A DNA stretch of 64,000 nucleotides, taken from positions 248,001-312,000 of the forward strand of contig NZ_CP141285.1 of the NCBI RefSeq assembly GCF_035319885.1. Reading direction: 5' to 3'. A program made the translations under genes and the position numbers. Shown piece by piece: positions 1 through 64,000 of the stretch (positions are counted from its first letter, which is position 1; every line of letters begins with the position of its first letter). Below the pieces are notes generated by a model. The model was not told where the DNA came from and searched no databases. It was given only the letters and a program-made list of their open reading frames with translations. Origin of the DNA: Altererythrobacter sp. H2 (lineage in GTDB: Bacteria; Pseudomonadota; Alphaproteobacteria; Sphingomonadales; Sphingomonadaceae).

Positions 1-275
1 AGCGGGTGGCGGAACAGCGCGGTGACCGCGAACCAGTCTGCCAGACCGCCCACCATGGCCGCCTCGGCGAAAGCGTTGAGATAGCCCCAGGCCGGGTGGA
101 GATTGAGGAATTGCTTCGACAGCAGGAAAAGGCCCGCCATCGCCACCAGCATCAGGGTCGCGGTTATCCGCATTCGGCGGGCGCGATCAGGCGGCAGGGG
201 TATCCGGCGCAGCCGACCCGGCCGGCGGTCTGCCAGCGGGGAGGGGATAGTTCTGGTCGGTGCCGGTTGCGTCAC
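1..275 (-). CDS. DUF445 family membrane protein, N-terminal part (truncated by window edge)
   Basis: Only about the first 90 codons are inside the window; the gene continues past base 1. The visible protein has a basic N-terminus, one hydrophobic segment (TLMLVAMAGLFLLSK), and then AFAEAAMVGGLADWFAVTALF. That last stretch is the hallmark N-terminal signature of DUF445 (COG2733) inner-membrane proteins, whose function is unknown. The chosen start is GTG at 275, which overlaps the TGA of the upstream permease gene (GTGA) and suggests translational coupling. An internal ATG at 173 is the alternative. The gene is last in the visible efflux operon. The family call is firm; the start is uncertain. 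Confidence 0.85.
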   Translation of the reverse strand, partial: MTQPAPTRTIPSPLADRRPGRLRRIPLPPDRARRMRITATLMLVAMAGLFLLSKQFLNLHPAWGYLNAFAEAAMVGGLADWFAVTALFRHP

Positions 276-3200
276 TCTGCCGGCAACGCTTCGCCATCCG
301 TCCGGTTCTCGTCACCGGGACGATAGGTGAGGAAACGATTGCGCAGCATCGGGCCCACCCGCTTCTCGAACCCATCTGCCAGGCTGAACCCGGCCGGCAC
401 GATCAGCAGGGTCAGCAGGGTGGACAGGATCAGCCCGCCAATCACCACCGTGCCCATCGGCGCACGCCATGCCCCGTCGCCCGTGAGGGAAATCGCTGTC
501 GGCACCATACCGGCAGTCATCGCGACGGTGGTCATGACGATAGGCTGCGCACGCTTGCGCCCGGCCTCGACGATCGCCGCGAACTTCTCCGTCCCGCGCT
601 GCATTTCCTCGATCGCGAAATCGATCAGCAGGATCGAGTTCTTCGAGACGATCCCGAACAGCATCAGCGTGCCAATCAGCACCGGCATCGAGATGGGCTG
701 CCCAATCATCCACAAGGCGATCAGTCCGCCAAGCGGGGCCAGGAACAGCGAGGCCATGTTGACCAGCGGCGAAACGAAGCGGTGGTACAGCAGCACCAGC
801 ACCGCGAACACCAGCAGCACCCCGGCAACCAGGGCAATCTGGAAGTTTGCCGCCATTTCCTGCTGCCACTGATCCGCCCCGAACGGTGCGTTGGTCACGC
901 CCGATGGCAGGTCCTGCATGATCGGCAGCTTCTGCACCGCCTGGTCCACGTCACCCTTGGCTGCGCCGGGGGCAAGGTCAGCCCCGACGAAGATGCGGCG
1001 GTTCTGGTTGTAGCGCTGGATCTGGGTCGGGCCGGAACCGAAGTCGATCTCCGCCACCCGTTCCAGCGGCACAGAGCCCCCGCCCCCAGTCGGAACCGGC
1101 AAGTTGCGGATGGTCGAAAGATCCTGCCTTGCCGATTCGGGCAGCCTCACCCGGATCGGGATCTGCCGGTCGGACAGGGAGAACTTGGCGGCGTTCTGGT
1201 CAATGTCGCCCAGGGTCGCGATGCGGATAGTCTGGCTGAGCGCAGCCGTGGTCACGCCGAGACTGGCAGCGAGGTCGAGCCGGGGAGTAATCACGACCTC
1301 GGGGCGGCGCTGGTCCGCCTCGACGCGGGGCGCGACCACGCCTTTGATGGACTTCATCTGCTCCGCCAGCGTGGTCGCCGTGCTGTTGAGCAGTTCCGGA
1401 TCGGAACCGGACAGCATGACCGAGACCGGACGCCCCGTCCCGCCGCCGCCACCGCCCTGGAAACTGAAGAACGAAACCCGCGCATCGGCAATGTTCTGGA
1501 AGGCAGGCGTCAGTTCGCGCTCGAATTCCTGCTGGGTGATGTCACGATCGCGCTTGAGCGTGATGAACACGCGCCCGTTGCCTTCGTTGACCCGCTGCAG
1601 GGCGGCCTCGACCTCGGGACGCTGGTTGACAATCGCGGCCACCTGGTCCGCTACCGCTTCCGTTTGCCGCAGCGTGGTGCCCGGCACCATTTCGATCCGC
1701 ACCTGGGTATAGTCACCGTTGATGTCGGGGAAGAACTGTGCCGGCAGCGAGGCGCCAATCATGACTGTCAGCGCCAGCGAGCCAAGCCCGATACCCATCA
1801 TCCAGCTGCGGTGGTCATGCATCCGGGCGCGGAACCGACCCAGGCGGTACGCAAACCACTGCGAAAAATGGCGTCCGAGAACCGGCGCAATAAGCCGCAG
1901 CAGGAACGCGACGAGACGGGTGGCGAACCATGCTGCAACAGTGGCAACGCCAAGGGCTGCCAGCATCAGGCCGAAAGCCAGTATGAAGCCGATGATCTGG
2001 CCCAGGAACCCGGGCAGGAACGTGAGCATGCCCTTCCAGGTGGCGATATCCACGGCCGGACCGGCGACGCTGGCAAGGCCAGTCAGCACGGCGAACACTG
2101 TGCCGAAAAACACCGCGCCCAGCAGCAGGAAGAGCACTGTCCCGATCAGCACGTGCCACCAGCGACCCCGCACGGGCTCCAGTTGCGCCCGCATGGCATC
2201 GGCCGTTCCGGTGTTGAGCGTCCAGCGCAACAGCCGCTCGTAGCGGTCCATCATCGGCCCTTCGCCGTGGCTGGCATGGCCCTTGGCCTTGAGGAAATAG
2301 GCCGCGACCATGGGCGTGATCATGCGCGCGACGAGCAGGCTCATCAGCACGGAGGCAACCACCGTAAGCCCGAAATTCTTGAAGAACTGGCCGGAAACAC
2401 CCGGCATCAGGCCGACCGGGAGGAACACCGCCACGATCGAGAAGGTGGTCGCGACCACCGGCAGGCCGATTTCGTCAGCTGCGTCGATCGAGGCCTGATA
2501 GGCACTCTTTCCCATTCGCATGTGTCTGACGATGTTTTCGATTTCCACGATGGCATCATCGACCAGCACCCCGGCGACCAGCCCCAGCGCGAGCAGCGAG
2601 AGCGTGTTGAGCGTGAACCCGAGCAGGTCCATGAACCAGAATGTGGGGATCGCCGAGAGAGGTATGGCGAGCGCCGCGATGATGGTCGCGCGCCAGTCCC
2701 GCAGGAAGAAAAAGACCACCACGACAGCAAGGATGGCCCCTTCCACCATGGCTGCCATCGAACTGGAATATTGCGCCTTGGTATAATCGACCGAAGTGAA
2801 CAGAGGCGTGAAGGTCACACCCGGGTTCTCTTCTGCCATCGCGTCCATTTCCGCGACAGCCGAATCATAGACCGAAACGTCAGACGCGCCGCGGGCGCGG
2901 CTGATGCCGAAGGTGACGACCTGTTTGCCGTTGATCTTGCCCATCGAGCGTATTTCGCCGTAGCTGTCGCGCACGTCGGCGATATCGGCCAGTTTGATCG
3001 TCCGACCCCCGCCCAGCGAGATCCGGGTCTGCGACAGGGCAAAGGCGGTGTCGGCGTTGCCGAGCACCCGCACCGACTGGCGCGATCCGGCGATTTCGGC
3101 AACCCCGCCGGCGGCATCGACATTGACCTGGCGCAGAGCGGCGTTGATCTGGCTGGCGGTCGCCCCGAACGACTGCATCCGGGCCGGATCGAGCGTCACG

Positions 3201-3763
3201 AGGATCTCGCGGCTGACCCCGCCGCCGCGCGATACGTCCGCCATGCCTTCAATGGTCAGCAGGCGCTTGGCCACCGAATCGTCGATGAACCAGCTGAGCT
3301 GTTCGATGGTCATGTCCGGCGCGGTGACGGCGAAATAACCGATCGGGTCGGACGAGGTCTGCACCCGTGAGACCTGCGGCTCAAGGATCCCTTCAGGAAG
3401 CTCGCCCCGGGTCTGATCAATCGCGGCTTTCACCTCGTTGACCGCCTGCCCGATGTCGCTGCCGATTTCGAATTCAACAAAGGTACTCGACGAGCCTTCA
3501 CGGGCCGTCGAATTGATGTTCTTCACCCCTTCGACCCCGCGGATCGCCGATTCGACCCGCTGGGTGATCTGGTTCTCGATTTCCGACGGCGCGGCCCCCG
3601 GCTGGGCAATATTGACCGAGACGGCGGGGAATTCGATGTCGGGGTCGTTCTGGACCTCCATGTCCGCAAAACTCAGGATCCCTGCCAGCGTCAGCGCGAG
3701 GAACAGGATGATTGGAACGATCGGGTTGCGGATCGACCAGGCTGAGATGTTACGGAAGTTCAT
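272..3763 (-). CDS. RND multidrug efflux transporter permease, HAE1 family
   Basis: This is an inner-membrane proton/drug antiporter of the hydrophobe/amphiphile efflux type. It would work as a trimer with the adaptor encoded just upstream (6-base gap) and an outer-membrane channel not in this window. The N-terminus ([20 protein letters not shown]) is typical, and both periplasmic porter halves and both six-helix halves are recognisable. A DD pair ([12 protein letters not shown]) lies in the TM4 region where RND pumps carry proton-relay aspartates. At 1163 residues it is about 120 longer than the usual ~1040. The extra length sits at about residues 530-640, between TM6 and TM7, and reads as about three additional hydrophobic helices. 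The permease call is confident; the substrate is unknown. Confidence 0.95.
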
Positions 3764-3769
3764 GGGAAA

Positions 3770-4966
3770 TCAGCTCCCCGCCTTGGCAAGTACGGGCCGG
3801 ATCGTCTCGCCCGGCGAGAGGAACCCGCCGGCCCGCAGGACGACCTTCTCGGTTCCGGCGAGCCCCTTGACCACGGCAATGCCGTTGGCGCTGACCAGAC
3901 CTGTTTCCACCCGGCGCCGCTCGACCTTGTTTTCCTTGCCGACGATGTAGACGAAGCTGCCTTCATCATCCGACAGGATCGCGCTTTCCGGCAGAACCGG
4001 CGCTACGACAGTACCGCTCGAAATCGTGGCCGTGGCAAATCCGCCGGGCCGCAGTTCAGGGGCATAGGGCAGCGCGATACGCGCCGTACCCTGGCGCCGC
4101 TGCGCGTCGATAACCGGAGCCAACTGCCAGACCTGGCCGGTGAAATCCTTGTCCGTGCCCACCGGCCGGATCGTTGCCGCAACTCCGGTCGAGAGCTGCG
4201 CCAGTTCGACTTCGCCGACTTCGGCCAGCAATTCCATCTCACCGCCACGGGCGATCGTAAACAGGGCCGGCGTGCCAGCACCGACAGTCTGCCCCGGCTC
4301 GACAGCGCGGGTCAGCAGGAGCCCGGCAGCCGGGGCAACGATGTTGAGGCGGGCATTGCGGGCGAGGAGTTCGCGGTATTGCGCTTCGGCCACCTTCACC
4401 CGCGCGGCAGCGGCATCGCGCGTCGCGGTCAGGCGATCAACGTCTGCCTTGGAGATGAACCCGCGCTCGACCAGCTGCAGCGCGCGGTCGAGATTGGCCT
4501 GGGCGAGCCGCGCATCCGAACGCGCGACTTCGATCTGGGCCGAGGAACTCTGCGCCTGCTGGACCTGAACCGACCGGTCAATCACGGCCAGCACCTGCCC
4601 CTGGCTGACCCACTGGCCAGCCTCGACGGGGACAGATACCACGCGCCCGCCTTCACCCACCACGCCAACCGGCATTTCACGGCGCGCAGCGAGCGTTCCG
4701 GTGGCGGTGATCATGCCGGCAATCGTGGTCTGCCCCGGTGCTATGACGGTAATCGCAGGCCGCTGGCTCGCATCGTCGCCGGCTCCAACTGCGCCGTTCT
4801 CACCGCCAGCCACCAGGAAATACATCGCAAGTGCCCCGGCGAACAGGATGGCAATCCCGATGGCAATCCACTTCTTGCGGCTTGCGGCAGGGGCATCATC
4901 GAACTGGCTGATATCGGGCCGGTATGCTTCGGCAGCTTCGGACCGGATCGTGGTTTCGTAGTTCAT
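3770..4966 (-). CDS. RND efflux periplasmic adaptor (membrane fusion protein)
   Basis: This 398-residue HlyD/AcrA-type protein links the permease to an outer-membrane channel. A cytoplasmic N-terminal tail is followed by one membrane anchor (KWIAIGIAILFAGALAMYFL). Then come a biotinyl-lipoyl half (VSVPVEAGQWVSQGQVLAVID), an alpha-helical hairpin (QAQSSSAQIEVARSDARLAQ onward), the second lipoyl half (NIVAPAAGLLLTRAVEPGQTV), a beta-barrel and a C-terminal membrane-proximal domain. I chose ATG at 4966 rather than the upstream TTG at 5026, because that TTG coincides with the -35 box of a good promoter. The gene is first in the adaptor-permease-DUF445 operon. Confidence 0.94.
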   Translation of the reverse strand: MNYETTIRSEAAEAYRPDISQFDDAPAASRKKWIAIGIAILFAGALAMYFLVAGGENGAVGAGDDASQRPAITVIAPGQTTIAGMITATGTLAARREMPVGVVGEGGRVVSVPVEAGQWVSQGQVLAVIDRSVQVQQAQSSSAQIEVARSDARLAQANLDRALQLVERGFISKADVDRLTATRDAAAARVKVAEAQYRELLARNARLNIVAPAAGLLLTRAVEPGQTVGAGTPALFTIARGGEMELLAEVGEVELAQLSTGVAATIRPVGTDKDFTGQVWQLAPVIDAQRRQGTARIALPYAPELRPGGFATATISSGTVVAPVLPESAILSDDEGSFVYIVGKENKVERRRVETGLVSANGIAVVKGLAGTEKVVLRAGGFLSPGETIRPVLAKAGS

Positions 4967-4997
4967 CGCGCAGCACAGCCCTGTGGTTACCGGAAGT

Positions 4998-5026
4998 GTA
5001 TTATCGGTATATATCACCGCGTGCAA
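4998..5026 (-). promoter_or_regulatory. Predicted sigma70-type promoter of the efflux operon with overlapping operator-like arms
   Basis: On the minus strand TTGCAC (5026-5021) is followed after 17 bases by TAATAC (5003-4998), a good housekeeping promoter about 30 bases before the adaptor ATG. On the plus strand the same DNA reads GTGTATTAT, then CGGT, then ATATATCACC. These are imperfect dyad arms that resemble the sequence over the -10 region of the gene at 60415. A repressor bound here would block RNA polymerase. The regulator is not identified. Confidence 0.6.
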
Positions 5027-5095
5027 GGCCTAGCCTTGCCAGTGCCATAGCGCAATTGCAGGCTCGACCGATGACATTTCTGCCCGACGAAAGCC

Positions 5096-5137
5096 AAATG
5101 CAAAACGGCGGGGCGCTCCTGATGGAGCACCCCGCCG
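5096..5137 (-). terminator. Rho-independent terminator downstream of glsB-like gene
   Basis: On the minus strand a GC-rich 14-base arm (5137-5124) pairs with 5119-5106 around the loop ATCA, with one mismatch. It is followed by TTTTGCATTT. It lies 26 bases after the stop of the gene at 5163-5429 and upstream of the efflux promoter, so it insulates the two units. Confidence 0.85.
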
Positions 5138-5162
5138 CATGAGGCAACATGATCTTCCGGAC

Positions 5163-5429
5163 TTACCGGACGCGACCACGCTGAATGAGGTTGACGATCG
5201 CCAGCAGGATAATCGCGCCCAGAATGGCGATTACGAACGAGCCGAGATCGAAGGTCTGGATGCTTCCGCCGAAGCCAAGCAGCGGCGCCAGCAGGGCGTT
5301 ACCGATCAGCGCGCCGACGATGCCGACGATAATATTGGCGATGATTCCCATCGAACCGTCGCGGTTCATGACCAGGCTCGCAAGCCAGCCGGCAACCCCG
5401 CCGACGATAATAGCAATAATCCAACCCAT
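5163..5429 (-). CDS. GlsB/YeaQ/YmgE family stress-response membrane protein
   Basis: This 88-residue, glycine-rich protein is almost entirely hydrophobic and matches the 'transglycosylase-associated protein' family. It starts MGWIIAIIVGGVAGWLASLV. A second segment (IIANIIVGIVGALIGNALL) and a C-terminal helix (FVIAILGAIILLAIVNLI) follow, giving three membrane helices. The family is tied to general stress response in several bacteria, but its molecular role is unknown. A strong ribosome site (AGGAGGA) precedes the ATG. An EcfG-type promoter lies about 44 bases upstream, and a strong terminator follows. The gene is monocistronic. Confidence 0.93.
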   Translation of the reverse strand: MGWIIAIIVGGVAGWLASLVMNRDGSMGIIANIIVGIVGALIGNALLAPLLGFGGSIQTFDLGSFVIAILGAIILLAIVNLIQRGRVR

Positions 5430-5472
5430 GGTAGCGTCCTCCTGTTATTCCGTGTTGTCGATTGCCCTGTGA

Positions 5473-5497
5473 AACGGCGGTACGACGGAACGGTTCC
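5473..5497 (-). promoter_or_regulatory. EcfG (general stress sigma factor) promoter
   Basis: On the minus strand GGAAC (5497-5493) and CGTT (5476-5473) are separated by exactly 16 bases. This matches the alphaproteobacterial EcfG consensus GGAAC-N16/17-CGTT, and the base after GGAAC is the favoured C. The expected start site is near 5465, giving a leader of about 35 bases to the glsB-like ATG at 5429. The position and the stress-related product agree with each other. Confidence 0.8.
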
Positions 5498-5568
5498 CCG
5501 CTACTTTGCGGACGAAGGCGGGAGGAGGCTTACTTTCTTTCTGGCTGGTCGGAGTAGGACCGGGACAC

Positions 5569-5868
5569 TCAGTACTTGAGCTGGCGCTCGTAGAGATCGC
5601 GGTAGTGCTGGATACGGGTCACCCGGAGGCCCTGCATTCCGGAGCGGTCAACCGCGCGCTGCCACGAGGCAAACTCCTCGAGGGTCAGGTTGTAGCGCTC
5701 CAGCACTTCGTCGATGGTGAGCAGCCCGCCATTCACGGCAGCGACGACCTCGGCCTTGCGACGCACGACCCAACGGCGGGTGTTCGGCGGCGGCAGGTCA
5801 GCCACCGTCAGCGGCTCCCCGAGCGGGCCGATTACCTGGGCCGGGCGGATTTTCTGGTTCTCGATCAT
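5569..5868 (-). CDS. sciP: CtrA inhibitor SciP (DUF1153)
   Basis: This 99-residue helix-turn-helix protein of the DUF1153 family corresponds to Caulobacter SciP. SciP binds CtrA at promoters and blocks CtrA-dependent transcription during the cell cycle. The diagnostic core is VIGPLGEPLTVADLPPPNT, then RRWVVRRKAEVVAAVNGGLL and the helix-turn-helix segment around LERYNLTLEEFASWQRAVD. The length is that of the family. The ATG overlaps the stop of the small upstream gene (ATGA), so the two are probably co-translated. A CtrA-type box is also present in this window (56214-56228). Confidence 0.93.
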   Translation of the reverse strand: MIENQKIRPAQVIGPLGEPLTVADLPPPNTRRWVVRRKAEVVAAVNGGLLTIDEVLERYNLTLEEFASWQRAVDRSGMQGLRVTRIQHYRDLYERQLKY

Positions 5869-6170
5869 CGCATCTCTCGGTCGGCCGGCGCACTGCCAGC
5901 GCTTGATGCCGCAACATTGCGCCCGGCGCCTTTGCCATCGGCTAAACCGGTTGGGTTAACAGAAGGCCCGTTTGCGTTAAGGGGTTCACGCTCGACCGAC
6001 ACAAACCGGCCAAAGCTCCCGCCATCACATCCGCGCTCAGGCTGCAGCGTGCCGCGCAGGTCACGCGCAGCGGCGAGTCGAGCCGCAAGGTCAGACCAGG
6101 CTGGCACGCGCAGCCCGCCCTCGCGGGCGCCCTCTTCTCGGGCGAAAATCGGCGGAAGGGATTCCATCAT
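5865..6170 (-). CDS. Small uncharacterised protein overlapping sciP
   Basis: The 101-residue product has no domain I can name. It opens MMESLPPIFAREEG and has an amphipathic stretch WSDLAARLAAARDLRGTL. It continues GGSFGRFV and a tail with VNPTGLADGK and ends PADREMR. From memory, short sphingomonad proteins with a similar NPT..ANGK..GDR tail exist; I could not check this. Reality is supported by the ATGA overlap with sciP and a plausible ribosome site (TAAGG) before the ATG. Against it, third-position GC falls in the second half. If real, it is co-transcribed with sciP. Confidence 0.55.
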   Translation of the reverse strand: MMESLPPIFAREEGAREGGLRVPAWSDLAARLAAARDLRGTLQPERGCDGGSFGRFVSVEREPLNANGPSVNPTGLADGKGAGRNVAASSAGSAPADREMR

Positions 6171-6227
6171 GGAACATGCCTTAGGCCCCTGCAGGTCAAG
6201 ATCGGGTAAAGCGCCGGTTTACTCCGG

Positions 6228-6243
6228 GTTAGGAATGCCTAAC
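6228..6243. repeat. Short inverted repeat between the sciP unit and mnmA
   Basis: GTTAGG and CCTAAC form perfect 6-base arms around AATG, in the 139-base divergent gap between the sciP operon (minus) and mnmA (plus). The size suits an operator, but no regulator is implied by the sequence. Confidence 0.35.
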
Positions 6244-6309
6244 GCCATACAAGGACGGCGAGCATAGGCCTGTTGCGGTGGCGGGTGGCGGGAACCGGCC
6301 GGGCCGTGT

Positions 6310-7476
6310 ATGGGCCGCCCCGCCATGAATGCCCCAGACCATTCCTTCGCAGCCAGCCTCGACCCTGCCGCACTGTTCGATCTGCCGCGCCCTGCATCCC
6401 AATGCCGGATTGTCGTCGCCATGTCGGGCGGGGTCGACTCGTCCGTCGTCGCGGCTCTGGCCGCCGCCAGCGGGGCGGAGGTGATCGGCGTCACTCTGCA
6501 GCTTTACGACTATGGCGCTGCGACCGGGCGCAAAGGGGCGTGCTGCGCCGGAGACGACATAGCCGACGCCCGTTCCGTGGCAGACCGGCTCGGGATCGCG
6601 CATTATGTCTTCGACCATGAAAGCGCCTTCCGCGAGGACGTGGTCGAACAGTTCGCGGATGAATATCTCGCGGGTCGCACACCAGTCCCCTGCATCCGCT
6701 GCAACATGGGGCCGAAGTTCACCGACCTGTTCCGCATGGCGCGCGAGCTGGGCGCAGATTGTCTCGCCACGGGCCACTATGTCCAGCGGGTCCGCGATCC
6801 GGCCGGAGCGGAACTTCATCGAGCACTCGATCCTGCGCGCGATCAGTCCTATTTCCTGTACGGCACGACCGAAGACCAGCTGGAATACCTCCGCTTCCCC
6901 CTGGGCGGCCTACCCAAATCCGAAGTCCGCCAGCTGGCAGAAGGCGCCGGGCTGCGCAACGCGGCCAAGCCGGATAGTCAGGACATCTGCTTTGTCCCCG
7001 ATGGCGACTACGCCCGGATCGTCACCCGCCTGCGGCCCGAAGGGGCAAGGGCGGGCTCAATTGTGCATGCCGCAACCGGGGCCGTGCTGGGCGAGCACAA
7101 GGGCATTGTCCATTTCACCGTGGGCCAGCGCAAGGGGCTGGAAATCGGCGGCCAGCCGGAACCACTCTACGTGGTCGGCATCGATGCGGAGCGAGCGGAA
7201 GTACAGGTCGGCCCCAGGCGCCTGCTGGCCGTCAGCGCGGCGCGGCTGACGGAAACCAACCGCATAGGTCCGCTGCCCGATGCGGGCCTCACGGCCAAGG
7301 TCCGCAGCCTCGCCAAGCCGGTGCCGATAAAGCTTGATGGCCCACTGGGCGATGGACAAGCCACCCGGATCGTTTTCGCCGAGCCGGAATTCGGCGTATC
7401 GCCCGGGCAAGCTGCAGTGATCTATTCCGGCGAACGCGTGGTCGGGGGCGGCTGGATCGACTCGACCGATCCGTGA
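6310..7476 (+). CDS. mnmA: tRNA-specific 2-thiouridylase MnmA
   Basis: This cytoplasmic enzyme thiolates uridine 34 of tRNA-Lys, tRNA-Glu and tRNA-Gln, using ATP activation and relayed sulfur. The N-terminal PP-loop motif ([16 protein letters not shown]), the GVTLQLYD stretch, the nucleophile region [13 protein letters not shown] and the second catalytic cysteine in [13 protein letters not shown] are all present, followed by the C-terminal barrel. At 388 residues it is a normal length for alphaproteobacteria. The start may be ATG 6310 or ATG 6325 (MNAPDHSF); neither has a convincing ribosome site. It is divergent from the sciP operon. Confidence 0.95.
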
Positions 7477-7615
7477 CGGTTCTTCGCCCAACATTCAGGA
7501 CGGGTGATCATGTGCCTGGCGTCTTGCACCAGGGCGGTTGGCAAGGCCGCGCGAGCCGGTTAGACCGCAACAGCATCTGACCGGATGCCGAGTGTACAAG
7601 AAAGAAGCCGAAAAA

Positions 7616-9025
7616 ATGAAGGACTCCAGCACCAGCCGCGTGCCGGCCTGGCTCCTCCTGGCGCTGCTGGCGCTTGTCGTTCTCGGTCTCGGCGGAAGCT
7701 CGCGACCTGATGCCATCCAGAACGTTGCCCTGCGCCCGCTGGTGGCCCTGTTCCTCGTTCCGGCCATATACTACCTGCGGATCGAAGCAGTACGCGAGGC
7801 CAGGATGCTGGTCGGGCTGCTCGCGCTTCTCCTGCTGTGGATGGCGCTCCAGCTCGTCCCGTTGCCGCCATCTGTCTGGCAAGCGTTGCCCGGCCGTGCG
7901 TCGGTTGCCGAGCTTGATGGGCTGACCGGGCTTGACGGCGCGTGGCGTCCGATCTCCCTGGCGCCTGACAGGGGCTGGAATGCATGGGTGAGCCTGGTCG
8001 TGCCGATGACGGCGCTTTTGCTGGCCATTGCGCTTCGCGCAAAGACTACCCTGCTGCTCGCCATGGTGGCCGGAATGGGCGTGGTAAATGCCCTCATGGG
8101 CCTGATCCAGGTAACCGGCCTGGGCAACGAAGCTTTCTATTTCTATCGCCACACCACGATCGGAATGCCTGCCGGCCTGTTTGCCAACGAGAACCATGCC
8201 GCCGCGCTTTCTGCCATCGCTCTCCTCGCCATTGCGCGGCTGCATTCCGGACCACACGACATGCCCTTGCCCATGTGGTTCAGGGCTTTGCTGGCCCCAT
8301 CCTTCATCGTTGTCGTGCTCACAGTGCTGGTCGGGGGATCGAGGGCGGGAATCGCACTGACGGGATTGGCGATCCTGCTGGCATTGGTGATCGTCTGGGT
8401 CGGCTCGAACCAGCGGAGGGCCGCATCCGGCAGAGCGCGGCGACAGCCCTGGATAGCCCGCCACCCGCGCCTTCTGCTGGCCGGCTTTGCCCTGGGGATG
8501 CTCGGCCTCGTGTTCCTCTTTCTGGGCCTAGAGCGCGCTATGGGCCTCGAAGGCCTGCTGGAGGCCAATGCATTCGAGGACCTGCGCTGGGAGCTTTCCC
8601 CCATCCTGCTGCGCATGGCCGCAGAGCACTGGTTGTTCGGAATAGGGTTCGGCGGCTTCGAGGAGGTCTATCATGTTTACGAACCCGACGCCCTTCTCAT
8701 GCCGCAGTACGTCAACCAGGCGCACAACGATTGGGCCCAACTCGTAATTGAGGGCGGCCTGCCGGGCGTCGCCCTTCTGCTCGCCTTGCTCGGGTGGATG
8801 GGCCGGGTGCTGTGGCGCATCCGCACAAGCGGCAGGTTGGCCTTTAGCGAACTTGCATTCTGGTGCGGGACGATCCTGATCATGGCGGTCAGTTCAGTCG
8901 TCGACTACCCTTTGCGGACGCCGCTTTTCCAGCTGGCCGCGGTGTGGTTGCTGGTCGCCTTCACCACCGAAAGCCGACGGTCGGGAGAGGCCGATGTGCG
9001 CCCGGCTGACCGTGGTGCGGGGTGA
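7616..9025 (+). CDS. O-antigen ligase / polysaccharide polymerase-like membrane protein (Wzy_C family)
   Basis: This 469-residue inner-membrane protein has about 11-12 hydrophobic helices. It carries the Wzy_C/O-antigen ligase signatures FANENHAAAL, GGSRAGIALTGLAILLALV and the periplasmic loop ending QAHNDWAQLVIEGGLPG, where the histidine is the conserved one. It either polymerises repeat units or ligates glycan to an acceptor. The chosen start is ATG 7616, with AAGAAAGAAG just upstream; an earlier TTG at 7538 only adds improbable sequence. It heads the polysaccharide locus and is followed at once by the export lipoprotein. A second polymerase-like gene lies at 18557, so division of labour between them is open. 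Confidence 0.88.
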   Translation: MKDSSTSRVPAWLLLALLALVVLGLGGSSRPDAIQNVALRPLVALFLVPAIYYLRIEAVREARMLVGLLALLLLWMALQLVPLPPSVWQALPGRASVAELDGLTGLDGAWRPISLAPDRGWNAWVSLVVPMTALLLAIALRAKTTLLLAMVAGMGVVNALMGLIQVTGLGNEAFYFYRHTTIGMPAGLFANENHAAALSAIALLAIARLHSGPHDMPLPMWFRALLAPSFIVVVLTVLVGGSRAGIALTGLAILLALVIVWVGSNQRRAASGRARRQPWIARHPRLLLAGFALGMLGLVFLFLGLERAMGLEGLLEANAFEDLRWELSPILLRMAAEHWLFGIGFGGFEEVYHVYEPDALLMPQYVNQAHNDWAQLVIEGGLPGVALLLALLGWMGRVLWRIRTSGRLAFSELAFWCGTILIMAVSSVVDYPLRTPLFQLAAVWLLVAFTTESRRSGEADVRPADRGAG

Positions 9026-9085
9026 AACCACTTGGCCTGCGACCAAAATTGTTTAAGGCGCAGGATAACAATTCGAAAGGGCACC

Positions 9086-9793
9086 ATGGCTCGCGAACTA
9101 CGCGGTATTCTGGCGCTGGCAGCAGTACTCCTGTCAGCTGGTTGCGCAACGGACCGGACGTTCGGTACCGCCAGCTCGGTTGAGGTCACCACCCTTGACG
9201 AACTGCCTGCACCGGTCGGTGAGGGCGGTTATGTCATTGGTCCTGAGCAGGTGATCGAGATCGCGGTGTCCGAAGCGCCAACCTTGACCGGCTCTTATCT
9301 CACGGACGCAAACGGCAACGTCCAGTTTCCTCTGCTCGGCACGGTTGCGGTCGGCGGCCTTTCGCCCTCCGCCGCATCGCAGCTGATCGCCGACCGGCTG
9401 CGCGGCCGCTTCGTGCTTGACCCGCAGGTCAGGGTGATACCGAAGGATTATGCCTCCCCCACGATTTCGGTCGGTGGCCAGGTGACGAAGCCGGGTTCCT
9501 ATCCCGCCGTCGGCGTGACCACGCTGCTTCGTGCGGTCAACGAGGCAGGCGGGATGACGCGGTATGCGCAGCTGGACGACGTGCTGGTGATGCGGACGGT
9601 CCAGGGGCAGAAATATATCGGCGTTTACAACCTCGGCGCGATCGAGCGTGGAAACTATCCCGATCCCCGCCTCTACGCCAATGACATCGTGATGGTCGGC
9701 GATTCCCCGGGCCGTCGCCGCATCGAGATGCTGCTGCAGTTCCTTCCTCTCCTGTCTACGTCGGCCATTCTGATCGACCGCGTCGGCAACTGA
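9086..9793 (+). CDS. Polysaccharide export outer-membrane lipoprotein (Wza/OPX family)
   Basis: The 235-residue precursor has a lipoprotein signal (ALAAVLLSAGC, lipidated at Cys20). A Poly_export domain (YVIGPEQVIEIAVSEAPTLT) and SLBB-type segments (ISVGGQVTKPGSYPAVG) follow, then a C-terminal hydrophobic region. It forms or contributes to the outer-membrane channel for capsule or exopolysaccharide. ATG 9086 follows GAAAGGGCACC and gives a clean signal peptide; the longer TTG form from 9032 does not. It lies between the ligase-like gene and the tyrosine kinase, the usual Wza-Wzc arrangement. Confidence 0.93.
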   Translation: MARELRGILALAAVLLSAGCATDRTFGTASSVEVTTLDELPAPVGEGGYVIGPEQVIEIAVSEAPTLTGSYLTDANGNVQFPLLGTVAVGGLSPSAASQLIADRLRGRFVLDPQVRVIPKDYASPTISVGGQVTKPGSYPAVGVTTLLRAVNEAGGMTRYAQLDDVLVMRTVQGQKYIGVYNLGAIERGNYPDPRLYANDIVMVGDSPGRRRIEMLLQFLPLLSTSAILIDRVGN

Positions 9794-9807
9794 ATCGAGA
9801 CACCCCT

Positions 9808-11973
9808 GTGACCCAGCACTCTACAGATCTGACCGTCGACACGACCGGAGCCGGCCTGCTCGGCAAGGAAGAGCGGGACCAGTTGAACGTCGTGCTCGAG
9901 CGTTACTGGATCGAGGCGAAGCAGCTCAAATACTGGCTGGTCGGAATCATGGGCCTGGCGCTGTTGATCGGGCTTCTCGTCACGCTGCTTTCAACCAACC
10001 TGTACCGCGCGACCGCCAAGGTGGAGATTTCACAGGTAACGGCCAACGTAACGGCGATCGATCCGCTCGAAACCGAAGGGGTGGTGTCGGAACTCCAGTA
10101 CCTCAACACCCAGTATGAACTCATGGAATCCGAGTTCATGGCGAAGAGGGTCATTGAAGCGGGGAATCTTCTGCGCGACGAGCGGTTTCTGACTGCCTTC
10201 AAGCTCCACACCGAGGTTCAGCCGTCGGCCCGAGCAATCGAACGCATCCTGCTCGAAAACATCGTGATCGAACCGCTGCGTCAGTCCGCTCTGGTCGATA
10301 TGCGCTTCTCCAGCCCTTCTCCGGTGGTTTCGCGCGACATAACCAACCTTTGGGCGCAGGAATTCATTGCCGCCAACTACGAGAAGCGGTTCGGCGCCAA
10401 CATCGAAGCGCGCCAGTTCCTGGAGCGCCAGATCGCAGAGTTGCGGGATCGACTCGCAGTCTCCGAACGCGAACTGGTCACCTATGCCAATGCGAACGAG
10501 ATTCTGGTGCTTGAGACCCGCACCAATGATTCGCCCAGCGCGGGCGCTACGGCCAGCCAGACCTTGATCGCAACCGACCTGACCAGCCTGAATTCCTCCC
10601 TGGCCCAGGCGACCGCTGAACGGATCACCGCCGAAGCGGCAGTGCAGGCACAGGCCATACCGGAGCAGGACGGGCGGGGCACATTGCGTAACCGGCTGGC
10701 CGAAGCCGAGGCCGAGCTCGCGCGCCTGCAAACCAATTTCGGGCCGGGCTATCCCCAGCTGAGGGAAAAGCAGGCCGAAGTGGCCTCGCTCCGCTCCGCG
10801 CTGGCAGACGGGCGCAGTCTTGGAGCGCGAGATCTGTCATCGGTCATGCAGGCGGCCCGCCAGAAGGAAGCGCAACTGCGCCAGGCGGTCCAGCAAGCCA
10901 AGAACCGGTTCCTTGGTCAGCAGCAGCAGAGCATCCAGTACGGCATCCTCAAGCGCGAGGTCGACACCAATCGCGAACTCTACGACGCGCTGTTGCAGCG
11001 CTACAAAGAACTCGAAGCCGCCGGCGCCGGCCAGAACAATATCAAGCTGATCGACGAGGCCAGCCTGCCGCCCAGCCCTTATGCCCCATCGCTTCCGCTC
11101 AATCTGCTGGTGGCTTTGCTTGGCGGGGCACTGGTTGCCGCCGGGATGGTGTTTATCCGCAGCACGCTCAGCCAGACGCTCCGGGATCCGCACGATGTCG
11201 AACGCAGGCTGAGCCTGCCACTGCTCGGCCTGATTCCGGACATCGGCACTGACGAGCCGGAAAAGGAACTGACCATACGCTGGTCGGAACTGAACGAAGC
11301 CTACCGCACCGCCCGAACGAACCTGTCGTTCCTGACTCCACAGGGCGCGCCGCGTTCGCTGATGATCACCTCTTCGGTACCCGCCGAAGGGAAGAGCATC
11401 ACCTCTATCGCGCTGGCCACAAGTTTTGCGCAACTCGGCAAACGAACGCTGCTGATCGACGCCGACTTACGTAATTCACGGCTCGCGGCCCGCCTCGATC
11501 TGGAGCAGGGCAAGTCTGATCGGGGTACGGGTCTCTCCGCACTCCTGACTGGTAACGGCGAGCTCAGTACTTCGACCCTGCCGGTTGCCACCCTCGGGTT
11601 CGACGTACTCCTGTCTGGCCACAAACCACCCAACCCCGCCGAGTTGCTCGCAAGCGAGAGCATGCCTGCAATCATCCGTGCTGCCCTCGAAGTCTATGAC
11701 CAGATTATCGTCGACGGCCCACCGATGCTTTCACTGGCTGACGCACCTGAACTTGGCAGATCTGTCGCCGGGGTTGTGTTCGTGATCGAAGCGAAGCGGG
11801 TCAAACTCCGGGCCATCGAGACAGCGATCCGCCGCCTTCAGCGGTCCGGTGCCAAGGTGTTCGGCGCCCTGGTCACGAAGCTTGACGAAAGCAGCTCGGA
11901 TTACGGCTACGGTTACGGCTATGGTTATGGCTACGGTTACGGTCAGCCAGCCAAGAGCGACGGCGAGCCCTAA
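9808..11973 (+). CDS. Wzc-like polysaccharide co-polymerase with C-terminal BY-kinase and (Tyr-Gly)7 tail
   Basis: This 721-residue inner-membrane protein controls chain length and couples polymerisation to export. In order it has a Wzz domain with a first helix (YWLVGIMGLALLIGLLVTLL), a long periplasmic coiled-coil region (about 190-400), a GNVR-type region and a second helix (LLVALLGGALVAAGMVFI). The cytoplasmic bacterial tyrosine kinase follows. Its Walker A is in SSVPAEGKS (about residue 523-531), Walker A' is LLIDADLR and Walker B is IIVDGPP. The C-terminus is a tyrosine cluster made of seven YG dipeptides, presumably the autophosphorylation site. The start is GTG 9808. Confidence 0.94.
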   Translation: MTQHSTDLTVDTTGAGLLGKEERDQLNVVLERYWIEAKQLKYWLVGIMGLALLIGLLVTLLSTNLYRATAKVEISQVTANVTAIDPLETEGVVSELQYLNTQYELMESEFMAKRVIEAGNLLRDERFLTAFKLHTEVQPSARAIERILLENIVIEPLRQSALVDMRFSSPSPVVSRDITNLWAQEFIAANYEKRFGANIEARQFLERQIAELRDRLAVSERELVTYANANEILVLETRTNDSPSAGATASQTLIATDLTSLNSSLAQATAERITAEAAVQAQAIPEQDGRGTLRNRLAEAEAELARLQTNFGPGYPQLREKQAEVASLRSALADGRSLGARDLSSVMQAARQKEAQLRQAVQQAKNRFLGQQQQSIQYGILKREVDTNRELYDALLQRYKELEAAGAGQNNIKLIDEASLPPSPYAPSLPLNLLVALLGGALVAAGMVFIRSTLSQTLRDPHDVERRLSLPLLGLIPDIGTDEPEKELTIRWSELNEAYRTARTNLSFLTPQGAPRSLMITSSVPAEGKSITSIALATSFAQLGKRTLLIDADLRNSRLAARLDLEQGKSDRGTGLSALLTGNGELSTSTLPVATLGFDVLLSGHKPPNPAELLASESMPAIIRAALEVYDQIIVDGPPMLSLADAPELGRSVAGVVFVIEAKRVKLRAIETAIRRLQRSGAKVFGALVTKLDESSSDYGYGYGYGYGYGYGQPAKSDGEP
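11902..11943 (+). repeat. Hexanucleotide tandem repeat coding (Tyr-Gly)7
   Basis: Seven consecutive TAY-GGY codon pairs encode the tyrosine tail of the kinase. The hexamers differ only at wobble positions. Such a repeat can gain or lose units without a frameshift, changing the number of phosphorylatable tyrosines. Confidence 0.9.
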
Positions 11974-13154
11974 TGCGCGTTGCTCGGCCCGGGCGACTGG
12001 GGGCTGCCGTTGTCATCAGCCTGCTTGTCTCGGCAATTGTTGGAGCGATCACAACAGGTTCAGTCGCCTCACGGTCGAACCCGGTCCTTGCCCAGGCCGT
12101 ATCTCCTTTCAGCTGCGAAGCGAAGGACTTGCTGGCTTTTGCCACGTTTCAGGCCAGCATTTCCCAACCGACTGAACTGACTACGCCGACGAGACGGGCT
12201 GCGCCTTTGGCAAAAGTTGCACTGCGTTGCGCACCGCTGATGCCGCGGTCCCGCGCCATACTCGCCATGGCCGCCGCAGAGGGGCCTGCAAGGGCGCAGA
12301 TCCTGCTCAAGGCGGAGCAAATGAACCGCCGGGAAATTTTGCTGCAGGGGCTGGTATTGCAGGAGCATCTCGCCAATCGTGACGTCGGAGCGACGACGGC
12401 GACGCTGGATCGGATCCTTCGTGTTCACCCGGCACACGAGGCAGATTTTTTTCCTATTCTCGTCAACGCCTTGGCCGATTTCGACGGCGTCGATGAGCTG
12501 GCCGAAGTGCTTGATGGCAGCGCGCCCTGGCATCAGCGCTTTCTCGACCATGCAGTTAATCAACCAAATGCCCTATTGGGATTAGCAGCACTCTATCCCA
12601 AAATCGAGAATACCACTGAGAGGTTCGATATTATTCTTGTTGGAAGTCTTGCGAGGGCTGGCTCATTGGATGAGGCTTGGTCTGTTTATCGTCGGGCACA
12701 CAGCAGTAGGAGAGAACAACCGATAGATCATACGGCCCGCCGGTGGAACCAACAAATGCCTCCTTTCGATTGGCGCTACGCCGATTCAACTGGCATTCGT
12801 GTGCAACCGAGCATTTCCTTGATGGACCTCCAAATTTCCATCCTCCCAGGGTACGGCGGAATTTTAGCACAGCGAACATTCCACTCGAATGGTAAATCAC
12901 TGTCTTTACAAGTCTCTCATAATATCGCTCCAAGTTCGCAACTACGCAACTTTCGTGTGTCCGCCGAATGCGCCCAGAACGGAGATTTGCTAATAAATGA
13001 AACACTTGAAGCAAGAACTATAAATTGGAACCTCCCATCGCGCGCGAAAGAGTGTAGGTTTATAGTACTCAAAATCACGGGGCGAGTTTTCTCATTTGAA
13101 TCTCCCGTCCATGGCGAAATATCGGTTTTTGATATTAAACCTGTTTCGATTTAA
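11973..13154 (+). CDS. Uncharacterised membrane-anchored protein of the polysaccharide locus, compositionally mosaic
   Basis: I do not recognise this 393-residue protein. It has an N-terminal hydrophobic anchor (LGAAVVISLLVSAIVGAI), a helical middle part resembling TPR-like repeats (RSRAILAMAAAEGPARAQIL; LLQGLVLQEHLANRDVG) and a beta-rich C-terminal half. The ATG overlaps the kinase stop (TAATG), so it is co-translated with it and probably acts in assembly or export. Composition changes inside the gene. Bases to about 12545 resemble the GC-rich neighbours, while from there on they are AT-rich (for example 12601-12660 is about 42% GC, against 57% at 11401-11460). This suggests a recombination joint within the gene. 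Confidence 0.75.
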   Translation: MRVARPGRLGAAVVISLLVSAIVGAITTGSVASRSNPVLAQAVSPFSCEAKDLLAFATFQASISQPTELTTPTRRAAPLAKVALRCAPLMPRSRAILAMAAAEGPARAQILLKAEQMNRREILLQGLVLQEHLANRDVGATTATLDRILRVHPAHEADFFPILVNALADFDGVDELAEVLDGSAPWHQRFLDHAVNQPNALLGLAALYPKIENTTERFDIILVGSLARAGSLDEAWSVYRRAHSSRREQPIDHTARRWNQQMPPFDWRYADSTGIRVQPSISLMDLQISILPGYGGILAQRTFHSNGKSLSLQVSHNIAPSSQLRNFRVSAECAQNGDLLINETLEARTINWNLPSRAKECRFIVLKITGRVFSFESPVHGEISVFDIKPVSI

Positions 13155-13358
13155 AATTCGTTTCGGATCCGCAATTCGAATGGGATTTAATTGATGAATT
13201 CGATGTTCGCCCAGCTTTTGGCAAGCTTGCGCTCATCCGAGGTATTTTTTACTTTAAAACAGCCTCGCCATAAAATTCGCTTCCTTGAATGCGACTCTCG
13301 AACGACACAATGAACAAATCCGCAATTAACGTCTTTGCGCAGGAATGGAGTTAGCTCA

Positions 13359-14396
13359 ATGATCGACCGCAGTATAAAACGAGTTTTGATAACCGGCGGC
13401 ACAGGATCCTTTGGGAAGACGATGGTTCGTGAACTTCTAGCAGGCGAAATTGAGGAGGTCCGTATATTCAGCAGAGACGAAGAGAAGCAAGATACGTTGA
13501 GAAGTGAATTGAGCGACCCAAGGGCGAAATTTTTCATCGGAGATGTAAGAGACCGCGAAAGCATTGACCGTGCAACGCGCGGCGTAGATGCGATTTTTCA
13601 TGCAGCGGCATTGAAGCAGGTGCCAAGCTGCGAGTTTTTCCCCTTGGAGGCAGTCCGCACCAACATCGTTGGTTCAGAAAATGTCATTCGTACAGCGATT
13701 GAAAACGGAGTTCAAAGTCTCGTATGCCTCTCGACTGATAAGGCTGTCCACCCAATTAATGCCATGGGCGTGTCGAAGGCGATGATGGAGAAGCTGGCGC
13801 AAGCTGCGGCCCGGGAAATAGGACCCGATGGGGCGACGACCATCAGCTGCGTGAGATACGGCAATGTCATGTGTTCGCGCGGGTCGGTCATTCCTCTGTT
13901 CATCAGACAAATCAAGGCAAGCCAGCCAATTACCATTACTGAACCCACTATGTCGCGGTTCTTAATGCCGCTGCGTGACAGCGTCGCACTGGTGCGTTTC
14001 GCGTTCTCGAATGCCGAGCAAGGCGATCTCTTCATCAAGAAGGCATCGGCCTCAACGGTTGCCGATCTGGCGACAGCGATGGTACAACTTTTCCGAGTAC
14101 CCGATCATCCGATCAAACTGATCGGTTGGCGCCACGCTGAAAAACTCTATGAAACGCTCGCCAGCGCCCAAGAGTTGGCACAAAGCGATGATCTTGGAGA
14201 TTACTTTCGCATACGCATGGACCGTCGTGATTTAAATTATGCTGCATACATTAGTGAAGGTACCGAATATACAGCCCGATTTGAGGACTATCATTCACAT
14301 AATACAAATCAACTTGACGTTTCCGGTGTAAAGGATTTGCTCATGTCATTAGAGGAAGTCAGATCTGAGCTTGCCTCTTGGAAGGATTTTAATTGA
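13359..14396 (+). CDS. capE: UDP-GlcNAc C4,6-dehydratase/C5-epimerase, first step of UDP-L-FucNAc synthesis
   Basis: This 345-residue extended SDR enzyme converts UDP-GlcNAc to the 4-keto-6-deoxy L-sugar intermediate. It shows the nucleotide motif VLITGGTGSFGKTMVREL, the FlaA1-type segments FSRDEEKQDTLR and IFHAAALKQVPSCEFFP, and the CLSTDKAVHPINAMGVSKAM region. The last is typical of the CapE/WbjB/FnlA group, in which M replaces the usual Y of the YxxxK motif. ATG 13359 has GGAG eight bases upstream; TTG 13335 is less likely. It is directly followed by capF and capG, a complete pathway. The AT-rich composition differs from the flanks. The 204-base gap before it holds only AT-rich sequence. 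Confidence 0.9.
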   Translation: MIDRSIKRVLITGGTGSFGKTMVRELLAGEIEEVRIFSRDEEKQDTLRSELSDPRAKFFIGDVRDRESIDRATRGVDAIFHAAALKQVPSCEFFPLEAVRTNIVGSENVIRTAIENGVQSLVCLSTDKAVHPINAMGVSKAMMEKLAQAAAREIGPDGATTISCVRYGNVMCSRGSVIPLFIRQIKASQPITITEPTMSRFLMPLRDSVALVRFAFSNAEQGDLFIKKASASTVADLATAMVQLFRVPDHPIKLIGWRHAEKLYETLASAQELAQSDDLGDYFRIRMDRRDLNYAAYISEGTEYTARFEDYHSHNTNQLDVSGVKDLLMSLEEVRSELASWKDFN

Positions 14397-15523
14397 TGAA
14401 GGTCGTCATTACAGGTGCGAGCGGGCTTCTTGGGCACCATGCCGCTGTGCGCCTGCATGCTGCAAATTGCGCCGCACGATTTAACAAGCTACCCGAGCCA
14501 TACGTATTGATCCCACTAGATCGCGCGCAGTTCCAAAACGATGCGCATCTCACGTCAGCCTTGGCGAGCGCCGATGCCGTGCTCCATTTTGCCGGAGTTA
14601 ATCGTGCGAGCGAAGCTGAGGTGGCTAATGCCAATCCCGCGATGGCAACACGCCTTATAGAGACTTGCGAACAGGTCGGAGTGAGACCGCACATTGTGTA
14701 TGCGAATTCCACTCACGCCGCCAACGACACCGTATATGGCAATTCAAAGCGAATTGCCGGCGCGATTCTAGCCCGCGGCGGCGGACCGTTCACGGATCTT
14801 GTGCTCCCCCATATCTTCGGAGAAGGGGCGCGGCCGGACTACAACACTGTCACAGCGACATTCATTTCTCGGGCAATCGCCGGGGACCCTCCAGCAATCA
14901 ATTCGGACGGCCAGGTCGATTTGATGCACGCTGGTGCGGCGGCCCAGATGGCCATTGATGCGATCGCTGAGCAAAAGACAGGCCGGCTTGTGCCAACCGG
15001 CCGTCCAATGTCCGTATCTCAACTCTGGTCCCGCATTTTGAAATTTCACAATAGCTATTCAGGCGGGCTCTTTCCCGATCTGGACGATCCCTTCGATCTG
15101 GCTCTCTTTAACAGTTACCGTGCAGCGCTCTTTCCGAGCTGTTACCCAATGCAGCTGAAGCTGAACAGCGACACGCGGGGTACATTGTTCGAAGCAGCCA
15201 AGGGAGGGGGTGGTGGGCAAACCTTTCTAAGTTGGACCTATCCAGGCATCACGCGAGGCAATCACTTCCATCTGGACAAGGTCGAACGATTCCTTGTTGT
15301 AGAGGGTGATGCGATAATTCGCATCCGCCCCGTTCTTGGAGATTGCGTGTGGCAATGCCGGGTTAGCGGTCAACTGCCCGTAGCGATAGACATGCCAACG
15401 CTGCACACCCACAGCATCGAAAACGTCGGCGACAAAGAGCTCTTGACGCTTTTTTGGACGAATGCGGTATTTGATCCCGAATTGCCAGACACGTACGCTG
15501 ACCCAGTCCTCGGAGCAATTTGA
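14396..15523 (+). CDS. capF: UDP-2-acetamido-2,6-dideoxy-hexulose reductase/epimerase with C-terminal cupin (CapF/WbjC/FnlB)
   Basis: This bifunctional enzyme takes the CapE product to UDP-N-acetyl-L-talosamine. The N-terminal SDR domain has VVITGASGLLGHHAAVRL and a YGNSK (YxxxK) catalytic motif at TVYGNSKRIAG. The C-terminal cupin starts near DTRGTLFEAAKGGGG and contains the metal-site segment GITRGNHFHLDKVERFLVV. The 375-residue length and domain order fit CapF. Its ATG overlaps the capE stop (ATGA-type). It shares the low-GC composition of the block. Confidence 0.9.
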   Translation: MKVVITGASGLLGHHAAVRLHAANCAARFNKLPEPYVLIPLDRAQFQNDAHLTSALASADAVLHFAGVNRASEAEVANANPAMATRLIETCEQVGVRPHIVYANSTHAANDTVYGNSKRIAGAILARGGGPFTDLVLPHIFGEGARPDYNTVTATFISRAIAGDPPAINSDGQVDLMHAGAAAQMAIDAIAEQKTGRLVPTGRPMSVSQLWSRILKFHNSYSGGLFPDLDDPFDLALFNSYRAALFPSCYPMQLKLNSDTRGTLFEAAKGGGGGQTFLSWTYPGITRGNHFHLDKVERFLVVEGDAIIRIRPVLGDCVWQCRVSGQLPVAIDMPTLHTHSIENVGDKELLTLFWTNAVFDPELPDTYADPVLGAI

Positions 15524-16686
15524 TGGCTCGTCTTAAGATCATGACCATTCTAGGCACTCGGCCCGAGATTATCAGGCTTTCCCGAGTGATGGCGCGTCTG
15601 GATGTCTTTACTGACCATGTCATCGTTCATACCGGCCAGAATTGGGATTTCGAGCTGAACGAGTTGTTTTTCGATGATCTCGGCGTTCGCCAGCCTGACC
15701 ATTTTTTGGGTACCGGTGGTGGTACACTAGGTGAAACGCTCGGAAAGATCCTGACCGAATGTGAAAAAGTTCTCGCTATCGAAAAGCCAGATGCGGTGCT
15801 GGTTCTTGGCGATACCAACTCAGCCATTTCGGCGATCATGGCACGTCGCATGAAAGTGCCAGTCTATCACATGGAGGCTGGGAATCGTTCATTTGATCGC
15901 AACGTCCCGGAGGAAACGAATCGGAAACTGGTCGATCACATCGCCGATTTCAATCTGGTTTATACCGAACATGCACGCCGCCACCTGTTATCAGAAGGCG
16001 TGCCGCACCGCCGCATCTACCTCACAGGATCCCCAATCCGCGAGGTACTCGATTACTATAAAGACCAAATTGCAGCTTCTGACGTCCTGCAACGTTTGGG
16101 CTTATCAGCCCGTGAATATTTTATCGTCTCGCTACATCGTGAGGAAAATGTCGATCATGAATGGCGATTGCGCGAGCTGCTCGACGCCCTCAACAGACTT
16201 GCGGCGACGCATGATATGCCCGTGATTGTGTCGACTCATCCTCGCACACGCAAGCGACTTGAGGCACTGCACGCCACCACGATTGATCCGCGAGTCCAGT
16301 ACATGATCCCCTTTGGGTTTCACGACTACAACGCTCTCCAGCAGAATTGTTTTTGCGCGGTTTCGGACAGCGGGACCATAGCCGAGGAAAGCTCGATGCT
16401 TGGCTTCCCCGCGATTTCTCCGCGCGACGCCATTGAACGGCCGGAAGGACTCGATGTTGGATGCCTAATCATCACTGGAGTTGATTCGAATACAATCCTG
16501 TCAGCCGTTGACGCAGTTACCAGCATGTTCGCCGAACGTCTCGCTTACGGTAGGCCCCACCCCGTTCCGGCCGACTATACAATCACCAACACGTCCGAAA
16601 GGGTGGTAAGTTTGATACTGGGCACAGCTCGTCTTTCAAACAGTTGGGACGGGATACGGGCGAATGACATGGCGAGATCATCTTGA
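15523..16686 (+). CDS. capG: UDP-N-acetyl sugar 2-epimerase, last step of UDP-L-FucNAc synthesis (CapG/WbjD/FnlC)
   Basis: This 387-residue non-hydrolysing 2-epimerase (GT-B fold) converts UDP-L-TalNAc-type product to UDP-L-FucNAc. It opens MTILGTRPEIIRLSRVM and has HTGQNWDFELNELFFDDLG. It also has VLVLGDTNSAISAIMARRM with the adjacent HMEAGNRSFDRNVPEE, and VSLHREENVDHEWRLR in the second half. ATG 15523 overlaps the capF stop. The immediate linkage capE-capF-capG is what assigns it to FucNAc rather than to ManNAc; a WecB-type 2-epimerase is present separately at 28979. Confidence 0.9.
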   Translation: MARLKIMTILGTRPEIIRLSRVMARLDVFTDHVIVHTGQNWDFELNELFFDDLGVRQPDHFLGTGGGTLGETLGKILTECEKVLAIEKPDAVLVLGDTNSAISAIMARRMKVPVYHMEAGNRSFDRNVPEETNRKLVDHIADFNLVYTEHARRHLLSEGVPHRRIYLTGSPIREVLDYYKDQIAASDVLQRLGLSAREYFIVSLHREENVDHEWRLRELLDALNRLAATHDMPVIVSTHPRTRKRLEALHATTIDPRVQYMIPFGFHDYNALQQNCFCAVSDSGTIAEESSMLGFPAISPRDAIERPEGLDVGCLIITGVDSNTILSAVDAVTSMFAERLAYGRPHPVPADYTITNTSERVVSLILGTARLSNSWDGIRANDMARSS

Positions 16687-16803
16687 TCGTGCGCTGTATA
16701 TACGGATCCCACGAGCTATTATTTAGTTATTGAGAGCGGAATCGGGTGAGTCCACTGTAGTTGGAGAAAAGCGGGGTTGGACTGTTTGCGACGGGATTGG
16801 CAC

Positions 16804-18018
16804 GTGAGGACAATTATCTACGTCGGTGGGTTCGAGCTGCCGGATCGCAACGCGGCTGCGCAACGCGTAGCGAACAACGCCAAAATTCTGCAGTCTCTCG
16901 GTTACCGTGTGGTCTTAATAGGAGTGAGCCGCCAGCGCCCCTATGATCGCCGGCTCTATCCAGCGCATTGCACCGTCGCCGGAGTTGATGCGTGGGAAAT
17001 CGGCTATCCGCTTGCTCAGAGAGAGTGGTTTGATGCCATTTCTGCGGTCTGGCCGTTAACCCGTGCCGTGGAGCAAGGCGTCGCCGCTCCTGACAATGTG
17101 GCCGCGGTGATTTGCTACAACCATCCGGCGGTAGCGCAGGCGAGAATTGCTCGACTAGCGCGCGGTTGGGGCGCGGCCGCTTTGGCCGATTGCACGGAAT
17201 GGTATGCCCGCCGACCCTGGACCAGCCCTGCCAACGCTGTGAAGAATATAGACGTCGGCTTACGGATGCACGCCGTCAACCGGCGGATGGATGGCCTGAT
17301 CACCACGGCACCTTTCATCAGCCGGCACTATGCTGGCGCTGGCCAGCCGATCATCGAGATCCCCACCCTGATCGAACCGCCGCCAGATGGATCTCCTGCT
17401 CCCCTTCCGCCCGGAGGACCGCTACCACTGGCCGCAATTGCATCTGGCTTCGGTGCCGCGAAGCGTCCGTCTGATATTCATGACCGGATCGACTGGATTA
17501 TTGACCTGCTTGATGCGGTAGCCGCGCGGGGTGTAGACTTTCGTTTGCGTATCATCGGGGTTGATCGTGACGCTTACCTGCTTCTCTTCCCGCACCATGT
17601 AGCGGTGCTGGACCGGTTGGGCCCGCGCGTGGAGATGATGGGCCGACTACCCCGATCAGATGTGCTGGAGCTGCTTGCCGCATCAGCATTCTCGTTCGTG
17701 CTGCGGCATGAAAGCCGCGTGACATTGGCAGGCTTTCCAACGAAGTACTCCGAATCAATTACTTATGGAACGCCGTGTATCATCAATGCTCTGCCCAGTG
17801 TCAGAGCCTATCATGTCGAGGGCCAGACAGGCTTCTCCATCGACCCGCGCAATGGAGCCGAGGCAGTCGAGGCATTGCGACGCGTGCTGACGATGGATCG
17901 GGTTGCGATCGACGCGATGAAGCAGTATTGCCGCACGAGTGCGGTGTTCCAGGCGTCCACATTCGAGCCCGCCATGCAGACCTTCCTTCAATCAATCGGG
18001 GTAGCGCCGAGAACATGA
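16804..18018 (+). CDS. Glycosyltransferase family 4
   Basis: This 404-residue GT-B-fold glycosyltransferase probably adds one sugar to the lipid-linked repeat unit at the cytoplasmic face of the membrane. The first strand and loop are TIIYVGGFELPDRNAAAQRV, and the C-terminal domain has LDRLGPRVEMMGRLPRSDVL and YGTPCIINALPSVRAY. Two starts compete. GTG 16804 begins right at strand one, while TTG 16777 has GGAG ten bases upstream and adds nine residues. The gene follows the FucNAc genes and may be the FucNAc transferase (inference). Composition returns to GC-rich here. Confidence 0.85.
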   Translation: MRTIIYVGGFELPDRNAAAQRVANNAKILQSLGYRVVLIGVSRQRPYDRRLYPAHCTVAGVDAWEIGYPLAQREWFDAISAVWPLTRAVEQGVAAPDNVAAVICYNHPAVAQARIARLARGWGAAALADCTEWYARRPWTSPANAVKNIDVGLRMHAVNRRMDGLITTAPFISRHYAGAGQPIIEIPTLIEPPPDGSPAPLPPGGPLPLAAIASGFGAAKRPSDIHDRIDWIIDLLDAVAARGVDFRLRIIGVDRDAYLLLFPHHVAVLDRLGPRVEMMGRLPRSDVLELLAASAFSFVLRHESRVTLAGFPTKYSESITYGTPCIINALPSVRAYHVEGQTGFSIDPRNGAEAVEALRRVLTMDRVAIDAMKQYCRTSAVFQASTFEPAMQTFLQSIGVAPRT

Positions 18019-18560
18019 CCCCGTATCGGTTAAAGAACGCCCTGCTTGCGCCGTATCGTATGCTGCACGCCAAGCTCGATCCGGTAGGGTATGCGCAGTC
18101 CATCGGTGTGCGTATGCTGGGCCACGTTACGATATACGGGAGCAGCTATGATATGTTCAGCACAGAGCCTTATCTTGTGACCCTGCACGACAACGTGTTC
18201 ATCAGCATCGGTGCCCGATTTATCTGTCATGATGGCGGCGTATTGCCTTTCCGCCGGGTCGAGCCCACCCTTGACCTTGCTGCTCCGATTACCGTCGAGG
18301 CCAACTGTTTCATCGGGACAGGCGCATTGATCATGCGTGGGGTAACAATCGGTAATAACTGCATTGTGGCCGCAAACGCCGTTGTCACCAAAGACGTGCC
18401 GGAAGGCACGATTGTGGGTGGGAACCCCGCCCGCGCCATCAGATCGACCGCTGAATACCTGGCAGCAGCGAGGACTCGGTCACTGGGTATTGGTCACATG
18501 GACGGAGACCGGAAACACCGGGAGTACAAGCGCATCTTTGGCATTGGCGACGATCAGTGA
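18015..18560 (+). CDS. Hexapeptide-repeat sugar O-acetyltransferase
   Basis: The 181-residue protein is a left-handed beta-helix acyltransferase of the WbbJ/maltose-acetyltransferase type. The hexapeptide run spans ITVEANCFIGTGALIMRGVT and IGNNCIVAANAVVTKDVPEG, ending with IVGGNPARAIRS. It likely O-acetylates a residue of the polysaccharide. The ATG overlaps the preceding glycosyltransferase stop (ATGA), and its own stop overlaps the next GTG start (GTGA), so these genes are tightly coupled. Confidence 0.87.
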   Translation: MTPYRLKNALLAPYRMLHAKLDPVGYAQSIGVRMLGHVTIYGSSYDMFSTEPYLVTLHDNVFISIGARFICHDGGVLPFRRVEPTLDLAAPITVEANCFIGTGALIMRGVTIGNNCIVAANAVVTKDVPEGTIVGGNPARAIRSTAEYLAAARTRSLGIGHMDGDRKHREYKRIFGIGDDQ

Positions 18561-19921
18561 CGAGGCCTCCGGCTCAATTGGCGACGTTTGGCACCTACAC
18601 CCCTCTCAAGATCACAATCGCATATTTAGCAGCTACCTTCGCCTTGGTTGTGTTCGGGCCGGTGGACTATCTCGACATGCCGATCGGACTGACTGCGACA
18701 TTCCTGCTAGCGGTCAGTGCGGCGATCGTGATTGGATATTCGATAGGTTCCCATGGCGGGCCAGTGCCGCGCGGCGACCCCCGCCGCACATCGTCAATCG
18801 TCCGCAAGCTTTTCGATCTGTCGCTGGCCATCGCACTGATTGCGATCATAGTCTCCATCATCGAGGCGCTTCTATCAGGTGCTGCCAACCTGAGCTTTTC
18901 CGGATTGGGGGAGGCTTATACAGCTGGATATGAGGGCTATGAACGTAATACAGGAAACTACTCAGCTTATTTCATTATTTACTCGTTGACATTACCTTTC
19001 ACTTTCATTTCGTCCATTTGGGGGATTTATTATTTCAGAACGCTCGGCTGGAAAAGGGCCGGGTTGGTTGTTTTGCTTATTTTCTCGAATCTATTATTTC
19101 ATGTACTTTTTTCGGGAAAGCAAAAGCAAGTGGGAGATCTGCTGATATATCTCAGTGCGGTCTTGATGATAAAATACGCTATCCGGGCGCGCCGGATAGA
19201 CTTCAAGATGATCTTTGCCTCGATTTTTGCGGGGCTGCTCGCAGTGATGCTATTCGTCATCGTCCTTGGGCAGCGGTACGCGGCGCTGGGGGTGGATGCC
19301 GGCAACATCAACCAGCGCATTCTATACCGTGTAGCGTTCGATCAGGATCATCTTGTCTTCAAGTTGTTCGGCCCGGATCATGGGCTGAGCCTCGCTCTGT
19401 TCAGCACCTATCTGTCGCAGGGATATTACGGGCTGGGGCTGGCGATGCAGACGGACTGGGTCTGGACCCGGTTCAGCGGTTTTTCCTATTCGCTGTCGGT
19501 CCTTGTCAGCCGATTTTTGGGCTTTGAATGGCAATGGCCCAATACGCTGCTGCACCGCACCGGGCTGGAAACCGGCTGGGACGAAACTAAGTGGCACACG
19601 GTGTTTACCCATTTCGCCACGGATTTTACGTGGCCCGGGACGGTGGTCCTATTCGGAATCTTCGCGTTTGCCTATGCCCGTTGCTGGCTGACAGCAGTGC
19701 GTTTTCAGAATCCCTTCGCGATTTTGCTCTTTGCGCTGTTAACCATGGGCATGTTCTTTATGCCAGCCAACAACCAGTTGCTGCATTCACCTGGTCAGCT
19801 ATTTACATTGTTAATGGTAGTATTTCTCTATCTAGCGAACGCTGGCCGCAGTTTTTTGCCCAACCCTATCGGCCGATCCAATCGTCCCTTTCAGACCAAT
19901 AGGCATGCCACGGCAACGTGA
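18557..19921 (+). CDS. Polysaccharide polymerase (Wzy-like) membrane protein
   Basis: The 454-residue protein has about 11-12 hydrophobic helices, including ITIAYLAATFALVVFGPVD, FDLSLAIALIAIIVSIIEAL and GLLAVMLFVIVLGQRYAALG. A large loop contains LHRTGLETGWDETKWHTVF. Topology and context fit the oligosaccharide repeat-unit polymerase group, which is poorly conserved in sequence. It would join repeat units on the periplasmic side. The GTG start overlaps the acetyltransferase stop, and the 3' end overlaps the flippase by 17 bases. The segment about 18940-19140 is AT-rich. It is the second polymerase-like gene here, the other being at 7616. Confidence 0.78.
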   Translation: MTRPPAQLATFGTYTPLKITIAYLAATFALVVFGPVDYLDMPIGLTATFLLAVSAAIVIGYSIGSHGGPVPRGDPRRTSSIVRKLFDLSLAIALIAIIVSIIEALLSGAANLSFSGLGEAYTAGYEGYERNTGNYSAYFIIYSLTLPFTFISSIWGIYYFRTLGWKRAGLVVLLIFSNLLFHVLFSGKQKQVGDLLIYLSAVLMIKYAIRARRIDFKMIFASIFAGLLAVMLFVIVLGQRYAALGVDAGNINQRILYRVAFDQDHLVFKLFGPDHGLSLALFSTYLSQGYYGLGLAMQTDWVWTRFSGFSYSLSVLVSRFLGFEWQWPNTLLHRTGLETGWDETKWHTVFTHFATDFTWPGTVVLFGIFAFAYARCWLTAVRFQNPFAILLFALLTMGMFFMPANNQLLHSPGQLFTLLMVVFLYLANAGRSFLPNPIGRSNRPFQTNRHATAT

Positions 19922-21452
19922 TAACAGCGTCATGATCTCGATCTGGATCCTGCTGTTGACCATTGCCGCTAAGCTGACGGCCGTGATCAAGGACGTCATC
20001 TTTGCCGGAGCATTTGGCGCAGGTGTAGACTCCGACGCATATTTTATCGCTAACCAGCTGCCCGGCATCGTTTGGTTATCTATTTACGGCACGATCGTCG
20101 CAGTATTCTTGCCACAATATGTGCAGGCGATGGCTAACCCGGCCGCTGCTGCTCGATTGGCCAACCAGACGGTCCGCTTTTATGCCTATGCTGCCGTGGT
20201 TCTCGCCGCGATGTGCTGGCTGGCAGCAGAATGGCTGGTTCTGCTGATCGCGCCAGCGGCTGACCAGCCGACCCGCGATCTGGCGACCCAGCTTACCCGG
20301 ATCATGGTGCTCGGATTTGTATTGACCGGGTACGTGGGCGTTCAGAGCGCCATTCAGCAGGCCCACCGCAGCTTCTTGCCACCACTCGCCGTGCCGGTCA
20401 TCAACAATGCCATCGCCACTGGCGCAGTCGTGCTCGCGTGGCTGTGGAGCGACGTAACCATCGCAGTGATAGGTGCGGTGAGCGCATATCTGGTGCAAGC
20501 AGTGATCCAACGCACTCAGACGCGGCGGTTCTATCGCACCGAGTGGAGTTGGCGCGTATCAGCCGATGTTTGGAAGCGACTTTCGCTCTTGTCCGGACCG
20601 GTACTGCTAGCGGTAGTGCTCGATCAGGTTAACCTCCTGGTGGCGAACGCCCTGGCATCCGGTTTTGGAACCGGCGCTATATCGCAGCTGAATTATGCCA
20701 GTCGGCTGACATTGCTCGTGGCAGGGGTGTTCTCATTTCTGGTTTCCTATCTCTTTTTTCCGGCACTTGCCTCTCATGCTAGCAAAGGCGAAGATGCGGC
20801 AAATGCACGGCTTCTGGCACGCGCGCTGGGTATGATCCTTACGGTTACCGCGCCTGTCGCGGCAGCGGCCATGGCCATGCGCAGCGACATCATCTCCCTC
20901 ATTTATGCGCGGGGGGCTTTCAGCACCGACAACGTGACAGTGACGGCCGGTTTATTCGGCCTGCTAGGTTTGGGGATAATATTTATCTCGATGCGCGAGC
21001 TTTTAAATAGACTATTCTTCTCCTATCAGAAAACCTCTTATCCATTAATAATCGGATTGTCCGCTGTTTCGGTAAATATCGGCAGCAGTATATTTCTCTC
21101 GCGTCAGTTCGGCATATTTGGGATTGCAGCCGGTTCTTCAATTTCGGCTGCCTTCTTTTTCGCAGGGCAAATCATATTGATCCTGCTCTGGAAACCTCAC
21201 CTTCTTAGTCGCGATATCGCAACCTACTTTATATCGGCGTGTGGAGCCGCAGCTGGCGCCTTTATGGTCGGGTCTGCGCTGGCCGAGGCTCTGGCATATT
21301 TGGCACTGCCGATCCGGCTGATCGCCGGGAGTATGGCGATTATGGCCATTTATGCCCTGCTGTTGATCCTGTTGTTACTCATTTGCGGAATGTCACCGCC
21401 GCGGTTCGTGCAGAAAATGCGGGGCACAGCGCCGAATGCCTCGAATATGTAG
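19905..21452 (+). CDS. MurJ/MviN-like lipid-linked oligosaccharide flippase (Wzx role)
   Basis: The 515-residue protein has about 14 membrane helices and the MviN/MATE-type layout. It starts with WILLLTIAAKLTAVIKDVIF followed by GAGVDSDAYFIANQLPG, as in MurJ-like flippases. The position in the locus suggests that it flips the undecaprenyl-linked repeat unit rather than lipid II; the cell's own murJ is expected elsewhere. ATG 19905 is used, overlapping the polymerase gene; ATG 19932 is an alternative. It ends two bases from a convergent glycosyltransferase gene. Confidence 0.85.
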   Translation: MPRQRDNSVMISIWILLLTIAAKLTAVIKDVIFAGAFGAGVDSDAYFIANQLPGIVWLSIYGTIVAVFLPQYVQAMANPAAAARLANQTVRFYAYAAVVLAAMCWLAAEWLVLLIAPAADQPTRDLATQLTRIMVLGFVLTGYVGVQSAIQQAHRSFLPPLAVPVINNAIATGAVVLAWLWSDVTIAVIGAVSAYLVQAVIQRTQTRRFYRTEWSWRVSADVWKRLSLLSGPVLLAVVLDQVNLLVANALASGFGTGAISQLNYASRLTLLVAGVFSFLVSYLFFPALASHASKGEDAANARLLARALGMILTVTAPVAAAAMAMRSDIISLIYARGAFSTDNVTVTAGLFGLLGLGIIFISMRELLNRLFFSYQKTSYPLIIGLSAVSVNIGSSIFLSRQFGIFGIAAGSSISAAFFFAGQIILILLWKPHLLSRDIATYFISACGAAAGAFMVGSALAEALAYLALPIRLIAGSMAIMAIYALLLILLLLICGMSPPRFVQKMRGTAPNASNM

Positions 21453-21454
21453 CA

Positions 21455-22561
21455 TTACAGCCCCATGTGCTCCATCAATGCCGCGTTTACTGAGTCAACC
21501 GCGAATTTCTCCCGCGCCAGCGCGAGCGAGGCCGCCCCGTAACGGCTGCGAAGGCCGCCATCACTGCCGAGCCGCTCCATCGCTGCCTCCAGCGCTTTGG
21601 CATCCCGCACAGGCACAAGCAGCCCGTTATGGTCCTGCACCACAGTCTCGCGGCAGCCCGGAGCGTTGGTGGTGATGACGGGCCGGCCCATGGCCATGGC
21701 TTCAAGCACGCTACGCGGCGTCCCTTCACGGTACGAAGGCAGGACATAGGCGCTGGCTTGCCGCATGGCCGGGCGGATATCGTCCAGCTCGCCAAGAAAC
21801 TCGATGCCGCCCTCCTGACAGCGGGCCAGTTCGGCTGCCGAAACGCCATCGGGACCCTGGTCGAGAAAACCCACCAGCAGGAAGCGCCAGTTGGGGTAGC
21901 GCCGCTTCAATGACAGCGCGGCGGCGGCATATTCCCGCACCCCCTTGGCCACCAACAGGCGGGCAATCATCAGGAAGACCGGAGCATCGGGCAGCGGCGC
22001 AGAGGAATAATGGGCAAGGTCGACCCCCGATCCGTTGACCATCCGGGCCTTGCCCGGATCGGCCAAACATCCGGCTGCAACCATGTCGGCCACGTCGTCG
22101 CCGTTCTGGAAGATCACCTGCTCGTTCGCATCCGTCGCCAGCCGATAGAGCAGCCGCGATAGCCGCATCGCCTGCTTCTGCACGAAAGTGCCGCTGTCGT
22201 AGAAGGCAAAGCCGAGACCGGTCACCATCGAGACGCTGCGGATGCCGAGCGAGCGCGCGGCGAGCGAGCCGAAGACATTGGGTTTGATGGTGTAGCCGAT
22301 CACCAGGTCGGGCCGGACGCGCTGCATCAGCCGCCTGAGCGCGAGGAAATAGGCCGCCTGTCCACCGAGCCCGAGCCCGGTGCGCGAGAGTGGCAACTCA
22401 TGGACCGTCGCACCCCACTGCGATAGCTGCCCCGCCACGGCGGGCGGCACATCGGGTGCGGTGCAATGGACACTGTGACCGCGCGCAATCATCGCCTGGA
22501 TGAATGGGCCCCGGAACCTGATCAGCGAGGGGGCATAGGAGCCATTGAGGAGGACGATCAT
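21455..22561 (-). CDS. Glycosyltransferase family 4 (PglA-like)
   Basis: The 368-residue GT-B enzyme begins MIVLLNGSYAPSLIRFRGPF. It has IGYTIKPNVFGSLAARSLGI with VTGLGFAF, which recalls PglA/CapM-type transferases acting on undecaprenyl-PP-linked amino sugars. The C-terminal nucleotide-sugar site has YREGTPRSVLEAMAMGRPVI (E-x7-E region). It is the last gene of a three-gene minus unit (phosphoglycosyl transferase, acyltransferase, this gene) joined by 4-base ATGA overlaps. It most likely adds the second sugar of the repeat unit. Confidence 0.88.
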   Translation of the reverse strand: MIVLLNGSYAPSLIRFRGPFIQAMIARGHSVHCTAPDVPPAVAGQLSQWGATVHELPLSRTGLGLGGQAAYFLALRRLMQRVRPDLVIGYTIKPNVFGSLAARSLGIRSVSMVTGLGFAFYDSGTFVQKQAMRLSRLLYRLATDANEQVIFQNGDDVADMVAAGCLADPGKARMVNGSGVDLAHYSSAPLPDAPVFLMIARLLVAKGVREYAAAALSLKRRYPNWRFLLVGFLDQGPDGVSAAELARCQEGGIEFLGELDDIRPAMRQASAYVLPSYREGTPRSVLEAMAMGRPVITTNAPGCRETVVQDHNGLLVPVRDAKALEAAMERLGSDGGLRSRYGAASLALAREKFAVDSVNAALMEHMGL

Positions 22562-23190
22562 CGTTTTAACGGACGCGCCGGATTGCCGACCCAGGTTTCG
22601 CCTGCTGGCACATCCTTCGTCACCACTGCTCCCATGCCGATGATCGCGCCTGCGCCGATGGTCAGTGGCTTGTCGGGTGCTCCCTGACGCAGAATTGCGC
22701 CGGTTCCAATGTAGGCATGGTCATGCACATACACATTGCCGTTGCAATGCACACCGGGCGCAAAGGTCACATAGTCGCCAATCACGCAATCATGGGCTAC
22801 ATAGGAATAGATGTTGGCGTGGAAATGCCGGCCAATGCTGGCATTAGACGTGACCTGAACGTAACCGCAGAGGATTGCCCCTTCAGCTATCTGGTTACCA
22901 TCGCCGACCAGTACCGAAGGGTCGATCAGGCTCGGCGTCGGAATTCCGGACTCAGCGCAGCGACGGTCGAGCTTCTGCCGCGTATGCGAATTAGCGATAG
23001 CGATAGCTACCGACTTCTCACCGTCCAGCGTCAGGAAGTCGTCCCAACCGAACACCGCCTCGCCGTTCGCCAAGGTCCCGCGGGCCATATCGTCGATAAA
23101 GACCATGCGAGTACCCGGTGAGGCCATCCGTCGAGCAAGCGGCAGGACTTCCCGTCCAAAACCGCTGGCCCCGTAAATTCCTATGATCAT
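22558..23190 (-). CDS. PglD/NeuD-type sugar N/O-acyltransferase
   Basis: The 210-residue protein combines an N-terminal Rossmann-like domain (IIGIYGASGFGREVLPLARR) with a left-handed beta-helix (ASIGRHFHANIYSYVAHDCV, IGAGAIIGMGAVVTKDVPAG). This is the PglD/NeuD arrangement. The conserved catalytic histidine region is YVAHDCVIGDYV. It probably acetylates the 4-amino group made by the aminotransferase encoded divergently at 24063. It overlaps both neighbours by four bases. Confidence 0.87.
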   Translation of the reverse strand: MIIGIYGASGFGREVLPLARRMASPGTRMVFIDDMARGTLANGEAVFGWDDFLTLDGEKSVAIAIANSHTRQKLDRRCAESGIPTPSLIDPSVLVGDGNQIAEGAILCGYVQVTSNASIGRHFHANIYSYVAHDCVIGDYVTFAPGVHCNGNVYVHDHAYIGTGAILRQGAPDKPLTIGAGAIIGMGAVVTKDVPAGETWVGNPARPLKR

Positions 23191-23789
23191 CTGTTCTCTC
23201 CCTTGGTGCCCTCGAACCGGGGCATGGTGGCCTCACCGGCCGCGCTGATCCCGTCGCGCTGCAACACCTTGAGCGCGGTCATTGCGAGTATTTTCAGGTC
23301 GAGCGCCATTGAGCGCCGCTCGACATAGTCGATGTCAAAGGCAAACTTCTGTTCCCAGCTGATCGCATTGCGGCCGTTAACCTGCGCCCAGCCGGTTACC
23401 CCCGGCCGCACCTCGTGGCGGCGGGCCTGCTCCGGGGCATAGAGCGGCAGGTATTCCATCAGGAGCGGGCGCGGGCCGACGAAGCTCATCTCGCCGCGCA
23501 GGATGTTGATCAGCTCGGGCAGTTCATCGAGACTGCTGGCACGCAGGAACCGGCCGAACCGGGTCAGCCGCTCCGCATCGGGCAGCAGCGATCCGTCAGG
23601 CCCACGCGCATCCGTCATCGTGCGAAATTTGAGGATCTCGAAGGGCTTGCCGTGCATTCCCGGCCGTTGCTGGCGGAACAGCACGGGCGATCCAAGCTTG
23701 ACCCGGACGAGCACCGCCGTCCCCAGCAAAACCGGAGCGAGCACCACAAGCAGTACGCCGGCCAGCACGAGATCGAAGAGGCGTTTCAC
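23187..23789 (-). CDS. Phosphoglycosyl transferase, PglC-like (bacterial sugar transferase)
   Basis: This 200-residue monotopic membrane enzyme starts glycan assembly by moving a sugar-1-phosphate to undecaprenyl phosphate. It has the N-terminal re-entrant hydrophobic segment (VKRLFDLVLAGVLLVVLAPV), PVLFRQQRPGMHGKPFEILK, the catalytic SLDELPELINILRGEMSFVG region and the PRPLLMEYLPLY motif. The size is that of small PglC-type enzymes without the extra N-terminal membrane domain. I chose GTG 23789 (GGGTGGGG upstream); GTG 23813 is possible, and the open frame extends farther without family similarity. Confidence 0.9.
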   Translation of the reverse strand: MKRLFDLVLAGVLLVVLAPVLLGTAVLVRVKLGSPVLFRQQRPGMHGKPFEILKFRTMTDARGPDGSLLPDAERLTRFGRFLRASSLDELPELINILRGEMSFVGPRPLLMEYLPLYAPEQARRHEVRPGVTGWAQVNGRNAISWEQKFAFDIDYVERRSMALDLKILAMTALKVLQRDGISAAGEATMPRFEGTKGENR

Positions 23790-24062
23790 AATGCTGCCCC
23801 ACCCGTCGCGTACCAGGCCCGATTGAGCAAACGCCTTCGCAGCCGTGCCCAAGGCGTGGGCCGGTGGGGACTTGTTGGCGGCGTTGATGCCAAGTGGCAA
23901 ACTCCCTCGCTGTAGGCGTAGCCCTCTATGGGCTCCAGCCCGCGCGGGCAAGCGCGTTACCGGGCTCGGAGAACCTGCTAACGCTTGATTTGTGCCCGGC
24001 ATTCGGGCAACCGACACGCCCGGAACGCGGACCAACCGGTCAGCGAACGGACAGGACATCCC

Positions 24063-25241
24063 ATGCTCGGCACATCGGTGGCTCCCTGGCCATCCTACAG
24101 CCAGGACGAAGCGGATCGGGTGGCGGCAATCTTGCTGTCAGGCCGGGTAAACCAATGGACCGGCGAGGAAGTGCGCGCGTTCGAACGCGAGTTCGCGCAA
24201 TTTGCCGGGACCGCGCATGCGATCGCGCTCGCCAACGGGACACTGGCACTGGACCTTGCCCTGAAGGGCCTGGGGATAGGCCCAGGCGACGAAGTCATCG
24301 TTACCCCGCGCACTTTCATCGCCTCTGTTTCCTGCGTGGTCAACGCGGGCGCGACACCCGTGTTTGCCGATGTCGATCGTGACAGCGGCAATATCTCGCC
24401 CGCCACTATTGCCCCTTGCCTCACCGAGCGCACGAAGGCGATCATCCCGGTTCATCTGGCCGGCTGGCCGTGCGACATGTCCGGGATCATGGCCCTGGCC
24501 GAATCGCGCGGGCTCTATGTGATTGAGGACTGCGCCCAGGCGCATGGGGCAATGGTAGACGGGCGTCCGGTGGGCAGCATCGGCCACGCCGGAGCATGGT
24601 CGTTCTGCCAGGACAAGATCATGACGACCGGCGGCGAGGGCGGGATGGTAACCTGCAATGATGCCGACCTGTGGGCGCGCATGTGGTCATTCAAGGACCA
24701 CGGAAAATCCTACGAGGCCGTGTTCCATCGCGAACATCCGCCGGGCTTCCGCTGGCTGCACGAGTCCATCGGGACGAACTGGCGCATGCTTGAAATGCAG
24801 GCGGCGATCGGCCGTATCCAGCTCGGCCGGATGCTGGAATGGAGTGCGCGACGCAAAGCCATCGCAGCCCGTTATGCCGAGATGCTCGAGCCGTTTGCCC
24901 ATGGCGTTCGCGCTCCGCAGCCTGCTCCCGAACTAACCCACGCTTGGTACCGCTTCTACGCATATGTTGTGCCCGAATCGCTGGCTCCGGGCTGGAGCCG
25001 GGACCGGATCGTGTCCGAGGTCGCAGCCAGGGGCGTGCCCCTGCTGCATGGCAGCTGTTCCGAAGTCTACCTCGAGAAAGCCTTCGACGGCACCGGCTGG
25101 CGGCCTCTGCAGCGCCTCCCCAACGCCCGGGAGCTGGGGGAAACGAGCCTGATGTTCCTGACCCATCCAACCCTTACCGATACCGATGTTGACCGCATCT
25201 GCGATGCGGTTGGTTCGGTCCTCAGCCAAGCCATCGCCTGA
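24063..25241 (+). CDS. DegT/DnrJ/EryC1/StrS sugar aminotransferase
   Basis: The 392-residue PLP enzyme transfers an amino group to a UDP-4-keto-6-deoxy sugar, as PglE does. It shows the N-terminal NQWTGEEVRAFEREFA, the LANGTLALDLALKGLGIGPG segment, VIEDCAQAHGA and the PLP-lysine region SFCQDKIMTTGGEGGMV. ATG 24063 follows AGGACATCCC. It is divergent from the PglC/PglD-like genes across 273 bases, in which I see no clear promoter boxes. No PglF-type retaining dehydratase that would make its substrate is present in the window. Confidence 0.9.
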   Translation: MLGTSVAPWPSYSQDEADRVAAILLSGRVNQWTGEEVRAFEREFAQFAGTAHAIALANGTLALDLALKGLGIGPGDEVIVTPRTFIASVSCVVNAGATPVFADVDRDSGNISPATIAPCLTERTKAIIPVHLAGWPCDMSGIMALAESRGLYVIEDCAQAHGAMVDGRPVGSIGHAGAWSFCQDKIMTTGGEGGMVTCNDADLWARMWSFKDHGKSYEAVFHREHPPGFRWLHESIGTNWRMLEMQAAIGRIQLGRMLEWSARRKAIAARYAEMLEPFAHGVRAPQPAPELTHAWYRFYAYVVPESLAPGWSRDRIVSEVAARGVPLLHGSCSEVYLEKAFDGTGWRPLQRLPNARELGETSLMFLTHPTLTDTDVDRICDAVGSVLSQAIA

Positions 25242-25324
25242 CCATTGAACCGCGCCGCTGGCGCCGTTAAAGCCGCGCGCGGTCCCGGCCTGGACCACCC
25301 CCAATCCCTGCGAGGAGAAACACA

Positions 25325-26593
25325 GTGACGAACAGCCTTAGCCATGTGACCGTGATCGGTCTGGGCTACGTCGGATTGCCCCTTGCCGTGGCACTGGCCA
25401 AGAAGTTCCCCACCACCGGTCTCGACGTTGACCGCAAGCGCGTGGCGGAGCTTCACACAAACCATGACCGTACCGGCGAAATCGAGCCGGACCGTCTAGC
25501 TGCCTCCTCGCTGGCGGTAACAGCCGAGCCCGCCGAGTGCCCGCCATCCGATTTCTACATCGTCACCGTGCCGACCCCGATCGACGAGGCCAACCGGCCG
25601 GATCTTTCCATTGTCCGCGCGGCATCCCGCACAGTCGGTGCGATGGTGCGCCAGGCGGTTGACGCCGGACTGACCCCGATCGTTGTCTACGAGAGCACGG
25701 TCTATCCCGGCGTGACCGAAGACATCTGCGGGCCAATCCTGGAGGAAGTGTCCGGCAAGCGTTGCGGGCAGGATTTCTTCCTCGGCTACAGCCCGGAGCG
25801 GATCAATCCGGGCGACCGCGAGCACACCATCGACCGGATCACCAAGGTCGTCTCCGGCCAGACGCCCGAGGTGCTGGACAAGGTTTCCGATCTTTATTCG
25901 GCCGTGACCACCGGCGGCACGTTCCGCGCCGCCTCGATCAAGGCAGCAGAAGCGGCCAAGGTAATCGAGAACGCGCAGCGCGATATCAACATCGCCTTCA
26001 TGAACGAAATCGCCCAGATCTTCGGCAAGATGGACCTTTCCGTGTGGGACGTGCTGGCCGCGGCCAACACCAAATGGAACTTCCTGCCCTTCACGCCGGG
26101 TCTGGTGGGTGGCCACTGCATCGGGGTCGATCCCTACTACCTCTCGCACCGCGCCGAAGAGCTGGGCCATGACCCCAAGGTTATCCTGGCCGGACGGGAC
26201 GTGAACGACGGTATGGCTGACTGGGTTGCCAGCCAGCTTCACGCCGCCTGCGGCGAGAAAGCCGGCAAGGCGCTGGTCTTGGGCCTGACCTTCAAGGAAA
26301 ACGTCCCCGACCTGCGCAACTCCAAGGTCGCCGACCTGATCGGCAGCCTGGCCAGCCGCGGCCACACCGTGACCGTGCATGACCCGCGCGCCGATGCGGC
26401 CGAGGCAGAGCACGAGTACAGCCTGACGCTGGATAGTGATGCCCTGTCCCGCCAGTACGACCTGGTCCTGCTCGCCGTGCCGCACAGCGAGTACATCGAC
26501 ATGGGTGAAACCGCGCTGCGCGGCCTGCTGGCCGAAGGCGGCGTCCTGGCCGACATCAAGGGCGTGCTGGCAAACGCCGATTTCAGGCTCTGA
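25325..26593 (+). CDS. UDP-N-acetyl-hexosamine 6-dehydrogenase (TviB/VipA/WbpO-like)
   Basis: This 422-residue NAD-dependent enzyme oxidises UDP-GlcNAc or UDP-GalNAc to the uronic acid. The domains are an N-terminal Rossmann fold (VTVIGLGYVGLPLAVALAKK), the substrate loop FLGYSPERINPGDREHTIDR, and the catalytic-cysteine segment FTPGLVGGHCIGVDPYYLSH. The C-terminal UDP-binding domain starts LVLGLTFKENVPDLRNSK. The pattern PGD..H with VSG matches the TviB/WbpO branch rather than WecC. The GTG start has GAGGAGAAACACA before it. The neighbouring 4-epimerase probably acts on its product. Confidence 0.9.
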   Translation: MTNSLSHVTVIGLGYVGLPLAVALAKKFPTTGLDVDRKRVAELHTNHDRTGEIEPDRLAASSLAVTAEPAECPPSDFYIVTVPTPIDEANRPDLSIVRAASRTVGAMVRQAVDAGLTPIVVYESTVYPGVTEDICGPILEEVSGKRCGQDFFLGYSPERINPGDREHTIDRITKVVSGQTPEVLDKVSDLYSAVTTGGTFRAASIKAAEAAKVIENAQRDINIAFMNEIAQIFGKMDLSVWDVLAAANTKWNFLPFTPGLVGGHCIGVDPYYLSHRAEELGHDPKVILAGRDVNDGMADWVASQLHAACGEKAGKALVLGLTFKENVPDLRNSKVADLIGSLASRGHTVTVHDPRADAAEAEHEYSLTLDSDALSRQYDLVLLAVPHSEYIDMGETALRGLLAEGGVLADIKGVLANADFRL

Positions 26594-26604
26594 GAGGACT
26601 TACA

Positions 26605-27618
26605 ATGCGCAAGGTACTCGTCACCGGCAGCGCCGGGTTCATCGGCTTTCATCTGTCGCGCCTGCTGCTCGAGGAAGGCTTTGCCGTCGTCGGCTTTGAC
26701 GGGATGACCGACTACTATGATGTACGGATCAAGGAGCGGCGGCACCAGATGCTGCTCCAGAACCAGCATTTCAGCGCCCACATCGGGATGCTGGAGGACT
26801 TCGACCGGCTCCACGCCCTGTGCATGGAAGAAAAGCCGGACGTCATCGTCCATCTCGCGGCACAGGCCGGGGTGCGCTACAGCCTAGAGAACCCGCGCGC
26901 CTATCTCGATGCCAACATCATCGGCACCTTCAACGTGATGGAATGCGCGCGCGAGCTGGGCGTCGATCACCTGCTGATGGCCTCGACCAGTTCGGTCTAC
27001 GGTGCCAACGAAGACATGCCGTTCGACGAGCTGGAGCGGGTCGAGACGCCGATGACCTTCTATGCCGCGACCAAAAAGGCCAACGAATCGATGGGCCACA
27101 GCTATGCCCACCTGTGGAATCTGCCGACCACGATGTTCCGGTTCTTCACGGTCTATGGCCCGTGGGGCCGCCCGGACATGGCGCTGTTCAAGTTCACCAA
27201 GGGAATCCTGAACGGCGAGCCGATCGACATCTACAACCACGGTGAGATGTACCGCGATTTCACTTACGTCACCGATCTGGTGCGCGGCATCCGCCTGCTG
27301 ATCGACGCAGCCCCGGTACGCCCTGACAGCCGCGCGGACATTCCCGAAGGCGACAGTCTCTCCCCGGTCGCGCCCTTCCGGGTGGTCAACATCGGCAACA
27401 GCGACAAGGTCCGCCTGCTCGACTTCATCGAAGCGATCGAACAGGAATGCGGGATCGAGGCCAAGCGCAACTACATGGACATGCAGAAAGGCGACGTCCC
27501 CGCAACCTGGGCCAACGCCGACCTGCTCAAGCGTCTGACCGGGTACAAGCCCGAGACCGGCTATCGCGAGGGCATCCGCCAGTTCGTCGCCTGGTACCGG
27601 GATTACTACGCGGTCTGA
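26605..27618 (+). CDS. UDP-glucuronate 4-epimerase-like SDR enzyme
   Basis: This 337-residue extended SDR has KVLVTGSAGFIGFHLSRLLL, VHLAAQAGVRYSLENPRAYL, SSVYGANEDMPFDE with the YAATKKANE catalytic motif (YxxxK), and FRFFTVYGPWGRPDMALF. These are typical of UDP-GlcA/UDP-GalA 4-epimerases (CapI/LspL). Next to a UDP-HexNAc 6-dehydrogenase it may interconvert GlcNAcA and GalNAcA, a WbpP/TviC-like role (inference). GAGGAC precedes the ATG. Its stop abuts the convergent wecC stop (TGATCA). Confidence 0.9.
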   Translation: MRKVLVTGSAGFIGFHLSRLLLEEGFAVVGFDGMTDYYDVRIKERRHQMLLQNQHFSAHIGMLEDFDRLHALCMEEKPDVIVHLAAQAGVRYSLENPRAYLDANIIGTFNVMECARELGVDHLLMASTSSVYGANEDMPFDELERVETPMTFYAATKKANESMGHSYAHLWNLPTTMFRFFTVYGPWGRPDMALFKFTKGILNGEPIDIYNHGEMYRDFTYVTDLVRGIRLLIDAAPVRPDSRADIPEGDSLSPVAPFRVVNIGNSDKVRLLDFIEAIEQECGIEAKRNYMDMQKGDVPATWANADLLKRLTGYKPETGYREGIRQFVAWYRDYYAV

Positions 27619-28920
27619 TCAACTCGCCAGACGCAGGCCCGGCTTGCTCGGCTCCATTGAGGAATCGGGCCAGATTCCGCGCGTGTCATAGACCACCGCG
27701 CTGGCGCGTTCTTCCAATGGCACCACGCGGAACACGTCGTGGTCGACCAACACGATCAGCACGCCGCAGGTCTCCAGCGCAGTGTCGAGGTCGACCAGCT
27801 CTGCGCCGGTGCCGTCGAATTCCTTCGGCAGCGCGGTGGCATAGGGCTCCACCACGTTGACCCGCTCGCCAAACTCGCGCGCGAGACTGGCCGCGACATA
27901 GCGCGCCGGACTTTCGCGGAAATCGTCGATATTGGCCTTGAAGGCGAGGCCCATGCAGGCAACCGGGACGCCCGGATTGGCCTCGATCAGAGCAGTTGCG
28001 CGCGCCAGCACGTGGTGCATCTTGGCATCGTTGATCTCGCGCGCGGCGCGGATGATGCGCGATTGCTCCGGTGCGCCATGGACGATGAACCACGGATCGA
28101 CCGCAATGCAGTGCCCGCCAACGCCTGGACCGGGCTGGAGAATGTTCACGCGCGGGTGCCGGTTGGCGAGGCGGATCACTTCCCACACGTCGAGGCCCAT
28201 TGTGTCGGCAATCATCGACAGTTCGTTGGCGAAGGCGATGTTGACGTCGCGGAAGCTGTTTTCGACCAGCTTGGTCATCTCCGCGCTGCGGGCATCGGTG
28301 GTGACGCAGGTGCCGCGCACGAACAGCTTGTAGAAAGCCAGCGCCTTGCGCGCACAGCGGGGCGTGATGCCGCCGATCGAACGGTCGTTGTGGGTCAGTT
28401 CCTCGAGGATCCGCCCCGGCAGCACCCGCTCGGGGCAGTAGGAAATGGCGACATCGGGCGTGTCAGTCGTTTTGCCCGGTAGCTTGAGGTCGGGGCGCAG
28501 TCCGGCGATCAGGTCCCGCATCGCTTCTGTCGTGCCGACCGGCGAGGTCGATTCGAGAATCACGCAGTCACCCTTTTTGAGCACGCCGGCCACTTCGGTT
28601 GCGGCCGCCATGACATAGGAGACGTCAGGGGTGTGCTGGCCGTCCTTCGCAAACGGGGTGGGGACCGCAATCACGAACACGTCAGCGGGGACGATCTGAG
28701 TCGAAGCGCGCAAGAGCCCGCGCTGGACGACGCCGCGGACCAGGCCGTCGAGATCGACTTCCTCGATATGGATCTCGCCCCGATTGATCGTGTCGACCAC
28801 ATGGTCGGACACGTCGATCCCGGTCACCCGGCAATTGGCCCGCGCGATAATCGCGGCGGTCGGCAGGCCGATATAGCCGAGCCCGATGACGCAGACGGTT
28901 GGTTTGGTATCGCCCTGCAT
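27619..28920 (-). CDS. wecC: UDP-N-acetyl-D-mannosamine dehydrogenase (WecC)
   Basis: The 433-residue enzyme makes UDP-ManNAcA from UDP-ManNAc. It has VCVIGLGYIGLPTAAIIARA, SYCPERVLPGRILEELTHND, the R-x-IGG motif DRSIGGITPRCA, the catalytic cysteine in LQPGPGVGGHCIAVDPWFIV, and AFKANIDDFRESPARYVA. The VLPG..EL..NDR pattern distinguishes it from the TviB-like paralogue at 25325. ATG 28920 is preceded by GGAGGCAGGAATTTC. It follows wecB on the same strand with a 58-base gap, so the pair supplies ManNAcA. Confidence 0.92.
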   Translation of the reverse strand: MQGDTKPTVCVIGLGYIGLPTAAIIARANCRVTGIDVSDHVVDTINRGEIHIEEVDLDGLVRGVVQRGLLRASTQIVPADVFVIAVPTPFAKDGQHTPDVSYVMAAATEVAGVLKKGDCVILESTSPVGTTEAMRDLIAGLRPDLKLPGKTTDTPDVAISYCPERVLPGRILEELTHNDRSIGGITPRCARKALAFYKLFVRGTCVTTDARSAEMTKLVENSFRDVNIAFANELSMIADTMGLDVWEVIRLANRHPRVNILQPGPGVGGHCIAVDPWFIVHGAPEQSRIIRAAREINDAKMHHVLARATALIEANPGVPVACMGLAFKANIDDFRESPARYVAASLAREFGERVNVVEPYATALPKEFDGTGAELVDLDTALETCGVLIVLVDHDVFRVVPLEERASAVVYDTRGIWPDSSMEPSKPGLRLAS

Positions 28921-28978
28921 GAAATTCCTGCCTCCGGTGGTCTGGCACCGCCATAGGCAGGGGTGGTAAATATGCCGT

Positions 28979-30115
28979 TTACCCGGCCAGTCCTCGATCG
29001 GCGAGAAGCTCGGCGATGCGCTGGCTCGATTTGCCGTCACCGAAGGGATTGTGCGCCCGGGCCATCGCCTCGTAGGCATCGGTATCATCGAGCAGGCGGG
29101 TGGTTTCCGCGACGATCCGGTCAGCGTCTGTCCCGACCAGGCGCGCTGTTCCTGCCGCCACCCCTTCGGGCCGCTCAGTCGTCTCGCGCATCACCAGCAC
29201 CGGTTTGCCTAGGGCCGGCGCTTCTTCCTGCACCCCGCCGCTGTCGGTCAGCATCAGCGTGCTGATTGCGATGAGGCGGGCAAAGTGCGGATAATCGAGC
29301 GGTTCGATCAGCGCCACATTATCGAGGCCGGCCAGTTCAGCGTTCATCACCGCACGGACGTTGGGGTTGAGATGGACCGGGAAGATCACCGCCACATCGG
29401 GCCTCGCGGCCAGCCGCTTCACGGCGTCGGCAATGCCGCGCATCCCCTCACCGAAGTTCTCGCGTCGATGGCTGGTCATGCCGATGATCCGCTTGCCGGC
29501 AAACCGCTGCTCGAGCCCGGCCAGCCCCTGTGCGAGAGAGGGTTCCTGCGCGATTCGCGCCGTGATCCAGTGCAGCGCGTCGATCACCGTGTTACCGGTG
29601 ACGTGGATCGTGGCGGGATCAATATTCTCCCGCCGCAAGGCCTCTGCGGCCGTTTCGGTGGGAGCGAAGTGGAGCGCGGCGAAGCTGCCGATCACCTTGC
29701 GATTGACCTCTTCGGGCCAGGGATGGTGGATGTTCCCGCTGCGCAGGCCCGCTTCGACATGGACCACCGGAATCTTGCGGTAATAGGCCGCAAGCGCGCC
29801 GCACATGGCCGTGGCCGTATCACCCTGGACCACCACCACGTCGGGTTTCTCCAGGTCCATCACCGCACCGAGCCCGGTGAGCAAGCGGGCTGTGAGCGCA
29901 TCGAGCGTCTGATCCGGCTGCATGACGTCGAGATCGTGGTGCGGCACCACTCCTGCAATTTCGAGCACCTGATCGAGCATGCCGCGGTGCTGGCCGGACA
30001 CGCAGGTGCGGGACCGGAAGCGAGGATCGTCTTCCAGTGCATGGATCAACGGAAACAGTTTTATGGCTTCCGGCCGGGTGCCGAAAACGGTGAGGATGGT
30101 GCGGGGTGTGCTCAT
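28979..30115 (-). CDS. wecB: UDP-N-acetylglucosamine 2-epimerase, non-hydrolysing (WecB)
   Basis: The 378-residue GT-B enzyme interconverts UDP-GlcNAc and UDP-ManNAc. The signatures are LTVFGTRPEAIKLFPLIHAL, VVVQGDTATAMCGALAAYYR, VHVEAGLRSGNIHHPWPEEV, GMTSHRRENFGEGM and LMLTDSGGVQEEAPALGKPV. It is first in the minus-strand unit and feeds wecC. The plus-strand capG is a diverged paralogue with a different role. Confidence 0.94.
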   Translation of the reverse strand: MSTPRTILTVFGTRPEAIKLFPLIHALEDDPRFRSRTCVSGQHRGMLDQVLEIAGVVPHHDLDVMQPDQTLDALTARLLTGLGAVMDLEKPDVVVVQGDTATAMCGALAAYYRKIPVVHVEAGLRSGNIHHPWPEEVNRKVIGSFAALHFAPTETAAEALRRENIDPATIHVTGNTVIDALHWITARIAQEPSLAQGLAGLEQRFAGKRIIGMTSHRRENFGEGMRGIADAVKRLAARPDVAVIFPVHLNPNVRAVMNAELAGLDNVALIEPLDYPHFARLIAISTLMLTDSGGVQEEAPALGKPVLVMRETTERPEGVAAGTARLVGTDADRIVAETTRLLDDTDAYEAMARAHNPFGDGKSSQRIAELLADRGLAG

Positions 30116-30171
30116 GCGCCCGCCCCTAGCGCAATTTGGTTAACGCCCCATAGGCAGCGGCAGAGCGGCCT

Positions 30172-30738
30172 CTACTGGCCGTCAGGTCCTGGGGCGGTTT
30201 CTTCGGAAACCGGGCGCTCGTTTGGCAGTTCAGCCGCACGTTCCCGTTCCAGGCGCTCCATATATTCGCGTTCGATCTGCTCGACCCGCGCCTGCTGCTC
30301 GGCGGCTGTCTGGTCGATTTGCGACAACCGGTCAGCCCGGGCGGACGCAATCAGCTCGCTGAAACGGATGTCGGCTCCATCGGCCCGATCGCCATAAGCG
30401 GCGCGGATCATCTGCTGGGTGCACCCGGTGAATCCGCCCACCCCGGCGGGCGAGCACGACATGGTGCCAAAGTCGCCGATCATCTCCAGCTTCTCGACCC
30501 GCTGGGTCCAGGCCGTGTTGGCGGGATCTTCGCTGAAGCGCAGGTTGGGCGGAATGCGGAACCGATCTTCCTCGGGCATGCGGGCTACAACGCAAATCTC
30601 GCCCGCCGGGCATTCCGGCGCGGCATCGTCTCCATAGACGATCGACATCCGCACGTCGTCGGTAACGGCATCCTGCGCGGCCAGTGGCAAAGCGAGTGCC
30701 ATGCCTGCTAGGCTGAGGGCGGCGGTGAGGCGGTTCAT
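30172..30738 (-). CDS. Conserved hypothetical secreted/periplasmic protein
   Basis: The 188-residue product has a signal peptide (LTAALSLAGMALALPLAAQD, probable cleavage after AAQ). A CPAGEICVVARMPEEDRFRI segment and a further cysteine pair (SCSPAGVGGFTGC) suggest disulfides. The C-terminal 60 residues form a charged helix, probably a coiled coil (EQQARVEQIEREYMERLERE). I cannot assign a function. It stands alone between wecB and coq7. Signal peptide and coding bias make it a real gene. Confidence 0.78.
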   Translation of the reverse strand: MNRLTAALSLAGMALALPLAAQDAVTDDVRMSIVYGDDAAPECPAGEICVVARMPEEDRFRIPPNLRFSEDPANTAWTQRVEKLEMIGDFGTMSCSPAGVGGFTGCTQQMIRAAYGDRADGADIRFSELIASARADRLSQIDQTAAEQQARVEQIEREYMERLERERAAELPNERPVSEETAPGPDGQ

Positions 30739-30841
30739 GGCCAGGCTCCTTGTCGTTCCTGCGTGGGCGCACGGCTATCGGCGCCGGTTCCGGAAAAGCG
30801 CTATATAGGCGCTCCCGGCACTGAACTCCAGATGAAGCGGG

Positions 30842-31390
30842 TCAGATGCGCTCGGCAAGACGGATTGCAACCCGGCAGCCGAGCCGGATCGCGCCCGACA
30901 GGAGCGGGTAGGCCGGTGCCCGTTCCGCCCCAGCCGCCAGAGCCGCATCGCGGTGATCGCGTTCGTCCTCGCGGAACTCGGCAATCATCCCGGCAAGTTC
31001 CGGGTCAGCATTGGTCGATTCCAGCTCGTCCAGCTGTTCGGAATAGTGCCGGTCGATCTCCTCTTCGACCGCTGCGGTGCAGGCCATCGCTGCTTCCGGG
31101 CCGAGCAGGGCCGTGCCTGCGCCCAGGGCAAAGCCTGCGGCCGACCAGAACGGCTGCAACACCGTGGGGCGTACCCCGCGCCGCGCCATCAGGGCATCGA
31201 ACTTGGCCCGGTGAACCGCTTCCTGTTCTGCCATGTGGCGGATCTCGGCAGAAAGCGGATGCCGGTCACCCATGACGGCCAGCTGCCCGGCGTAAATGCG
31301 GGTCGCACCGAATTCGCCCGCCTGATCGACCCGGATCATCCGGTCGGTCGCGGGACGGGCATCGCCGGAAGACGTGTGGGGGGCAGGCAT
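30842..31390 (-). CDS. coq7: Demethoxyubiquinone hydroxylase (COQ7 family)
   Basis: This 182-residue di-iron monooxygenase hydroxylates demethoxyubiquinone in ubiquinone synthesis. The ligand motifs are RVDQAGEFGATRIYAGQLAV, HMAEQEAVHRAKFDAL (ExxH), ACTAAVEEEIDRHY and FREDERDHRDAAL (ExxxxH). The length is typical of the alphaproteobacterial form. ATG 31390 overlaps the dsbB stop (TGATG), giving translational coupling with dsbB. Ubiquinone is also the electron acceptor of DsbB. Confidence 0.94.
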   Translation of the reverse strand: MPAPHTSSGDARPATDRMIRVDQAGEFGATRIYAGQLAVMGDRHPLSAEIRHMAEQEAVHRAKFDALMARRGVRPTVLQPFWSAAGFALGAGTALLGPEAAMACTAAVEEEIDRHYSEQLDELESTNADPELAGMIAEFREDERDHRDAALAAGAERAPAYPLLSGAIRLGCRVAIRLAERI

Positions 31391-31863
31391 CAGCGGTGGC
31401 GCTCCTTGGTCAGCAAAGCCAAGATGGCGATCCCGGCCCCGGTCGAAAAGAGAAAATTGAAGCCGGCCAGCGAAATGCCCAGCAGCGTCCATGGGGCCGC
31501 ATCGCAGCGGACCAGCGGCGCCGCCAGAATATTGTCGAGCGCGCTGCCCCCGCCATCCGGCACTGCCGTGGCGCAACCGGTGATGCCTTCCCACCAGCCA
31601 TATTCAACGCCGGCATGGAAACCGCCGATCAGCCCCGAGGCCAGCACTGCCAGCCCCGCGAGGGAAACCCACAGGCGGGCCGGAGGCAGGCGAAACGCGA
31701 CAACAGCCAGCGCAACCGCCAGGAAATGGGGATAGCGCTGCCACCAGCACATTTCACAGGGGTAGAGCCCCAAGCCCAGTTCCGAAATGTAAGCCCCCGC
31801 CAGCAGCAGGGCCGGAACGCCGAGTGCCAAGCGGCGCGCCACGACCAGACGATCGGAAGTCAA
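31390..31863 (-). CDS. dsbB: Disulfide bond formation protein B
   Basis: This 157-residue inner-membrane protein has four helices and reoxidises DsbA using ubiquinone. The first periplasmic loop has the CEMC redox pair (GLYPCEMCWWQRYPHFLAVA). The second loop has two cysteines (GITGCATAV and APLVRCDAAPW). The start is TTG 31863, with a G-rich ribosome site nine bases upstream; GTG 31842 is the alternative. It overlaps coq7. Confidence 0.92.
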   Translation of the reverse strand: MTSDRLVVARRLALGVPALLLAGAYISELGLGLYPCEMCWWQRYPHFLAVALAVVAFRLPPARLWVSLAGLAVLASGLIGGFHAGVEYGWWEGITGCATAVPDGGGSALDNILAAPLVRCDAAPWTLLGISLAGFNFLFSTGAGIAILALLTKERHR

Positions 31864-31880
31864 CTGGGCAGCCCCCCGGA

Positions 31881-33224
31881 TCAGTTGCGACGAACGATGG
31901 TGCCGCCAGACGTACGGCGCAAGGTCTCCATCGCGTAATGAAGCTGGAAGTCTTCCACCCCCTGTTCCTTCAACTGGGCCGAGGTCAGCTGGAAGCGCGG
32001 GTCGTCGCGCTTGTCCCGTTCGAGCTCTTCGTCTTTCAGTGAGGCTTCATTGACGAGGTGGCCGCGCAGGTCCGATTCGCGCATCAGAAAACGAGCGCGT
32101 TTCTCCCGGTCCGGATCCGACAGCTGCGGCACCGCAATGTCCGGCTTGATCCCGCCTTCCTGTACCGAATTCCCGGCCGGGGTGTAGTAACGGGCCGTAG
32201 TCAGCTTAAGCGCGGCATCGTTGCCCAGCGGCAGCAGTGTCTGCACGCTGCCCTTGCCAAAGCTGCGGTCGCCCATGATCACGGCGCGGCGATGGTCCTG
32301 CAGTGCACCGGCAACAATTTCGGATGCCGAAGCGGAACCGGCGTCAATCAGCACCACCATCGGTACGTTCTTGGCAATCTCGCCGGGGAAGATCGTCTCG
32401 GCATCATAGGAGAACGATTCGCTGCGCAACCTGCCCCGCTGGGACACGATCCGCCCGCTCGACAGGAACAGGTCGCTCAGCGCCACTGCTTCGTCGAGCG
32501 AACCACCCGGATTGGACCGCATATCGAGTACCAGCCCCGACAGGCCGCCGCGCGCCTCGGCATCGAGCGCCTTCCAGGCCGCGAAGACGTCCGAGCCGAC
32601 GTCGCGCGAAAATTCGTTGACGGTGATGACGCCGATCCCGCCCGCTTCCAGCTTGTGCGTGACTGGTTCAAGCTCGATCACCCCGCGGGTAACCGTCACG
32701 TCGAACGGCTCGTCCCGGCCAGGCCGGAAAAGTGTCAGCCGGATGCTGGTTCCCGCCGGGCCGCGCATCTGCCGCACCGCGTCGTCCAGATCACCGCCGT
32801 AAATCAGCTTACCATCGAGATGGGTGATGAAATCGCCCGCCTTGACCCCTGCATCCATTGCCGGGCTGCCCCGGAACGGCGAGATCACCTTGACCGCCCC
32901 GTCTTCCATCTGGACCGACAGGCCGAGGCCCGAATAGTTGCCGTCGATCATGGTTTCGAGCCGCTGCAACGATGCACCGTCAAGATAGCCGGAATGCGGA
33001 TCGAGCGACGCCAGCATGCCATCGATGGCCCCGCGGATCAGCTTTTCATCCTCGACGGGCTCGACATAGCTGGTCTTGATCCGCTGGTAGACGGCAAACA
33101 GGCGCGAAAACTCCGGCCCGGCGCGCCCGTCAACCTGGGCCATTCCGGCGGTCGTGGCCGGGATGATGGCCACGGCAGTGACCAGGGCAGCAGACTTGAG
33201 GAAGGCGGCGAACTTCATGGGCAT
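31881..33224 (-). CDS. ctpA: C-terminal processing peptidase, S41 family (CtpA)
   Basis: The 447-residue periplasmic serine protease has a signal peptide (LKSAALVTAVAIIPATTAGM), a PDZ domain (GLGLSVQMEDGAVKVISPFR) and the S41 catalytic core. The nucleophile is in DAGSASASEIVAGAL and the general-base lysine in DRSFGKGSVQTLLPL. CtpA-type enzymes degrade or trim envelope proteins, including peptidoglycan hydrolases. It lies directly downstream of the envC-like gene (94-base gap), matching a common envC-ctpA pairing. Confidence 0.94.
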   Translation of the reverse strand: MPMKFAAFLKSAALVTAVAIIPATTAGMAQVDGRAGPEFSRLFAVYQRIKTSYVEPVEDEKLIRGAIDGMLASLDPHSGYLDGASLQRLETMIDGNYSGLGLSVQMEDGAVKVISPFRGSPAMDAGVKAGDFITHLDGKLIYGGDLDDAVRQMRGPAGTSIRLTLFRPGRDEPFDVTVTRGVIELEPVTHKLEAGGIGVITVNEFSRDVGSDVFAAWKALDAEARGGLSGLVLDMRSNPGGSLDEAVALSDLFLSSGRIVSQRGRLRSESFSYDAETIFPGEIAKNVPMVVLIDAGSASASEIVAGALQDHRRAVIMGDRSFGKGSVQTLLPLGNDAALKLTTARYYTPAGNSVQEGGIKPDIAVPQLSDPDREKRARFLMRESDLRGHLVNEASLKDEELERDKRDDPRFQLTSAQLKEQGVEDFQLHYAMETLRRTSGGTIVRRN

Positions 33225-33318
33225 GGGACTCCTGATCGTCCTATCCTATCCCCTGCACCGGCTTAACGCCAGATGACCTTTCCGGGGCTGTACCATGCGG
33301 GGGCGGCGCTGCATTGCG

Positions 33319-34527
33319 TCAGCGCAGCTGATCGAGCGGATTGACCGGCTTCCCGTTGCGGCGAAGTTCCAGGTTGATCAAAGGCGTGCCTGCCCCGGCG
33401 ACACCGAGCGGGGCGCCGCCCACCAGCATATCACCCACCGCGACATCGGTTCGTGCAAGGCCGGTAACCAGGCTGACCCAGCCGCCATCATGTTCGACAA
33501 TCACGATTCGGCCATACCCGCGATAAGGGCCGGCAAACGCTACCCGTCCGCCGGCAGGCGTCACCACCTGCGCTCCGCTGCGGGGTGCAATGGCGATGCC
33601 CTTGCTGACGAGGCCGGTGCCCAGCACCGAGCCGAAGCCTGTCACCGTGCGGCCGCTTACAGGTAACTGGTATCCCTCGGGCGCCCCGGTCGAAAGAGCT
33701 GACGGGGCGGTTTCACCAACCTCCGCGATGCGCGGCTGGGCCGGGCGAAGGACCGGCCCGGGCAAGGCGGCGAGATCGGCGCGCAATCCGGCAGCTTCGT
33801 CCAGCTGCTCGACCAGAGCATCGAGATCACGCGCTTCTTCGGCCATGGCCAGCGCGCGCTCGCTTTCCCGGGCAGACGCGCTGTTGGCCTGACGTGAGGC
33901 AAGCCGCTGGCGGGTTTCCAGTGCCGCCAGCCGCTGGCGCCGATCGGCCAGCTCGTCTTCGTTTGTGCGCAGGGCGGCCAGAGCCTGCCGCGCTTCGCGC
34001 TCCAATCGTCGGCCACGGTCGATTTCAGCCCGCAGGGCTGACGTGCGCCGCCTCACCTCGGGCATTGTCGTCTCCAGCATGGCGCTGAGATAGACGGTTT
34101 CCCGCAGCGAGCCGGGCCTCAGGGCGGAAAGCGCCACTGGCCGCCGGGCCAGTTTCTGCAAGGCGGCCGTCAGGCGAAGGAGCGGTTCGCGCCTCTCGGC
34201 AAGGCGGCGCTCAAGCTGGCCGCGCTGCCCGTCGATCAGGCTGAGCCGCGCTTCGGCTGCGTCAATCCCCGCCTCGGCCTGCTGGATCCGGGCCGCGAGA
34301 GCGGCTGCTTCGCGCGCGGTCTTCTCGGCCGCTTCGGTCGCTGCCCGCGCTTCGCGCTCCAGCCGGACGCTGCGCCGTTCGGCCTCGGCTGCCTGGGCCT
34401 GCGCGCGAGCCAGCGCGGCGCGCGTTTCAGCGGGCTGGACAAAGGCGGCATCCCGCTGGGCCAGACCGGCCGCAGCCAGGCTGGCCAGTATCGGCACGAT
34501 GATCAGAAAGGCGCGGGGTCTGGACAC
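33319..34527 (-). CDS. EnvC-like murein hydrolase activator (degenerate LytM domain)
   Basis: The 402-residue protein has an N-terminal signal or anchor (AFLIIVPILASLAAAGLA) and a long charged coiled coil (about 30-265). A C-terminal LytM/M23 fold (GRTVTGFGSVLGTGLVSKG to PVNPLDQL) follows. The zinc ligands are missing: HxxxD is replaced in KGIAIAPRSGAQV, and the final HxH is replaced by INLELR. It is therefore an activator of amidases like EnvC, not a peptidase. GTG 34527 starts four bases after the rlmH stop; an in-frame TTG at 34563 lies inside rlmH. Confidence 0.9.
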   Translation of the reverse strand: MSRPRAFLIIVPILASLAAAGLAQRDAAFVQPAETRAALARAQAQAAEAERRSVRLEREARAATEAAEKTAREAAALAARIQQAEAGIDAAEARLSLIDGQRGQLERRLAERREPLLRLTAALQKLARRPVALSALRPGSLRETVYLSAMLETTMPEVRRRTSALRAEIDRGRRLEREARQALAALRTNEDELADRRQRLAALETRQRLASRQANSASARESERALAMAEEARDLDALVEQLDEAAGLRADLAALPGPVLRPAQPRIAEVGETAPSALSTGAPEGYQLPVSGRTVTGFGSVLGTGLVSKGIAIAPRSGAQVVTPAGGRVAFAGPYRGYGRIVIVEHDGGWVSLVTGLARTDVAVGDMLVGGAPLGVAGAGTPLINLELRRNGKPVNPLDQLR

Positions 34528-34531
34528 CGGG

Positions 34532-34954
34532 TCACCCTGCCCGATGATAGGGGTGCCCGGCAAGGATGGTGGTGGCGCGGTAGATCTGCTCCATCAGCAT
34601 CGCCCGGGCGAGAAGATGGGGCCAGGTGGCCTTGCCGAAGGCAAGCAGGAGATCGGCCTGTTCCCGCTCTGCGCTGCTATGGCCGTCTGCCGCGCCAAGC
34701 ACGAAGCGCGTCTCGCGGACACCGTCGTCCCGCCAGCGGCCAAGCTGCCGGGCCAGTTGGTCCGAATCGAGGTCGCGCCCCCGTTCGTCCAGCAGGACCA
34801 GCCTTGCAGGGCTGCCCAGGTCAGGCGCCTTGCCGCCCGAATCAGGCAGTTCGGTCAGCTTGAGCGGCCAGCTGATCCGCCTGGCGTAACGCTCGACCAG
34901 ATCTGCTTCAGGCGACCGGCCGAGCTTGCCCCGGGCAACGACGTGCAGCAGCAT
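34532..34954 (-). CDS. rlmH: 23S rRNA pseudouridine-1915 N3-methyltransferase RlmH
   Basis: The 140-residue SPOUT methyltransferase modifies helix 69 of 23S rRNA using SAM. It has the start LLHVVARGKLGRSPEADLVE, the strand VLLDERGRDLDSDQLARQLG, and the SAM-knot segment FVLGAADGHS, where the family more often has IGGADG. The C-terminus is HLLARAMLMEQIYRATTILA with HPYHRAG. It is immediately downstream of rsfS, the common rsfS-rlmH order. Confidence 0.95.
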   Translation of the reverse strand: MLLHVVARGKLGRSPEADLVERYARRISWPLKLTELPDSGGKAPDLGSPARLVLLDERGRDLDSDQLARQLGRWRDDGVRETRFVLGAADGHSSAEREQADLLLAFGKATWPHLLARAMLMEQIYRATTILAGHPYHRAG

Positions 34955-34966
34955 GGACTGTCGGCT

Positions 34967-35389
34967 TCAGGCCGGGCCCGTTGCCGCTGTCAGGGGCGCA
35001 TCGCCGAAGGCCCACATCCGTTCCAGATTGTAGAAACTGCGCACTTCGGGCCGGAACAGGTGGACGACCACATCGCCCGCATCGATCAGGACCCAGTCGG
35101 CTGCAGGCAGGCCTTCCAGCCGCACGGGGCCGAGGCCCGCCTGCTTGATCTTTTCCGCCAGTTTCTGCGCCATGGCGGCGACCTGACGGGTGGAGCGGCC
35201 CGACGCGATGACCATGTGATCGGCAATGGTGGACTTCCCCGCCAGCGGAATGGAGACGAGGTCCTGCGCCTGGTCCTCGTCGAGCTGGCCGATTACCAGC
35301 GCATGGAGCGATCCGGGTTCGGTTTCGATGTCAGTCACAGGCCGGGTTCCGGGAAAATCCGGCGGCAGATGGGTTTGCGCCTCGGTCAT
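34967..35389 (-). CDS. rsfS: Ribosomal silencing factor RsfS
   Basis: The 140-residue DUF143-family protein binds L14 and blocks subunit joining in starved cells. The core is SLHALVIGQLDEDQAQDLVS, DHMVIASGRSTRQVAAMAQK, and WVLIDAGDVVVHLFRPEVRS with FYNLERMW. I chose ATG 35389 (MTEAQTH). The longer reading frame upstream runs through the 67-base gap into nadD and is not credible. It sits between nadD and rlmH, as is usual. Confidence 0.95.
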   Translation of the reverse strand: MTEAQTHLPPDFPGTRPVTDIETEPGSLHALVIGQLDEDQAQDLVSIPLAGKSTIADHMVIASGRSTRQVAAMAQKLAEKIKQAGLGPVRLEGLPAADWVLIDAGDVVVHLFRPEVRSFYNLERMWAFGDAPLTAATGPA

Positions 35390-35456
35390 GGGCGAATACG
35401 GTGCTCCTGTAGGGTGAGGTAAGGGGAAGGGAGGGACGGGTGAGCGGCATGGCGAC

Positions 35457-36107
35457 CTAGCGCCCTCCGCTAACGTCGATGAGCTGGCGGGTGATTGAAT
35501 CCCGGACGGACTGGTCAGACATGCGCATCGCCCATTCAGGATCGGCCCGGCGGATGTCGGTGGCCGAGCGGCTGTCAGGATCAAAGCGGAGGATTGCCAG
35601 TGCCGGTGAACTCCATTTGCCCGGTCGGGAAAGGCTGGTCGGCGGAACACGGAACCGCCGGAGCCAGGCCATCGCTGGGCTGGCGAAAGCGGATGCATCA
35701 TAACCCGGCCGGGCGATAATCGCAATCGGCATAGTCCGCGCGATCCGGCGCCAGTCGCGCCAGAGGTGGAACTGGGCCAGATTGTCCGCTCCCATCAACC
35801 AGACGAACTGCTGGCGGGGATAGCGGCGGCGCAGCGCAGCGAGAGTATCGACCGTGAAGCGCGTGCCCATTGCCTGCTCGATCGCGGTCACCCGGATCGG
35901 TGCCCGCCGGGCCGCCCGAACCGCCGCGTGCATCCGCTTGGCAAGGGGGGCCATACCAGCCCGGGGCTTGAGCGGGTTGCCCGGCGACACCAGCCACCAC
36001 ACCTCGTCGAGACCCAGCGCTTCGAGCGCGAACAGGCTAATCCGACGGTGGCCTCCATGGGCCGGGTTGAAGCTGCCTCCGAGCAGGCCGATCCGCTGCG
36101 CTTTCAC
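35457..36107 (-). CDS. nadD: Nicotinate-nucleotide adenylyltransferase
   Basis: The 216-residue enzyme adenylates NaMN to NaAD in NAD synthesis. The nucleotidyltransferase signature GLLGGSFNPAHGGHRRIS (the HxGH site is HGGH) is near the N-terminus. VWWLVSPGNPLK and FVWLMGADNLAQFHLWRDW follow, with the ATP motif SATDIR (usually ISSTxIR) near the C-terminus. The start is GTG 36107, ten bases after the proA stop, so it is in one operon with proA. Confidence 0.94.
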   Translation of the reverse strand: MKAQRIGLLGGSFNPAHGGHRRISLFALEALGLDEVWWLVSPGNPLKPRAGMAPLAKRMHAAVRAARRAPIRVTAIEQAMGTRFTVDTLAALRRRYPRQQFVWLMGADNLAQFHLWRDWRRIARTMPIAIIARPGYDASAFASPAMAWLRRFRVPPTSLSRPGKWSSPALAILRFDPDSRSATDIRRADPEWAMRMSDQSVRDSITRQLIDVSGGR

Positions 36108-36117
36108 ACGCTGGCCT

Positions 36118-37389
36118 TCACGGGCGGGTCTGCCCGGTGCCGCGCACCTGCCACTTGTAGGTCGTCAGCCCTTCCAGTGCGACAGGTCCGCGCGCATGAA
36201 GCCGCCCGGTCGCGATGCCGATCTCCGCCCCCAGTCCGAATTCGCCCCCATCGGCATACTGGGTCGAGGCGTTGACCATGACGATTGCCGAATCGACCTC
36301 GTCGAGGAAGCGTTCGGCGGCGGCGTCATCCTGAGTCACGATCGCTTCGGTGTGGCCAGAGCTGTGCCGGGCGATGTGGTCCATCGCTGCATCCAGCCCG
36401 TCGACCACGGCGACTGACAGGATCGCGTCGAGGTATTCGGTGCCCCAGTCGGCTTCCGCCGCAGGCAGGATGCGCGGATCGAGCGCCCGCGCGCGGGGAT
36501 CACCGCGCAGTTCGCAACCACCTTCGATAAGTGCTGCACAGACTTGCTGCGCGCCAGCGAACCGCGCATCGATCAGCAGGGTTTCCATGGCCCCGCAGAT
36601 GCCGGTCCGGCGCAGCTTGGCATTGACCGCGATCGCCTGCGCCATTGCCGGATCGGCGTCGTGATGGAGGTAAGTGTGGCAGATCCCGTCGAGGTGGGCG
36701 AGCACCGGCACCCGGGCATCGGCCTGGACCCGGGCCACCAGGCCCTTGCCGCCGCGCGGAACGATCATGTCGATCAGGCCCGCTGCCGCGAGCATGGCGC
36801 CGACCACTGCCCGATCCTGATCAGGGACAAGCTGGACCGCAGCAGACGGAACGCCGCCTTCGGTCAGGCCGCGAACCATGGCTGCATGGATGGCGCGGTT
36901 GGAATGGACCGCTTCGCTTCCCCCGCGCAGCAGCACGGCGTTGCCCGAGCGGACGCACAATGCCGCAGCATCGGCCGTCACGTTGGGGCGGCTCTCGTAG
37001 ATGATCCCGATCAGGCCGATCGGGATGCGGACCCTGCTCAGGCGCAATCCGCTGGGTTGCTCGCTCTGGTCGATGATCTCGCCCACCGGATCAGGCAGAG
37101 CCGCAACCTGCTCCACCGCATCGGCGATCCCCGCCAGCCTGGCGGAGTCGAGTCGCAACCGGTCAAGCATGGCTGGGGCCAGACCAGCTGCAGCACCGGC
37201 CGCCAGATCGACTTCATTGGCTGCAAGAATCCCGTCTTCAGCCAGCCGAAGGGCTGCCGCAGCAGCGCGCAGGGCGTGAGCCTTTGCAGCGTCGCTCATC
37301 TGCGCCAGCTGGCGCTGGGCCTGACGCCCCTCCCGCGCCAGACTGGCGACGATTTCAGCGGGTGTCGATAGGGTGGTTTGGACAGTCAT
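36118..37389 (-). CDS. proA: Gamma-glutamyl phosphate reductase
   Basis: The 423-residue NADPH enzyme makes glutamate-5-semialdehyde for proline synthesis. Recognisable are RIPIGLIGIIYESRPNVTAD, GNAVLLRGGSEAVHSN, PRGGKGLVARVQ, the catalytic cysteine in KLRRTGICGAMETLLID, and STQYADGGEFGLGAEIGIAT. It heads the minus-strand unit proA-nadD-rsfS-rlmH-envC. The 233-base gap to the divergent M23 gene contains GGTTAACC followed by a GATTC site (about 37546-37558) and CCTGTCAG repeats, but no certain promoter. Confidence 0.96.
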   Translation of the reverse strand: MTVQTTLSTPAEIVASLAREGRQAQRQLAQMSDAAKAHALRAAAAALRLAEDGILAANEVDLAAGAAAGLAPAMLDRLRLDSARLAGIADAVEQVAALPDPVGEIIDQSEQPSGLRLSRVRIPIGLIGIIYESRPNVTADAAALCVRSGNAVLLRGGSEAVHSNRAIHAAMVRGLTEGGVPSAAVQLVPDQDRAVVGAMLAAAGLIDMIVPRGGKGLVARVQADARVPVLAHLDGICHTYLHHDADPAMAQAIAVNAKLRRTGICGAMETLLIDARFAGAQQVCAALIEGGCELRGDPRARALDPRILPAAEADWGTEYLDAILSVAVVDGLDAAMDHIARHSSGHTEAIVTQDDAAAERFLDEVDSAIVMVNASTQYADGGEFGLGAEIGIATGRLHARGPVALEGLTTYKWQVRGTGQTRP

Positions 37390-37622
37390 CAGCGCTCCCT
37401 AGCAAGCCGAATCGGACCTGTCAGGCAGCGAGTATCGATTCCCTCAGCGGATGACGGTAATGAGCCGCGCAAGCGCCCATCTCCGATTGGTTCCCGCCGC
37501 AATCCTCGTTTCATCGCGCGACTCCGTCGGCTCGCCCCTCTGTCAGGTTAACCGATTCGACCTGTCAGAATTGGTCTGTTACGGGCCCGCCAACGAAAAC
37601 GCAGGGACGTGGGGTCGCCGCA

Positions 37623-38816
37623 TTGAAAACATCTCTTGCCGCAGGCAGATGGCAAAGCCGCCTGCGTGACTGGTTTCCGGACCGCGAGTTCTTCATGCGG
37701 TCCAATGGCCAGGTTCGCTTCATCAGGATTTCGTCGAAGGTCCAGCTCGTCGCTGCCGGCATCGCGCTTGTTGCGTTGCTGGCCTGGGCCATCTCGCTCG
37801 CGGTCATGGGCTGGGCGCAATATCGCGCGCAAGCTGACCGCTGGTCGCTGCTGGAACGCGAAGCTCAGGTCGCCCAATCGGAAGAGCGGGTCAACGCCTA
37901 TCGCGACAACCTGAGCGACGTGACCGAAGACCTCGCCAAGCGCCAGCAGTTCCTCGAACAGATGGTCGAAGCTCTGCCCGAAGATGTCACGCCCGACGAC
38001 ACGGTGACCGATTCGTCGAGCGAGTCGGCGGCCACGATCGACAAAGTCAGCAGCGCGATACCCGAAGCAGGCGAACTGGCCCGGATCGAAGCGCGGCAAC
38101 TGGCACTGGTGGAGCGGTTGACCCGCTTCGCCGACGGCCGTGCCAGCCGCGCGGCCATTGCGATCCGCAAGCTCGGGCTCGATCCTGCCGTGATGCTCCG
38201 GGCGGCTGACCAGGATGCCGTGGGCGGTCCGCTCGAACTCCTGGCTACCGGCCGCGATGGCACGATCGATCCGCGGTTCGAGCGGCTCGGCCTCAGCCTC
38301 GCACGGATGTCAGCTCTGGAACGCGGGCTCGATGGCATTCCCCAGGTGCGGCCTGCTGCCATCGCCGAGATTTCTTCCAGCTTCGGCTATCGCCGCGATC
38401 CTTTTACCCGCGGAGCAGCGATGCATTCGGGGATCGATTTCCGGGGGCCGATCGGTGCGCCGATCTATGCCGCTGCCGATGGCGTGGTCACCTTCGTCGG
38501 TGTGAAGTCGGGTTATGGCAACACGGTGGAGATCAGCCACGGCAACGGCATGATGACCCGCTACGCGCACATGTCACGCTTCGCCGCCCGGACGGGGCAG
38601 AAAGTTGCCGCCGGGGACCAGATCGGCGGAATCGGCAACACCGGCCGTTCAACCGGCCCGCACCTGCACTTCGAGGTCCGTATAAACGATCGCGCGGTCA
38701 ACCCACGCCCCTTCCTGGAGATGGCACCCAATGTTCTCGAAGAAGCCCGCCGAGACCCGGCAAGCGCCCGGGCACTCGCCCGCAACAAGACAGGGCAGGC
38801 ACGTGGCCAGCAGTAG
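37623..38816 (+). CDS. M23 peptidoglycan endopeptidase, membrane anchored
   Basis: The 397-residue protein has a short cytoplasmic N-terminus (WFPDREFFMRSNGQVRFIRI), one membrane helix (VAAGIALVALLAWAISLAVM) and a periplasmic coiled coil (about 75-180). A complete LytM domain follows: zinc ligands in MHSGIDF and in PHLHFEV, with YAHMSRFAAR between. It should cut peptide cross-links in the wall. The start is taken as TTG 37623 because conserved-looking sequence precedes ATG 37695. It overlaps the bactofilin gene by 86 bases; M23-bactofilin linkage is a known pairing in wall-shape control. Confidence 0.9.
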   Translation: MKTSLAAGRWQSRLRDWFPDREFFMRSNGQVRFIRISSKVQLVAAGIALVALLAWAISLAVMGWAQYRAQADRWSLLEREAQVAQSEERVNAYRDNLSDVTEDLAKRQQFLEQMVEALPEDVTPDDTVTDSSSESAATIDKVSSAIPEAGELARIEARQLALVERLTRFADGRASRAAIAIRKLGLDPAVMLRAADQDAVGGPLELLATGRDGTIDPRFERLGLSLARMSALERGLDGIPQVRPAAIAEISSSFGYRRDPFTRGAAMHSGIDFRGPIGAPIYAAADGVVTFVGVKSGYGNTVEISHGNGMMTRYAHMSRFAARTGQKVAAGDQIGGIGNTGRSTGPHLHFEVRINDRAVNPRPFLEMAPNVLEEARRDPASARALARNKTGQARGQQ

Positions 38817-39180
38817 TTCCACTTTCTCCGTGATCGGCGCGGACGTGACGATACGCGGCGATGTCATCGCTTCGACCGAACTCCATGTCGATGGATCGAT
38901 CGAAGGCGACATCCAGTGCGCCTCGCTGGTTCAGGGCGAAAGCAGCACGATTACCGGCGCAGTGACGGCGGAAAGCGCCCGGCTGGCTGGCCGCGTAGTC
39001 GGCAGCATCACGGCGCGCGAGCTGGTCGTGCTGCGCTCGGCGCGGATCGAGGGCGATGTGCACTACGATGCGCTGACCATCGAACAGGGGGCACAGGTCG
39101 ACGGCCGCTTTGCCCACCGCGTCCCTGGCAAGACGGACAGTGGTAAAGTTGCCGAGCCGGTCCTGACCCTCGCCAACTGA
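38731..39180 (+). CDS. Bactofilin (polymer-forming cytoskeletal protein)
   Basis: The 149-residue protein carries a bactofilin beta-helix core (STFSVIGADVTIRGDVIAST to DALTIEQGAQVDGRFAHR) flanked by short disordered tails. The N-terminus MFSKK matches the membrane-targeting start known for many bactofilins. That supports ATG 38731 despite an 86-base out-of-frame overlap with the M23 gene. GTG 38803, inside the linker, would shorten the overlap to 14 bases but lose that motif. It polymerises without nucleotide and probably positions the M23 enzyme. Confidence 0.9.
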   Translation: MFSKKPAETRQAPGHSPATRQGRHVASSSSTFSVIGADVTIRGDVIASTELHVDGSIEGDIQCASLVQGESSTITGAVTAESARLAGRVVGSITARELVVLRSARIEGDVHYDALTIEQGAQVDGRFAHRVPGKTDSGKVAEPVLTLAN

Positions 39181-39184
39181 GCGT

Positions 39185-40849
39185 TTACAGCACTTCCGCG
39201 CGCAGGGCCTTGCGGTCTAGCTTGCCGATGATGGTGCGCGGCAAGGCATCTCGGACGACGACCTGATCGACCCGCTCGTGCTTGCCGACGCGGGTGTTGA
39301 GCCATTGCTTGAGCGAATCGGCATCTGCCGCCCCGGGTTCCACCAGAGTTATGTAAACGCGGGGGACTTCGCCCAGATATTCGTCGGGCACTCCGATCAC
39401 CAGCGCTTCCTTGACCGCCGGGTTCTGCAGGATCACGTCCTCGACCTGGCTGGGGAAGACCTTGAACCCGCCCACCGCGATCATGTCCTTGATCCGGTCG
39501 ACAATCTCGAGGAAGCCGTCCGCATCGATGGTAGCGACATCGCCTGTCCGCAGCCACCGCTTGCCCTGGTGTTCGACAAACACCTCGGCATCGGTTTCCG
39601 GACGGTTCCAGTAACCGCGCATCACCTGGGGCCCGTGGATGGCCAGTTCTCCCGGCTCGCCCTCCGGCGCCAGCCGTGTCGGGTCACCCTTGTCCAGCAG
39701 CAGCACCTCGGTGCCGGCCACGACCTGCCCGATGGTGCCTTTCTTGCGCGTTCCTTCGTAGGGGTTGGCCGACACCACACCCGCGCTTTCCGTCAGGCCA
39801 TATCCCTCGACCAGCCGCACCCCCGTCACCGCCTCGAAGCGGTCGTGCACCGGCGCGGGCATGGGGGCTCCGCCAGAGATGCAGACCTTGAGCGAGGACA
39901 GGTCGGTCTTTGCAAGGTCCGGATGGTCCAGCATCGCCTGGAACATCGTCGGCACGCCGGGAAAGCCGGTGGTGCGATACTTCTGGATAGTGCGCAGGAC
40001 CTGCTTCGTCTCGAACCGGGGGACCATGGCGATCGACGCGCCCGTCGCTACGGCGTGGTTGAGTAGCGCGGTATTGGCGAAGACATGGAAAAAGGGCAGC
40101 GCGCCCATGAACACTTCCTTGTCGACCTGGCCAAACGGGTTGATGGCCGCGACCTGCTGGGCGTTCATCACCAGCTGGCTGTGGCCGAGCATCGCGCCCT
40201 TCGGCCGCCCCGTCGTACCACCGGTATATTGCAGCAAGGCGAGGTCGGTGGCGGGATCCAGTGGAACCGGGACCGGTTCGGCCAAGGGCGTGCAGTCCTG
40301 CCAGGGCAGTACATTGCCGCTCCATTCGACCCTGGCGATCTTGCTCCGGCCGAGTGTCCTGAGCAGCAGGCCCTTGGCCCACGGCAGCATCTGCGCCAGC
40401 GATCCGACCACCAGCGTATCGAGCGAAGACCCTGCCAGCACCGCCTGCGCGGTCGCATGAAGCTCAGGCACATCAAGTGTGACCAGCAGCCGGGTGCCAC
40501 TGTCCTCAACCTGCCAGGCCAGTTCTTCGACCGTATAGAGCGGTGAAAAGTTGACGACGATCGCCCCCGCCATCATCGCTCCGTAATAGGCCGAGGCATA
40601 GATCGGCACGTTGGGCAGGAACAGGCCGACCCGGTCGCCTTTGGTCACGCCAAGCGCCTGCAGACCCGCCGCGAACTGCTGCGCCTCGGCAAAGATTTCG
40701 CCGTAACTGTAGGTCCGGCCAAGGAAATGCAGGAAGGGCGCCTGCGGGTTGGCGCTGGTTGACCGCTCCAGCAACTGGGGCAGCGTCATCAGCGCAAAGC
40801 GCGTGTCCCACGGGGTCGGGTGATGGTAGGGGAGCTTGCTTACATCCAT
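39185..40849 (-). CDS. Long-chain fatty acid-CoA ligase
   Basis: The 554-residue adenylate-forming enzyme activates fatty acids to acyl-CoA. The AMP-binding motif is YTGGTTGRPKGAMLGHSQL. VEGYGLTESAGVVSANPYEG, GELAIHGPQVMRGYWNRPE, WLRTGDVATIDADGFLEIVD and RIKDMIAVGGFKVFP follow, with the C-terminal catalytic lysine region PRTIIGKLDRKALRAE. It is convergent with the bactofilin gene (4-base gap). FadD-type function is likely; chain length is unknown. Confidence 0.92.
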   Translation of the reverse strand: MDVSKLPYHHPTPWDTRFALMTLPQLLERSTSANPQAPFLHFLGRTYSYGEIFAEAQQFAAGLQALGVTKGDRVGLFLPNVPIYASAYYGAMMAGAIVVNFSPLYTVEELAWQVEDSGTRLLVTLDVPELHATAQAVLAGSSLDTLVVGSLAQMLPWAKGLLLRTLGRSKIARVEWSGNVLPWQDCTPLAEPVPVPLDPATDLALLQYTGGTTGRPKGAMLGHSQLVMNAQQVAAINPFGQVDKEVFMGALPFFHVFANTALLNHAVATGASIAMVPRFETKQVLRTIQKYRTTGFPGVPTMFQAMLDHPDLAKTDLSSLKVCISGGAPMPAPVHDRFEAVTGVRLVEGYGLTESAGVVSANPYEGTRKKGTIGQVVAGTEVLLLDKGDPTRLAPEGEPGELAIHGPQVMRGYWNRPETDAEVFVEHQGKRWLRTGDVATIDADGFLEIVDRIKDMIAVGGFKVFPSQVEDVILQNPAVKEALVIGVPDEYLGEVPRVYITLVEPGAADADSLKQWLNTRVGKHERVDQVVVRDALPRTIIGKLDRKALRAEVL

Positions 40850-40955
40850 GTCAGCATGGATGACGCATCCCCTTCACCCGTTCAAGCGCAAACGGCGCAG
40901 CAGGTTTGCCCGGACCGGAACCAGACCCCGGACCAACGGCTTGCGAGAGCGCCGC

Positions 40956-41663
40956 TTACTCGCCGCTGGCTTCACCGGCCCGCTTGGCTTCGAGCCAGGC
41001 TGCGGCTTCCGCTTCCTGCGCTGCCTCGGCAGCGGCCTTGCCGGCCTCTTCGCGTTCAGCGCGCAGTTCCGCAATCAGCTTGTCGCGATCGGAGGTGTCT
41101 TCTGCCGCAATCTCGGCCAGCTCGGGCGCCTCGGCGGTGCCGGCCTTCTTGGCAGCCTTGGCCACCATCGCGTCAAGTTCGCGCTGCGAACACAGGCCGA
41201 GTGTAACGGGATCCTTCGGCTGAATGTTGGCGATGTTCCAGTGGCTGCGATCACGGATCGCCGCAATCGTGTTGCGCGTGGTCCCGATCAGCTTGCCGAT
41301 CTGCGCGTCAGTGATTTCCGGATGGTTGCGCAGGATCCAGGCGATGCCGTCGGGCTTGTCCTGCCGCTTGGACACCGGAGTGTAGCGCGGACCCTTGGTG
41401 CGGGTCGCCTCGACCGGAGCCTTCTGCATCTTGAGGCGATAGGCGGGATCGGCCTGACCGCGCTCGATTTCGGCCAGCGTCAGTTCGCCCGAATGCAACG
41501 GATCACGCCCGGTGTACTTGCTGCCGGCCAGATCGTCAGCCATGGCCTGCACTTCGAGGATGTGGATGCCGCAGAAATCAGCGATCTGTTCAAAGCTGAG
41601 CGCGGTGTTGTCAACTAGCCAGGTGGCAGTGGCATGCGGCATCAGCGGGGTGGGTTGGGCCAT
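40956..41663 (-). CDS. trcR: Cell-cycle transcriptional regulator TrcR (DUF1013)
   Basis: The 235-residue alphaproteobacterial protein has a DUF1013 region (PLMPHATATWLVDNTALSFE, FCGIHILEVQAMADDLAG, DPLHSGELTLAEIERGQAD). A helix-turn-helix-like segment (ITDAQIGKLIGTTRNTIAAI) and the stretch RSHWNIANIQPKDPVTLGLC follow. The C-terminal 55 residues are an Ala/Glu-rich charged helix. Family members are annotated as cell-cycle transcriptional regulators acting with RNA polymerase. AGGAAAAC precedes the ATG. A terminator-like hairpin lies just upstream. Confidence 0.9.
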   Translation of the reverse strand: MAQPTPLMPHATATWLVDNTALSFEQIADFCGIHILEVQAMADDLAGSKYTGRDPLHSGELTLAEIERGQADPAYRLKMQKAPVEATRTKGPRYTPVSKRQDKPDGIAWILRNHPEITDAQIGKLIGTTRNTIAAIRDRSHWNIANIQPKDPVTLGLCSQRELDAMVAKAAKKAGTAEAPELAEIAAEDTSDRDKLIAELRAEREEAGKAAAEAAQEAEAAAWLEAKRAGEASGE

Positions 41664-41689
41664 TGTCGTTTTCCTGAGAATAAAGGGCC

Positions 41690-41723
41690 TGAAAATAGAA
41701 GGGCCGCCCCTTTCCGGAGCGGC
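41690..41723 (-). terminator. Rho-independent terminator between the GT4 gene and trcR
   Basis: On the minus strand GGCCGCTCC pairs with GGGGCGGCC (one U-G wobble) around GGAAA, followed by the T-rich stretch CTTCTATTTT. It is about 45 bases after the GT4 stop at 41768 and 27 bases before the trcR ATG. It would make trcR transcription independent of, or attenuated from, the upstream genes. Confidence 0.65.
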
Positions 41724-41767
41724 CACGCTGGCGCGATCTAGGCCATGCGCGGCCTGAGGGCAAGCGC

Positions 41768-42844
41768 TTAGGCGGTCAGGGCCGCTTCGTCCAAGGCCAC
41801 CAGCCCGGCAACGAACTGGTCGGTCGCCGCTTCCCAGCTGAACTGGGTAGCATAAGCAATGCAGGCGCGGCGGTCGCAATACAGCGCGGCGTCGATCGCC
41901 CGTTCGAGCTGTTCGGACAGCGCGCCGACAGCCTCGGTGACCACGTCTACCGGGCCCGGCACGGGATAGGCCGCGACTGGCGTGCCGCAGGCAAGCGCCT
42001 CGATCATGACCAGACCGAACGTGTCGGTCCGGCTGGGAAAGACGAACACGTCGGCCCCGGCAAAGCAGCCGGCCAGCTCGGCCCCGCTGCGGCGGCCAAG
42101 AAAGTGCGCCTGGGGAAAGCGGGCCTGCAACGAAGCAAGCTCCGGCCCGTCACCGACCACCACTTTGCTGCCAAGGTAAGGGCAGGCAAGAAATGCCTCG
42201 ATGTTCTTCTCCACGGCCACCCGCCCGACATAGAGCTGGATCGGGCGGGGCAGGTCTGCAAACAAGCCGGGCGGCTTGGCATCAGGCGTGAAACAGGCCA
42301 GATCGACACCCCGGCTCCAGTGGTGCAGCCGGTCCAGGCCGTTGGCGCGCAGTTCCTGGCGGATCGAGCCGGTTGCGACCATGATCCGCTGCGCCGGGCG
42401 GTGAAACCAGCGAATATAGTGCCAGAACAGAGAGGGCGAGAGGCCGGTCCGCCGAGCCACATAATCCGGGAACTGGGTGTGGTAGGCAGTCGTGAACGGA
42501 ATGCCTCCGGCAACGCAATAGCGCCGCGCGGCGATGCCGAGCGGCCCCTCGGTCGCTATGTGAACCGCATCGGGGTTGTGGGCAGCAAGCTGTGCGGCAA
42601 CCGCACCTGGGCGCGGCAGAGCGAGGCGGATTTCCGGATAGGTCGGGCAGGGCAGGGACCGAAACTGGTCCGGTGCCACCACCATGATGTCATGGCCACG
42701 CGCGCGCAGCAGATCGCAGGTGGCCGTCAATGTACGGACGACGCCGTTCATCTGGGGCAACCATGCATCCGTGACGATGGCGATCCGCTGGGGGAACGGT
42801 GCGCATGCAGCGTCTCCGAAGGGAAAGCCGGTCATCCGGTTCAC
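41768..42844 (-). CDS. Glycosyltransferase family 4 (MgtA-like, lipid or cell-surface mannosyl/glycosyltransferase)
   Basis: The 358-residue GT-B enzyme has the motif RIAIVTDAWLPQMNGVVRTL, typical of bacterial MgtA/SqdX-like glycosyltransferases. TTAYHTQFPDYVARRTG, GVDLACFTPDA and the C-terminal VFPSRTDTFGLVMIEALACG (E-x7-E) follow. Such enzymes glycosylate diacylglycerol or other lipid acceptors. The GTG start overlaps the stop of the metallophosphoesterase gene (GTGA), a two-gene operon probably concerned with membrane lipids. Confidence 0.85.
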   Translation of the reverse strand: MNRMTGFPFGDAACAPFPQRIAIVTDAWLPQMNGVVRTLTATCDLLRARGHDIMVVAPDQFRSLPCPTYPEIRLALPRPGAVAAQLAAHNPDAVHIATEGPLGIAARRYCVAGGIPFTTAYHTQFPDYVARRTGLSPSLFWHYIRWFHRPAQRIMVATGSIRQELRANGLDRLHHWSRGVDLACFTPDAKPPGLFADLPRPIQLYVGRVAVEKNIEAFLACPYLGSKVVVGDGPELASLQARFPQAHFLGRRSGAELAGCFAGADVFVFPSRTDTFGLVMIEALACGTPVAAYPVPGPVDVVTEAVGALSEQLERAIDAALYCDRRACIAYATQFSWEAATDQFVAGLVALDEAALTA

Positions 42845-43707
42845 GCCGCGCGCCTTTCGACCTCGATGTCAGCCTCGACCCGTTCCAGCTCGCGGCGGGC
42901 GATTTCCTCGGGCCAGTGGAGCAGTTCCATCCGGCCATCGAAATGCTCCACCAGCGCGGTGCACCCTTCGACCCAGTCGCCATCATTGTAGTATTCGATC
43001 CCGTCAAAATCCCGGATTTCCGCGGTATGGATGTGGCCGCATACCACTCCATCCACACCGCGTTCCCCAGCCGCACGCGCGACCACTTCCTCATAGCGGG
43101 AAATGAACTCGACCGCGTTCTTGACCTTGTGCTTGGCGACCTTCGACAGTGACCAATAGGGCAGGTTGAAGGCCCGGCGGACCACATTGACCCAGTGGTT
43201 CAGCCCCATGAGCAGGTGGTAGAGCGCGTCGCCCACGAAGGCGAGCCAGCGATGTGCCAACATGACCGTGTCGAACTCGTCGCCATGCAACACCATCAGG
43301 CGCCGCCCATCCGCAGTGCTGTGAAAGGCCGCGCGGCGGATTTCGACACCGCCGAAGTTCATCCCGGTGAACTGGCGGAACATCTCGTCATGGTTGCCGG
43401 GGATATAGACGATGCGCGTGCCGCGCCGGGCGCGCTTGAGGATGCGGCGGACAATATCGTTGTGGGCGGCGGGCCAGTAGAACTTCTTCTTCAGCCGCCA
43501 GCCGTCGATGATGTCGCCGACGAGGTACATCGTCTCGCTGTCGGTATGGTCGAGGAAATCGATCAGCAGCTCGGCATTGCAGCCTTTGGTGCCCAGGTGA
43601 ATATCGCTGATCCAGATGGTGCGATAGCGCCGCCGCCCGGTGGCGGGCACCATCGCCCGGCGCGCCGACGGGCTGATTTGCGGAACAGGCAAGCGGTCGA
43701 TAGCCAT
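42841..43707 (-). CDS. LpxH-like UDP-2,3-diacylglucosamine diphosphatase family metallophosphoesterase
   Basis: The 288-residue calcineurin-like phosphoesterase has the full metal motif set: IWISDIHLGT (DxH), YLVGDIIDGW (GDxxD), YIPGNHDEMF (GNHD), LMVLHGDEFD (GD) and VCGHIHTAEI (GHxH). It belongs to the COG2908 group, annotated as UDP-2,3-diacylglucosamine diphosphatase. Whether it acts in lipid A synthesis here is uncertain, because many alphaproteobacteria use LpxI. ATG 43707 has GGAGG six bases upstream; the frame open farther upstream (to 43755) is not needed. Confidence 0.88.
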   Translation of the reverse strand: MAIDRLPVPQISPSARRAMVPATGRRRYRTIWISDIHLGTKGCNAELLIDFLDHTDSETMYLVGDIIDGWRLKKKFYWPAAHNDIVRRILKRARRGTRIVYIPGNHDEMFRQFTGMNFGGVEIRRAAFHSTADGRRLMVLHGDEFDTVMLAHRWLAFVGDALYHLLMGLNHWVNVVRRAFNLPYWSLSKVAKHKVKNAVEFISRYEEVVARAAGERGVDGVVCGHIHTAEIRDFDGIEYYNDGDWVEGCTALVEHFDGRMELLHWPEEIARRELERVEADIEVERRAA

Positions 43708-43753
43708 GGGGGCCTCCGGGGCTGGCGGTCTCGCCCGGAGCATATGACGCGGC

Positions 43754-43794
43754 ATTGTGACACCCTCACCGCAATCGCGTGACGGTTGCGAGTC
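43754..43794 (-). promoter_or_regulatory. Possible promoter region with a GACTCGCAA element
   Basis: On the minus strand GACTCGCAA (43794-43786) is followed after 11 bases by TTGCGG and after nine more by CACAAT (43759-43754), about 47 bases before the LpxH-like ATG. The nonamer is the same as in the clpA and carD upstream regions, but the second arm and the -10-like box are weaker and the arm spacing is longer. Confidence 0.3.
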
Positions 43795-43810
43795 AGCCGC
43801 GGCGTGGCTG

Positions 43811-44440
43811 TCAGTCCATTGTCACAAAGCCGGGCAGCGCCGCCACCCGTTGCAGCCACGCCCCGATCGCCGGATAATCAGCCAGACCGAAGCCGCCTTC
43901 CTCTGCCTTGTGGGTATAGGCATAGAGGGCCACGTCGGCCAGCGTGGCGCCTGCCCCCACGAACCAGTGCTGCCTGGCCAGGTGTTCGTCCATCACCTTC
44001 AGTGCGTCGCATCCGGCAATCCGCTTGGGCATCATCTGGGCTCGCTGCGCATCGGTCAGCTTCGCTTCTCCGACAAAACGCAGCCAGAAGCGCAAGGTCG
44101 CGATGTTCGGTTCGTGGTTGTACTGTTCGAAGAACATCCAGCGCAGCATGTCGGCACGCCCGAACCGGTCAGCAGGGATGAGCGGCGATCCTTCGGCCAG
44201 ATACCAGCAGGCCGCATTGCTTTCCGGCAGAAAGCGCGCGGTTGCGCCTTCGCCGATCTGCAGCACTGGAATGCGGCCATTGGCATTGACTGTACCGAGA
44301 AATTCGGCCGTGCGTGTCTGCCCTTGCATGATGTCGTACTGGCGCAGATCAAGCGGCACGCCGAGCAGTGCGGCGGTGAGCCTGATCTTGTAGCAATTGC
44401 CGCTGCGCGGGTCCTCGTGAAGGGTAAACCTGTCAGCCAT
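43811..44440 (-). CDS. Glutathione S-transferase family protein
   Basis: The 209-residue protein has an N-terminal thioredoxin-fold domain (FTLHEDPRSGNCYKIRLTAA) with a Ser/Asn pair near the glutathione site. The cis-Pro region GRIPVLQIGEGATARFLPES and a C-terminal helical domain (VGAGATLADVALYAYTHKAE) complete a GST. The substrate is unknown. Its start overlaps the stop of the upstream quinone oxidoreductase by eight bases, so both may serve electrophile or quinone detoxification. Confidence 0.9.
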   Translation of the reverse strand: MADRFTLHEDPRSGNCYKIRLTAALLGVPLDLRQYDIMQGQTRTAEFLGTVNANGRIPVLQIGEGATARFLPESNAACWYLAEGSPLIPADRFGRADMLRWMFFEQYNHEPNIATLRFWLRFVGEAKLTDAQRAQMMPKRIAGCDALKVMDEHLARQHWFVGAGATLADVALYAYTHKAEEGGFGLADYPAIGAWLQRVAALPGFVTMD

Positions 44441-45446
44441 CCCCGCTCACCTCCAGCACGATCTTGCCGACATGTTCGCCCGCTTCCATCCGCGCGTGGG
44501 CACCGGCTGCGTCCGCCAAGCGATAGGTCCGGTCCATCACCGGGCGAAGCGTGCCATCGGCGAACAGCGGCCAGGCGTTGCGCTCTATTTCACCTGCCAG
44601 CAGCGTCTTGAACACATCCGAGCGCGGGCGCAGGGTTGATCCGGTCAGGGTGAGGCGGCGGCTCATGATCACCGCCATGTTGAGTTCGGCTGTCATCCCT
44701 CCCAGCACCGCGATGGTCACGTGGCGGCCGTCCTCGGCCAGGCATTTCAGATTACGCGGCACATAGGTGCCCGACACCATGTCGAGCACGACTTCGACCC
44801 CCCTGCCGCCGGTGAATGTCTTCACCGACTCGACGAAATCGGCTTCGCGGTAATTGATGGAAAGATCTGCACCGCAGGCCCGCGAGGCAGCGCACTTGGC
44901 CTCGTCCCCGCAGGTGGTGATGACACTGAGCCCGAATGCCTTGCCCAGCATGGTCGCCATGGTGCCGATGCCGCTGGTGCCGCCATGCACCAGCAGGGTC
45001 TCGCCTTCCCTCGCCCAGCCCCGCTCGAACACGTTGTGCCACACGGTAAACAGCGTTTCGGGAATGGCCGCCGCCTCGGCCAGGGGCATGGTGCCGGGTA
45101 CGGTGAGGCAATGGCCGATATGGGCGAGGCAGTATTCAGCATATCCGCCGCCGGAGACGAGCGCGCAGACCCGCTCGCCCAGATAATCTTCCGGCACGCC
45201 GCTGCCGACCGCGACAATCTCGCCCGCCACTTCCAGCCCCGGAACGGGTGAGGCACCGGGAGGCGGGGGATAAAGGCCCTGGCGCTGGATCGCGTCCGGC
45301 CGGTTGACCCCGGCATAGGCAACCCGGATCAGCACCTGCCCTTCGCCCGGCGATGGCACTGCCAGCTGTTCAGTCCGCAGCACCTCTGGCCCGCCGGGTT
45401 TGTCGAAGCCGACAGCCGTCATTCTTTCGGGCAACTGGCTAACCAT
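44433..45446 (-). CDS. NAD(P)H-quinone oxidoreductase (zeta-crystallin/PIG3 family)
   Basis: The 337-residue zinc-free medium-chain dehydrogenase starts MTAVGFDKPGGPEVL after a short leader. It has VLIRVAYAGVNRPDAIQRQG and VPGLEVAGEIVAVGSGV. The nucleotide-binding segment is TLLVHGGTSGIGTMATMLGK (GxSGIG rather than GAAGGVG), and RLTLTGSTLRPR matches the PIG3 group. It probably reduces quinones with NADPH. I chose ATG 45446 (GGGGGTTCAC upstream); ATG 45422 is an alternative. A longer reading frame upstream has no similarity. Confidence 0.9.
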   Translation of the reverse strand: MVSQLPERMTAVGFDKPGGPEVLRTEQLAVPSPGEGQVLIRVAYAGVNRPDAIQRQGLYPPPPGASPVPGLEVAGEIVAVGSGVPEDYLGERVCALVSGGGYAEYCLAHIGHCLTVPGTMPLAEAAAIPETLFTVWHNVFERGWAREGETLLVHGGTSGIGTMATMLGKAFGLSVITTCGDEAKCAASRACGADLSINYREADFVESVKTFTGGRGVEVVLDMVSGTYVPRNLKCLAEDGRHVTIAVLGGMTAELNMAVIMSRRLTLTGSTLRPRSDVFKTLLAGEIERNAWPLFADGTLRPVMDRTYRLADAAGAHARMEAGEHVGKIVLEVSGDG

Positions 45447-45552
45447 GTGAACCCCCGGTTGTGGCATAGGGGCGACAGGCCCCGACCGCGAACAGCACCT
45501 AGCCCTGCGGTCCGTTGACAGCAAGCCGCCTGTCTTGCGATGATGCACCCCG

Positions 45553-45756
45553 ATGGACCTCGACGAACTCCCCCGCCCCAAGGGCGATGCCGCGAGCCGC
45601 CTCGCCGCCGAGGATCTCTCACCCTATTCGCACGAGGAACTGGGTGAACGGATCGCGTTGCTCGAGGCCGAGATTGCCAGGGTCCGGGCGCATCGCGAAA
45701 AGGCCGCAGCACACCGCTCTGCGGCAGACGCTTTGTTCGGAAAGCCAGGCAATTGA
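45553..45756 (+). CDS. DUF1192 family small protein
   Basis: The 67-residue acidic protein has the DUF1192 layout: DELPRPKGDAASRLAAEDLS then the helix SHEELGERIALLEAEIARVR. The tail is a short coiled coil ending AADALFGKPGN. The function is unknown; the family is widespread in alphaproteobacteria. It lies 110 bases upstream of clpA. Its stop codon lies just ahead of the inverted repeat that precedes the clpA promoter. Confidence 0.9.
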   Translation: MDLDELPRPKGDAASRLAAEDLSPYSHEELGERIALLEAEIARVRAHREKAAAHRSAADALFGKPGN

Positions 45757-45761
45757 CCGGT

Positions 45762-45796
45762 GGGACTCGCAACCTTTGCGACGTGTCCCATATAAG
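45762..45796 (+). promoter_or_regulatory. clpA promoter region with inverted repeat and CcrM site
   Basis: GGGACTCGCAA (45762-45772) contains the left arm TCGCAA. Three bases later comes the right arm TTGCGA (45776-45781), and nine bases after that TATAAG (45791-45796), a -10 candidate. GACTC is a GAnTC (CcrM) site. The same 11-mer, arm and TATAA arrangement occurs before carD at 59549. No convincing -35 hexamer exists at 17 bases, so an activator or alternative sigma factor is possible. Confidence 0.55.
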
Positions 45797-45821
45797 TCCG
45801 GAACCCGTTCGTCGCCCCTGC

Positions 45822-45837
45822 TCCCCGTGTACGGGGA
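45822..45837. repeat. Near-palindrome in the clpA 5' leader
   Basis: TCCCCGT and ACGGGGA are perfect 7-base arms around GT. The element would lie in the clpA leader about 30 bases before the ATG. It could be an RNA hairpin or an operator. Confidence 0.4.
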
Positions 45838-45866
45838 AGCCGCCTTCAGCCAGGAAAGGCACCTGA

Positions 45867-48218
45867 ATGCCCAGCTTTGCCCAGAACCTCGAGAAGACGC
45901 TCCATGCCGCGCTCGGCAATGCATCGGAACGGCGCCATGAATATGCCACGCTGGAGCACCTGCTTCTGGCGCTGGTCGACGACGAAGACGCCGCCCAGGT
46001 AATGCATGCCTGCGGGGTCGACGTGTCGGAACTGGGCGAGGTGGTGAAACAATACCTCGATCAGGAATACCAGTCCCTGAAGACGGATGACGATGCCGAT
46101 CCGCAACCGACCGCGGGCTTCCAGCGGGTCATCCAGCGCGCCATCCTGCATGTCCAGTCCAGCGGCAAAGATACGGTAACCGGTGCCAACGTGCTGGTTG
46201 CGCTGTTCTCCGAACGCGATTCCTACGCGGTCTATTTCCTCCAGCAGCAGGATATGAGCCGTCTCGACGCGGTCAGCTTCATCAGCCACGGGATCGGCAA
46301 GGGCGGCAAACAGATCGAGAGCCGTTCGCCCAAAGGTGCCGAGGCCAAGGAAGAGCAGGAAGCCAAGAGCGACGGCAACAAGAAGGAAACCGCGCTCGAC
46401 CAGTTCACCGTCAACCTCAATCTCAAGGCAGAAAACGGCAAGATCGATCCGCTGATCGGGCGCGGCCCGGAAGTGGACCGGACGATCCAGATCCTGTGCC
46501 GCCGCAGCAAGAACAACCCGCTCTATGTTGGCGATCCCGGGGTGGGAAAGACCGCGATTGCGGAAGGCCTGGCGCGCAAGATCGTGGAAGGCGAAGTGCC
46601 CGAGGTTCTGCGCGATGCCGTGATCTACTCGCTCGACATGGGCGCGCTGCTGGCTGGCACCCGCTATCGCGGCGATTTCGAGGAGCGCCTGAAGCAGGTC
46701 GTCAATGAACTCGAACAGATGCCGGAAGCGGTGCTGTTCATCGACGAAATCCACACCGTGATCGGGGCAGGTGCGACCAGCGGCGGGGCGATGGATGCCT
46801 CCAACCTGCTGAAGCCCGCGCTCTCCAGCGGGGCGATCCGCTGCATCGGCTCGACCACCTACAAGGAGTTCCGCAACCACTTCGAGAAAGACCGCGCACT
46901 GCTGCGCCGGTTCCAGAAAATCGATGTGAACGAGCCGACCGTCGAGGATACGATCAAGATCCTCAGGGGCCTGAAAAGTGCCTTCGAATCGCACCATAAG
47001 GTCACTTACACCCCGGATGCGATCAAGACCGCGGTGGAGCTTTCGGCCCGCTACATCAACGACCGCAAGCTGCCCGACAAAGCAATTGATGTGATTGACG
47101 AGGTCGGGGCGATGCAGATGCTGGTGCCGCCGAACCGGCGCAAGAAGAAGATCACCGCGCGCGAGATCGAAGCGGTGATTGCCACCATGGCACGCATCCC
47201 GCCCAAGACCGTTTCCAGCGATGACAAGAAGGCGCTGGAGAACCTTGAGCGTGATCTCAAGCATGTCGTGTTCGGGCAGGACGAGGCGATCCACCGCCTC
47301 TCCACCGCGATGAAGCTCAGCCGGGCGGGCCTGCGCGATCCGGACAAGCCGATCGGCAGCTTCCTGTTCAGCGGCCCGACCGGTGTCGGCAAGACCGAGG
47401 TTGCGCGCCAGCTGGCCAGCATCATGGGCATTGAACTCAAGCGGTTCGACATGTCGGAATACATGGAGCGGCACTCGGTCAGCCGGCTGATCGGCGCACC
47501 TCCGGGTTATGTCGGCTATGACCAGGGCGGCCTGCTGACCGATGCGATAGACCAGAACCCGCATTGCGTGCTGCTGCTCGACGAAATCGAGAAGGCCCAC
47601 CCTGACCTGTTCAACATCCTGCTTCAGGTCATGGATAACGGCCGGCTGACCGATCACCACGGCAAGACGGTCGATTTCCGCAACGTGGTGCTGATCATGA
47701 CCACCAATGCCGGTGCCGCGCAGATGGCAAGCCAGGGCATCGGCTTCGGCGATGTGTCGAAGGAAGATGCTGGCGAGGAAGCGGTCAAAAAGATGTTCAC
47801 GCCGGAATTCCGCAACCGGCTGGATGCGATCGTGCCCTTTGCCTATCTCGGCAAGGAAACCGTCGGCCGGGTGGTTGACAAGTTCATCCTTCAGCTGGAG
47901 CTGCAGCTGGCGGAGCAGAACGTCCACATCCAGTTTGACCAGGATGCAAGGAAGTGGCTCGGCGACAAGGGGTACGACAAACTGTACGGTGCCCGCCCGA
48001 TGTCCCGCCTGATCCAGGAAAAGATCAAGCAGCCGCTGGCTGAGGAACTGCTGTTCGGCAAGCTTACCGATGGCGGAGAGGTGCATGTCAGCATCAAGGA
48101 CGGCAAGCCGAGTTTTGAACTGACCCCCGCTCCGCCGAAGGTCAAAGCGGTGAAGAAGAAGCCGGCAGGAACGAAGAAGCCTGCCTCCAAGGCTCCGGAA
48201 GGTGAAAGCGGGGCCTGA
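45867..48218 (+). CDS. clpA: ATP-dependent Clp protease ATP-binding subunit ClpA
   Basis: The 783-residue AAA+ unfoldase works with ClpP. It has the N-terminal ClpN domain ([20 protein letters not shown]), the first ATPase with Walker A GDPGVGKT (about 222-229) and Walker B LFIDEIHT, and the second with GPTGVGKT (about 503-510) and [13 protein letters not shown] ClpP-docking IGF loop (SQGIGFGD, about 625) is present, as is the C-terminal domain. A Lys/Pro/Ala-rich tail of about 25 residues follows. There is no clpS next to it. AGGAAAGG lies upstream of the ATG. Confidence 0.96.
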
Positions 48219-48248
48219 GCGACCGCATACGCTTGTGGCCTGGCTTGG

Positions 48249-48273
48249 GGTCAGCGGAACGCTAGGGCTGACC
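48249..48273. repeat. Inverted repeat between clpA and the exonuclease gene
   Basis: GGTCAGC and GCTGACC are perfect 7-base arms around an 11-base centre, 30 bases after the clpA stop and 16 bases before the exonuclease ATG. There is no T-run, so it is a weak terminator at best. It could be an operator. Confidence 0.35.
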
Positions 48274-48289
48274 AGGCTTTGAGCATCTG

Positions 48290-49294
48290 ATGATGGCCCC
48301 CTTTTCCTGGATCCGGCCCGAGCCGTGGGGGATCCATGTTGTCCCTGCCGATTGCTGGGTCGATCCCGCCAGGGCGGTTGACCGGGCGCTGGTGACGCAC
48401 GGCCATGCCGACCACGCACGCGGCGGGCATGGCACGACCATGGCCACGCCCGAGACGCTGGCGATCATGGAGCTACGCTATGCCACGCGTGAGGGCGCGG
48501 TGCCGGTCGGCTATGGCGAGACGGTGCGACTGCCCGGCGGCGTCGACGCAACCTTCATCCCGGCCGGACATGTGCTTGGCAGCGCCCAGATCCTGCTTGA
48601 GCATGCGGGTGAAAAGGTCATCATTACAGGTGATTACAAGCGACGTCATGACCCGACCTGTTTGCCGTTCAGGATTACGCCATGTGACGTATTCATTACC
48701 GAAGCGACCTTCGGCCTGCCGCTGTTCACCCATCCGCCCATCGGCGAGGAGATCGCCAGGCTGCTCGGCCAGCTGGGCGCCGAACCGGATCGCTGCGTGC
48801 TGGTCGGTGCTTACGCCTTGGGCAAAGCGCAACGGGTGATTGCGGAGCTGCGCGCGGCAGGGCACGGCCAGACCATCTGGATCCATGGCGCAATGGAGAA
48901 GATGTGCAGGCTCTACGAAGAGCATGGCGTGCCGCTGGGTGATCTGCGCCTCGTCAGCGACGCAAAGAAGGATGAACTTCGCGGCCAGATCGTGGTCTGC
49001 CCGCCCGCCGCACTGAACGACCGCTGGAGCCGTCGCCTGCCTGACCCGGTCACCGCGATGGCGAGCGGCTGGATGCGCGTGCGACAGCGTGCCCGCCAGC
49101 GTGGTGTGGAGCTGCCGCTGGTGATCTCCGACCACGCCGACTGGCATGAGCTCACCACCACGGTCGAACAGGTCAACCCGCAGGAAACCTGGATCACCCA
49201 TGGGCGCGAGGATGCGCTGCTGCGCTGGTGCGAGCTTCACCAGCGCAAGGCACGCGCGCTGGCGCTGGTAGGCTATGAGGACGAGGACGATTAG
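48290..49294 (+). CDS. Ligase-associated DNA damage response exonuclease (MBL-fold, SNM1/CPSF-like)
   Basis: The 334-residue metallo-beta-lactamase-fold nuclease has the metal motif VTHGHADHARGG. GHVLGSAQILLEH with VIITGDYKRRHDPT, the FITEATFGLPLF strand and ISDHADWHELTTTVE follow. This matches the exonuclease encoded with alphaproteobacterial LigC-type ligases. It is 3 bases upstream of the ligase gene, so both act in one repair module. The other usual members (Lhr-type helicase and the phosphoesterase) are not beside it. ATG 48290 or ATG 48293. Confidence 0.92.
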   Translation: MMAPFSWIRPEPWGIHVVPADCWVDPARAVDRALVTHGHADHARGGHGTTMATPETLAIMELRYATREGAVPVGYGETVRLPGGVDATFIPAGHVLGSAQILLEHAGEKVIITGDYKRRHDPTCLPFRITPCDVFITEATFGLPLFTHPPIGEEIARLLGQLGAEPDRCVLVGAYALGKAQRVIAELRAAGHGQTIWIHGAMEKMCRLYEEHGVPLGDLRLVSDAKKDELRGQIVVCPPAALNDRWSRRLPDPVTAMASGWMRVRQRARQRGVELPLVISDHADWHELTTTVEQVNPQETWITHGREDALLRWCELHQRKARALALVGYEDEDD

Positions 49295-49297
49295 CCG

Positions 49298-50890
49298 GTG
49301 GAACGCTTCGCCGCCCTGCTCGATGCACTCGTCTACACCACCAGCCGCAACCGCAAGCTGGCGCTGATCGCTGCTTACTTGCGCAAAACCCCGGACCCTG
49401 ACCGGGGCTGGGCGCTCGCCGCTCTGACTGGCGGGCTCGACTTCCCGGCAGTCAAAAGCTCAACCATCCGTGCGCTGATGATGGAGCGGGTTGACCCGGT
49501 GCTGTGGACGCTCAGCCGCGACTTTGTCGGCGATACAGCCGAGACCGCCAGCCTGCTCTGGCCGGCGCCGGGTCGCGCCCCCTCTCCCCCGACGGTGAGC
49601 GAGGCCGTTGAGCTGCTGTCGAGCATGACCCGCAAGACCGTGGGCACAGACCTCGCCGCGCTTTTGGACCGGCTTGATGCCCCGGGCCGCTTCGCCCTGC
49701 TCAAGCTCGCCACCGGCGGGATGCGGATCGGCGTATCCAGCCGCCTGGCCAAAACCGCCTTCGCAAAGGCATTCGCGGTCGAGGTCGAACAGGTCGAGGA
49801 ATACTGGCACGGCCTTGCCCCGCCCTACCCGGAGCTGTTTGCCTGGGCGGCAGAGGGAGCGCCGCCGCCCGACATCGACAACCTGCCGACCTTTCGCCCG
49901 TTCATGCTCGCCCATCCGCTCGAGGGCGGCACGGTCGCTCTGGCCGATTATGCGGCGGAATGGAAATGGGATGGAATCCGGGTCCAGCTGGTCCGGGCAG
50001 GTGACCAGACGCGGTTGTTCTCCCGCTCCGGCGATGACATCTCCGCCACGTTCCCCGAATTGCTTGACGGCCTTCCGTTCCCGGTGGTGCTTGACGGCGA
50101 ATTGCTCGTGCGCGGCGTGCACCAGGGCGGCGAAGCGGGGGGCGCTGCCAGTTTCAACGCGCTGCAGCAGCGGCTCGGCCGCAAGGTTGTGAGCAAGGCG
50201 ATGCTGCGCGACTATCCCGCGTTCGTGCGGCTCTACGACGTGCTGATAGCCGACGGGCGCGACTGGCGCGCGCAGCCGTGGCACGAACGGCGCGCGGCAC
50301 TCGAGGCGCTGATACCGCGCCTGCCAGCGGCGCATTTCGACCTCAGCGACATAGTGACGGCGCGCGATTTCGACCATCTGGCGCAAATCCGGGCCGGCGC
50401 GCGGGACGAGGCCATCGAGGGGCTGATGCTCAAGCGGCGCGACAGCCCCTATGTCGCCGGGCGCAAGGTCGGCCTGTGGTACAAGTGGAAACGCGATCCG
50501 CTGCTGGTCGATTGCGTGCTGATGTATGCCCAGCGCGGCAGCGGCAAGCGCTCCAGCTTCTATTCCGACTACACCTTCGGATGCTGGGATGGCGATCCGG
50601 ACAAGGGTGCGGAGCTCCTCCCGGTCGGCAAGGCCTATTCCGGTTTTACCGACGAGGAACTGAATCGGCTGGATCGTCACGTGCGGCAAAACACCGTGAA
50701 CCGCTTCGGCCCGGTGCGCGAGACCAACCGCAGCCTGGTGTTCGAGGTGGCCTTCGACAGCGTCCATGCCAGCAAGCGGCACAAGAGCGGCCTCGCCATG
50801 CGTTTCCCCCGCATCCACCGCATTCGCTGGGACAAGCCGGTTCACGAGGCAGATCGCATCGAGACCTTGCGCGCCTTGATCTGCGACTGA
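49298..50890 (+). CDS. ATP-dependent DNA ligase, cisplatin-damage-response type
   Basis: The 530-residue ligase has an N-terminal helical domain and a nucleotidyltransferase domain. The adenylated lysine lies in AEWKWDGIRVQLVR (motif KxDG, here EWKWDGIR), followed by LFSRSGDDISATFP, VLDGELLVRG, EGLMLKRRDSPYVAGRKVGL and YKWKRDPLLVDCVLMYAQRG. The OB domain ends near RFPRIHRIRWDKP. It seals nicks in DNA repair, independently of the NAD ligase LigA. The start is GTG 49298, directly after the exonuclease stop. Confidence 0.94.
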   Translation: MERFAALLDALVYTTSRNRKLALIAAYLRKTPDPDRGWALAALTGGLDFPAVKSSTIRALMMERVDPVLWTLSRDFVGDTAETASLLWPAPGRAPSPPTVSEAVELLSSMTRKTVGTDLAALLDRLDAPGRFALLKLATGGMRIGVSSRLAKTAFAKAFAVEVEQVEEYWHGLAPPYPELFAWAAEGAPPPDIDNLPTFRPFMLAHPLEGGTVALADYAAEWKWDGIRVQLVRAGDQTRLFSRSGDDISATFPELLDGLPFPVVLDGELLVRGVHQGGEAGGAASFNALQQRLGRKVVSKAMLRDYPAFVRLYDVLIADGRDWRAQPWHERRAALEALIPRLPAAHFDLSDIVTARDFDHLAQIRAGARDEAIEGLMLKRRDSPYVAGRKVGLWYKWKRDPLLVDCVLMYAQRGSGKRSSFYSDYTFGCWDGDPDKGAELLPVGKAYSGFTDEELNRLDRHVRQNTVNRFGPVRETNRSLVFEVAFDSVHASKRHKSGLAMRFPRIHRIRWDKPVHEADRIETLRALICD

Positions 50891-50968
50891 GTTTGCGCTC
50901 GATCAAGGCTTTGATTCGAAATCCGGGCGACAGGCACACTGTCCCTCCGTGCCCAAGGAAAGCACGCC

Positions 50969-51367
50969 ATGAACGCCGAGTCCGCCCCTCCGAGCACACC
51001 CTACGTCGCCCTCGGCGGAAGCGAGGTGATCGGCCGGATCGTTGATCGGTTCTACGATCTGATGGACACAGAGCCGCAATATCGCCCGCTGCGGGCGATG
51101 CACGCGGAAGATTTGACGCCGATGCGGGTCTCGCTCGCTGGTTGGCTCTGTGCCTGGGCCGGAGGCCCGCGCGACTGGTTCGAGCAGAACCCAGGCAAAT
51201 GCATGATGAGCGCCCACCGGGGACTGCGCGTAAACCACGAGACGGCAACACAGTGGGCCGATGCGATAGCGCGTGCGGTTGCGGAGTGCGGACCGGCGGA
51301 CCAGGCACTGGGCAAAGCCATGGCCGAACGGCTGGAACTGATGGCCCAGGCAATGGCCCGCCCCTAG
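50969..51367 (+). CDS. Truncated haemoglobin (group II-like)
   Basis: The 132-residue globin has PYVALGGSEVIGRIVDRFYD (helices A-B with the conserved FY at B9-B10), LMDTEPQYRPLRAMHAED, and GWLCAWAGGPRDWFEQNPG with the WAGG turn. The proximal-histidine segment is MMSAHRGLRV, and the helix G tryptophan is in ATQWADAIARAV. It binds haem and probably O2 or NO. It stands alone after the ligase. I am sure of the globin and less sure of the subgroup. Confidence 0.88.
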   Translation: MNAESAPPSTPYVALGGSEVIGRIVDRFYDLMDTEPQYRPLRAMHAEDLTPMRVSLAGWLCAWAGGPRDWFEQNPGKCMMSAHRGLRVNHETATQWADAIARAVAECGPADQALGKAMAERLELMAQAMARP

Positions 51368-51404
51368 TCTCGCCTGTGCAGGCATTTCGCGCTAGACTGG
51401 GACG

Positions 51405-52034
51405 ATGCATCGCTTCGACCGCCCGCGCCGCGCTCTGGCCATCGCCGCCGCCGGGCTGGCGGGCATGGTCGATGCGGCCGGCTTCCTCGCGGCTGACCGG
51501 TACTTCGTTTCGTTCATGTCCGGCAACACCACCCGTTTCGGGGTCGACCTGGTCGAAGCGCCCCAGCGTGCCTGGGTGCCCGCCGCGCTGATCGCAGGCT
51601 TCGTGCTCGGGGTGTGTGGCGGAGCCCTGGTCGCTCATGCTGCCGGCGCACGACGCAAGCCGGCGGTTCTGGGCAGCGTGGCGGTGCTGCTCGCACTCGC
51701 CGCCCTTGCCCAGGCAGGCGGCAGCGTGGGCGCGATGATGGCGCTGCTGGTTCTGGCCATGGGCGCGCTCAACAACACGTTCCAGCGGGATGGCGAAGTC
51801 GCCGTCGGGTTGACCTACATGACCGGAGCGCTGGTCAAGCTGGGGCAGGGGCTGGCCGCGCGACTGACCGGCAAAGCGGCAACGGGATGGAGCGACTGGG
51901 GGTTGCTGTGGTTCGGCCTTGCAGCCGGTGCCGCTCTGGGCGCGGCGGGATGGCTTTACCTGCCCGCCCTGGTGCTGTGGGGGGCGGCGCTCTACGCCGC
52001 CTTTCTCACCTTCACTGCGATGCAGCTGCGCTAG
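51405..52034 (+). CDS. YoaK/DUF1275 family membrane protein
   Basis: The 209-residue protein has six predicted helices and the DUF1275 signature AAAGLAGMVDAAGFLAADRY, FVSFMSGNTTRFG and GALNNTFQRDGEVAVGLTYM with TGALVKLGQGL. The family is of unknown function, possibly a transporter. Its stop overlaps the convergent DUF167 gene by four bases. Confidence 0.9.
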   Translation: MHRFDRPRRALAIAAAGLAGMVDAAGFLAADRYFVSFMSGNTTRFGVDLVEAPQRAWVPAALIAGFVLGVCGGALVAHAAGARRKPAVLGSVAVLLALAALAQAGGSVGAMMALLVLAMGALNNTFQRDGEVAVGLTYMTGALVKLGQGLAARLTGKAATGWSDWGLLWFGLAAGAALGAAGWLYLPALVLWGAALYAAFLTFTAMQLR

Positions 52035-52315
52035 GGCCCGACCACCTGCACCAGCTTGGTTCGCCCGGTTGCGCCGCGCAACATGCGGAGGCGTGACGTC
52101 GGCAGGCCGAGCGCGTCAGCGAGCAGGGCGAGCACCGCCTCGTTCGCTTCACCGTCCTGGGGTTGGGCCCGCACCCTGACCAGAATCACACCCGCGCCAA
52201 GCGCAATACCTTCGGTCCGGGCACCGGGCGTAACCCTGAGTGCGAGCCGCCCTTCGCCATCGGCCAGCGCGAGGATGGATTCTCGGGAAGGAAGATCAGG
52301 TCTGGGTCGCGCCAT
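52031..52315 (-). CDS. DUF167 (YggU) family protein
   Basis: The 94-residue protein has the DUF167 core LRVTPGARTEGI, LVRVRAQPQDGEANEAVLAL and SRLRMLRGATGRTKLVQV. The function is unknown. ATG 52315 overlaps the stop of the gamma-carbonic anhydrase gene (TGATG), so the pair is translationally coupled. Confidence 0.9.
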   Translation of the reverse strand: MARPRPDLPSRESILALADGEGRLALRVTPGARTEGIALGAGVILVRVRAQPQDGEANEAVLALLADALGLPTSRLRMLRGATGRTKLVQVVGP

Positions 52316-52881
52316 CAAAGCGCGGCAGCAACCGCCACCGCATGGTGCTTGGCGTTCTCGGCATAGTGCGCGACGCCAATTCGCATTCCGGCAATGGCCG
52401 CGTCATCGAGTTCGCGCAGCGGCTTCGCGGGGCGTCCCGCCCACAACATCCGCGGTTCCATCACCTTGCCTTCGGTCAGCATCGCGCCAGCGGCCAGCAT
52501 GGCATCCGAGCCAACCACTGCCTTGTTCATCACGATTGCGCCCAGGCCGACAAAGCCCCGATCGTGGATCGTGCAGCCATGGACCATCGCCATGTGGCCG
52601 ATCAGCACATCATCGCCGATCACCAGCGGCGAACCGACCGGATCGCCCGGGCGGGGCGGATCGCAGTGGAGCACGCTGCCGTCCTGCACATTGGTCCGCT
52701 CGCCAATCCTGATCGTAAACACATCGGCCCGCAGGACACAGTTGTACCAGATCGAACTCCCTGCGCCGATGACGACATCGCCGATAATGGTCGAGCCGGG
52801 GGCCACGAACGCGGTTTCGTGTATTTGCGGCGTCTTGCCGTGGATCGGGATGATATTCACGCCGGGGCGGTGAGGGGTCAT
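52315..52881 (-). CDS. Gamma-class carbonic anhydrase family protein
   Basis: The 188-residue left-handed beta-helix protein has FVAPGSTIIGDVVIGAGSSI, the YNCVLRADVFTIRIGERTNV strand with R and D/Q metal-site neighbours, and QDGSVLHCD. The second and third histidine ligands are in GHMAMVHGCTIHDRGFVGLG. The set fits the CamH/YrdA group. It may hydrate CO2 or act as a scaffold. It is in the middle of a chain of overlapping minus-strand genes (hemB, GNAT, this, DUF167). Confidence 0.92.
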   Translation of the reverse strand: MTPHRPGVNIIPIHGKTPQIHETAFVAPGSTIIGDVVIGAGSSIWYNCVLRADVFTIRIGERTNVQDGSVLHCDPPRPGDPVGSPLVIGDDVLIGHMAMVHGCTIHDRGFVGLGAIVMNKAVVGSDAMLAAGAMLTEGKVMEPRMLWAGRPAKPLRELDDAAIAGMRIGVAHYAENAKHHAVAVAAAL

Positions 52882-53441
52882 GGTCGGCTCTCCCAGGTTG
52901 GCCGGTCAACAGAGTACACGATAGTGTCCCGCCACGGCGGATCGTACCGGTGGTCGGCATAGTCGAGGTCTGCGCGTCGGCCCATCCAGAGTCGTTTCAT
53001 CAGGCCCCAGCTGGCGCTGTTGCCCTCCACCGTCAACGCGACCACCTCCTCTGCGCCGAACCGCTCGAACGCCAGCGCGAGGGCCGCCTGCGCGGCCTCT
53101 TTCGCATAGCCATGGCCCCAGGCATCTTCGCGCAGGCGCCAGCCGATCTCGATCGCACCTGTGACGGTCGAGCCGGGTGCGTCAGCGCGCTTCAAACCAC
53201 AGAAACCCAGCAACGCGCCGTCAGCCTTGCGCTCGACCGGCCAGAAGCAGAAACCGTTGCGGGCGGCGCATTGCTCGACCCGGCCACGCTGCATCGCCAT
53301 GCCATCCACGCCGAGCACCCCGCCCAGCCATTCCATGACGGCGGGCGTATTGGTTACGCGGAAAAACTCCGCCCAGTCGGCGTCGCCGCGCCAGTCGCGC
53401 AGCACCAGCCGGTCTGTTTCGCAGCGGAAAGCTTCAGCCAT
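52878..53441 (-). CDS. GNAT family N-acetyltransferase (RimJ/RimL-like)
   Basis: The 187-residue enzyme begins MAEAFRCETDRLVLRDWRGD and has the acetyl-CoA loop in IEIGWRLREDAWGHGYAKEA (R/Q-x-x-G-x-G/A region, here LREDAWGHGYA) and VVALTVEGNSASWGLMKRLW. The substrate is unknown. ATG 53441 overlaps hemB by eight bases; the frame open upstream of it lies inside hemB and is not used. Confidence 0.88.
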   Translation of the reverse strand: MAEAFRCETDRLVLRDWRGDADWAEFFRVTNTPAVMEWLGGVLGVDGMAMQRGRVEQCAARNGFCFWPVERKADGALLGFCGLKRADAPGSTVTGAIEIGWRLREDAWGHGYAKEAAQAALALAFERFGAEEVVALTVEGNSASWGLMKRLWMGRRADLDYADHRYDPPWRDTIVYSVDRPTWESRP

Positions 53442-54429
53442 GGAGCAGGCGCGCGGCATGGGCGGCATGGTAGGTGAGCACGCCCGAACAACCCGCACGC
53501 TTGAACGCTGTCAGCGTTTCCAGCACCAAGGCATCGCGATCACCGGCCCCCGCTGCCGCAGCCGCTTCGATCATCGCGTATTCGCCGCTGACCTGGTAGG
53601 CAAACACCGGAACTTCGAACCGCTCCTTCACCCGGCGGACAATATCGAGGTAGGGCAAGCCGGGTTTGACCATGACGCTGTCTGCCCCTTCGGCAAGATC
53701 GAGCGCGACTTCGCGCAGCGCCTCCTCGCCGTTGGCGGGATCCATCTGGTAGCTCTTCTTGTCGCCCTTGAGCAGCCCGCCCGAACCGACCGCGTCGCGA
53801 AACGGGCCGTAGAAGGCGCTGGCGTACTTGGCGGCGTAGCTCATGATCTGGACGTTGTGATGCCCGGCCATTTCCAGCGCCATGCGGATTGCCCTGACCC
53901 GCCCGTCCATCATGTCGGAGGGGGCGATCACGTCTGCCCCGGCATTGGCCTGGTTTACGGCCTGGTCGACCAGTACGGCCACGGTGTCATCATTGATCAC
54001 ATAACCACGCTCGCCAAGCAGGCCATCCTGGCCGTGGCTGGTATAGGGGTCGAGCGCTACATCCGTGAGCACGCCAATATCGTGTCCGCAGGCATCCTTG
54101 ATGGCCTTGATCGCCCGGCACATCAGGTTGTCGTGATTGAGCGCTTCGGCTCCGTCGTCACTGCGCCGGTCAGCCGGGGTGTTGGGGAACAGCGCCACAC
54201 AGGGAATGCCGAGTGCGGCCGCTTCCTTGGCCCGCGCAGCAATGCCATCGACCGACCAGCGCGATACGCCCGGCAGGCTGGCGATCGGCTCCTCCACGCC
54301 GGAACCACTGGTCACGAACAGGGGCCAGATCAGATCGGCCGGAGCCAGAACCGTTTCACGATGGAGAGCGCGGCTCCAGCCATGGGCGCGAGGCCGGCGG
54401 AGGCGGAGATTGGGATAGGCTGGTGTCAT
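53434..54429 (-). CDS. hemB: Porphobilinogen synthase (5-aminolevulinate dehydratase)
   Basis: The 331-residue enzyme condenses two ALA molecules in haem synthesis. It has LIWPLFVTSGSGVEEPIASL, TDVALDPYTSHGQDG, VIAPSDMMDGRVRAIRMALE, and the catalytic lysine regions in MSYAAKYASAFYGPFRDAVG and VMVKPGLPYLDIVRRVKERF. SHGQDG in place of the cysteine-rich zinc site indicates the metal-site class that lacks the Cys triad. It is the first gene of the overlapping cluster running down to DUF167. Confidence 0.96.
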   Translation of the reverse strand: MTPAYPNLRLRRPRAHGWSRALHRETVLAPADLIWPLFVTSGSGVEEPIASLPGVSRWSVDGIAARAKEAAALGIPCVALFPNTPADRRSDDGAEALNHDNLMCRAIKAIKDACGHDIGVLTDVALDPYTSHGQDGLLGERGYVINDDTVAVLVDQAVNQANAGADVIAPSDMMDGRVRAIRMALEMAGHHNVQIMSYAAKYASAFYGPFRDAVGSGGLLKGDKKSYQMDPANGEEALREVALDLAEGADSVMVKPGLPYLDIVRRVKERFEVPVFAYQVSGEYAMIEAAAAAGAGDRDALVLETLTAFKRAGCSGVLTYHAAHAARLLHG

Positions 54430-54506
54430 GGCCGACTACCTGCCGCAATCCCGCAGCCGGCGCAATCCGCACCGAACAACGGGGCGATGATGTCAGGGCA
54501 GGGCCG

Positions 54507-56129
54507 TCACGGCAGGCGGCGCGCCTGGTCGAGCCGGTCAATTTCGCGCGCCGGTTCCTCGTTGGCGTTCTCCACCGCAGTGGGCGCCAGATCGACCAGC
54601 GCCGCACCCGGAGCAACCGTCTTGAGGCTGGCAAGCGTGGCGCGGAACCGGCGCAGTTCCTCGCCGCCGAGCTGAGCCCGGGTAACGAACGACACGGAAG
54701 CCGGGTTCACGGCCCGCCCGCCGCGATACATTTCGTAATGCAGGTGCGCGCCGGTGGAGAGACCGGTCGATCCGACATAGCCGATCACCTGGCCCCGGCG
54801 GACGCTTTGCCCTGCGCGCACCGCCATGCGGCTCATGTGGCAATAGCGGGTCGACAGTCCCCCGCCGTGCTCAAGACGGACTGCAATCCCGCAACCGCCC
54901 ATCCGGCCGGCACCTGAAACGCGCCCGTCGGTCACCGCAACGATCGGCGTGCCGTGCCCGGCAGCAAAATCCATCCCGCTGTGCATCCGGCGATAGCCAA
55001 GGATGGGATGCCGCCGCATCCCGAAATTCGAACTGATCCGCCCTGGAACGGGGGCGAGCAGGCCGGCGCGCTGTTCGCCCACCCCCGATGCCTCGTAGAA
55101 CCGGCCGTCCTTGCCCCAGCGCATCAGCTGGACCTGCGGTTTGTCGCCCCGGTCCACCCCGGCATAGACCAGCCGCCCGGCCTCACGCTCCCCGGTGGCA
55201 GCCCGGCGGTACTGGACGATCAGGTCGAAGGTATCGCTCGCCCGCACGCTCCGCTCCATGTCGACTTGGTCGTTGATCGCGGCGAGATACTGCTGCACCG
55301 CGCTGGGCGGGGCGCCGGCAGCGCGGAGCGACCGGTACAGGCTGCGCCCGACGTTTCCGCGAATACGCAAAGGGGTGTCATCCACCCGGATCGGCTTGCG
55401 TGTCAGCACCAGGCCGTTTTCGCCGCGCGAGACTTCCAGCGCCAGATCGAACCGGGCGCGAAAGGCGAGGGAATCGAGCGGGCGTGGCTGGCCGGGACTG
55501 GTCCTGCGGCCGAGGGTGATGTCGACCTGGGTGCCGGGGGTGACATCGGTCAGGTCAATGGCGTTCGACACCAGCCCCAGCACCCGGCTGGCGTCCGCCC
55601 CGCCGACCCCGGCACGCTCCAGCATCCGGGCAAAACTGTCCCCGCGAGAAAGGGTGGCCAGCAGCTGCTGGGTTGGCCGCTCCGGCGCCGACCGGAGCGG
55701 CTTGACGTCGAGCGTCGCGCCCATATGCCGGCCGCTGTCCCCACCCAGGGCAAGCGGCATGATCATGTGGCTGCGAAATTCATCCCGCGCAGGCTCGTCA
55801 ATCAGCATGGCGGGCGCCGCCTCGAGCGGGCCGAAACTGGGCCAGAACCCTATCGCCAGGGCACTCAGCCCGATCAGGGTGCCAAGCCCGCGAAACCAGG
55901 TGCGGCTGCCGATCCCGCTCGCCAGATCCGGGGTCAGGTTCAGCCGTTCGAGCCGGTCAGAGACATCGTGTCGCCACGAATCGTAGCGCTCCAGCATGGT
56001 ACCGGTCCGCTGGAGGATGCGGGGGCGCGGATCAGGCGCCAGCTGGGTGTGGGCCAGAGCAACCGCGCGCCAGCCACCCTGGTCGGCCAGCGCCGCCTCG
56101 ATCCCGGCAACATCGCGCTCGCTGTACAC
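54507..56129 (-). CDS. M23 peptidoglycan endopeptidase with membrane anchor
   Basis: The 540-residue protein has a cytoplasmic N-terminus of about 80 residues, one helix (GLGTLIGLSALAIGFWPSFG), an OapA/LysM-like module (LLATLSRGDSFARMLERAGV) and a C-terminal LytM domain. Both zinc motifs are complete (RMHSGMDFAAGHG and GAHLHYEMYRG), so it should be an active DD-endopeptidase. I favour GTG 56129, with GGGAG nine bases upstream and strong third-position GC below it. ATG 55997 and GTG 56168 are alternatives. A CtrA box lies 85-100 bases upstream. Confidence 0.88.
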   Translation of the reverse strand: MYSERDVAGIEAALADQGGWRAVALAHTQLAPDPRPRILQRTGTMLERYDSWRHDVSDRLERLNLTPDLASGIGSRTWFRGLGTLIGLSALAIGFWPSFGPLEAAPAMLIDEPARDEFRSHMIMPLALGGDSGRHMGATLDVKPLRSAPERPTQQLLATLSRGDSFARMLERAGVGGADASRVLGLVSNAIDLTDVTPGTQVDITLGRRTSPGQPRPLDSLAFRARFDLALEVSRGENGLVLTRKPIRVDDTPLRIRGNVGRSLYRSLRAAGAPPSAVQQYLAAINDQVDMERSVRASDTFDLIVQYRRAATGEREAGRLVYAGVDRGDKPQVQLMRWGKDGRFYEASGVGEQRAGLLAPVPGRISSNFGMRRHPILGYRRMHSGMDFAAGHGTPIVAVTDGRVSGAGRMGGCGIAVRLEHGGGLSTRYCHMSRMAVRAGQSVRRGQVIGYVGSTGLSTGAHLHYEMYRGGRAVNPASVSFVTRAQLGGEELRRFRATLASLKTVAPGAALVDLAPTAVENANEEPAREIDRLDQARRLP

Positions 56130-56213
56130 GCGCTTATTCTCCCAGAGGTACTGGCGGCACGCCTGCACCCGACCCAAGCGGCCCCTATGGCCGGGTTTCC
56201 TGCACGATTAAAG

Positions 56214-56228
56214 TTAAGTCCGCTTTAA
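56214..56228 (-). promoter_or_regulatory. CtrA-binding box
   Basis: On the minus strand TTAA (56228-56225), seven bases (AGCGGAC) and TTAAC (56217-56213) give the full TTAA-N7-TTAAC consensus. It lies in the 190-base divergent gap between the M23 peptidase (minus) and the SUV3-like helicase (plus). The orientation and an 84-base distance to GTG 56129 suit activation of the peptidase. Control of the helicase is also possible. Confidence 0.7.
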
Positions 56229-56319
56229 GACGCGACCAGCCGAGTCTCCTGCCGGACAGACTGTGGGGCGAACCGCTAGCACGCTTGTTTGGGCTGCAAT
56301 GCGCTGCCACATTGCCCCC

Positions 56320-58827
56320 GTGACCGACAGCACGATCAAGGCGGTTCTCGGGCCCACCAACACCGGGAAGACGCATCTCGCGATCGAGCGGATGTGCGCC
56401 CATTCGAGCGGCGCGATCGGCTTTCCCCTGCGCTTGCTGGCCCGCGAGGTCTATGACCGGGTGGTTGCGCAGAAGGGCGCCGGCCAGGTGGCCCTGATCA
56501 CCGGCGAAGAACGGATTGAGCCGGCAAACGCCCGCTATTTCTGCTGCACAGTCGAAGCCATGCCCCGCTCCGCCGGAGACCATGCCTTTCTCGCTCTCGA
56601 CGAAGCCCAGCTGGCGGCCGACCCCGAGCGCGGCCATGTGTTCACGGACCGCCTGCTCCATGCCCGCGGACGTGAGGAAACCATGCTGCTCGGCGCAGCC
56701 ACGCTCGAACCCCTGGTGCGCAGCCTCCTGCCTAGGGCCGAGATCGTCTCCCGCCCGCGCTTTTCTACCTTGACCCATATCGGCCCGCGCAAATTGTCGC
56801 GCCTGCCGCCGCGCAGTGCGATCGTCGCGTTTTCGGCGGACCAGGTCTATGCCGTGGCCGAAATGCTGCGCCGGTTTCGCGGGGGCGCGGCGGTCGTGAT
56901 GGGCGCGCTCAGCCCCGAAACCCGCAACCGGCAGGTTGCCTTGTTCCAGTCAGGCGAGGTGGACTACATCGTGGCCACCGATGCCATCGGGATGGGCCTC
57001 AACCTTGACGTCACCCATGTTGCCTTTGCCGGCCTTACCAAGTTCGACGGGCGCAAGCAGCGCCGCCTGTTCCCGGCGGAAATGGCGCAGATCGCGGGGC
57101 GGGCGGGGCGGCATCACAAGGATGGCACCTTCGGAACCCTGGCAGGGCAGCAGGGCGGCTCCCCGGAGTTCACCGAAGAAGAAATCTACGCCATCGAGGA
57201 GCACCGTTTCGCGCCGCTGACCCGGTTGTTCTGGCGTGAATCCGAACTGGTGTTCGATTCGCTGAGCACACTGATCGACGATCTGGAACGGCCGCCCGAC
57301 GAACCCGAACTCGCCGCTGCGCCCGAGGCGATTGATCTCGCCGTCCTGAAACGGCTGGCGGCCGAGCCGCTGGCCCATGACGTGCGCGGAACAGCACTGG
57401 TCCGGCATTTCTGGGAGGCTTGCTCGTTGCCGGATTTCCGCCAGTCAGGCGCAGATACGCATGCCCGCTTCGTTGCGCGCCTGTGGCAGGATCTGCGGCA
57501 CGGGCATCTCGGCGCCGACTATGTGGCGGCGCGCATTGCCGAACTCGACAGCGTGACCGGCGATATCCATGCCCTGCAGGGGCGGATCGCCGCCATCCGC
57601 AGCTGGGCCTATATCTGCCAGCGCCCGGACTGGGTGCTGGCGCGTGATGAAATGGCTGCCCGTGCGCGGGGAGTGGAAGCGCGGTTGTCCGATGCGCTAC
57701 ACGCCCGCCTGACCGAACGATTCGTCAACCGGAGGACCGCTATCCTGATGAAGACGCTGGGACAGGATGCCGCCTTGCTGCTGGTGGCATGCGCACAGGA
57801 TGGCACGGTGACCGTCGAAGGTGAAGCCATCGGCCGGATGGAGGGCTTTGCCTTCTCGGTCGACCACCGCGCCACTCACGAGGATCGCCGGATGCTGCTG
57901 GCAGCCGGGGAGAAATCCCTACCGCGCCTGCTGGCGGAGCGAGCCGACGCGCTGGTCGCGAGCGAATTCGCGGGCGTGGAACTGGCGCAAGGTACGCTTC
58001 GCTGGGATGGACGGGTACTGGCAACCCTGGAGGCAGCCACGGACATCCTGCACCCGCGCCTGGTGCCGGCGCGGGATCTGACCCCACTGCCGGAGCCGGC
58101 CCGCCAGCGCCTGCTGTCAGGACTAGAGGCCTGGCTGGCCGGCCAGCTCAGACCGCTCGCGCCTCTCGCAGCACTGCAGGTGGCGGCCCGGGATCCGGCT
58201 GCCGGATCGCAGGCCCGCGCCCTGTTGCTGACACTGGTGGCGGGGCACGGCTATGTCTCCCGCGAACAGGCCGGGCTGGAGCATCTGCCCAAGGATCTGC
58301 GCCCGTTCCTGCGGCGGCTCGGCGTCACCTTTGGCGCACTCGACGTCTTTGCGCGCGAACTGCTCAAACCTGCCCCCCGCCGCCTGCTCCAGGCGCTGGG
58401 GCTGGACCGCAGGCCGATCAACCCCGACATGGTGCCAGTTCTCAAGGGGGCGGCCCCCCTGCCGTCCGGCTATCGCCCGGCAGGAGACCAGCGCGTGCGG
58501 CTCGACATTGCGGAAAAACTGCTGCGGGCCGCCCATGACGCACGCAGCGCAGCCGCCGCAGGCCGTGATCCCCGCCGGGCCCGGTTCCGGATCGATCCTG
58601 CACTCGCCATTTCGACCGGGCTGGAGCTGGCCAGCTTTCACCGGTTGCTCGGCGCGGCAGGGTTTCGCCGCCTGCCTGCGCGCACGCTTGCGGCCGGAGT
58701 TGCCGGTCCCCCGGCGCCCGACAAATGGGAATGGCGTCCTGTGCGCAGGGATATCCGCAAGACAGAAGGCCCGGCGAAGCCCGCGGCGGGCAATGCCTTT
58801 GCGGCCCTGGCAGACCTGGTGCGCTGA
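56320..58827 (+). CDS. SUV3-like DExH helicase
   Basis: The 835-residue SF2 helicase has Walker A GPTNTGKTHLAIERM, Walker B LALDEAQLAADPERGHVF, the VATDAIGMGLNLDV segment (motif V) and QIAGRAGRHHKDGTFG (motif VI). A long C-terminal region holds the SUV3-type C-terminal domain (PLTRLFWRESELVFDSLSTL). In mitochondria SUV3 unwinds RNA for decay; the bacterial role is unsettled. Start candidates are GTG 56320, ATG 56299 and GTG 56263; 56320 places the protein start eight residues before the motif, as usual. It overlaps the S4 gene. Confidence 0.9.
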   Translation: MTDSTIKAVLGPTNTGKTHLAIERMCAHSSGAIGFPLRLLAREVYDRVVAQKGAGQVALITGEERIEPANARYFCCTVEAMPRSAGDHAFLALDEAQLAADPERGHVFTDRLLHARGREETMLLGAATLEPLVRSLLPRAEIVSRPRFSTLTHIGPRKLSRLPPRSAIVAFSADQVYAVAEMLRRFRGGAAVVMGALSPETRNRQVALFQSGEVDYIVATDAIGMGLNLDVTHVAFAGLTKFDGRKQRRLFPAEMAQIAGRAGRHHKDGTFGTLAGQQGGSPEFTEEEIYAIEEHRFAPLTRLFWRESELVFDSLSTLIDDLERPPDEPELAAAPEAIDLAVLKRLAAEPLAHDVRGTALVRHFWEACSLPDFRQSGADTHARFVARLWQDLRHGHLGADYVAARIAELDSVTGDIHALQGRIAAIRSWAYICQRPDWVLARDEMAARARGVEARLSDALHARLTERFVNRRTAILMKTLGQDAALLLVACAQDGTVTVEGEAIGRMEGFAFSVDHRATHEDRRMLLAAGEKSLPRLLAERADALVASEFAGVELAQGTLRWDGRVLATLEAATDILHPRLVPARDLTPLPEPARQRLLSGLEAWLAGQLRPLAPLAALQVAARDPAAGSQARALLLTLVAGHGYVSREQAGLEHLPKDLRPFLRRLGVTFGALDVFARELLKPAPRRLLQALGLDRRPINPDMVPVLKGAAPLPSGYRPAGDQRVRLDIAEKLLRAAHDARSAAAAGRDPRRARFRIDPALAISTGLELASFHRLLGAAGFRRLPARTLAAGVAGPPAPDKWEWRPVRRDIRKTEGPAKPAAGNAFAALADLVR

Positions 58828-59138
58828 TGCGGGTCGACCTGTTGCTTTGCCGGTTGCGGTTCGTGAAGACCCGCTCCCGCGCTCAGCAACTGGCCGAAAG
58901 CGGGCAGATCCGCTGCAACGGACTGCGGATCCTTCGCCCCAGCCATCCGGTTGCCATTGGCGACGTACTGACGATTCCCGGCCCTGCGGGCGTAATCGTG
59001 GCCGCGATTATCGCCCTGCCCGCGCGGCGCGGCCCGCCCCTGGAAGCGCGCTCCCATTATCGCGAGCTTGACCGGCATGGCGAAACCGCGATAGCGGGCG
59101 GTGAAGGGCCAATTCTCAAGGGGAACGTTTCGCCATGA
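58827..59138 (+). CDS. S4-domain RNA-binding protein (HslR-like)
   Basis: The 103-residue protein begins [20 protein letters not shown] and continues [20 protein letters not shown], the S4 RNA-binding fold as in heat-shock protein Hsp15. The ATG overlaps the helicase stop (TGATG), and its own stop overlaps the fdxA ATG (ATGA). Helicase, S4 protein and ferredoxin are therefore one coupled unit. A ribosome- or RNA-quality role is likely (inference). Confidence 0.88.
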
Positions 59139-59473
59139 CCTACGTCGTCACCGACGCCTGCATCAAGTGCAAGTACACCGACTGCGTCGAGGTCTGTCCG
59201 GTCGATTGCTTCTATGAAGGCGAGAACATGCTCGTCATCAATCCCAGCGAATGCATCGATTGCGGCGTGTGCGAGCCGGAATGCCCGGCCGAGGCGATCC
59301 TGCCCGACACCGAGAGCGGACTGGAGCAATGGCTGGAGCTGAACGCCAAGTATTCAGCGGAGTGGCCTAACATCACCAGCCAGAAAGAACCTCTCGCCGA
59401 GGCCGACGAGCACAAGGGCGAGGATGGCAAGTTCGAGAAGTATTTCTCGACCGAGCCGGGCGAGGGCGACTGA
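59135..59473 (+). CDS. fdxA: 7Fe ferredoxin FdxA
   Basis: The 112-residue ferredoxin holds one [3Fe-4S] and one [4Fe-4S] cluster. The N-terminal cysteine pattern is in [20 protein letters not shown] and the second set in [20 protein letters not shown]. The C-terminal half is the acidic extension usual for FdxA ([18 protein letters not shown]). It carries electrons in the cytoplasm; its partner is unknown. It is translationally coupled to the S4-domain gene. Confidence 0.95.
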
Positions 59474-59548
59474 GCCGGACCAGGCGATAGCGCGGGCAAA
59501 CAGCCCCGGGGCGCAGCTTTGGCCACCCCTCGGCAGCGGTTGACGCAA

Positions 59549-59584
59549 GGGACTCGCAATTTTGTTGCGAATGCGCTATATAAT
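59549..59584 (+). promoter_or_regulatory. carD promoter region with inverted repeat and CcrM site
   Basis: GGGACTCGCAA (59549-59559) contains the arm TCGCAA. Five bases on is TTGCGA (59565-59570), and eight bases later TATAAT (59579-59584), an excellent -10. The element is the same as before clpA (45762-45796), including the GACTC CcrM site. Both copies also have TTGAC starting nine bases before the 11-mer, although in clpA this overlaps a stop codon. No -35 hexamer stands at the normal distance from TATAAT. Confidence 0.6.
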
Positions 59585-59594
59585 GCGTCAACCC

Positions 59595-59613
59595 CGCCGG
59601 TATTCTTCCGGCG
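59595..59613 (+). other. Predicted hairpin at the 5' end of the carD leader
   Basis: CGCCGG and CCGGCG pair around TATTCTT, starting 11 bases after the TATAAT box. The hairpin would therefore be at or just after the transcript start. The leader to the carD ATG at 59746 is about 155 bases. A 5' hairpin can stabilise a messenger; a regulatory role is speculative. Confidence 0.45.
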
Positions 59614-59745
59614 ACAGGTGAAAACCTACGGAAAGGCAGGGTCTCTCGCGACCGTTCAGGCAAGTGTCGACCGTACCGCACCCGGTCCGGACGCCAGCTT
59701 TCCTGACCCGCCGCCGACAGCCTGCCCGCGAGGAAAGGAACACGC

Positions 59746-60279
59746 ATGGAAGCCAAGGCACTTGCCTTCGACGTTGGCGATTACGTTGTCTATCCCAAGC
59801 ACGGCGTCGGCCGTGTGATCGAACTGCAGCAGGAAGAAATCGCCGGCATGCAGCTTGAACTCTATGTACTGCGTTTCGAGAAAGAGCGCATGACCCTGCG
59901 GGTCCCGACCAACAAGGTCGAAGCGATCGGAATGCGCAAGCTTTCCAGCGACAAGACCCTGAAGGAGGCGATGGAAACGCTCAAGGGCAAGCCCCGGGTC
60001 AAGCGGACCATGTGGAGCCGCCGTGCCCAGGAATACGAAGCGAAGATCAATTCGGGCGATCTCGTCTCTATCGCCGAAGTGACCCGCGACCTGTTCCGCC
60101 CGGAAGACCAGCCCGAGCAGAGCTATTCGGAACGGCAGATCTTCGAAGCGGCCTCCAGCCGCCTCGCGCGCGAACTGGCGGCGATGGAAAAGACCGACGA
60201 GCCCGCAGCACTCGAGAAAATCCTCAACGTGCTGCGCGAACATGCCCCGCAATATTACGAGAACACCGAAGAAGCCTGA
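59746..60279 (+). CDS. carD: CarD family transcriptional regulator
   Basis: The 177-residue protein has the N-terminal CarD/CdnL RNA-polymerase-interaction domain (FDVGDYVVYPKHGVGRVIEL, ELYVLRFEKERMTLRVPTNK) and a helical C-terminal domain with VKRTMWSRRAQEYEAKINSG and SRLARELAAMEKTDEPAALE. CarD/CdnL binds the beta subunit and stabilises open complexes, notably at rRNA promoters. GAGGAAAGG precedes the ATG. It is monocistronic: its own promoter, a long leader, and a strong terminator just downstream. Confidence 0.95.
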   Translation: MEAKALAFDVGDYVVYPKHGVGRVIELQQEEIAGMQLELYVLRFEKERMTLRVPTNKVEAIGMRKLSSDKTLKEAMETLKGKPRVKRTMWSRRAQEYEAKINSGDLVSIAEVTRDLFRPEDQPEQSYSERQIFEAASSRLARELAAMEKTDEPAALEKILNVLREHAPQYYENTEEA

Positions 60280-60308
60280 CCGGCTTCACGGCTGGCACAT
60301 CACCAGGA

Positions 60309-60338
60309 GGGGCTGCCTGCAAGGGCGGCCCCTTTTTT
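60309..60338 (+). terminator. Rho-independent terminator of carD
   Basis: GGGGCTGCC (60309-60317) pairs with GGCGGCCCC (60324-60332) through one U-G wobble around TGCAAG. Six Ts follow (60333-60338). It starts 30 bases after the carD stop. Confidence 0.92.
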
Positions 60339-60358
60339 CTGCGGCCGACCGGGTTTGC

Positions 60359-60392
60359 TTGAACTTGCTCCTTTGGTGTATTATATCACCAA
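60359..60392 (+). promoter_or_regulatory. Promoter with overlapping inverted repeat upstream of the DUF2807 gene
   Basis: TTGAAC (60359-60364) and TATATC (60382-60387) are 17 bases apart. Alternatively TTGCTT (60355) and TATTAT (60379) are 18 apart. Over the -10 region lie perfect 6-base arms TTGGTG (60373-60378) and CACCAA (60387-60392) around TATTATAT, a repressor-type operator. The arms resemble the efflux-operon region at 4998-5018 (GTGTATTAT, ATATCACC). Confidence 0.55.
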
Positions 60393-60414
60393 CACGGCAA
60401 GAGGAGAGCATCCC

Positions 60415-61173
60415 ATGAAGTTCGACAAGTTCATCCGCGCCATCGCCCCTGTGGCAGCCATCGCGCTGGCTGCGGGTCTGGCGGGCTGCAAGGACATGAA
60501 CATCTCCATCAACGACGAAGATGGCGTGCCGCTGTCCGAACTCGACATGAGCGGCGATGCGCCCAGCGAACTGGTCCTGGCGGGGCCCGACAGCGTGGTC
60601 GTCACCACTGGAAATGCCCTCGCCATCGACCTCGAAGGGGATGAGCGGGCGGTAGAAGCCCTGCGCTTCACGTTGAAGGATGGCACGCTCGGAATCCTGC
60701 GTCAGCGAGGCACCGGCAACATCGACGGCAAGCTTGCCACCGTCCGGGTGACCATGCCGCTGCCGGAAAAGATCGTTATCGCCGGATCAGGCGGCGTTGC
60801 CGCGCAGGGCCTTGCCCGGACGGCGGAGGTGACAATCGCCGGGTCTGGCAGGCTGGATGTGGCTTATGCGGACAGCGATACGCTCGACGTCAACGTGGTC
60901 GGCTCCGGCACCTTCGGGGCGGCAGGCGTGGTCAAGACGCTCGATCTCACCGTGGCCGGGTCCGGAAGCATGGATGCGCCGGGCCTGAAGGCGGACGATG
61001 CCAAGGTGACGATCCTGGGTTCGGGGGATGCCGATTTCGCTTCGGACGGCACGGTTACAGCCAAGGTCATGGGTTCGGGCGATGTCACCGTCAGCGGCAG
61101 CGCCACCTGCACGGTAGAGGCGATGGGCGCAGGCAAGGTCACGTGCCGGCCTGCTGGAACCACGGCGGAGTAA
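60415..61173 (+). CDS. Head GIN domain (DUF2807) lipoprotein
   Basis: The 252-residue precursor has a lipoprotein signal (APVAAIALAAGLAGC) followed by a repetitive beta-helix with recurrent GSG turns (IAGSGGVAAQGLARTAEVTI, VVGSGTFGAAGV, VAGSGSMDAPGL, ILGSGDADFASD), typical of DUF2807. The function is unknown; such proteins are thought to be adhesive or scaffolding. GAGGAGAGCATCCC lies before ATG 60415; the TTG at 60355 is inside the promoter and is rejected. Confidence 0.88.
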   Translation: MKFDKFIRAIAPVAAIALAAGLAGCKDMNISINDEDGVPLSELDMSGDAPSELVLAGPDSVVVTTGNALAIDLEGDERAVEALRFTLKDGTLGILRQRGTGNIDGKLATVRVTMPLPEKIVIAGSGGVAAQGLARTAEVTIAGSGRLDVAYADSDTLDVNVVGSGTFGAAGVVKTLDLTVAGSGSMDAPGLKADDAKVTILGSGDADFASDGTVTAKVMGSGDVTVSGSATCTVEAMGAGKVTCRPAGTTAE

Positions 61174-61237
61174 AGACCGCTCCTGCACAGGGCGCGTTCA
61201 TGATAGGGGGCTCAGGTTGGTTCCGGAGCCCCTTGTC

Positions 61238-61555
61238 ATGCAGTACGTTCGCCTGATCATCGCTTGCGCCCCCCTGGCCTTGGGGGGTTGCGTTGCAAAA
61301 ACTGCCTTCGATGTCGTGACAGCGCCGGTGCGCGTGGCCGGCAAGGCCGTTGATCTCGCCACCACCAGCCAGTCCGAAGCGGACGAGAAACGCGGGCGAG
61401 CCTTGCGCCAGCGCGAGGAAGAGATCGGCCGGCTCCAGCGGCGTTATGAAGACCAGCTTGACGATTGCAATGACGGCAAGCAGCGCGCCTGCAGCGAAGC
61501 GCAGACAACATACGGGGAACTCCAGACTCTGCTGCGCGACGCGCCAGACCGCTAG
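61238..61555 (+). CDS. Small conserved lipoprotein with charged coiled coil
   Basis: The 105-residue precursor has a lipoprotein signal (LIIACAPLALGGC), a short segment FDVVTAPVRVAGKAVDLATT, then a charged helix (ADEKRGRALRQREEEIGRLQ) and two further cysteines that could form a disulfide. I cannot name the family. GGAG nine bases upstream supports ATG 61238. It ends with a 4-base overlap against the convergent tsaC/sua5 gene. Confidence 0.75.
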   Translation: MQYVRLIIACAPLALGGCVAKTAFDVVTAPVRVAGKAVDLATTSQSEADEKRGRALRQREEEIGRLQRRYEDQLDDCNDGKQRACSEAQTTYGELQTLLRDAPDR

Positions 61556-62472
61556 GCCGCAGCGCGGCGCAGGCGGTCGTTGATTGCCTTGCCTACGCCG
61601 ATTTCGGGCACCGGTGCCACCGCGATGCGCGGATGGGCAGCAAGGGCGGCCTCGTGAAGGCAAGCATAGAGACGGCGTGCAGCTTCATCGAGGTCAGCGG
61701 ACTGCGACAGGTTGCAATCACAGGCTATTGGTCCGAATCCGATCATGAACTCGCCTGGACCAGCCCGTTCCGCCTTGAGCCGAACCGGCTTGCCCGGCGC
61801 GTAGTGACTGGCCAGCTGCCCCGGCGCTTCGATCGCCTCTGTGGGAGGCGCCACTGAACCCAGGTCAATCGGACCGGGTCGGAGCACATCCACTTCACCA
61901 TCCCGCCGAACCGCCGCAATGGTCGATTCGAGTCCGGCCGCGCATGAGCCCCCGTCAAGGACGAGGTCGATCCGCCCGTCGAGCGAGGCAAGCACGTGCG
62001 CGGCGCAGGTCGGGCTGATGAACCCGCTGCGGTTGGCCGAGGGCGCCGCGAGCGGAAATTCGACCGCTTGCAGCACCGCCCGCATCACCGGGTGAGCCGG
62101 GGCGCGCACTGCCAGGGTCGGCAGCCCCGCACTCACGGCCGGCGCAAGCCCGGCATCAGCGCGCAGTGGCAGCACCAGCGTGAGCGGCCCGGGCCAGTGT
62201 TGCTGGGCCAGGCCTTTCGACACCATGTCGAATTCGACATAGGCAGCAGCCTGCCGAATATCGGCAACATGGACAATCAGGGGATTGAAGTCTGGCCGCC
62301 CCTTGGCTGCATAGATCCGCGCAACCGCATCCGGATCATCCGCGCGGGCAGCGAGGCCATAGACCGTCTCGGTCGGCAGCGCGACCAGTCCGCCTGCGCG
62401 CAGGACAGCGGCCGCACGCGCGATTCCCGCAGCATCGGCGGCCAGCACTTCCGTAGCGTTCTTGCCCGTCAT
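61552..62472 (-). CDS. L-threonylcarbamoyladenylate synthase (Sua5/YrdC/TsaC)
   Basis: The 306-residue enzyme makes threonylcarbamoyl-AMP for t6A37 of ANN-decoding tRNAs. The YrdC domain has LRAGGLVALPTETVYGLAAR, RIYAAKGRPDFNPLIVHV, VRAPAHPVMRAVLQ and PLAAPSANRSGFISPT. The C-terminal Sua5 extension (PGQLASHYAPGKPVRL onward) is present, so it is the long Sua5 form. The divergent gap to the acyl-CoA dehydrogenase is about 60 bases. Confidence 0.94.
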   Translation of the reverse strand: MTGKNATEVLAADAAGIARAAAVLRAGGLVALPTETVYGLAARADDPDAVARIYAAKGRPDFNPLIVHVADIRQAAAYVEFDMVSKGLAQQHWPGPLTLVLPLRADAGLAPAVSAGLPTLAVRAPAHPVMRAVLQAVEFPLAAPSANRSGFISPTCAAHVLASLDGRIDLVLDGGSCAAGLESTIAAVRRDGEVDVLRPGPIDLGSVAPPTEAIEAPGQLASHYAPGKPVRLKAERAGPGEFMIGFGPIACDCNLSQSADLDEAARRLYACLHEAALAAHPRIAVAPVPEIGVGKAINDRLRRAAA

Positions 62473-62535
62473 GGGTGCGCGCTATAGGTGATGCTGCGCC
62501 CACTCAAGAGCTTTACCCAAGAGGATATCCCAGCT

Positions 62536-64000
62536 GTGACTCCTTTCGTGCCTCCGACTCAGGACCAATTGCTCGCCATCCGGACCAATGCCGGGATCGG
62601 CGAACTGGCGCAGAGCGAGCGTTTTGCTGCAGCTGAGCCCGATCTGGTCGATGCCATCGTCGAAGGCGTCGGCGCGCTGGCGGCGGGCGAATGGGCGCCG
62701 CTCAACCGGATCGGCGATCTGGAAGGCGCGGTGCTGGAGAATGGCGTGGTCCGCCTCCCTGCCGGGTTTGCCGAAGCCTATAATCTCTACGTCGAGCAGG
62801 GCTGGAACGCGATTGCCAGCCCGCCGGAGTTTGGCGGACAGGGCATGCCCTTTACGCTGGCCTGCAACGTGCTGGAAAACCTCGGCACGGCCAACATGGC
62901 ATTCAATCTCCTGCCGATGCTGTCGGTCGGCGCGATCGACGCGCTGGAGAACCATGGCAGCGCCGCGCAGAAGGAAAAATACCTGCCCCGCCTGGTCAGC
63001 GGCGAATGGTCCGGCACGATGAACCTGACCGAGCCCCAGGCCGGAAGCGATGTCGGCGCCCTGCGCGCCACCGCCACGCCCATCATTGGTGGTCCCCACG
63101 CCGGCAAATACCTGATCCAGGGCCAGAAGATCTACATCACCTGGGGCGAGCACGAACTGGCGAGCAACATCATCCATCTGGTTCTGGCCCGCCTCCCCGG
63201 TGCGCCTGAAGGAACCCGGGGCATCTCGCTGTTCATCGTGCCCAAGTACCACGTCAATGACGACGGATCGCTCGGCGGGCGCAACGACCTCAAGTGCGTC
63301 AGCCTTGAACACAAGCTGGGCATCAATGCCTCCCCGACCTGCGTGATGAGCTATGGCGACAGCGGCGAATGCGTGGGCGAGCTGGTCGGTGCGGAGAACC
63401 GGGGTCTCGCTGCCATGTTCACCATGATGAACAACGCCCGGATCAACGTCGGCAACCAGGGCGTGCAGATTGCCGAGCGCGCCACCCAGCAGGCGCTCGC
63501 CTATGCGCGGGACCGGGTGCAGTCCGCCCGGGCCGGTTCGCCGGACAAGAGCCCTGTGGCAATTATCGAGCACCCGGACGTGCGCCGCACCCTGATCCGG
63601 ATGAAGGCCCTGACCGAAGCCGCCCGCGCCCTGCTCTATTACACGGCCGGGCTGGTCGATCGCGGGGCGCTGGGAGATGCCGCTGCAGGAAACCGGGCTG
63701 ACCTGCTGGTGCCGATGCTCAAGGCCTGGGGAACCGACATCGGGGTGGAGGTTGCCAGCCTTGGCGTGCAGGTCCACGGCGGGATGGGTTTCGTCGAGGA
63801 AACCGGCGCAGCCCAGCACTATCGCGATGCCCGCATCGCCCCGATCTACGAAGGAACCAACGGCATCCAGGCGGCAGATCTGGTTACCCGCAAGCTGGGC
63901 CTGGAAAATGGCGGGGTCATGGCCGCCCTGATGGACGAGATCGCACGCGACGCTGCTGCCGAACCCGCGCTGGCCGGGCTGGCCCGCGATTGTGCCGCCA
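62536..64000 (+). CDS. Acyl-CoA dehydrogenase, C-terminus cut by window edge
   Basis: The 488 visible codons cover most of an FAD-dependent acyl-CoA dehydrogenase of the long (~600 residue) type. FAD/substrate motifs are GTMNLTEPQAGSDVGALRAT and YLIQGQKIYITWGEHELASN. The C-terminal catalytic region includes VHGGMGFVEETGAAQHYRDA and IAPIYEGTNGIQAADLV, with glutamate as base. GTG 62536 is preceded by GAGGA ten bases away; ATG 62491, in frame, is the alternative. It oxidises acyl-CoA esters; the specific substrate cannot be read. Confidence 0.92.
   Translation, partial: MTPFVPPTQDQLLAIRTNAGIGELAQSERFAAAEPDLVDAIVEGVGALAAGEWAPLNRIGDLEGAVLENGVVRLPAGFAEAYNLYVEQGWNAIASPPEFGGQGMPFTLACNVLENLGTANMAFNLLPMLSVGAIDALENHGSAAQKEKYLPRLVSGEWSGTMNLTEPQAGSDVGALRATATPIIGGPHAGKYLIQGQKIYITWGEHELASNIIHLVLARLPGAPEGTRGISLFIVPKYHVNDDGSLGGRNDLKCVSLEHKLGINASPTCVMSYGDSGECVGELVGAENRGLAAMFTMMNNARINVGNQGVQIAERATQQALAYARDRVQSARAGSPDKSPVAIIEHPDVRRTLIRMKALTEAARALLYYTAGLVDRGALGDAAAGNRADLLVPMLKAWGTDIGVEVASLGVQVHGGMGFVEETGAAQHYRDARIAPIYEGTNGIQAADLVTRKLGLENGGVMAALMDEIARDAAAEPALAGLARDCAA

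Follow-up and report, generated by a model that had tools for sequence, protein, structure and literature searches.

A conserved CtrA-type box points to CtrA control of a MepM/ShyA-like M23 endopeptidase gene in Altererythrobacter sp. H2 and its family

The window, i.e., the whole 64,000-nucleotide stretch of Altererythrobacter sp. H2 DNA analyzed here, carries a gene for an M23 peptidase that diverges from a gene for a SUV3-like helicase, with a candidate box for the cell-cycle regulator CtrA in the intergenic region (Table 1). A preliminary description of this DNA had proposed an active-type M23 peptidase opposite a SUV3-like helicase. Both assignments agree with the domain matches, and the zinc-ligand motifs HxxxD and HxH of the peptidase are intact in its translation (HSGMD and HLH). 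The nearest models are MepM and ShyA, and 3slu, 6muk, and ShyA are among the top-ranking structures in the PDB. Like MepM of E. coli, ShyA of Vibrio, and Csd3-type enzymes, the predicted protein combines a Csd3_N2-like second domain with a catalytic M23 domain; it differs from them in its lower model scores, its family-specific N-terminus, and its CtrA-type promoter. Because these scores fall below the NCBIfam equivalog cut-offs (147.5 vs. 341 for MepM, 135.6 vs. 700 for ShyA), the enzyme, which resembles these DD-endopeptidases, is referred to as MepM/ShyA-like and filed as neither.

Table 1 Features of the M23 promoter region and related features in the window and elsewhere in the genome. 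Positions are those of the window unless a genome coordinate is given.
Feature	Position	Strand	Remarks
Region of hemB, up to M23 stop	53434-54507	-	same strand as M23 gene
MepM/ShyA-like M23 peptidase, GTG start	54507..56129	-	PF01551 (2.4e-33) and Csd3_N2
Predicted weak -10-like CATAGG	56184..56189	-	17 bases after -35; conserved C/A, columns +39/+40; predicted
Predicted -35-like TTTAAT	56207..56212	-	directly 3' of box; conserved columns +16 to +21, Erythrobacteraceae side; predicted from position
Candidate CtrA box TTAA-AGCGGAC-TTAAC	56213..56228	-	exact consensus match, unique in genome, conserved at orthologous promoters
GANTC (CcrM-type) site GAGTC	56242..56246	.	18 bases upstream of box
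CCACATTG	56307-56320		few bases 5' of helicase GTG; recurs in relatives
SUV3-like helicase, divergent	56320..58827	+	PF22527 (3.4e-25) and Helicase_C; judged not main box target
SciP	5569..5868	-	DUF1153 (PF06627); one of two genome paralogues; context only
TrcR	40956..41663	-	PF06242, 3.7e-62; context only
Second SciP (DUF1153) paralogue (L115)	G000:C1:2686497-2686754		outside window, same genome
One-mismatch boxes (ctrA, CcrM-like methylase, two Tad-pilus genes)	G000:C1:661331-661346, 1085340-1085355, 1680758-1680773, 1683075-1683090		outside window

The minus-strand sequence TTAAAGCGGACTTAAC fits TTAA-N7-TTAAC exactly, with its end 83 bases upstream of GTG 56129, in accordance with the exact CtrA consensus described earlier in front of the M23 start. 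Pattern searches, from which all whole-genome box counts derive, found TTAA-N7-TTAA(C) only at this position, in the window as well as in the entire genome of 3,238,348 bases. The reversed control pattern was more common: its 16-mer form matched 9 times, and its 15-mer form had 22 strand matches. TTAA spells a stop codon on either strand and is uncommon in coding DNA of high G+C content; the genomic rarity of the box is therefore weak proof by itself, and conservation is the real test.

Conservation of the box was evident at two scales. Among 40 named relatives with a helicase anchor, nearly all of them Erythrobacteraceae, the eight core letters are all intact in seven, and the majority of the rest carry, at the corresponding site between the M23 and helicase genes, a box that deviates by a single letter; their alignment reads TTA[A/G]-N7-TT[A/T]AC-TTT[A/G]AT, the spacer being variable. 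A second, broader sample of 80 M23 loci was taken from the host's family and spans many genera. In M23 orientation, TTAA-N7-TTAAC was found exactly in 27 of these loci, with one mismatch in 40, with two in eight, and in a poorer state in five, counts that come from loci of shared descent and hence not from independent trials. Dinucleotide shuffles yielded frequencies of only 0.0002 for exact matches, 0.0087 for one mismatch, and 0.112 for two. When the spacing was scanned from 2 to 15, exact matches occurred at spacing 7 (27 loci) and spacing 6 (three loci) and nowhere else. Shuffles, spacing scan, and conservation together rule out a chance match, and the TTAA-N7-TTAAC spacing, for which an alignment of orthologous upstream regions had been suggested, is strongly upheld, with 67 of 80 loci at no more than one mismatch and exact matches almost confined to N7. 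About 13 of the 80 M23 promoters lack a box at this level of similarity.

The distribution of the box is narrow. Ten M23 paralogues gave a single weak hit, and no box was found at M23 homologues from outside the host's family but within its order. The box is thus, as judged from these comparisons, specific to this M23 gene and to the host's family, and neither a general feature of M23 genes nor an order-wide one.

M23 and helicase genes face away from each other in almost every genome, which raises the question of ownership; in Caulobacter, flgB and fliO have one divergent CtrA site in common (PMC6180460), and the box could by analogy serve the helicase, or both genes, with M23 as a mere neighbor. 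Genomes in which the two genes lie apart make this very improbable. The helicase is sited elsewhere in four genomes (G076, G065, G126, and G043) and is separated from M23 by a repeat-rich stretch in a fifth (G099). In all five, the box stays upstream of M23, with an intact eight-letter core in three and a single mismatch in the other two. Upstream of the relocated or displaced helicase, no box with one mismatch or fewer was found. Since the box is kept with M23 and is missing at the separated helicases, we assign it to the M23 gene, and the helicase is ruled out as its main target. In the usual divergent arrangement, the polarity of TTAAC also points to M23, with 27 exact matches toward M23 vs. 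six in the opposite orientation among the 80 loci, and the helicase start codon is ~90 bases away from the box.

The position of the box within the promoter bears on the direction of control. In the window's clade, it is followed directly by TTT[A/G]AT, with a weak, C-A-rich predicted -10 element 17 bases farther downstream; in the outer genera, it encloses TTGACT, which is followed by CACAGT. There (L147-L192), box and predicted -35 are fused in one 16-mer, TTAATTTGACTTTAAC or near it, that recurs in many of these genera. The weakness of the predicted -10 elements is consistent with the finding that most Novosphingobium promoters are without a conserved -7 T (PMC8407463). In Caulobacter, CtrA activates from sites close to -35 and represses from sites that overlap -10 (PMC6180460); as CtrA would sit at the predicted -35 region in both layouts, activation is likely here too. 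Repression of the peptidase by a bound CtrA that blocks RNA polymerase is conceivable for the many outer-group genomes with a TTGACT -35 inside the box, where CtrA could compete with the polymerase, yet it is unlikely in view of the Caulobacter precedent and of the location of the box just upstream of the predicted -35 in the window's clade. Part of the conservation does consist of TTGACT or TTTRAT, plausible -35 elements, and the patch could be no more than an A/T-rich core promoter or the site of another regulator, such as CenR, a further OmpR-type envelope regulator of alphaproteobacteria (PMC9275681). This is less probable still, given that exact matches are essentially limited to the 7-base spacing and that Erythrobacteraceae-side promoters keep both half-sites, TTA[A/G] and TT[A/T]AC, while the spacer between them varies. 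CenR itself is ruled out as the regulator at the box, its motif TGA-N8-TGA being absent near the box in all 70 of 70 promoters.

The same alignments bear on gene boundaries. In orthologues, the start codon is conserved ~70–90 bases 3' of the box, which supports GTG 56129 over ATG 55997 as the predicted M23 start and agrees with the earlier suggestion that the box favors a start upstream of ATG 55997. At the other end of the gene, hemB, which is encoded on the same strand, starts ~78 bases past the M23 stop, and the putative CtrA promoter might therefore also reach hemB.

The genome encodes a CtrA equivalog (NCBIfam NF045991, 426 bits vs. a cut-off of 350). Compared with a Caulobacter CtrA sequence, it is 78% identical overall and looks identical in the recognition-helix stretch. 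One-mismatch boxes lie upstream of ctrA itself (TTTACGGCGCGTTAAC), of a CcrM-like DNA methylase gene (N6_N4_Mtase and RAMA domains), of two Tad-pilus genes, and of genes for GGDEF/EAL proteins and response regulators. Several one-mismatch boxes in the genome are extended to TTAACCAT, a CtrA motif variant in Caulobacter (PMC6180460). We regard these predicted sites, which include near-consensus boxes at genes that are classical targets of CtrA, as a draft CtrA regulon for the genome. Exact boxes number a median of 2 per genome in the host's family, with no enrichment over the reversed control, and CtrA in this family may therefore act mostly through degenerate sites.

Because most of the related bacteria examined have this site in front of the same gene, CtrA very probably controls this wall-cutting M23 enzyme. 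The direct control proposed in the preliminary description is thus favored by the conservation of the box, its fixed spacing, and its retention with M23. Specifically, we put at roughly 0.8 the probability that the box is a genuine CtrA site in the M23 promoter, at which phosphorylated CtrA activates the peptidase gene so that its expression tracks CtrA activity. Most likely, a dimer of phosphorylated CtrA would bind the two TTAA half-sites adjoining the predicted -35 and recruit RNA polymerase, thereby activating rather than repressing transcription of the peptidase gene, and synthesis of the MepM/ShyA-like enzyme would follow CtrA activity in time. Such a promoter would resemble CtrA-regulated promoters of Caulobacter, Hyphomonas, and Rhodobacter in having a full TTAA-N7-TTAA(C) near a predicted -35 and a CtrA equivalog in the genome, but would differ from them in its target, a MepM/ShyA-like endopeptidase. 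For Hyphomonas, the CtrA consensus from ChIP-seq is TTAA-N7-TTAAC (PMC7200025). A Sphingomonas melonis study, counted in that paper among reports of very similar CtrA motifs (PMC7200025), likewise concerns a sphingomonad CtrA; the outputs reported for it are motility and biofilm formation, with no wall-enzyme target mentioned in the accessible text. Among open-licence papers, neither a prior report on CtrA with M23, LytM, or MepM nor ChIP data from a sphingomonad were found.

The M23 promoter is accordingly a strong new prediction for the CtrA regulon, combining a known kind of site with an unexpected, family-wide target. Descriptions of CtrA in sphingomonads present it as controlling motility and biofilm formation and as non-essential, and a box retained at one wall endopeptidase throughout the family points to a role in the envelope. 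The box defines a precise and testable promoter that would tie a cell-cycle regulator to peptidoglycan cutting. Cell-cycle timing of the enzyme is speculative, since ctrA was reported to be dispensable in Sphingomonas melonis (PMC7200025, PMC8116508). A further input is suggested by GANTC sites, which are over-represented upstream of the box on the Erythrobacteraceae side: nine of 25 promoters have one at the identical position, and 11 of the 25 do so when a range of 9 bases is allowed, vs. 3% expected, suggesting that CcrM methylation may act on the M23 promoter. Tentatively, and with the odds somewhat against it, driving a wall-loosening endopeptidase could be a core, family-wide job of sphingomonad CtrA, to which the CcrM site would add replication-dependent timing in Erythrobacteraceae. 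If so, wall cutting would be under cell-cycle control even in bacteria for which CtrA is non-essential, and CtrA would be more than a motility regulator.

The window also encodes SciP and TrcR, as described previously and in agreement with their domain matches. TrcR and SciP genes lie ~14 and ~50 kb from the box, respectively, and their co-occurrence adds little to the CtrA reading of the M23 promoter. On the helicase side, the recurrent sequence CCACATTG is possibly the -10 element of a leaderless helicase promoter distinct from that of M23.
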